Virus record (IMG/VR): IMGVR_UViG_3300021960_000547
Coordinates: 1 to 22,930 of that record
Reading direction: 5' to 3' (one strand)
DNA length: 22,930 bases
Source: a virus
Notes under the pieces: generated by a model
What the model was told of the DNA's origin: nothing
Seen by the model: the letters and a program-made list of their open reading frames with translations, nothing else
The model's database searches: none
Translations under genes and position numbers: made by a program
Shown here: piece after piece, positions 1 to 22,930 of the stretch
Position numbering within the stretch: position 1 is the stretch's first letter
Layout of the letters: each line of letters opens with the position of its first letter

Positions 1-13
1 TTGTGTGTGTATG

Positions 14-178
14 TTAAATTCTTTTGTAACCGAACGGTCCGGTAACGACCTGGCGCCTATCAAGTTCCCTGATACGACGTTCAAGATCAATGTGGTCAAC
101 AGAACGAGACAGATATTCTTCGTCCCAGTTGCGTTGGGTGTATGTGAAAAGTTTTTTGATGTAAGTAAGGAATCGCAT
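14..178 (-). CDS. Small DUF3563-like protein (54 aa)
   Basis: This minus-strand ORF begins at an ATG that directly abuts the TAA of the upstream gene (TAA then ATG, no gap) and has a strong Shine-Dalgarno (GGAGGTGG) inside the end of that gene, so the two are probably translationally coupled. The product is 54 residues. Its centre, NWDEEYLSRSVDHIDLERR, resembles the short proteobacterial DUF3563 family, whose members carry a similar EAYLAxSxDxxDLERRMRxLE core; that match is from memory. The function of the family is unknown. The protein has no signal peptide or membrane segment. Its likely host origin makes it a candidate host-mimicking regulator, but that is inference. Confidence 0.6.
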   Translation of the reverse strand: MRFLTYIKKLFTYTQRNWDEEYLSRSVDHIDLERRIRELDRRQVVTGPFGYKRI

Positions 179-379
179 TTAAGCCACCTCCCTACGATAG
201 TTTGGTCCGTTCAATTCAGAATGGTTTGGTGCTCTGCCGTTATGGTCTAACATAAAGCGATAAGCAAACTGCCAATCTTTTTTGTATTCGGTTTTGGCCC
301 AAGTCAAAAGATCATTGCGGTGTCGAGTAGACATACCGCTATTCATCCATGACATCAGACCACTTACTAAGTGTGTCAT
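179..379 (-). CDS. Hypothetical protein (66 aa)
   Basis: This is the first gene of a two-gene minus-strand unit. A clear Shine-Dalgarno (TAGGAGAAACAA before ATG) sets the start. The product is 66 aa, polar, with an aromatic stretch (LLTWAKTEYKKDWQFAYRFM) and no membrane segment or recognisable enzyme motif. It lies downstream of a long structured leader with both a sigma70-like and a late-type promoter on the minus strand. I do not recognise the family. The strong RBS and immediate coupling to the next gene support it being real. Confidence 0.6.
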   Translation of the reverse strand: MTHLVSGLMSWMNSGMSTRHRNDLLTWAKTEYKKDWQFAYRFMLDHNGRAPNHSELNGPNYRREVA

Positions 380-420
380 TTGTTTCTCCTAAGATGTATG
401 GATGCTTAAGGAAAGCAATA

Positions 421-526
421 CCCCGGTCTTTTCCGGCGTCAATGGTCTTTGCCACTGTCAATCACTTGTAACGCATGGATAATGCGCCAGTCTTTCCTGG
501 TGTCTGTGTGTGTTGTAGTTACAAGT
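421..526 (-). other. Candidate structured leader RNA (three-way junction plus repeated hairpins)
   Basis: This 106-nt part of the non-coding interval 380-691 holds dense inverted repeats. ACTTGTAAC (464-472) pairs perfectly with GTTACAAGT (518-526) and encloses two adjacent hairpins: CGCAT/ATGCG (472-486) and CCAG-TCTTTC-CTGG (487-500). Two more hairpins with the same loop type follow at 443-454 (TGG-TCTTTG-CCA) and 423-436 (CCGG-TCTTTT-CCGG). The three TCTTTN loops are conserved while the stems differ but still pair, which looks like covariation. Read from the minus-strand promoter it would form the leader of the 379-to-14 gene pair, with loops N-AAAGA. I recognise no known riboswitch. Orientation is inferred, because inverted repeats are symmetric. 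Confidence 0.45.
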
Positions 527-563
527 ACTACTGGAACGTAGTAACATTGCATTGCAACATACG

Positions 564-571
564 TATTTATA
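564..571 (-). promoter_or_regulatory. T4-type late promoter sequence TATAAATA
   Basis: The minus strand reads TATAAATA exactly, the T4 late-promoter consensus. It sits about 185 nt upstream of the minus-strand gene starting at 379. The surrounding sequence is very AT-rich, so chance occurrence is possible. Confidence 0.4.
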
Positions 572-583
572 TATTAGTATATA

Positions 584-612
584 ATAATACAATCTATTTG
601 AAGTAAAATCAA
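584..612 (-). promoter_or_regulatory. sigma70-like promoter, minus strand
   Basis: On the minus strand TTGATT (612-607) is followed by a 17-bp spacer and TATTAT (589-584). Transcription would start near 577 and give a leader of about 200 nt before the gene at 379. The geometry matches the other TTGACW-17 promoters in this window. Confidence 0.5.
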
Positions 613-657
613 CTATTTTTTGTGCAAGGCTGTGTTGCTATTTTTGCATAACTGTGT

Positions 658-670
658 CAACTAAAAGTTG
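658..670. repeat. Short palindrome CAACT-AAA-AGTTG
   Basis: A perfect 5-bp inverted repeat with a 3-nt centre lies 21 bp before the start codon at 692, between the divergent promoters. It could be an operator. A similar palindrome (CAACT-AAAT-AGTTG) lies at 19000-19013 before the cold-shock gene. Confidence 0.3.
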
Positions 671-678
671 GCAATCAC

Positions 679-685
679 TTAAATA
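679..685 (+). promoter_or_regulatory. Late-promoter-like TTAAATA
   Basis: TTAAATA ends 6 nt before the ATG at 692. It matches the YTAAATA motif seen before other genes here. The predicted start of transcription would fall at or very near the ATG, giving an almost leaderless mRNA; no Shine-Dalgarno is visible. Confidence 0.3.
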
Positions 686-691
686 GTATAC

Positions 692-937
692 ATGAAGCGT
701 AAGCGATTGACTCCCTGGCAGAGGTGGAAAAAGAAAGCACCTAAAGTTCCTGATATAACCTGTCCGGACATTGACAAGATAATCACTAAATTAGAAAAGC
801 ACGTTGACTACGTTACATATACCAAAGGCAATCACAAGTCCATAGTACGCATACTTGAAAAACTACGTTCAGCAAACGAACGCCTGCGTGAAAGTGGTGA
901 GTATTGGTACAGCATTGCCAAGGACAACCTTAAGTAA
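692..937 (+). CDS. Small basic hypothetical protein (81 aa)
   Basis: An 81-residue protein with a very basic N-terminus (MKRKRLTPWQRWKKKAPK) and a helical C-terminal part (IVRILEKLRSANERLRESG) that could form a coiled coil. No signal peptide or membrane segment is present. There is no obvious RBS, and a late-promoter-like TTAAATA lies 6 nt before the ATG. A hairpin (955-978) follows, so it is probably a single-gene unit. The basic head may bind nucleic acid, but this is inferred from composition only and I do not recognise the family. Confidence 0.6.
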   Translation: MKRKRLTPWQRWKKKAPKVPDITCPDIDKIITKLEKHVDYVTYTKGNHKSIVRILEKLRSANERLRESGEYWYSIAKDNLK

Positions 938-954
938 TAAAACTGTAAAAACCA

Positions 955-978
955 GAATAGGCCCTTCGGGTCCTATTC
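955..978 (+). terminator. Hairpin after 692-937 gene
   Basis: GAATAGGCCC pairs with GGG-T-CCTATTC around a TTC loop (one bulged T). It lies in the gap between two plus-strand genes. The downstream tract (TCTTGATT) is only moderately T-rich, so it could be a weak terminator or processing hairpin. Confidence 0.55.
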
Positions 979-1018
979 TCTTGATTAAGTATTAGTATCA
1001 AATATCAAAGGTACAATA

Positions 1019-1744
1019 ATGAAAATTACAATCGCAGGTTACGGGTTTGTAGGCCAAGCACACTACGAACTTATTAAAGATCACTATGACGTAACCATTT
1101 ATGATCCTGCCAAAGGTTATCTCGACTTTGGCAATCCAGATGCAGTTATAGTTTGTGTCAGTACACCATCAAGAAATGATGGCAGTTGTGAAATGACTAA
1201 TGTGTTTGATGTAATTGATATGTGTTCTACTACTATTCCTATCCTTATTAAAAGTACAATTAGTTTAGAAGGTTGGGATACATTGATGTATACCTTTCCT
1301 ACACATAACATTTCTTTTAGTCCTGAGTTTTTAAGAGCCTCAAGTGCAGTAGAAGATTTAAAAAATGCTAAAGAAATATTAATCGGCGGCAGTGATCCTG
1401 ACACTTGGAAATGGATATTACAAAAGCCTATTGCTATTGCTGATCCAAAAGCATTAATACTTGCCAAGTATTTTAGAAATAGTTTTCTTGCTACAAAAGT
1501 TGCATTCTTTAATCAAGTATATGATTTGTGTAAAGAAACAAAAGTAGACTTTGAACAAGTAAGACTGGCAGTTACAGCAGACGATAGGATTAATGAAAGT
1601 CATAGCATTGTAACAGAACAAAGAGGCTTTGGTGGACATTGTTTTCCTAAAGACACAAGTGCAATAGTAAAGACAGCAGAACGTGATAACGTGAACTTAT
1701 CAATTATCAAAGAAGCAATTAGATATAATTCAACGTTGCTATGA
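1019..1744 (+). CDS. UDP-glucose/GDP-mannose 6-dehydrogenase-like protein, short form
   Basis: This 241-aa protein matches the N-terminal and central parts of nucleotide-sugar 6-dehydrogenases, which oxidise UDP-glucose or related sugars to the uronic acid with two NAD+. Visible motifs are the Rossmann loop GYGFVG (residues 7-12), VCVSTP (45-50), SPEFLR (101-106), the KYFRN segment (K150, N154), and the catalytic cysteine in GGHCFPKD (C208) with D212. Full-length family members are about 390-450 aa; this one stops soon after the catalytic motif and lacks the C-terminal sugar-nucleotide domain. The last six bases overlap the end of the convergent lipase gene. RBS AAAGG precedes the ATG. It may be a compact phage form acting on host surface sugars, or an inactive remnant; the intact active-site residues favour function. 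Confidence 0.85.
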   Translation: MKITIAGYGFVGQAHYELIKDHYDVTIYDPAKGYLDFGNPDAVIVCVSTPSRNDGSCEMTNVFDVIDMCSTTIPILIKSTISLEGWDTLMYTFPTHNISFSPEFLRASSAVEDLKNAKEILIGGSDPDTWKWILQKPIAIADPKALILAKYFRNSFLATKVAFFNQVYDLCKETKVDFEQVRLAVTADDRINESHSIVTEQRGFGGHCFPKDTSAIVKTAERDNVNLSIIKEAIRYNSTLL

Positions 1745-2521
1745 TTGACTGTTTTCTTTTCCTGAAGCGTACATTGTAAGATAGTTTACATAGTTGTCCA
1801 TTGAATGATCTGAAAAGTTATCAATCTTTCCTTTTTTAATTCCCATCCACATACCACGTAAGCGATCCTTTACTCTTTGCCAACCAGTAGGTTTTCTATA
1901 GTTGCCATACGCATTTAGATAGTGTTCTGTACCATGATGTCGAAAACCCATAATTGTAAATGGAACACGACACACAACATCATTATTGTTTACCCAACGA
2001 TGGTGTGTAACATTAAGGCTCCTTACATATGCAGGCCATCCAACTCTTGGTGACCCAAATGTGTAAAGTTCCTCTACTGGTGCAACATCAGGATATAAAT
2101 GACAACGACTTGCCATAATAGTTGCCATTGCCGCTCCTAAACTGTGTCCACAAAACCAAATTTTCTTATTGTCATTTGCTTTGCGTTTTAGATCTTCTCT
2201 AACCTGTGGCCAAAGTTCGTCAACTTCTTTTTTGAATCCTGCGTGTACTCTTGAAACAGTTTCAGCAATAACTGGTAAAGCATTTGCATCTGCTTTGATG
2301 TCGTTGTATTCTGTAGGTTCAGTTCCTCTACAAGCAATTACAAGATCTTGCTTGTTCATAAAGCGATATGCTTGGGCACCGTCTATGTTATAAAATTCTA
2401 CAGTTGTAAAGCCTAAGTTTTTAACGTGTTTTCCCGCATCTTCAGGCTTTAAGTATGCGATTTGTGCTAATTTAGCGAATAAAAGACTTCGCTCACTAAA
2501 TGATAAATCATTGATTGACAT
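1739..2521 (-). CDS. Class 3 lipase (alpha/beta hydrolase)
   Basis: A 260-aa protein with the features of fungal-type (class 3) lipases, which hydrolyse ester bonds in acylglycerols or phospholipids. The nucleophile elbow is GHSLGAA (S127). The family signatures ACRGTEP (63-69) and YTFGSPRVG (153-161) are present, and the likely remaining triad residues are D181 (NNNDVVCRVP) and H239 (SDHSMDNYV). No signal peptide is visible, so it would act in the cytoplasm or be released on lysis. A strong RBS (AAGGAGGG) fixes the start. It is the only long minus-strand gene here, convergent with and overlapping the dehydrogenase gene by 6 bp, and seems inserted among plus-strand genes. A role in host membrane lipid breakdown at lysis or in phosphate/carbon scavenging is inference. 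Confidence 0.88.
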   Translation of the reverse strand: MSINDLSFSERSLLFAKLAQIAYLKPEDAGKHVKNLGFTTVEFYNIDGAQAYRFMNKQDLVIACRGTEPTEYNDIKADANALPVIAETVSRVHAGFKKEVDELWPQVREDLKRKANDNKKIWFCGHSLGAAMATIMASRCHLYPDVAPVEELYTFGSPRVGWPAYVRSLNVTHHRWVNNNDVVCRVPFTIMGFRHHGTEHYLNAYGNYRKPTGWQRVKDRLRGMWMGIKKGKIDNFSDHSMDNYVNYLTMYASGKENSQS

Positions 2522-2542
2522 TGTTGCCCTCCTTCTTTATAA

Positions 2543-2567
2543 TATTTATTTGTAAAAGCCATAAATA
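2543..2567. promoter_or_regulatory. Divergent late-promoter-like pair
   Basis: The 65-bp gap between the divergent lipase and 2587 genes carries AAATAAATA on the minus strand (2551-2543) and CATAAATAG on the plus strand (ATAAATA at 2561-2567). Each could be a T4-late-type -10 element for its own gene. Confidence 0.4.
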
Positions 2568-2586
2568 GTAGTAAGGAAACTGTACT

Positions 2587-2844
2587 ATGAAAAAACGAAC
2601 CAGATCAATACTCGAAGAATTAAACAATCTTCATCGTGACAGGGATAATGACTCCTTTATTGCTACCACTGGCGCTAACATCATTGAAAGTGCTATTAAC
2701 CTACTTAATAGGATTAATGACACATACGGTGGTGAAGATGCATTAGATCTTGAACGAAGATTTATTAACAGTATAAGAACAGGCGACCCTAAGAAGTTCA
2801 GAAGAGGTGTCCAAAAAGTACAAGAAAGCAAGAAGGGTAAGTAA
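2587..2844 (+). CDS. Hypothetical protein (85 aa)
   Basis: An 85-residue charged, mostly helical protein beginning MKKRTRSILEELNNLHRD and ending in a basic tail (KKFRRGVQKVQESKKGK). It has no membrane segment. The ATG follows AAGGAAACTGTACT and a late-type ATAAATA. Its TAA overlaps the ATG of the next gene (TAATG), so it is coupled to the nucleotidyltransferase-like gene and heads the 2587-6530 run. I do not recognise the family. The start MKKRTRSILEEL resembles the short helical N-termini of the neighbouring putative head-packaged proteins, but no clear cleavage motif is seen. Confidence 0.65.
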   Translation: MKKRTRSILEELNNLHRDRDNDSFIATTGANIIESAINLLNRINDTYGGEDALDLERRFINSIRTGDPKKFRRGVQKVQESKKGK

Positions 2845-3605
2845 TGATTCTCAAAGAAGGTGGAAATGTTTTTAAAAACGAAGACGGAACACCCGTCACT
2901 CAACGCATCAATCAAGCAGATGTTGATCCCACATTACAATGGGCAGAAAAGATTGTTGGCTTTAACTTAACAGATCACAAGTTAGGATCAACAGGTATTC
3001 GTAGCACAAGTGGTGACATGGACATTGCTGTTGACAAAGACAACGTTTCTAAAGACGAACTTGTTGCAAAATTACAAGGTTGGGCAAAACAAAACCACCC
3101 AGATGATAATCCAAGACAGTGGGTAGCCAAGTCAGGTATTAACGTACACTTCAAGACACCTATTAGAGGTGATGAGAAGAATGGCTTTGCACAATTAGAT
3201 CTTATGTTTGGCGAGCCTGAGTTTATGAAGTTCGCTATGAAAGGTTCAGGAGATGATACTCCTTACAAAGGAATGCACAGAGCAGTCCTTATTTCAAGTA
3301 TTGCTAAGTTCCATGGATATAAATTTAATAGTCAAACAGGACTCGTAGATAGAATTACAAATAAAACAATTTCAAAGAACCCAGATGAGATCGCACAGTA
3401 TCTATTAGGTGATACTGCAAAAGGTAACGACTTAGATAGTGTTGAAACTATTGTTGCTAAAATTAAGAGCGATCCAAACTACAAAGCAATGGTAGACGAT
3501 GCTATGAAGTACTTTGAAAAAGATGGATTGAAGTTACCAGAGGCAGTTGAATATCAAGGACGTGAATGGTTTAGAAATACATTGGACAAGTTAAATGAGA
3601 TATAA
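2844..3605 (+). CDS. Pol-beta-like nucleotidyltransferase domain protein
   Basis: A 253-aa protein with the signature of the minimal nucleotidyltransferase fold: GS (residues 48-49, in LGSTGIRSTSG), then D58-x-D60 (GDMDIAVD) and a third acid at D119 (FAQLDLMFG). Members transfer a nucleotide from NTP to RNA, DNA, small molecules or proteins; the substrate cannot be read here. It starts MILKEGG, with LKE followed by G at residues 3-6, which fits a T4 gp21-type cleavage site. It overlaps the previous stop (TAATG) and the next gene by 11 bp, so it is co-translated with the ligase-like protein. All three acids are present, so activity is plausible. The fold assignment is by motif only. Confidence 0.65.
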   Translation: MILKEGGNVFKNEDGTPVTQRINQADVDPTLQWAEKIVGFNLTDHKLGSTGIRSTSGDMDIAVDKDNVSKDELVAKLQGWAKQNHPDDNPRQWVAKSGINVHFKTPIRGDEKNGFAQLDLMFGEPEFMKFAMKGSGDDTPYKGMHRAVLISSIAKFHGYKFNSQTGLVDRITNKTISKNPDEIAQYLLGDTAKGNDLDSVETIVAKIKSDPNYKAMVDDAMKYFEKDGLKLPEAVEYQGREWFRNTLDKLNEI

Positions 3606-5217
3606 AGATATCAAAGAAGCACCGCAGAAATATGCTGACCAAACAACTACTCAGCAGATAACAGACCCTGGAGAAAAAGAACCAGGTATGTTTGCTAAAG
3701 CCAAGGCGGCTTTCAAGAAGGGTAGAGAAGTTGGCAAGTTAGGTGCTGGTAACAAAGCCGGTGGCGACCTTGGATCAATTATTAGATCCGTTGGTAAAAC
3801 AGCAGGCGAGATTAAAGGTGCTATGGCAGGAAATAAGCCTAAGCCAGGAACAAAGTTTCAAAAGAAAGACGATGGAGAATTAACTGGACAAGGAACACAG
3901 AAGCGAGGAGTGCTTTCAAGTGATCCTATTATGTCTCCAAGAGAATTAAAAGACGGGTCTGCCTTTACTGATGAGAAAGGTATTACATGGACCTACAACG
4001 CAATGAGCAAAGGTTGGGTTTCAAACAGCAAAACATATCCTAAGCCGCTCAATGCAAAACAAGGTATAGAAATTTTCAACAAAGCACAAACAAGAACAAA
4101 AGTTGAATCAGTAATCAAAGAAGGTGCTGAAGCACGTATCCAACACGCAGAAGATTTAGTTTTCTTTCAAGGTAGTGCAGGTGCAAAACGTGCCTTACAA
4201 CAATTGAAGGAGTTAGCAGGTGGTGGACAAGGAAAAGTTACTATTAAATGGGACGGCTCTCCCGCAGTCATTTTTGGTCGCGATGAAGATGGAAAGTTTA
4301 TGCTTACCGACAAGGGCGGATTCGGAGCAAAAGGATACGATGGAAAAAACAAAAGTCCTGAAGCAGTAGAAAAAATGTTCCTTGCAAGACCAGGCGCACA
4401 GAAAAATCCAGAAGGATTTAAAGCACTGGCGGCTAATATGAAAAAGGCTTACTCTGTAATGGAGAAAGCAACCCCAGAGAATTTTAGAGGATACTTCAAA
4501 GGAGATATGCTCTATTTTAATACACCTAACAAAGAACAAGATGTTTATATGTTCAAGCCACAGATTGTACAGTATATGGTTAAGGCTGATAGCAAGATTG
4601 GCAAGAGGATAGGACAAAGTTCAGTTGGTGTAGTTATACACAAGGTGGTTGATGAAGATGGTACAGAGTCGCCGTTGAAACAGTTTGATATGTTCCAAGG
4701 CAATGACCTATTTGTTATTCCGCCTGTTACAGTTTCCGAAGCCCCTAAGGTTGACGAAAGTTCGGTAAAGAAGTTAGAGGCTCTTGTCACTAAAAATGCA
4801 AATTCTATTGACAGTTTCCTTGACAGAAATAAACTTGCACAGATGAAAGTCTCTGACTTCGCCGACATTCTTTACAGTTACACAAATAGTAAAGTAGATA
4901 CAGGATTAGATAATCTTGGTCGTGACTTTCTTAAATGGTTAGGTAACAGCAAGGTAAGTAGAAACAAACAAGAAAAGATTATACAATACGTAAAAGAAAA
5001 CATCAATACCTTTAGTGCTATGTGGGACGTAGTGAATGGTATTATGAAAGTTAAAGACAATATTATTGGACAACTTGATTCACAAGACAGTGATGTAGTT
5101 GCATCAATTAATGGCCAACCCGGCGGTGAAGGATATGTGCTGTCTGATCCAACTGGGGATATGAAACTTGTTAATCGCAGAGGATTTACTGCGGCTAACA
5201 GAGCACAAATGAGATAG
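3595..5217 (+). CDS. Ligase-like (KxDG) nucleotidyltransferase protein, DUF6267-like
   Basis: A 540-aa protein with three parts. Residues 1 to about 110 are a low-complexity Lys/Gly/Ala-rich head starting MRYKDIKEA. Residues about 115-150 form a small beta-rich segment (DGSAFTDEKGITWTYN). From about 175 the main domain contains KWDGSPA (K218, D220, G221), which resembles motif I of ATP-dependent DNA/RNA ligases and capping enzymes, where the Lys takes AMP or GMP. Later segments GYFKGDMLYF and SVGVVIHKVV resemble motifs III and IV. It recalls DUF6267 proteins of marine T4-like phages (from memory). IKE is followed by A at residues 6-9 and by G at 174-177, so one cut would free the head and another the core domain. 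Gene overlap ties it to the upstream nucleotidyltransferase. The exact reaction is unknown. Confidence 0.6.
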   Translation: MRYKDIKEAPQKYADQTTTQQITDPGEKEPGMFAKAKAAFKKGREVGKLGAGNKAGGDLGSIIRSVGKTAGEIKGAMAGNKPKPGTKFQKKDDGELTGQGTQKRGVLSSDPIMSPRELKDGSAFTDEKGITWTYNAMSKGWVSNSKTYPKPLNAKQGIEIFNKAQTRTKVESVIKEGAEARIQHAEDLVFFQGSAGAKRALQQLKELAGGGQGKVTIKWDGSPAVIFGRDEDGKFMLTDKGGFGAKGYDGKNKSPEAVEKMFLARPGAQKNPEGFKALAANMKKAYSVMEKATPENFRGYFKGDMLYFNTPNKEQDVYMFKPQIVQYMVKADSKIGKRIGQSSVGVVIHKVVDEDGTESPLKQFDMFQGNDLFVIPPVTVSEAPKVDESSVKKLEALVTKNANSIDSFLDRNKLAQMKVSDFADILYSYTNSKVDTGLDNLGRDFLKWLGNSKVSRNKQEKIIQYVKENINTFSAMWDVVNGIMKVKDNIIGQLDSQDSDVVASINGQPGGEGYVLSDPTGDMKLVNRRGFTAANRAQMR

Positions 5218-5226
5218 GAGCAAACT

Positions 5227-5655
5227 ATGAAACTAAAAGAAATGTTAGATGACGTGAAGATGCACGAAATCGACGATGATATGAGAGACTTAGGTCTTGG
5301 TGGTCCAGATGCCGCTGATGACGACAATGCAGGACTTGATCCTGATTTTAAACAAACACCGATGATTACACAAGTAGGTAAGGTTCTTGATTCAAGAGGT
5401 AACCCTAATCCAATTAAAACTGTGACTACTGATGATGGTAAAGAACATAAAATTTTACCACAACAAGCAAGTGTAATTAAAATGTTATTAACAACAGACA
5501 AAGTTAAGCCTGATGTTAAACGTGCATTTACAAAAGATGTACAACAAGCAGACACATTAGGAATGTTACTACAAGCACCTAACCAAGACGAAATGGTTAG
5601 AGTGTTCTTGAAAAAGTACAATCCTGAATCAGTAGAGAAGAGCGCCTACGCATAA
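5227..5655 (+). CDS. Hypothetical acidic protein (142 aa)
   Basis: A 142-aa protein with an acidic first third (MLDDVKMHEIDDDMRDLGL, then DAADDDNAGLDPD) and a more balanced C-terminal part. A good RBS (TAGGAG) lies just before the ATG, overlapping the previous stop region. Its TAA overlaps the next ATG (TAATG). There is no membrane segment or enzyme motif. The position between the ligase-like gene and the 291-aa gene suggests it belongs to the same particle-assembly set. I do not recognise it. Confidence 0.7.
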   Translation: MKLKEMLDDVKMHEIDDDMRDLGLGGPDAADDDNAGLDPDFKQTPMITQVGKVLDSRGNPNPIKTVTTDDGKEHKILPQQASVIKMLLTTDKVKPDVKRAFTKDVQQADTLGMLLQAPNQDEMVRVFLKKYNPESVEKSAYA

Positions 5656-6530
5656 TGGAATTTTTGGCAGAACTTCATGAAGCGAGAATGACTCGCGATA
5701 GCAACAATCAAAAGGTTTTAACCTATACAGATTGTTGTGAGCGATTATATCTGATTATGCTTTCGTTAGAACTGCTTAGAAGATATCCACAGTTTGCTCC
5801 TCTGGCGCATGGGTATGCCAAAAAGACCACAGACCGAGATAGTTACAAACATTTTAGAATGTATGCAACTGACTTGTACAACTTTGCACACTTTGTTACA
5901 GGTGATGAAGATACACTTAGTAAACTCAAAGACCCAACAGGTGCAATGGCTGTTCGTAAACGCACAACACTTCCAACAATGGCTTTTAACAGATACTTGA
6001 TGGGGTTAGCCTCTGGTCGTGCTTCAACTATGAATGACCAACAAGTGTTTATTAATATTGAATCAGCACTGCATATTACTAATCAAGATTACAAAGATGT
6101 TAGAAGAAATATTTTTAACTTACAGAGATTAGCAACAGCAGATAAGAAAAAAATTGTAACACGTTTGTTGTTTGCTGTTAGAGCAAAACTTCGTTCAAGT
6201 GATATTATTCAATACGTAGAAGAACTTGCTTCTGTAAAAGATCTTGAAACTGCGAGAATAAGTGATCCAGAACCAACAGTAAGTGTTCCTGATATTAGTG
6301 TACAAGGTAGAGACCTTGCACTATATAGATATCTTGTAGGCACAGATAATATTATGCTTACAAAGAAATTTATTGAGTTGGCTAAACAAGGTAAACCTAT
6401 TGCACCACAGTTTGTACAAGCCTACTTGCCAGCAATTAAAATGCTCGATAACATCGTAAAAGGCGGTCCTGCCTTTGTTAGTATGCTCAGAACGCTCGAA
6501 AAACGTGCAAAACAACAGCATAAGAAGTAA
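5655..6530 (+). CDS. Hypothetical protein (291 aa)
   Basis: A 291-aa largely helical protein, coupled to the preceding gene by a TAATG overlap. The first residues, MEFLAELHEAR, contain LHE followed by A (residues 7-10), a possible gp21-type cleavage site, as in several neighbours. The body is rich in helical basic and hydrophobic segments (RNIFNLQRLATADKKKIV, RYLVGTDNIML) and ends in a basic tail (EKRAKQQHKK). It has no signal peptide or clear membrane span. It is the last gene of the run before a new late promoter at 6546. I do not recognise a family. Confidence 0.7.
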   Translation: MEFLAELHEARMTRDSNNQKVLTYTDCCERLYLIMLSLELLRRYPQFAPLAHGYAKKTTDRDSYKHFRMYATDLYNFAHFVTGDEDTLSKLKDPTGAMAVRKRTTLPTMAFNRYLMGLASGRASTMNDQQVFINIESALHITNQDYKDVRRNIFNLQRLATADKKKIVTRLLFAVRAKLRSSDIIQYVEELASVKDLETARISDPEPTVSVPDISVQGRDLALYRYLVGTDNIMLTKKFIELAKQGKPIAPQFVQAYLPAIKMLDNIVKGGPAFVSMLRTLEKRAKQQHKK

Positions 6531-6545
6531 TATTTCCAAAATCGA

Positions 6546-6582
6546 CTAAATAATTATAACAACAAGTGTAGAGTAACACTTA
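6546..6582 (+). promoter_or_regulatory. Late-promoter-like CTAAATA and leader hairpin
   Basis: CTAAATA (6546-6552) lies 80 nt before the ATG at 6633. The leader then has a hairpin AAGTGT-AGAGTA-ACACTT (6564-6581), a second short one (GAGA-AGTAT-TCTC, about 6598-6610), and a strong RBS AGGAGA. This fits a well-expressed late transcript. Confidence 0.45.
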
Positions 6583-6632
6583 GTTGCCATTTAGAGAGAG
6601 AAGTATTCTCAACTTAACATAGGAGAAATAAA

Positions 6633-6941
6633 ATGGCTGGAATCACAGATGTAAACGGACAAGTACGTGACGGTAACGGATTAGGTCCAAAAACAACAGT
6701 AATCAATATCGCAAAGACTAACATCACAAAAGCAGAGATGCAAACAATGGTTGATGCATTAGGCTCAGCAGGTCACACTGTTGCTGGTATCAAAGGCTTT
6801 TTAGCAAATGAAACAGCAGACAACGTTCAAGTTGTTCTACAAGGTGGCGTTGATTACGTAGCAGACGCTTCAGACGCTTTAGGCGTAACTGGTGCGGCTA
6901 CAACAATCTTAGCAGGTCCTTTCGATCAGAACCCTGCTTAA
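6633..6941 (+). CDS. Small abundant virion-type protein (102 aa), function unknown
   Basis: A 102-aa protein of even, mostly beta/alpha-like composition (MAGITDVNGQVRDGNG start, then TTVINIAKTNITKAEMQTM), low in Lys/Arg for this neighbourhood and without Cys. It has its own late-type promoter, a structured leader, a strong RBS (AGGAGA, 6 nt before ATG) and a strong intrinsic terminator straight after, so it is a single-gene unit built for high expression. That points to a structural or decoration protein, but no homologue is recognised and this is inference from expression signals. Confidence 0.75.
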   Translation: MAGITDVNGQVRDGNGLGPKTTVINIAKTNITKAEMQTMVDALGSAGHTVAGIKGFLANETADNVQVVLQGGVDYVADASDALGVTGAATTILAGPFDQNPA

Positions 6942-6969
6942 TTAGTTTAAGTAACTAAGCAACACTAAA

Positions 6970-6998
6970 GGGCTCAGTTTTTACTGGGCCCTTTTTTT
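6970..6998 (+). terminator. Strong intrinsic terminator
   Basis: GGGCTCAG (6970-6977) pairs with CTGGGCCC (6984-6991) around a TTTTTA loop and is followed by seven T. It closes the single-gene unit 6633-6941. Confidence 0.92.
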
Positions 6999-7005
6999 AT
7001 GACCG

Positions 7006-7012
7006 GTAAATA
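7006..7012 (+). promoter_or_regulatory. Late-promoter-like GTAAATA
   Basis: GTAAATA lies directly after the terminator and only 5 nt before the ATG at 7018. If used, the mRNA would be almost leaderless. Confidence 0.3.
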
Positions 7013-7017
7013 GGTAT

Positions 7018-7431
7018 ATGAAAATTATAGTCAAAACACTTTTAGACATTACCGAAACAAAGAAGCACAAACATAATTGCACAGAAAAAATGGCTGTTAA
7101 TCAACAGGCTAACTTTATGAGTTTCTTTAACTGTTTGAGTATGCGGTTTAATCCATACTATGAGGTAGGTCCTGTAGTTACAGAAGAAGACGTAACCGGG
7201 TTAGGTTTTGGCAGTGCATACGAAGGCAAACACAATGTATGGACATTTGAGTTTAATTTAGAAACAGCAGTAGCAGGTGTAGACCATACTACTTTGATAG
7301 ATGATTTTGATTTGATTCCTATGATTTCTATGCTTTCAGAAACTATCAAGATAAATAATAATGTGTTCAAAACAAAGGATAAGAAAGCACGTAACATAGT
7401 GTTTATATTACCAGATAATGAACAGCAATAA
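7018..7431 (+). CDS. Conserved-type phage hypothetical protein (137 aa)
   Basis: A 137-aa soluble protein starting MKIIVKTLLDITETKKHKHN, with a central aromatic/glycine stretch (FGSAYEGKHNVWTFEFNLE) and a C-terminal half rich in Ile/Leu (LIDDFDLIPMISMLSETIKI). The fold could be mixed alpha/beta. It starts between a strong terminator and the small-protein cluster. No RBS is obvious, and a GTAAATA motif sits just ahead. The overall look resembles conserved proteins of unknown function in T4-like marine phages, but I cannot name one. Confidence 0.65.
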   Translation: MKIIVKTLLDITETKKHKHNCTEKMAVNQQANFMSFFNCLSMRFNPYYEVGPVVTEEDVTGLGFGSAYEGKHNVWTFEFNLETAVAGVDHTTLIDDFDLIPMISMLSETIKINNNVFKTKDKKARNIVFILPDNEQQ

Positions 7432-7466
7432 TAGAATAAATATTATTTGAATACAGGCAACTTTAC

Positions 7467-7500
7467 ATCACAATTAGGCATCCATAAATCACAGTTAGGC
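7467..7500. repeat. Tandem 13-bp direct repeat, 21-bp period
   Basis: ATCACAATTAGGC (7467-7479) and ATCACAGTTAGGC (7488-7500) differ at one base and are spaced 21 bp, two DNA turns. They lie in the 121-bp gap before the coiled-coil/TM gene, after a late-like AATAAATA (about 7435-7442). They may be a protein binding site. Confidence 0.55.
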
Positions 7501-7552
7501 CAACTCAGAGTTTACTAATTTGCCCTTGAGCAGGGTACATGGAGAGATAAAG

Positions 7553-7789
7553 ATGGCAAAAGCCACAAATTTAGAAAAAGAAAATTTAGAAGCACACGTT
7601 GACTTATGTGCCCAAAGGTACGAAGTCTTAGAAGGTCGCCTCACTAAAATTGAACAAAAAGTAGAACACATCCACGAAGATATTGTTCACGGCAACAAGT
7701 CAATGATCAAAGTTATCGTTGGTGCATCAGGCACAATCGTTGCTGGTTTACTATCAACAATTATCGTAATTCTTATCAACTTCAATTAA
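7553..7789 (+). CDS. Coiled-coil protein with C-terminal membrane anchor (XhlA-like)
   Basis: The start is taken at ATG 7553 because GGAGAG lies 6 nt upstream; a TTG further upstream has no RBS. The 78-aa product has a coiled-coil segment (residues about 13-50, RLTKIEQKVEHIHEDI) and one C-terminal transmembrane helix (about 53-76, VGASGTIVAGLLSTIIVILI), so it should be anchored with the coiled coil in the cytoplasm. This layout matches the XhlA haemolysin family, linked to lysis in other phages, and similar small proteins occur in marine phages. It could act in lysis (holin or partner) or as a tail/membrane adaptor. No catalytic motif is expected. Confidence 0.75.
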   Translation: MAKATNLEKENLEAHVDLCAQRYEVLEGRLTKIEQKVEHIHEDIVHGNKSMIKVIVGASGTIVAGLLSTIIVILINFN

Positions 7790-7801
7790 GCAAAATAAAC
7801 A

Positions 7802-7808
7802 CTAAATA
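7802..7808 (+). promoter_or_regulatory. Late-promoter-like CTAAATA
   Basis: CTAAATA ends 8 nt before the ATG at 7817, at the head of the tightly packed run 7817-9612. The leader would be very short. Confidence 0.4.
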
Positions 7809-7816
7809 CAAGTGTT

Positions 7817-8125
7817 ATGCAAATAGTTGAAATAATCGCACCACTATCCGAAAAACAAATTTGGGCCAGAAGTGGCAAAAAAGTAGTTCGTAAGTATCGT
7901 TGCACAGCAGGTCAACGCAAAGGTCGTATCGTATCTAAGATAGGACAATGCTTTGCGGCACCTAATATCAAAGCAAAGATACGAATGAAGAAAACACGAG
8001 CAAGACTTGGCGCGAGAATGGCACGTAAAGCAAGAAGAACTAAAAGAGTAAATCCTGCGAGTATTAGAGTACAGAAGTTAAATAAACCAGCAGGAAAAAG
8101 AACGGTATTAAAGACAAGACGATGA
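7817..8125 (+). CDS. Highly basic DNA-binding-type protein, paralogue A
   Basis: A 102-aa protein in which about one third of residues are Lys or Arg and almost none are acidic after residue 12. The segment KVVRKYRCTAGQRKGRIV is shared with the next gene (KLVRKYRCTAGSRKGRIV), as is a second Cys 14 residues later, so the two are tandem duplicates. The pair of Cys might form a disulfide or half a metal site. The N-terminus MQIVEIIAPLSEK resembles the short leader peptides of its neighbours. Composition fits DNA condensation or neutralisation inside the head, as for T4 internal proteins; similar basic proteins occur in other marine T4-like phages (from memory). Its stop overlaps the next start (ATGA). 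Confidence 0.72.
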   Translation: MQIVEIIAPLSEKQIWARSGKKVVRKYRCTAGQRKGRIVSKIGQCFAAPNIKAKIRMKKTRARLGARMARKARRTKRVNPASIRVQKLNKPAGKRTVLKTRR

Positions 8126-8451
8126 GAGTAGCAGAACTATTAACTGAAGGTGCATTACAGATAATGGGGCGTAAAGGAAACAAACTCGTCCGTAAGTATA
8201 GATGCACAGCAGGTTCACGTAAAGGCAGAATTGTTGCTGACCCTGCAACTTGTAATAAACCTAAAAGAGTTAAGAGTTCGATTAACATTAAGAAAGCAAA
8301 GGCAAGAAGAGGCAGTGCAATGAAAGTTGCATCTGCAAGAACAAAGAGAGCAAGAGGTACAACACAACGCCTAACAAGAATTAACAAGTCAGGCAGACGT
8401 AACCTCAAAAACATTAAACCGAAGACACGTAGTAGAAAGAGGAAACGTTAA
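8122..8451 (+). CDS. Highly basic DNA-binding-type protein, paralogue B
   Basis: A 109-aa tandem paralogue of the previous gene with the same RKYRCTAG-x-RKGRIV core and conserved Cys pair, then an Arg/Lys-rich tail ending in KTRSRKRKR. It begins MRVAELLTEGA: LTE followed by G at residues 7-10 is a good match to the T4 gp21 cleavage rule, and the peptide aligns with the T4 capsid-targeting sequence (AELLTEG against QEFIAEA). The start overlaps the upstream stop (ATGA) and its own stop overlaps the next ATG (TAATG). The expected role is a DNA-binding internal head protein; this is inference. Confidence 0.72.
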   Translation: MRVAELLTEGALQIMGRKGNKLVRKYRCTAGSRKGRIVADPATCNKPKRVKSSINIKKAKARRGSAMKVASARTKRARGTTQRLTRINKSGRRNLKNIKPKTRSRKRKR

Positions 8452-8984
8452 TGAGATATAATGATTTTCATATTAATGAACAAGACTTAAGACTTAAAAT
8501 TAAAGAACGTTATCCTCATCTTTCTGAAGAACAGTTAGATGAAATACTTCCGGCTCTCGGTGCAGTGGCAGGCAAGATCGGCGCAGGTGCGGCTAAGTTA
8601 GGCGCAAAAGCCGTTGGTGCTGGAGTTAAAGCCGCTGGTAGAGTAGGTGCACAAATGGGTAAAGCCGTTGCCAAAGGTGCGGCAAACATGGCCAAAGGTG
8701 CAGTTAAAGGCGCAGGTCAAATGGCCAAAGGTGCGGCCAACCAAGCAATGGCTAAGGTTGCTAATAAAGCAGTCGGCCAAATGGCACAACAAATATTGAA
8801 ACCTGGAGCAACACTTCCAATGCCAGATCAACAAGGCAAAGAGCAAGAGTTCGAAATTGATAATGTTAAGGGTACAGAGATTACATTAAAGAACCCTAAA
8901 CCAAAACCAGGCGAGCCAATCAAAACAGTTCATGATAAAAAAGATTTAGAACCTATCATCAAACAGATAGCAACAGGTATGTAA
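8451..8984 (+). CDS. Ala/Gly/Lys-rich repeat protein, putative internal head protein
   Basis: A 177-aa protein in three parts: a charged N-terminus (MRYNDFHINEQDLRLKIKER), a long low-complexity middle (about residues 35-110) made of short repeats such as MAKGA and GAGAAKLGAKAVGAG, and a small charged C-terminal domain rich in Lys and Pro (TLKNPKPKPGEP). The repeats would form an amphipathic, cationic helix like those of membrane-active or histone-H1-like proteins. The start couples to the upstream stop (TAATG) and the next gene abuts its TAA. INE at residues 8-10 precedes Q, a weaker cleavage match. The function may be DNA or membrane interaction during ejection; this is not proven. Confidence 0.68.
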   Translation: MRYNDFHINEQDLRLKIKERYPHLSEEQLDEILPALGAVAGKIGAGAAKLGAKAVGAGVKAAGRVGAQMGKAVAKGAANMAKGAVKGAGQMAKGAANQAMAKVANKAVGQMAQQILKPGATLPMPDQQGKEQEFEIDNVKGTEITLKNPKPKPGEPIKTVHDKKDLEPIIKQIATGM

Positions 8985-9200
8985 ATGAAGATTAATGAAC
9001 TAATTTCCAAATTCACTATTGCGTTAAGCAACGAAGAAGCAAAAGTACTTGAAGGTATGGGTGACAAGATAGCACCCTTCCATTCTTATACTCCAAGAGA
9101 GCAATTCGTTATTGAGAACCTAATACGCAAGGCGTTAGTAAGTAAAGTAGTGAAAAATGGAAGTGTTTTGGTAATGGCTAATGAAGAATACAGATCCTGA
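8985..9200 (+). CDS. Hypothetical protein (71 aa)
   Basis: A 71-aa protein whose ATG directly follows the TAA of the previous gene, with no gap, and which overlaps the next gene by 20 bp. The sequence reads MKINELISKFTIALSNEEAK and later TPREQFVIENLIRKALVSK, suggesting a small helical or winged-helix-like domain; that is only a guess from pattern. VLE is followed by G at residues 21-24. No membrane segment. I do not recognise it. Confidence 0.6.
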   Translation: MKINELISKFTIALSNEEAKVLEGMGDKIAPFHSYTPREQFVIENLIRKALVSKVVKNGSVLVMANEEYRS

Positions 9201-9612
9201 ATTAATTAAAATACTCGAAGAGATTATGGACGCTGAACTTGATCAGAGTCCTATTCCTGTGGTTAAAGGAAACAGTATCCGTATAAAAAATGCTATTGTA
9301 AGAAAAAACAAGCACGGGTTTCACGTGTTTGACTTAGCCGAAAAAGAACATATAGGCTACTCACATAGCAAAACTACAGCGTTGGCTATGGCTCATTGCG
9401 TAGCAACTAAACAGACAGAATCACTAAATAACATTAAGCGGTTGGACAACAAACTAAGCAAGTTCTATAATGATGCTATATTTTACAAGTATACTGTAGA
9501 ACATACAAGCGATAGCATTAAAAAAGACGCCGCTTTGATGCGTTTTGAGATTGCTATAGAGGATTGTTGGTCCATAAAAGAACAAATTGAAAACTACATA
9601 TTTGATAAATAA
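9181..9612 (+). CDS. Hypothetical protein (143 aa)
   Basis: A 143-aa protein with a short beta-like section (GNSIRIKNAIVRKNKHGFHV, then FDLAEKEHIGYSHS) followed by helices (TTALAMAHCVATK, NNIKRLDNKLSKFYND). The pattern resembles small phage proteins that carry a strand-rich half and a helical half, but I recognise no family. It overlaps the upstream gene by 20 bp and ends at a GATAAATA motif that may be the late promoter of the next gene. Confidence 0.65.
   Translation: MKNTDPELIKILEEIMDAELDQSPIPVVKGNSIRIKNAIVRKNKHGFHVFDLAEKEHIGYSHSKTTALAMAHCVATKQTESLNNIKRLDNKLSKFYNDAIFYKYTVEHTSDSIKKDAALMRFEIAIEDCWSIKEQIENYIFDK
9604..9611 (+). promoter_or_regulatory. Late-promoter-like GATAAATA
   Basis: GATAAATA overlaps the stop of the 9181 gene and lies 23 nt before the ATG at 9635, with AAAGGA as RBS in between. 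Confidence 0.45.
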
Positions 9613-9634
9613 ATATAGTTAAAGGAACAGTATA

Positions 9635-10408
9635 ATGAAAGTTAGCCAATTTACAAAACCAATTACAGCAAAGTCGCTGAATGAGAGCCTTGAACAAAGA
9701 TTTGGCTCATCAATTAATGTTGATGCATTCACTACAGAGCAATTACAAGATGCACGTAACAAGTTAAGAACTAAAATTGCGGATATCGAAACTAACGAAT
9801 CATTTGACGCTGTGAACAGCGATGAATATCAAAAAAATAATATGTTCCTAAAAGTAATTAATAAGGCTATCGAAGAAAGAGCAAACATTGTAGAGGCAGA
9901 CGTTGATACAGACGAAGCAATCAACGAAGGCGCAGAAGAAGCGGCAACATTGGTTATGGCCGCAAAAGATATGGTTGATAGAATTACAGGCTGGATGGAA
10001 GACACAGCAGAAATGCAAACAGAATCAATGCTTGAAATAGGCGACAAGATTCGTGACGAAATGGGCAGTGAACAATCAGAACAATTTATCGGAACAGTTA
10101 AACCAGCACTTGAAACACTTTTCACAACATTAGAACAAACACGCGACGCACTAACAGGTGGCGTAGCCATCTTAACAGGCGAAGGCGCTCCCGAAACTAT
10201 GGGTGACGAAGTTCCTGCAGAAGAGCCAGAAATGGAACCAACAGTTGATGCAGAAGCAGAAGCAGAAGCACCAGTAGAAGGTGAAGATGAGTTTGGCGCG
10301 GCGGCTCCAGCGGCTGGCGGTGAAGAAGAAGCCGGCAGAGCAAAACGTGAGTCAATCGAAAGAAGCAGAAGGCTTGGGTCAATCCTAAGTGATTCAAAAA
10401 AAAAGTAA
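9635..10408 (+). CDS. Acidic scaffold-like protein, short (zero-frame) form
   Basis: A 257-aa protein with a helical first two thirds and an extremely acidic, Ala/Glu/Pro-rich stretch near residues 185-235 (VDAEAEAEAPVEGEDEF), ending KRESIERSRRLGSILSDSKKK. Acidic, helical composition fits scaffold or prohead-core proteins of T4-like phages. The N-terminus MKVSQFTKPITAKSLNES contains LNE then S (residues 15-18), and INE-G and IVE-A occur later, all matching gp21-type sites. The RBS AAAGGA is clear. The stop TAA comes straight after a run of nine A and a final G, where a -1 slip would join the ORF to the next reading frame. No enzyme motif. Confidence 0.72.
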   Translation: MKVSQFTKPITAKSLNESLEQRFGSSINVDAFTTEQLQDARNKLRTKIADIETNESFDAVNSDEYQKNNMFLKVINKAIEERANIVEADVDTDEAINEGAEEAATLVMAAKDMVDRITGWMEDTAEMQTESMLEIGDKIRDEMGSEQSEQFIGTVKPALETLFTTLEQTRDALTGGVAILTGEGAPETMGDEVPAEEPEMEPTVDAEAEAEAPVEGEDEFGAAAPAAGGEEEAGRAKRESIERSRRLGSILSDSKKK

Positions 10409-10435
10409 TTGAATCAGCATCACCCAATCTGCTGA
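10399..10435 (+). other. Candidate -1 programmed ribosomal frameshift site
   Basis: The heptamer A-AAA-AAG (10399-10405, within nine A) is a classic bacterial -1 slippery sequence in the correct frame. Eight bases later a hairpin forms: TCAGCA (10414-10419) pairs with TGCTGA (10430-10435) around a 10-nt loop. Spacer length and frame both suit -1 shifting, and the zero-frame stop overlaps the site. Confidence 0.6.
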
Positions 10436-10704
10436 AAATCTTAAATTTTCTTGTAAAAAACAAAAAGGCAACAGTGTCTTGGGAAGAACTCAACGGCTAT
10501 ATGGACAACATGGGTGCTGAACAGTATAACCAAGACACATTCAAAGCCGCATACGATCAAGATCCACAAATTAAATCACTTGTATCAAGTTTTGATCCAG
10601 AAGGTATCACACTCAAAGGTGGCGAAGAACCTGCACAACCAGCACAAGACAACACAGTAGACAACATGGCTAAGTCAGCAACAGCCAATGCTATGTCACA
10701 ATAA
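10405..10704 (+). CDS. -1 frame extension of the scaffold-like protein (99 aa)
   Basis: This reading frame is open from 10393 and would be entered by a -1 slip at 10405, giving a 356-aa fusion. It encodes VIESASPNLLKILNFLVKNK, then ATVSWEELNGYMDNMGAEQY, and ends DNMAKSATANAMSQ, which is protein-like. The part after 10474 could instead start at GTG 10474, but no Shine-Dalgarno precedes it, and the protein-like sequence extends upstream of that codon without a start. Either a programmed frameshift or an assembly or sequencing indel in the A-run explains the arrangement; the slippery site plus hairpin favour the former. Confidence 0.6.
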   Translation, partial: VIESASPNLLKILNFLVKNKKATVSWEELNGYMDNMGAEQYNQDTFKAAYDQDPQIKSLVSSFDPEGITLKGGEEPAQPAQDNTVDNMAKSATANAMSQ

Positions 10705-10713
10705 AATAAACAC

Positions 10714-10742
10714 TTGACTTTTTTACGTAAGTACTGTATAGT
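10714..10742 (+). promoter_or_regulatory. sigma70-like promoter
   Basis: TTGACT (10714-10719), 17-bp spacer, TATAGT (10737-10742), just after the upstream stop. It drives the 2OG oxygenase gene and probably the exonuclease gene. Confidence 0.75.
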
Positions 10743-10765
10743 GTACGTTATGAATGAAGGTCGAA

Positions 10766-11326
10766 ATGATTCAAAACTATAAAGAAATTGGTGAGCAATG
10801 GATTTTGCACTCACACTATCCTCAATACAAAGAGTTCGAAGTACTATTCGATAAGATAATTGCGGATGATGAAAGCCAAGGCACCACAACAGTTGATGGT
10901 GAGCAAATTTATATTCCAAAAGACAATCATGAATATCAAAGAATCCAAGATAGATTTTTTGAATGGCTTGAAAAACAATTTGAGTTTAAAAACATTTATG
11001 ATTTCAAATGCATTGAGTCTTGGATAATCTACTATCAAAAGGGTGGATACCAAGGACTTCATGTGCATCAAGGAGATATGAATAAGGATACTTTTAGTGC
11101 AGTAATACATTTAGATACTGTTCCTATTTTACATAATACAAGAAATAAGTTTAACGGAATGCTTTGGACACTGATGCCAGAACCAAATGGGTTTCAACAT
11201 CCAGATCATTTTCCAAGCGTTGAAGGTGGAGTTATATGCCTCGACGGTAGAGTATGGCATGGTGTGTATCCTACAGATAGTATTAGACGCACCGTAGTAT
11301 ACGATATAGAATATAAAAGGAAATAA
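10766..11326 (+). CDS. 2OG-Fe(II) oxygenase-like protein (186 aa)
   Basis: This protein looks like a 2-oxoglutarate/Fe(II)-dependent dioxygenase of the phage type. In the second half, YQGLHVHQGD (H99/H101, D104) gives the proximal iron ligands, VWHGVYP (H165) the distal His, and IRRTVVYDIEY (R174/R175) the 2OG-binding Arg with the closing strand. The start is set at ATG 10766, with GAAGG five bases upstream, rather than ATG 10754, which has no RBS. The gene follows a sigma70-type promoter and is two bases ahead of the exonuclease start. The substrate is unknown; phage members are thought to hydroxylate proteins or modify nucleic acids. Confidence 0.75.
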   Translation: MIQNYKEIGEQWILHSHYPQYKEFEVLFDKIIADDESQGTTTVDGEQIYIPKDNHEYQRIQDRFFEWLEKQFEFKNIYDFKCIESWIIYYQKGGYQGLHVHQGDMNKDTFSAVIHLDTVPILHNTRNKFNGMLWTLMPEPNGFQHPDHFPSVEGGVICLDGRVWHGVYPTDSIRRTVVYDIEYKRK

Positions 11327-11328
11327 TT

Positions 11329-12009
11329 TTGTCATTAATAACTAAACGATACCTGTATGAAGAAATCAAACGACAACAAGTAGATGGTAAACGTCTGTAT
11401 GCTTGTCCAGACGGCAATGCTGTAGCAAGTGTAACAACTATCTTAGATAAAACAAAAGATAAAACACATCTTATTGCTTGGCGTAAACGTGTAGGTGAAC
11501 AAAAAGCACAAGAGATTGTAACAGAAGCCGCAGGTGTTGGTACACGTATGCACAAGTATCTTGAAGACTATATTGATACAGGAGAATGGCCACAACCAGG
11601 TAGCAATCCATATGCTCAACAAGCACACAAGATGGCAGAGCAAGTCAAAGAAAAAGCAATGTCTGATGTAGATGAAATTTGGGGTAGCGAAGTTAACTTG
11701 TTTCACCCTAAAATTTATGCAGGCACAACTGACCTTGTAGGTATGTACAAAGGGCAACCTTGTATAATGGACTTTAAACAAACTAATAAACCTAAAAAAG
11801 AAGAGTGGGTTGAAGATTACTATCTACAATTAGTAGCCTATGCACTTGCACACAACGAACTATATGGTACAAACATACAAGAAGGCCATGTGTTTATGTG
11901 CAGTAGAGACTTACAATATCAGCAGTTTGACCTAACACCAGACCAGTTTAAACACTGGGAATCTAAATGGTGGGATAGAGTATATCTGTATTACGACAAT
12001 TTCGCATAA
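11329..12009 (+). CDS. PD-(D/E)XK exonuclease (RecB/Cas4-like)
   Basis: A 226-aa nuclease of the RecB-like PD-(D/E)XK superfamily. The core is visible: GTRMHKYLEDY (H75), AGTTDLVG (D135), IMDFKQT (D148-x-K150) and the downstream helix motif QLVAYA (Q167, Y171). These residues bind metal and cut DNA strands; in T4-like marine phages such enzymes are usually called exonucleases in replication or recombination. The start is a TTG preceded by AAAAGG, since no ATG lies nearby. It sits between the 2OG oxygenase and the tail gene. All key residues are intact. Confidence 0.87.
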   Translation: MSLITKRYLYEEIKRQQVDGKRLYACPDGNAVASVTTILDKTKDKTHLIAWRKRVGEQKAQEIVTEAAGVGTRMHKYLEDYIDTGEWPQPGSNPYAQQAHKMAEQVKEKAMSDVDEIWGSEVNLFHPKIYAGTTDLVGMYKGQPCIMDFKQTNKPKKEEWVEDYYLQLVAYALAHNELYGTNIQEGHVFMCSRDLQYQQFDLTPDQFKHWESKWWDRVYLYYDNFA

Positions 12010-12012
12010 ATA
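12005..12012 (+). promoter_or_regulatory. Late-promoter-like CATAAATA
   Basis: CATAAATA overlaps the exonuclease stop and lies 20 nt before the GTG start of the tail protein, with AAGGAG between them. Confidence 0.45.
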
Positions 12013-12032
12013 CTTGTAATAAGGAGTAAGCA

Positions 12033-13652
12033 GTGGCAGTCGTACAAATATCACGTATTCAAGTTCGTAGAGGACGTAAAAACACAGGATCAGGTATCCC
12101 ACAGTTAGCGGGTGGTGAACTTGGCTGGGCAGTTGATGCACAGGAACTATTCATTGGTAATGGAGCAGTTTCAGAAGGATCACCAGCAGTAGGTAATACT
12201 AAAATCCTTACTGAAAACGACAACTTATTCACTCTTGCAGATCAATACACTTACAAGTCGGGTACAAATGTTCAAACAGGTTCCACAGTAAGTGGACCAG
12301 TTAAAAGAACACTACAGGATAGATTAGATGATATGGTTTCTATTCGTTCTTTTGGTGGTACAGGTGATGGAACAGATCATACTGCAATTCTTCAAAGAGC
12401 AATTGATCAATTATATATTAATACTTCTACTAAAGGAACAACAGGAAGTAGAGTAAAATTAACTCTTGAAGCAGGAACATATACTATTAATGATACAATT
12501 TATCTACCACCTTATGCAACAATATTAGGTGCAGGTGCAGATAAAACTGTTATTAATCAAACTGCTGACAAGCCTATCTTTAAAACAGTTAACGATACAA
12601 GTACTCCAGGCTCATACAATAACGATGCTGGAACAACTTCATTAAACCAAGCAAGAAATATTTTATTAGAAGGTTTAACACTTTCACATTATTCAAATGG
12701 CTTCCTTGGAATTAACCTTACAAATTGTAAAGATAGTGTTTTTAAAGATATTATCTTAAAAGCAACATGGACATCAGGCAACACACCTAATTCAGGTAAC
12801 CAGGCTATTCAAATGAACAACCTAAGTACAGTAGTAGGTTGCTTTAACAACATCTTTGATAATGTAAAAATTCAAGGCTGGGGCTATGGTATTAAGTCGG
12901 ACTATGACATTTATGAAAACACATGGAAGAACTGTACATTTGATACTTTAGGTTATGCAGTTTGGTTTGGTGAGAACACAGTCATTGGTGACCAAGGTCA
13001 AGCAACTGGTCCAGAGCGAAATCAAATTACACATAATATTTTTAGCAACATTGATAAGAATGCAATTATTTTTACCAAAGGTCAATACAACGAAGTTTCA
13101 CACAACAGATTCTATGGAGTAGGAAACAATGGCGGTACAAGTGCCGCGGCGGCATATACAATCATTAAATCAATTCCTACACAGAACGTCAGTATTGATA
13201 ACTGGTTTAGTAGAACACAAGACTTATCCACAGATGTAACATTCAATAATAGTACTCCATACATATCAGAAATTGAAGGACCAGTTCATTCTGAATACAC
13301 GTATGCGAATCAAATAAACACAGGACAACAAAACGCATTTGAAACTATTTTCAATCTACCAGGAGACTTTACAAGAGTTTACAAGATTGAATATAAATTT
13401 AAGAGTAACCAAGTAAATGCTATGCGTCAAGGTGTATTAGAAGTAATTGTAAACAAAACTACAAACACAATTACATACACAGACACATATGATTACAATG
13501 GTGAACTTGCATTTACAAATACTATGCAACTTAAAGCACAGTTTTTAGATTTAAATACCGATGCAACAAACGACACAATTGGTATTAGAATGAAAAACAC
13601 TGTAACAAGTGAAGATGCAACACTTTCATACAAAGTTAAAATTTTAAATTAG
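12033..13652 (+). CDS. Tail fibre/spike protein with pectate-lyase-type beta-helix
   Basis: A 539-aa protein starting at GTG with a strong RBS (AAGGAG). Residues 1 to about 75 resemble the N-terminal domain of phage tropism/fibre proteins (IQVRRGRKNTGSGIPQLAGG, then GELGWAVDAQELFIGNG). Residues about 100-400 read as a right-handed beta-helix of the pectate-lyase superfamily: RSFGGTGDGTDHTAILQRAI, then LEAGTYTINDTIYLPP and repeated N/S-rich rungs. The last 130 residues form a separate beta-rich domain. It should be a virion receptor-binding or glycan-degrading tail protein, but no catalytic residues are assigned. It is the clearest host-range gene in the window. Confidence 0.85.
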   Translation: MAVVQISRIQVRRGRKNTGSGIPQLAGGELGWAVDAQELFIGNGAVSEGSPAVGNTKILTENDNLFTLADQYTYKSGTNVQTGSTVSGPVKRTLQDRLDDMVSIRSFGGTGDGTDHTAILQRAIDQLYINTSTKGTTGSRVKLTLEAGTYTINDTIYLPPYATILGAGADKTVINQTADKPIFKTVNDTSTPGSYNNDAGTTSLNQARNILLEGLTLSHYSNGFLGINLTNCKDSVFKDIILKATWTSGNTPNSGNQAIQMNNLSTVVGCFNNIFDNVKIQGWGYGIKSDYDIYENTWKNCTFDTLGYAVWFGENTVIGDQGQATGPERNQITHNIFSNIDKNAIIFTKGQYNEVSHNRFYGVGNNGGTSAAAAYTIIKSIPTQNVSIDNWFSRTQDLSTDVTFNNSTPYISEIEGPVHSEYTYANQINTGQQNAFETIFNLPGDFTRVYKIEYKFKSNQVNAMRQGVLEVIVNKTTNTITYTDTYDYNGELAFTNTMQLKAQFLDLNTDATNDTIGIRMKNTVTSEDATLSYKVKILN

Positions 13653-13656
13653 ATTC

Positions 13657-14085
13657 ATGTTTTCAGAAGTATTTGAAGATAGATTACGATCATGGCGTCA
13701 AGTGCGTGAACGCCTCGATAACGCAGACGATCCTTTTGCAGAAGTTATCGCAGTCTATAGTAAAGCACCTCAAATACATAATAAGAACATAGATATTTGG
13801 AATCAACGAACTTGGTTAGATCCTTGGAGTCTAATTAAAGAAAACGGTTATACAGAGACTTGCATTTGCTACGCAATGTGCTATACTCTACAATTAACTG
13901 AAAGGTTTTCTTCGAGCCAATTCGAGATACATATTAGTACGGATAACGAAAACAAAGAAACCTTTTTACTTTTAGCGGTTGATGACATTGTTATACAACC
14001 ACAGGAAGGTCGTTATATGAATAGGAGTGCAGTACCAAGCACCTGGATCTCACAAAAGATTTACCAGATGCCTGCTATCCACTAA
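13657..14085 (+). CDS. Hypothetical protein (142 aa), tail-linked
   Basis: A 142-aa protein beginning five bases after the tail gene stop, without an obvious RBS, so probably translated by coupling. It has aromatic-rich segments (IWNQRTWLDPWSLIKENGYT) and a Cys cluster (TCICYAMCYTLQLTERFS), and ends in a beta-rich half. It lacks a signal peptide. Its position suggests a fibre chaperone or a small tail component; it resembles conserved unknown proteins of marine T4-like phages, but I cannot name it. Confidence 0.65.
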   Translation: MFSEVFEDRLRSWRQVRERLDNADDPFAEVIAVYSKAPQIHNKNIDIWNQRTWLDPWSLIKENGYTETCICYAMCYTLQLTERFSSSQFEIHISTDNENKETFLLLAVDDIVIQPQEGRYMNRSAVPSTWISQKIYQMPAIH

Positions 14086-14088
14086 ATA
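14082..14088 (+). promoter_or_regulatory. Late-promoter-like CTAAATA
   Basis: CTAAATA overlaps the stop of the 13657 gene and lies 29 nt before the nrdA ATG; AAAGGA serves as RBS. A late-type element before a DNA-metabolism gene would be unexpected, so it may be fortuitous. Confidence 0.35.
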
Positions 14089-14117
14089 ATTTTTGTTGCA
14101 CAATAAAGGAAGTCAGA

Positions 14118-16439
14118 ATGTCAAACGGAACACACATTAACATTGTAAAAAGAGATGGCACAAGTGAGCCATTAGACGTCAATAAGATCCACAAAGTAGT
14201 AGAATTTGCCTGTGAAGGCCTTACAGGAGTAAGTGCATCACAAGTTGAGATGAGTTCTCATATCCAATTCTATGATGGAATGACGTCAAGAGAAATTCAA
14301 GATATTATGATTAAATCTGCAAACGATTTGATTACATTAGAAAACCCAAACTATCAGTTTGTAGCGGCCAGACTTTTATTATACGCAACATATAAAGACG
14401 TCTATGGTGAGTTCAAAGGTAAAACCCTTATTGACATGATTAAGATTAATATCGAACGAGGTGTGTATGATGCTGAAATCCTTAACAACTACAGCGAAGA
14501 AGAACTTGATGTATTAGACAAATATATTAAACGTAACCGTGATGAAAACTTTACATACGCAGGACTAAGACAAATTGTTGACAAGTATCTTTGTCAAGAT
14601 AGATCAACAGGCCAACTGTTTGAAACTCCTCAGCATATGTACATGATGATTGCGGCAACATTATTTGCAAACTATCCTAAACAAGATAGAATGTACTACG
14701 TAAGGAGATACTACGATGCGACCTCACTTTTTAAAATCAACATCCCCACACCCGTTATGGCAGGTGTACGAACTCCTATTCGCCAGTTTGCTTCTTGTGT
14801 TCTTGTTGATAGCGATGATACTCTCAATTCCATTTTTAGTTCTGATATGGCTATCGGACGTTATACTGCCCAGAGAGCAGGTATCGGAATTAACTCTGGT
14901 AGAATCAGAGCGATTAACTCAAAAATTAGAGGCGGAGAAGTAGCACACACAGGTATCATTCCATTCCTTAAAAAGTTCGAAAGCACAGTGCGTTGTTGTA
15001 CACAAAATGGTGTACGTGGTGGTAGTGCTACAGTTCATTTTCCATTATGGCATTATGAAATTGAAGATGTTCTTGTATTAAAAAACAATAAAGGAACAGA
15101 AGACAATCGTGTACGTAAGTTAGATTATTCAATTCAACTTAACAAATTAATGTATGAAAGATTATTAGCCAATGGCGATATTACTCTTTTCTCGCCTCAC
15201 AGTGTTCCGGATTTGTATGAAGCATTCTACTCTGATCAAGCACAGTTTGAAAAACTTTATAAGAAGTATGAAGCAGACACAACTGTTAGGAAACGTTCTG
15301 TAAAAGCAATGGATTTATTTTCATCTCTGCTAAAAGAACGTGCAGAAACAGGACGTATGTATATCATGAACGTTGACCATGCTAATACACACAGTTCATT
15401 TAAAGACACAGTTTACATGAGTAACTTGTGTCAAGAAATTACATTACCAACTAAGCCACTTCAACACATTGATGATGAAGAAGGTGAAATTGCATTATGT
15501 ATTCTTTCTGCTATTAACGTAGGTGTTCTAAAAGACTTAAATGATTTAGAAGAACTATGTGACTTGGCTGTTAGAGCATTAGATGAAATTATTGATTACC
15601 AGAAGTATCCTGTAAAGGCGGCTGAAGTAAGTACAAAAGCAAGACGTTCATTAGGTATTGGCTATATTGGACTTGCACATTATTTGGCACGCCAAGGAGT
15701 TAAATACAACGACAAGAAAGCACTTACTAAAGTTCATGAATTAACAGAAGCATTCCAATATTATTTGTTAACTGCTTCTAACAATCTTGCAAAAGAAAAA
15801 GGAAAATGTGATTACTTCCATAGAACAAAGTATTCAGATGGTATTCTACCAATTGACACATACAAAAAAGATCTTGATGAAGTTTGTAACATTAAATTAA
15901 AATATGATTGGGAAAGTCTTAGATCATCTATCGTGGAACACGGGTTACGCCACTCAACGTTGTCCGCACAAATGCCATCGGAGAGTAGTTCCATTGTGTC
16001 AAACGCAACAAACGGAATCGAACCACCACGAGGATACCTGTCCGTTAAGAAGTCCAAAAAAGGGCCTCTTAAGCAGATTGTTCCACAGTATCAAACACTA
16101 AAGAACAGTTATACATTGCTTTGGGATATGCCAGGCAACGAAGGTTATATTAATATTGTTGCAGTAATGCAAAAGTTCTTTGATCAAGCAATTAGCGGTA
16201 ACTGGAGTTATAACCCATTACAATACGCAGACAACGAAGTACCGATGTCTATAATGTTTAAAGACCTGTTGAATACATACAAATACGGTTGGAAAACTTC
16301 TTACTATCAGAACACATATGACTTTAAAGGTGCTGATGACGTAGAAGAACCAAAAGAAGAGATAAGTACTCCACTTATTCAGGAAGGCTTAACTGAATCA
16401 CCAAATGAAGAAGAAGTTTGTGATAGTTGTGCAATTTAA
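14118..16439 (+). CDS. nrdA: Ribonucleoside-diphosphate reductase class Ia, alpha subunit
   Basis: The 773-aa large subunit reduces ribonucleoside diphosphates to deoxy forms for phage DNA synthesis. Residues 1 to about 95 are an ATP-cone (NIVKRDGTSEPLDVNKIH), the allosteric domain. The active site is intact: C227 (QFASCVL), the N436-x-C438-x-E440 triad (SNLCQE), and C461 (ALCILSAIN). The radical-transfer Tyr pair lies near SYTLLWDMPGNEGY. The C-terminus ends VCDSCAI, a CxxC pair that passes electrons from glutaredoxin. Length matches the family. It pairs with nrdB and the glutaredoxin downstream; nrdB has its own promoter in the 59-bp gap. Confidence 0.97.
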   Translation: MSNGTHINIVKRDGTSEPLDVNKIHKVVEFACEGLTGVSASQVEMSSHIQFYDGMTSREIQDIMIKSANDLITLENPNYQFVAARLLLYATYKDVYGEFKGKTLIDMIKINIERGVYDAEILNNYSEEELDVLDKYIKRNRDENFTYAGLRQIVDKYLCQDRSTGQLFETPQHMYMMIAATLFANYPKQDRMYYVRRYYDATSLFKINIPTPVMAGVRTPIRQFASCVLVDSDDTLNSIFSSDMAIGRYTAQRAGIGINSGRIRAINSKIRGGEVAHTGIIPFLKKFESTVRCCTQNGVRGGSATVHFPLWHYEIEDVLVLKNNKGTEDNRVRKLDYSIQLNKLMYERLLANGDITLFSPHSVPDLYEAFYSDQAQFEKLYKKYEADTTVRKRSVKAMDLFSSLLKERAETGRMYIMNVDHANTHSSFKDTVYMSNLCQEITLPTKPLQHIDDEEGEIALCILSAINVGVLKDLNDLEELCDLAVRALDEIIDYQKYPVKAAEVSTKARRSLGIGYIGLAHYLARQGVKYNDKKALTKVHELTEAFQYYLLTASNNLAKEKGKCDYFHRTKYSDGILPIDTYKKDLDEVCNIKLKYDWESLRSSIVEHGLRHSTLSAQMPSESSSIVSNATNGIEPPRGYLSVKKSKKGPLKQIVPQYQTLKNSYTLLWDMPGNEGYINIVAVMQKFFDQAISGNWSYNPLQYADNEVPMSIMFKDLLNTYKYGWKTSYYQNTYDFKGADDVEEPKEEISTPLIQEGLTESPNEEEVCDSCAI

Positions 16440-16442
16440 TTC

Positions 16443-16471
16443 TTGACAGAGTACAAATAATAGTGTAACAT
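16443..16471 (+). promoter_or_regulatory. sigma70-like promoter before nrdB
   Basis: TTGACA (16443-16448), 17-bp spacer, TAACAT (16466-16471), with the nrdB RBS (AGAGGA) about 14 bases further. It allows nrdB, grx and following genes to be transcribed apart from nrdA. Confidence 0.78.
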
Positions 16472-16498
16472 AGTAGGTAAAGTTAGAGGAAAAACAAA

Positions 16499-17602
16499 TT
16501 GGCAAAAACAGTATTCAATAGAAACAAGGTTGATTTCACCAAACAGTATATGTTTTTTGGTGAGGATCAAAACACTCAAAGATACGACACGTTTCGTTTC
16601 CCAGAGTATGACAAATTAAATCAGACGATGCTTGGTTACTTCTGGAGACCAGAAGAAGTATCACTGCAAAAAGATAGAGGTGACTACGCAGAGTTTCGAC
16701 CAGAGCAGAAACACATTTTTACTTCTAACTTGAAATATCAAACACTTTTAGATTCAGTTCAAGGACGTGGACCTTGTATGGCTTTCTTACCATACTGTTC
16801 GTTACCCGAACTTGAAAGTTGTATTGTAGCATGGGACTTCTTTGAAACAATTCACAGTCGTTCGTATACACATATTGTAAAGAACGTATATCCAAACCCA
16901 AGTGAAGTTTTTGATACTATCCTCGACGATGAAAAGATTATTGAACGTGCAGAAAGTGTATGTAAAGAATATGATAACTTCTATGACGTTGCAAACAATT
17001 ACTTTAACAAAGGTAAAGGCAACATTTATGACGTAAAGAAATCTTTATACAAAGCAATGATGACTGTAAACATTCTTGAAGGTTTACGTTTCTATGTAAG
17101 TTTCGCTTGTACATTTGCATTTGGTGAGTTGAAACTTATGGAAGGATCTGCAAAGATTATTTCATTGATTGCACGTGATGAAGCAACACACTTAAACTTG
17201 AGTACACATATTCTTAAGCATTGGGCCAAAGGTGACGATGACCCAGACTTTGTTAAGATTGCAAAAGAGTGTGAGGAAGAAGTTTATGATATGTGGCGTA
17301 ATTGTGTAGATGAAGAAAAACGTTGGGCAGACTATTTGTTCAAAGATGGATCAATTATCGGACTTAACGAAAACTTATTACACGCATATGTAGAATTCAT
17401 TGCTAACAAGAGATTGAAAGCACTTGGATTGAAAACGATCTATGATCGTCCACTTAATACTAACCCACTACCTTGGACACAGCATTGGTTAAGTTCAGCA
17501 GGCTTGCAGGTTGCACCGCAAGAGACTGAAGTCGAGTCTTATATTATCGGCGGTGTCAAACAAGATGTAGAAAAAGATACCTTTAAAGGATTCAAATTGT
17601 GA
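16499..17602 (+). CDS. nrdB: Ribonucleoside-diphosphate reductase class Ia, beta subunit
   Basis: The 367-aa small subunit carries the di-iron/tyrosyl radical used by NrdA. Ligands and radical site align with the E. coli enzyme: D85 (YQTLLDSVQG), E116 and H119 (FFETIHSRSY), the radical Y123, E194 (NILEGLRFYVSF), and E228 and H231 (ARDEATHLN). The start is TTG, with AGAGGA 8 bases before it. The last codons overlap the GTG of glutaredoxin (GTGA). All residues are conserved, so a normal Tyr-radical class Ia enzyme is expected. Confidence 0.97.
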   Translation: MAKTVFNRNKVDFTKQYMFFGEDQNTQRYDTFRFPEYDKLNQTMLGYFWRPEEVSLQKDRGDYAEFRPEQKHIFTSNLKYQTLLDSVQGRGPCMAFLPYCSLPELESCIVAWDFFETIHSRSYTHIVKNVYPNPSEVFDTILDDEKIIERAESVCKEYDNFYDVANNYFNKGKGNIYDVKKSLYKAMMTVNILEGLRFYVSFACTFAFGELKLMEGSAKIISLIARDEATHLNLSTHILKHWAKGDDDPDFVKIAKECEEEVYDMWRNCVDEEKRWADYLFKDGSIIGLNENLLHAYVEFIANKRLKALGLKTIYDRPLNTNPLPWTQHWLSSAGLQVAPQETEVESYIIGGVKQDVEKDTFKGFKL

Positions 17603-17868
17603 GAACAGTAGTTTACTCAAAACCATTATGTCCATATTGTGACAAAGCAAAACATTTATTAAAGAGTTTGGATATCAAATTCGAAACACGTGAAGTCGGA
17701 AAAGACCTTACTCGCGAACAACTTTTGGAAGAGTTCGAAGTAAACGGTATGCCACAACCACGATCTGTCCCGCAAATTATCCTGAACGGTAAGTATATAG
17801 GAGGCTACAACGAATTAGCCAAGTATATAGAAGATACAGGATTTAACGGAACAGGACATGGTAACTAA
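17599..17868 (+). CDS. grx: Glutaredoxin
   Basis: An 89-aa thioredoxin-fold protein that donates electrons to ribonucleotide reductase. The active site is CPYC (C11, C14) after a beta strand; RSVPQIILNG holds the cis-proline, and YIGGYNELAKYI the glutathione-binding GG. The GTG start overlaps the nrdB stop and its TAA overlaps the next ATG, so it is translated in the same unit. It corresponds in role to T4 nrdC. Confidence 0.95.
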   Translation: MRTVVYSKPLCPYCDKAKHLLKSLDIKFETREVGKDLTREQLLEEFEVNGMPQPRSVPQIILNGKYIGGYNELAKYIEDTGFNGTGHGN

Positions 17869-18158
17869 TGCTGGTAAAAACACCCTTTAAAAAAGGAGAT
17901 ACAGTTTCAATTAAACTTACCTCAGGTGAGGAAATTGTAACTCGAATGGAAGAGGAAAAGGACGACAGTTATGTTGTCCATAAACCTTTAACACTAATGC
18001 AAGGCCCAAGTGGTTTGGTATTAGGTCAATGGTTAATTACCAGCGATCCATTATCAGATGTGACTATTCCAAAAAGAAGTGTAATGGTTATTACCCAAAC
18101 ACTTTCGAATCATGCAAAGAGATATATTGAAGCAACAACAGGGATTAAAACACTATGA
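17868..18158 (+). CDS. Small Sm-like beta-barrel protein (96 aa), function unknown
   Basis: A 96-aa protein with a pattern like an Sm/Hfq-type barrel: GDTVSIKLTSGEEIVTRMEE (strands 1-2, with the SGEEI turn), then DDSYVVHKPLTLM and SVMVITQTLSNHAKRYIE. The Sm-like fold call rests on this pattern only. The gene overlaps both neighbours (TAATG upstream, ATGA downstream) and so belongs to the nrd operon. It might bind RNA, or be a structural small barrel; no function is known to me. Confidence 0.7.
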   Translation: MLVKTPFKKGDTVSIKLTSGEEIVTRMEEEKDDSYVVHKPLTLMQGPSGLVLGQWLITSDPLSDVTIPKRSVMVITQTLSNHAKRYIEATTGIKTL

Positions 18159-18769
18159 GTAACAAATTAATTTTAGTTGATGTTGACGGCGTTCTCTTAG
18201 ACTGGAAGAACGGATTCTTACAGTTTATGGCAATTGAAGGAATTGTTGAAAAAGACAATACCAAATACCATGTATGGGAATGGATGGAAACTAAAGATAA
18301 AAAAGAAATCGATGAGGAAAAAGGACGCTTTATGATAGAGTATTTTAATCGCTCTGCATGGATGTGTTTCTTAGATCCTCATAGAGACGCAGTAGAGGTA
18401 GTAAAACTTCTTAAACAAAAAGGCTATGAGTTTAAGGCTATTACATCGATGCACAAGGATAAGCCAGCACAAGAATTACGCAAGATGAATCTTGCAGATG
18501 TCTTTGGTGAAGGCACAATATCCGATATTACCTTCTTACCAACTGGTGCTGACAAAACAGAAGCACTAAAACAGTATGAAGGTTCAGGGGCCTGGTGGGT
18601 TGAAGATAAAATAGAAAATGCTAAGGCAGGCAAAGCCTTAGGTTTAAAGCCTATTCTTATTGAACACGAGTATAACAGCAATGTATATCTTGATGGAATC
18701 CCAACTGCTAAGTTCTGGAGCACTGTTTATAAACACATTACAGGAGAAAGATATGTCTACAATTCATGA
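18155..18769 (+). CDS. HAD-family phosphatase (5'-nucleotidase-like)
   Basis: A 204-aa haloacid dehalogenase-type hydrolase. Motif I is LVDVDGVLLDW (nucleophile and acid Asp), motif II lies in KAITSMH, motif III includes a Lys such as the one in ADKTEALKQY, and motif IV is WWVEDKIENA. The size and the location after nrdA, nrdB and grx suggest a deoxynucleotide monophosphatase in nucleotide salvage, but substrate specificity is inference. The start overlaps the previous stop (ATGA). The C-terminus overlaps the RBS and start of the next gene. Confidence 0.85.
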   Translation: MSNKLILVDVDGVLLDWKNGFLQFMAIEGIVEKDNTKYHVWEWMETKDKKEIDEEKGRFMIEYFNRSAWMCFLDPHRDAVEVVKLLKQKGYEFKAITSMHKDKPAQELRKMNLADVFGEGTISDITFLPTGADKTEALKQYEGSGAWWVEDKIENAKAGKALGLKPILIEHEYNSNVYLDGIPTAKFWSTVYKHITGERYVYNS

Positions 18770-18932
18770 GCAAATTATTGCTGAGTATGAAAACTACTTA
18801 AAGGAAGCAGAAGCATTTGATACTAAAAATGTTAAAGCGGCCGCGGCAAGAGCAAGAAAAGCCTTAGGAAACATTGGTAAACTTGCCAAGTCAAGAAGAG
18901 CAGAAATACAAGAGAAGAAAAACTCTCTTTAG
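18753..18932 (+). CDS. Small basic helical protein (59 aa)
   Basis: The start at ATG 18753 is set by AGGAGA just before it, inside the end of the HAD gene. The 59-aa product is MSTIHEQIIAEYENYLKEAE followed by a Lys/Arg/Ala-rich helix (NVKAAAARARKALGNIGKLA, then KSRRAEIQEKKNSL). The Ala/Lys/Arg repeat resembles histone-H1-like tails, so it may bind DNA or be a small structural helix. It is the last gene before an intrinsic-type hairpin. A longer in-frame ORF from 18660 has no RBS and is not used. Confidence 0.7.
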   Translation: MSTIHEQIIAEYENYLKEAEAFDTKNVKAAAARARKALGNIGKLAKSRRAEIQEKKNSL

Positions 18933-18943
18933 TCTTAAAGATC

Positions 18944-18983
18944 GAACAGCACAGTTTTGTTTTAATTCTGTGCTGTTCTCTTT
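18944..18983 (+). terminator. Long perfect hairpin, probable terminator
   Basis: GAACAGCACAG (18944-18954) pairs perfectly with CTGTGCTGTTC (18968-18978), followed by TCTTTAT. It closes the nrd operon; the T-tract is modest. Confidence 0.7.
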
Positions 18984-19009
18984 ATAAATACTCCTGAAAC
19001 AACTAAATA
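18983..19009 (+). promoter_or_regulatory. Two late-promoter-like elements before cold-shock gene
   Basis: TATAAATA (18983-18990, exact T4 late consensus) and CTAAATA (19003-19009) lie between the terminator and the cold-shock gene. The second is inside the palindrome CAACT-AAAT-AGTTG. Confidence 0.5.
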
Positions 19010-19011
19010 GT

Positions 19012-19027
19012 TGTACAAGAGGGTACA
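19012..19027 (+). other. Hairpin with ribosome-binding sequence in its loop
   Basis: TGTAC (19012-19016) pairs with GTACA (19023-19027) around the loop AAGAGG, which is the only candidate Shine-Dalgarno for the ATG at 19036. It could modulate translation of the cold-shock gene. Confidence 0.4.
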
Positions 19028-19035
19028 TCAAAAAT

Positions 19036-19248
19036 ATGCATAACGGAAAATTAAAGTGGTACAATCCAGTAAAAGGTTTTGGTTTTATAACACCAGAAGC
19101 ACAGGGTTCTACCGACATCTTTGTACATATATCTGAACTTAAAAAAGCAGGTATTCAAGAAGACCATATTGTTGAAGGTATGGAACTGACTTATGACGAA
19201 TTAGACTTTCGTGGTAAGAAGGTTGCCGGAAACATCGCAAAAAAATAA
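19036..19248 (+). CDS. csp: Cold-shock domain protein
   Basis: A 70-aa single cold-shock domain protein, a small five-strand barrel that binds single-stranded RNA or DNA. RNP1 is KGFGFI (residues 13-18) and RNP2 is DIFVHIS (27-33); the start GKLKWYNPVKG is typical. Length matches bacterial CspA. Phage-carried copies are probably RNA chaperones keeping phage mRNA unfolded or protecting it. It has late-like promoter elements upstream and possible RBS-masking hairpins. Next to it lie a small unknown gene and the tmRNA, making this a translation/RNA support island. Confidence 0.93.
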   Translation: MHNGKLKWYNPVKGFGFITPEAQGSTDIFVHISELKKAGIQEDHIVEGMELTYDELDFRGKKVAGNIAKK

Positions 19249-19269
19249 ACTCCCACACTAAGTAACTGT

Positions 19270-19569
19270 ATGAAATGCGAACAAGGCGATATCGCTCATA
19301 TAGTCTTTTCTATTCGACCAGAGAACATTGGCCGCATTGTAAAAGTAAAAGAATACATAGGTAAATTTAATGCTGGAGAGCAATTCCAATTCAGAGGAAT
19401 GGCTTGTCAGTGTGCAGTCACAGATCATTTCTGGTGGATAGAAGCAGACGATATTAACACTTTGCTTGGACCAAGTCCACAAGCCTACATAGCAGATAGT
19501 TGGTTAGAACCAATTAAGAAGCCAAAAATCAAACAAAAAACTAAAAAAGTGGTTGACATCACCATATAA
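19270..19569 (+). CDS. Small SH3/KOW-like phage-type protein (99 aa)
   Basis: A 99-aa protein with the pattern GDIAHIVFSIRPENIGRIVK, an aromatic turn (HFWWIEAD) and the ending PQAYIADSWLEPI before a basic tail. This layout occurs in a common group of small bacterial/phage proteins of unknown function that I recall as beta-barrel, KOW-like domains; the function is not known. The -35 element of the tmRNA promoter lies inside its last codons. It has no clear RBS. Confidence 0.7.
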   Translation: MKCEQGDIAHIVFSIRPENIGRIVKVKEYIGKFNAGEQFQFRGMACQCAVTDHFWWIEADDINTLLGPSPQAYIADSWLEPIKKPKIKQKTKKVVDITI

Positions 19570-19581
19570 AGGTGCTATAAA
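19553..19581 (+). promoter_or_regulatory. sigma70-like promoter of the tmRNA gene
   Basis: TTGACA (19553-19558), 17-bp spacer, TATAAA (19576-19581). The predicted start near 19588 places the 5' end of the transcript just ahead of the tmRNA acceptor piece, as expected for a permuted gene. Confidence 0.82.
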
Positions 19582-19587
19582 TATACT

Positions 19588-19850
19588 TGTAACGTTGAAG
19601 CCAATTGAAGGCAGACAGGACGGGAGTTCAATTCTCCCCACCTCCACCATTCACTTAAAACACATTCACAGAGTGTGCTTTGAGGGGGTGATCGGGATCG
19701 ACTGGTGCAATAGAGAACGTGGAGTTACCGGTAGGCGATGACCGTAAATCAAGCAAAACGATAGACGCAAACGAAAACTTTGCTCTTGCGGCCTAATTAG
19801 TTAGGCTACGGGGTTGGCAACTTACCTGGCAACAGAAAAGTTGCACTTAT
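19588..19850 (+). ncRNA. ssrA: Circularly permuted two-piece tmRNA
   Basis: The gene order is reversed: acceptor piece first, then coding piece. The acceptor piece ends with T-stem GGGAG/CTCCC (19622-19638), T-loop TTCAATT, CACCTCC (19639-19645), A and CCA (19647-19649). A 34-nt intervening segment follows. The coding piece starts at 19684 with GGGGGTG, which pairs all seven bases with CACCTCC, then the D-loop-like ATCGGGATCGAC. The P2 strands (TGC, CAAT, AACGT at 19706-19720) pair with ACGTT, ATTG and GCA at 19592-19613. A small pseudoknot (CGGT/ACCG, GAT/ATC) precedes the tag frame at 19767-19796: GCA AAC GAA AAC TTT GCT CTT GCG GCC TAA, encoding ANENFALAA. A hairpin GCCTAA/TTAGGC holds the stop. 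tmRNA rescues stalled ribosomes and tags proteins for proteolysis. The 5' and 3' ends are approximate. Confidence 0.93.
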
Positions 19851-19877
19851 AACAGTATCAGTAGAAGGAACAATCAA

Positions 19878-20303
19878 ATGCAGTTTAAAGAGTTTTATTT
19901 CCACGCTATCGCCATCTGCATTGGCGTAGGATTTTTATCAAGTGTGGCACACGCAGAAGTTGTAGACGATCATTACAAATCTGTGATCAAGAAATTACCA
20001 TACATTACTCAAGTATGTGAAGATGTTGTTGTTGGCGGAGACAAAACGGGTGATACACTAACAGGTGCGATCATCGGCGGAGTCATTGGTAACAATGTAA
20101 CAAAGAATGTTGAAAACGGTGGAGCAGTTGGAGCATTACTTGGCGGTATTATTGGACACAATAATTCCAAAGCACAAAGTCGTGTAGAGACTCAATGCCG
20201 TAGAGAAACACGTTATAATGAAACAGTTGAAGAAGTTTACTCACATTCAACTGTAACATTTTATCATAATGGAAAGAAGTATTCTTTACGTTTTCAAAAA
20301 TAG
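19878..20303 (+). CDS. Secreted glycine-zipper (2TM) envelope protein
   Basis: A 141-aa protein with a signal peptide (MQFKEFYFHAIAICIGVGFL, cut likely after AHA near residue 26) followed by a glycine-zipper segment (TGAIIGGVIGNNV, then GGAVGALLGGIIGHN), typical of the 17-kDa antigen/SlyB-like envelope proteins of Proteobacteria. The end (VTFYHNGKKYSLRFQK) also fits that family. It would localise to the periplasm or outer membrane. An AAGGA RBS follows the tmRNA region by a short gap, so both may be in one transcript. A host-derived accessory gene is likely; a role in blocking superinfection or altering the envelope is a guess. Confidence 0.85.
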   Translation: MQFKEFYFHAIAICIGVGFLSSVAHAEVVDDHYKSVIKKLPYITQVCEDVVVGGDKTGDTLTGAIIGGVIGNNVTKNVENGGAVGALLGGIIGHNNSKAQSRVETQCRRETRYNETVEEVYSHSTVTFYHNGKKYSLRFQK

Positions 20304-20307
20304 TTAT

Positions 20308-20381
20308 GTGGGCGTGGCGGAATGGTTACGCAGTGGATTGCAAATCCATCGATGGGGGTTCGATTCCCTCCGTCCACTCCA
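20308..20381 (+). tRNA. tRNA-Cys (GCA)
   Basis: A complete cloverleaf: acceptor GTGGGCG/CGTCCAC, D-arm GCG/CGC, anticodon stem GTGGA/TCCAT with loop TTGCAAA (anticodon GCA), T-arm GGGGG/CCCTC with TTCGATT, discriminator T and encoded CCA. U73 is the normal tRNA-Cys identity base. It starts 4 bases after the envelope gene. Confidence 0.95.
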
Positions 20382-20390
20382 AATAACAAT

Positions 20391-20477
20391 GTAGGCGCGG
20401 TGCAGTTGGAGTGGCACACTGGTCTCCAAAACCAGGACTTTGAAAGTCAGGGGGTTCGAATCCCTCCGCCTATGCCA
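20391..20477 (+). tRNA. tRNA with Trp anticodon (CCA) and long variable arm
   Basis: The cloverleaf has acceptor GTAGGCG/CGCCTAT (G1-U72 wobble), D-arm GTGC/GCAC, anticodon stem CTGGT/ACCAG with loop CTCCAAA (anticodon CCA), T-arm GGGGG/CCCTC with TTCGAAT, discriminator G and encoded CCA. Between anticodon and T arms lies a 14-nt variable region forming GACTT-TGA-AAGTC, a class II arm normally seen in Ser, Leu and bacterial Tyr tRNAs, not Trp. G73 suits Trp or Ser. Position 8 is C rather than T. Confidence 0.85.
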
Positions 20478-20490
20478 GTTTTTTCTTAAC

Positions 20491-20545
20491 TGCACTCTTC
20501 GAGTGCATAATTATTTACGAAGGACACCCCGTGGTGTCCTTTTTA
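20491..20545 (+). terminator. Intrinsic terminator after the tRNAs
   Basis: A hairpin TGCACTC/GAGTGCA (20491-20507) is followed by AGGACACC (20521-20528) pairing with GGTGTCCT (20533-20540) and then a T-rich tract. The second hairpin is a clear Rho-independent terminator for the tmRNA/tRNA unit. Confidence 0.9.
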
Positions 20546-20574
20546 TTCGAATAAGAAAAAGGAAACAATATAAA

Positions 20575-21627
20575 ATGAAAAAACTAACAATCTTGTTAGC
20601 CATCCTGTTTGGACTTACAACAGGTGCATTGGCTAACGACAAGACCCTTGAAGATAGAGTAGAGGCTCTTGAAAAGAGTATGCCAAACATTCCAAATGGC
20701 TTCTTCATTAATGGTGAAGTAGAAGGCTACTATGACGACAAAACCTATGATTCAGGTTGGGATTCACGAGGTGAACTACAACTGGGATTACAAACAGAAT
20801 TACCAAGCAATTCACTAAACATCGATTGGGCAGGTGCGTCAATGGTTTACGACACGCACTACTCATTGGACACATCACTAAACAACACTATCCAAGAAAA
20901 ACAAATTGGTGTTGGTAATGATACAGCAAGAATCTACTTTGGTGAGACTGATGCACAGAGAATGGGGTTCGCAAAAACTCCTAAGATCAGTGCACCACTT
21001 ATCTTCACAGAAACAAACTACAGAATTGACCACAGAGAAAAGACTGTGTTAACATTTGGTGGTTGGGAATACGACAATGAGTTTGACTTTGATTCATACA
21101 GAATTAAAAGGGACAAGCCTTGGGGTATTGCACTTGGTTGGGACAATGACGGTAACGTAGGTTACTACACTGGAACAGTAAACCTAATGGGATATGCTGA
21201 TGTTTCTTATATGCGTATCGATGCTGTTGAAGATACCGGCAAAGGTGACCAAGAAGGTTATGCTGTTGGTGGTTCATTACATAGATTTGGTGTTCCAATG
21301 CTATGGGGTGTTGAACTGTGGGACGACAAGAACACAGGTGCATACACAAAAGATGATCGTTTGGACTATGGTGTAATGTATAATGTAACTAATTCAACAT
21401 ATGTTACAGCACACAGAACTGAAAACGATGATCTTGGATATGATGGAAACTACTACGGTATTGTCCATAATATCTACACAAACTATGATCCTTCAAAGCG
21501 TCCTGACAAACAGGATGGTTTGGAAATGGGACTATACTTCCACGATAAAAGTGGAACAAACGTATATACTGGTGCGGCACACGCTGAAACACAACAGGTG
21601 TTGGCAAGCATTAGATATAAATTTTAG
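20575..21627 (+). CDS. Outer-membrane beta-barrel (porin-like) protein
   Basis: The start at ATG 20575 has an RBS (AAGGAAA) and yields a clear signal peptide (MKKLTILLAILFGLTTGALA, cut before ND). The mature protein starts with a short coiled-coil (DKTLEDRVEALEKSMPN), then a long series of alternating Tyr/Gly/Asp strands such as GEVEGYYDDKTYDSGW and GVPMLWGVELW, and ends in RYKF. A C-terminal Phe is the usual Bam signal of outer-membrane proteins. An upstream extension of the frame to 20440 lies in the tRNA and terminator and is rejected. The length (350 aa) fits a porin-type barrel. It is unusual in a phage: it may replace a host porin, change uptake or mask receptors. Confidence 0.88.
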   Translation: MKKLTILLAILFGLTTGALANDKTLEDRVEALEKSMPNIPNGFFINGEVEGYYDDKTYDSGWDSRGELQLGLQTELPSNSLNIDWAGASMVYDTHYSLDTSLNNTIQEKQIGVGNDTARIYFGETDAQRMGFAKTPKISAPLIFTETNYRIDHREKTVLTFGGWEYDNEFDFDSYRIKRDKPWGIALGWDNDGNVGYYTGTVNLMGYADVSYMRIDAVEDTGKGDQEGYAVGGSLHRFGVPMLWGVELWDDKNTGAYTKDDRLDYGVMYNVTNSTYVTAHRTENDDLGYDGNYYGIVHNIYTNYDPSKRPDKQDGLEMGLYFHDKSGTNVYTGAAHAETQQVLASIRYKF

Positions 21628-21629
21628 TC

Positions 21630-21658
21630 TTGACAAAGTTTGTATTTTGTAGTAATAT
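21630..21658 (+). promoter_or_regulatory. sigma70-like promoter
   Basis: TTGACA (21630-21635), 17-bp spacer, TAATAT (21653-21658). The next ATG lies at 21665, right at the expected transcription start. Confidence 0.82.
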
Positions 21659-21664
21659 ACAATT

Positions 21665-21874
21665 ATGAACTTAAAAGACAAAATTAATATGCGAATGGAT
21701 GAACTTGAGCATATGATGGATTCGAATCATCATTTAAAAGATGCAGAGGCTGTTTCTAATCATATCTCAAGTATCTCCAAATTTTGGAGTATCCTAAGTG
21801 AAGAAGATAAAGACTACATCGAAGGTGCTCGATACTCAATAGAAAAAGGTACGGTCTGGAATGAGAATTCATAA
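21665..21874 (+). CDS. Small hypothetical protein (69 aa), probably leaderless
   Basis: A 69-aa protein with a helical N-terminus (MNLKDKINMRMDELEHMMDS) and central SNHISSISKFWSILSEEDKD. It has no Shine-Dalgarno, and the ATG lies seven bases after the -10 element, so the mRNA is predicted to be leaderless. Its stop overlaps the start of the 2OG oxygenase gene by 14 bp. I do not recognise the family; the EEDKDYIEGARYSIEKG end looks like a small helical adaptor. Confidence 0.7.
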   Translation: MNLKDKINMRMDELEHMMDSNHHLKDAEAVSNHISSISKFWSILSEEDKDYIEGARYSIEKGTVWNENS

Positions 21875-22418
21875 TCTTAATACACCTTTCCCTCATACAA
21901 TAATCTATGACTATTATAGTCCAAGAGAATCAAGTTTAATACTCCAAGAGTTACATTCTTTACGTCCAGTAATGAAAGACAAAACAGAAACTGGAGATCC
22001 ACGTAGTAGTAATATGGTAGGACTTAGCCTTGATTGGCACTATCAAGCAGATAGATCAAAAAGTCATATCTTAAATTTTAATAGACAAATTTTTAACCTT
22101 ACAGATAAACTTAAAGAAAACAAGTTTATGACATATTTAGATATGGTTAACGAAGACTTAACACAGATAAATTATTATCCAGATGGCAGTGAATATCTTC
22201 ATCATGCCGATCACGCAGTTATATCTGCTGTATCTACATTCTGGGAATCACCAAAAACATTTGAAGGTGGTAAACTATTCTTTAAAGAATACGATTATAG
22301 TCCTTATATGGAAAACAATACTGTTGTCCTTTTTCCAAGTTTTGAGCAACACGAAGTTACAAAAGTCAAAGGACATGGCAGATATAGTATTAACCAATTC
22401 TTTTTTGTTAACCGATAA
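21861..22418 (+). CDS. 2OG-Fe(II) oxygenase (prolyl-hydroxylase-like)
   Basis: A 185-aa 2-oxoglutarate/Fe(II) dioxygenase of the P4H-like type common in marine T4-like phages. Iron ligands are H115-x-D117 (in HHADH) and H164 (FEQHEV); R174 (GRYSINQFFF) binds 2-oxoglutarate. QINYYPDG before the HxD motif is the usual substrate-loop strand. It uses 2OG and O2 to hydroxylate an unknown substrate. It is coupled to the small upstream gene under one sigma70-like promoter. Confidence 0.93.
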   Translation: MRIHNLNTPFPHTIIYDYYSPRESSLILQELHSLRPVMKDKTETGDPRSSNMVGLSLDWHYQADRSKSHILNFNRQIFNLTDKLKENKFMTYLDMVNEDLTQINYYPDGSEYLHHADHAVISAVSTFWESPKTFEGGKLFFKEYDYSPYMENNTVVLFPSFEQHEVTKVKGHGRYSINQFFFVNR

Positions 22419-22431
22419 CGGTTGACTTTTA

Positions 22432-22460
22432 CTTCCACTTATAGTAACATAATAATTATA
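22432..22460 (+). promoter_or_regulatory. sigma70-like promoter
   Basis: TTGACT (22432-22437), 17-bp spacer, TAACAT (22455-22460), then an RBS (AAGGTGAT) and the ATG at 22481. Confidence 0.78.
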
Positions 22461-22480
22461 ACAACTGTAAAGGTGATATT

Positions 22481-22930
22481 ATGACTATGCATTTGGCCCA
22501 AGGGTTAACAACACTAAACATTAAAAAGCGTAAACGTCAGATTACAAAGGCTAAACTTGCTAAATGGCAAGAACAACATCGTATTCATAATAAAGAAATG
22601 AAAAGATTAGGATTGAAACAGCATATGCTATCTTTTGCTGACTATATCGATTACATCCACGGCGAACTTAAAACTAAAACAACAACAGTAATGTCAACTC
22701 CATGGCATCATACTGATAGCACATATCGTAGAGAAACAGAAACGGATCGTATTCCAAGTTATGTTTCCAAGGGTGGGTTTGAGCCATGCACCAAAAAAGA
22801 ACCTATGCAGTATACAGGCGATCGTAGGTTGATCGGTATTGCCACAATGCATAAAAGTAATATGGTTCCAATCTTTGCAGACGACGATGACAAGACAGGC
22901 AAGAAACAGGCAACAGAAATTGCAACAATG
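22481..22930 (+). CDS. Hypothetical protein, 3' end outside the window
   Basis: The ORF is open from ATG 22481 to the last base (150 codons seen). The RBS AAGGTGAT sits about 3-10 bases ahead, and a TTGACT-17-TAACAT promoter lies just upstream. The protein starts MTMHLAQGLTTLNIKKRKRQ and holds a basic N-terminal third, then TPWHHTDSTYRRETETDRIP, SYVSKGGFEPCTKK and IGIATMHKSNMVPIF. This pattern recalls a conserved protein of unknown function in T4-like marine phages (from memory). The end is truncated by the window, so length and C-terminus are unknown. Confidence 0.75.
   Translation, partial: MTMHLAQGLTTLNIKKRKRQITKAKLAKWQEQHRIHNKEMKRLGLKQHMLSFADYIDYIHGELKTKTTTVMSTPWHHTDSTYRRETETDRIPSYVSKGGFEPCTKKEPMQYTGDRRLIGIATMHKSNMVPIFADDDDKTGKKQATEIATM

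Follow-up and report, generated by a model that had tools for sequence, protein, structure and literature searches.

A permuted tmRNA gene in a phage genome fragment and the open reading frames nested in its relatives

Why would a phage carry its own gene for tmRNA, the RNA that releases stalled ribosomes, and one in which the acceptor end of the RNA is encoded ahead of the coding part? The question is raised by a locus in a 22,930-base virus record from IMG/VR. The whole record, a fragment of 22.9 kb, is called the window here. To answer the question, it has to be asked whether the locus is a genuine RNA gene, what surrounds it in related phages, and which role would fit its structure.

The permuted gene in the window

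A sequence-only reading of the window had called a permuted tmRNA, with an acceptor piece upstream of the coding piece, the tag ANENFALAA and a promoter with a 17-nt spacer. Each of these elements is present in the sequence (Table 1), and covariance models bear out the call. The Rfam model RF04321 (tmRNA_permuted) aligns in full (model positions 1-213 of 213) to 19589-19796 of the plus strand, with 112.7 bits against a gathering cut-off of 47 and an E-value of 1.2e-21. The RF01850 model (beta_tmRNA) matches 19540-19860 with 101.6 bits, against a gathering cut-off of 84. The earlier reading had named the lack of such a match as grounds for its refutation, and both models give one.

The two pieces had also been said to pair fully. 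CACCTCC and GGGGGTG do form seven pairs of seven, with the qualification that one of them is a G.U wobble. This is the alanine identity pair, G3.U70, of the acceptor stem. The tag frame has an alanine resume codon, a small hydrophobic tail and a stop codon. The first pseudoknot stem is aligned by the Rfam model in the window copy. The terminal pseudoknot block is nearly invariant across the subfamily in an alignment of relatives, and is too invariant for covariation testing.

Table 1. Features of the tmRNA locus and its surroundings, in window coordinates.
Feature	Position	Strand	Basis
Promoter: -35 TTGACA, 17-nt spacer, -10 TATAAA	-35 19553-19558; -10 19576-19581	+	sequence; pattern in relatives
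Acceptor piece	19589..19649	+	RF04321 alignment; 5' end inferred from promoter spacing and model start
Joining helix, GUAAC with GUUAC	19589-19593 with 19724-19728	+	RF04321 alignment; arms covary in relatives
T-arm, canonical loop UUCAAUU	19622-19638	+	within acceptor piece, RF04321 alignment
Acceptor strand CACCUCC, then A, then CCA	19639-19645; CCA 19647-19649	+	RF04321 alignment
Intervening segment, 34 nt, hairpin adjoining acceptor stem, without ORF	19650..19683	+	fold; conserved covarying precursor stem
Coding piece; order: GGGGGUG (19684-19690), D-loop AUCGGGAUCGAC, joining-helix strand, first pseudoknot region, tag frame, terminal pseudoknot	19684..19846 (3' end approximate)	+	RF04321 and beta_tmRNA alignments; alignment of 45 relatives
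Tag frame GCA AAC GAA AAC TTT GCT CTT GCG GCC TAA = ANENFALAA	19767..19796	+	sequence
Terminal H-type pseudoknot, probable (GUUG/CAAC with GCAACUU/AAGUUGC)	19812..19844	+	read from sequence
141-aa glycine-zipper protein gene, downstream of tmRNA	19878..20303	+	Pfam PF05433, 30.8 bits

The window copy folds with a modestly low energy (z -3.1). Cofolding of the two pieces gives -16.9 kcal/mol; when the acceptor piece is shuffled, it gives -11.3 +/- 3.6 kcal/mol. This difference is not decisive alone, and the folding of a single copy is no proof in itself of a two-piece structure. ARAGORN makes no tmRNA call for the window copy; it does call a permuted tmRNA with the tag ANENFALAA in the syntenic contigs L151 and L154, and also in L145, L089 and L135. 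The miss may be due to the D-loop of the window copy (AUCGGGAUCGAC), which is shorter than in most relatives.

About 7 nt separate the end of the promoter from the acceptor piece. Transcription would be expected to start at about 19588-19590, which coincides with the first base of that piece. Relatives with the same tag share this arrangement: 43 of 44 distinct upstream regions have a near-consensus -35 element. A stricter promoter pattern is present in the 100 nt ahead of the acceptor T-arm in 40 of the 44, as against 62 of 20,000 random 100-nt pieces from the same loci. The window promoter is absent from the output of a generic promoter scan, which accepts a -10 element only if its final base is T.

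In some of these promoters an inverted repeat lies between the -35 and -10 elements. Its arms differ, for instance ACATCTT..AAGATGT, ACATGTTT..AAACGTGT and, in the window (19559-19575), CACC..GGTG. The repeat was considered as an operator, and this was rejected since it is not general in the family.

Downstream, a terminator scan found no terminator-like site between the tmRNA and the 141-aa glycine-zipper gene. Judging from this stretch, the two are probably co-transcribed. Among 50,697 phage records, the 141-aa protein matches only the four Melnitz genomes, at 51% identity. A tRNA-Cys and a tRNA-Trp gene follow, and the neighbourhood of the tmRNA also has a cold-shock gene. The nearest relatives of the window NrdA are in marine T4-like phages (S-PRM1 71%, Mosig 71%). 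The earlier description of a lytic T4-like phage, with a tmRNA near tRNAs and a cold-shock gene, agrees with the neighbours and with the T4-like nearest isolates (Melnitz, Mosig); the word "lytic" goes beyond what this 22.9-kb fragment shows.

Other genes of the window show features of their own. At 1739-2521 on the minus strand this phage encodes a protein that resembles class 3 lipases (PF01764, 73 bits). Two adjacent, slightly overlapping genes (7817-8125 and 8122-8451) encode basic paralogous proteins with the common motif VRKYRCTAGxRKGRIV. A 351-aa protein (20572-21627) has a signal-peptide-like start and, by eye, the look of an outer-membrane barrel; it has no Pfam or PHROG match.

A family of phage tmRNAs

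A nucleotide BLAST search with the tmRNA region of the window gave no match at E 0.01 among 50,697 phage records. Relatives were therefore sought by pattern scans of 2.9 million viral contigs (L numbers below denote individual contigs). One scan looked for the tag ANENFALAA. A second scan used the start of the coding piece, and was blind to the tag and to the length of the intervening loop. It returned at least 120 contigs.

For the study of covariation, the acceptor piece of each relative was chosen by its own T-arm only, and a list preselected for full acceptor pairing was left out. In 148 of 151 distinct relatives, the acceptor piece and the coding piece form all seven pairs of the acceptor stem. 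When partners were re-dealt 1000 times, the mean was 57 and the maximum 72. Positions 5 and 6 of the acceptor stem show covarying pairs (C-G, G-C, U-A, A-U), and G3.U70 is constant in all 151. The stem of the precursor hairpin covaries too, with nine of nine pairs in 84 of the 151 relatives against a mean of 12 after re-dealing. In an alignment of 45 relatives, the arms of the joining helix change together (GUAAC/GUUAC, AUAAC/GUUAU, GCAAC/GUUGU). At T-loop positions 54 and 58, 113 of the 151 relatives have G.G and 37 have U.A, so this pair changes together as well.

By these comparisons of sequence, the window locus is a real, selected RNA gene, and the window copy belongs to a large tmRNA family of aquatic phages. 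The same comparisons establish the structure, promoter, tag and conservation of the gene. ARAGORN misses many RNAs of the family, both with and without long loops, and phage tmRNAs of this kind are for that reason probably under-annotated.

Some features vary within the family. In most relatives (for example L091, L143 and L161) a T-loop GGCAGUA or GGCGGUA replaces UUCRANU, and the window has the canonical loop. In the tmRNAs of L085-L159, the T-arm, joining helix, first pseudoknot region and 3' end look like modules reshuffled from member to member, as if recombined within the RNA gene. Their 3' end is an intrinsic terminator in some and runs on into the next gene in others.

Open reading frames in the intervening segment

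The segment between the two pieces ranges from 25 to 266 nt across the family. In the window it has 34 nt and is empty. Among the matches listed from the tag-blind sample, 26 of 105 have a segment of at least 140 nt.

Many of the longer loops contain an open reading frame. An ORF covers at least 75% of the loop in 36 of the 56 distinct loops of at least 100 nt. For loops of at least 180 nt such an ORF is found in 11 of 12 distinct cases, and in each of them p<0.05 when dinucleotide shuffles serve as the comparison. Of 30 loop ORFs, 22 have a Shine-Dalgarno-like motif ahead of the start. Nested ORFs are found in L143, L145, L098/L122, L178, L176, L198, L202, L204, L207, L209, L212, L264 and L274, and also in Melnitz, where the ORF is unannotated (L161:2078-2219).

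Most homologous pairs of loop ORFs show purifying selection, with pN/pS of 0.25 for L145/L204, 0.07 for L251/L267, 0.14 for L244/L272 and 0.21 for L140/L167; the weakest and most distant pairs are uninformative. Some of the encoded proteins can be recognised. The loop ORF of L176 is a protein of the Pfam family DUF6356 (43.3 bits, cut-off 24.4), and that of L143 matches the whole DUF2061 profile with a score just below the cut-off. The loop ORF of L145 is 67% identical to a Melnitz protein that is encoded directly upstream of ssrA.

Close relatives of the window phage differ in what the segment holds. The phage of L099 is nearly that of the window: both NrdB and the cold-shock protein are 100% identical. 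It has near-identical tmRNA pieces, with an unrelated loop of 104 nt. L143 is syntenic with the window (NrdA 92%, NrdB 96%, downstream gene 84%) and has a loop of 245 nt with a 68-aa ORF.

Long-loop members were also considered as broken or misassembled tmRNAs. This was rejected, as their stem and tag are intact, the models match them in full length, and several contigs share homologous nested ORFs. Nearly all ORF-bearing members have the acceptor stem, the precursor stem and the tag intact. The Rfam models span the whole gene in these members, and the scores reach the level of the window (113.9 bits in L145).

The nested frames end in two ways. In 11 members with loops of at least 140 nt, a TGAT in front of the coding piece supplies the stop codon, TGA. 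Other members, Melnitz included, have a loop frame that continues into the coding piece. A cut by RNase P would therefore leave an mRNA with no stop codon. It may be speculated that such an mRNA makes its own peptide a target of the same tmRNA.

It is very likely that in this phage family the excised segment is an exchangeable slot, which often holds a small protein-coding gene under the tmRNA promoter and is empty in the window. The stop-less mRNAs of the read-through members would then themselves be substrates of tmRNA, with possible feedback. If true, the nested genes would be a new gene architecture.

Permuted genes with other intervening elements are on record. The 2025 tmRNA database paper mentions a tRNA-Ala in one such gene and a repetitive element in another (PMC11915505), whereas in sister phages of the window the segment contains protein-coding genes. 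Protein genes in the intervening sequence are not mentioned in the passages searched. A search of journal papers, mostly open-access ones, for permuted tmRNAs with open reading frames returned only the Melnitz paper.

Tag, function and comparison with known systems

The tag ANENFALAA occurs in 75 of the 2.9 million viral contigs, in 72 cases within permuted genes and in 3 within one-piece genes. Among 84,980 species genomes it was found in 12 contigs, the titles of which name Spirochaetes, Clostridia and relatives, Victivallis and Cloacimonadales. An acceptor downstream of the tag marks no fewer than 8 of the 12 as one-piece genes, and none of the 12 is proteobacterial or cyanobacterial by title. 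Judged by these genomes, the tag does not seem to have been simply copied from a known permuted tag of Proteobacteria. ANENFALAA thus seems to be phage-specific. Dozens of further tags occur elsewhere in the family. LAA is the ending of 130 of the 142 family tags that can be read.

Some phage tags are very long (L013, L019, L029, L047, L068, L212, L002, L009). Examples are ANDKALDNVSFVNFGEQKDVRLSEDFALAA (30 residues), ANDNVSNVFSFVDFGSLKNYVNEDYALAA (29 residues) and ANAFKPEVTVPVSIFADAELVAA (23 residues).

The locus is likely to encode a working two-piece tmRNA, which has its own promoter, is processed and charged with alanine in the host, and serves with host SmpB in ribosome rescue and tagging with ANENFALAA. 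Transcription would begin at the acceptor piece, from a strong sigma70-type promoter. In the predicted precursor, the acceptor stem adjoins the hairpin of the intervening segment. Host tRNA enzymes would excise this segment, with RNase P cutting at GGGGG and 3' processing at CCA, and the two pieces would remain held together by the acceptor stem and the joining helix. The RNA would next be charged through G3.U70 and bound by SmpB, and could rescue ribosomes stalled on broken mRNAs that infection produces. The stalled products would receive the tag, with its LAA end of the ClpXP type. An ALAA end fits this protease.

Processing, charging, use of SmpB and proteolysis are all modelled here on the known biology of two-piece tmRNAs. 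On the same analogy, we infer that trans-translation with host SmpB and host proteases is the most likely role.

The tags bear on a different role, in which the phage RNA outcompetes host tmRNA, unfinished proteins receive the phage tag, and this tag is degraded by other rules than the host tag, either for faster recycling or for sparing phage proteins. The apparent phage specificity of ANENFALAA and the diversity of tags elsewhere in the family would suit such redirected tagging. However, the tags follow the ordinary A-N-(D/E)-N...LAA pattern, and with so many LAA endings most would feed the same proteases. This role is rather unlikely.

The phage RNA could instead be a decoy that ties up SmpB or alanyl-tRNA synthetase and thereby blocks trans-translation in the host. 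The RNA put forward as a precedent has no tag frame, whereas the phage family keeps the tag frame, resume codon and stop, which a decoy does not need, and this makes the proposal highly improbable. A further reading is a host ssrA that was captured through integration or recombination and now drifts without function. Fragments of ssrA can indeed enter phage genomes at attachment sites (PMC9004378). This reading is already contradicted, and has next to no probability: the gene is complete and has its own promoter, many phages show compensatory changes, G3.U70 is invariant, and the gene has the same genomic place in syntenic phages.

With the window, a syntenic, promoter-driven member joins a family far larger than the database count. 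A single scan gave at least 120 contigs, compared with 79 bacteriophage sequences in the 2025 tmRNA database (PMC11915505). Two questions can be tested now: whether phages use tags of their own, and whether genes are expressed from an RNA segment that is specific to the precursor.

Two-piece tmRNAs of phages have already been reported, in Melnitz and Mosig (PMC9004378), and the window RNA adds another member. The Melnitz paper suggested 53 of them in phage genomes, 50 of which are aquatic (PMC9004378). Methylophilales phage Melnitz (MZ577097) and Pelagibacter phage Mosig (MT647606) are marine and T4-like, and have an annotated permuted two-piece ssrA. With this type of marine phage tmRNA the window shares related genes, the conserved promoter and the precursor stem. 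Both pieces resemble those of the window, and the precursor stem is of the UAAACAC type, as in most family members. The ssrA promoter of Melnitz, TTGACA-17-TATAAA, is the same as that of the window.

The tags differ from ANENFALAA, being ANDNYVPVDYALAA in Melnitz and, as read here, AFLNGEDNFALAA in Mosig. Melnitz also has the odd T-loop GGCAGUA and a loop of 142 nt with its unannotated ORF, in contrast to the canonical UUCAAUU and the 34-nt loop of the window.

Rfam describes permuted tmRNAs by RF04321, together with RF01849 (alpha), RF01850 (beta) and RF01851 (cyano). The earlier statement that permuted ssrA is known from Alphaproteobacteria and some cyanobacteria was incomplete, as there is also a betaproteobacterial lineage, and it is the model of this lineage that the window matches among the older ones. 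ORF-bearing relatives match alpha_tmRNA instead. The window matches RF04321 in full length and above its cut-off, while most of its phage relatives depart from that model in having G.G rather than U.A at T-loop positions 54 and 58 (113 of 151).
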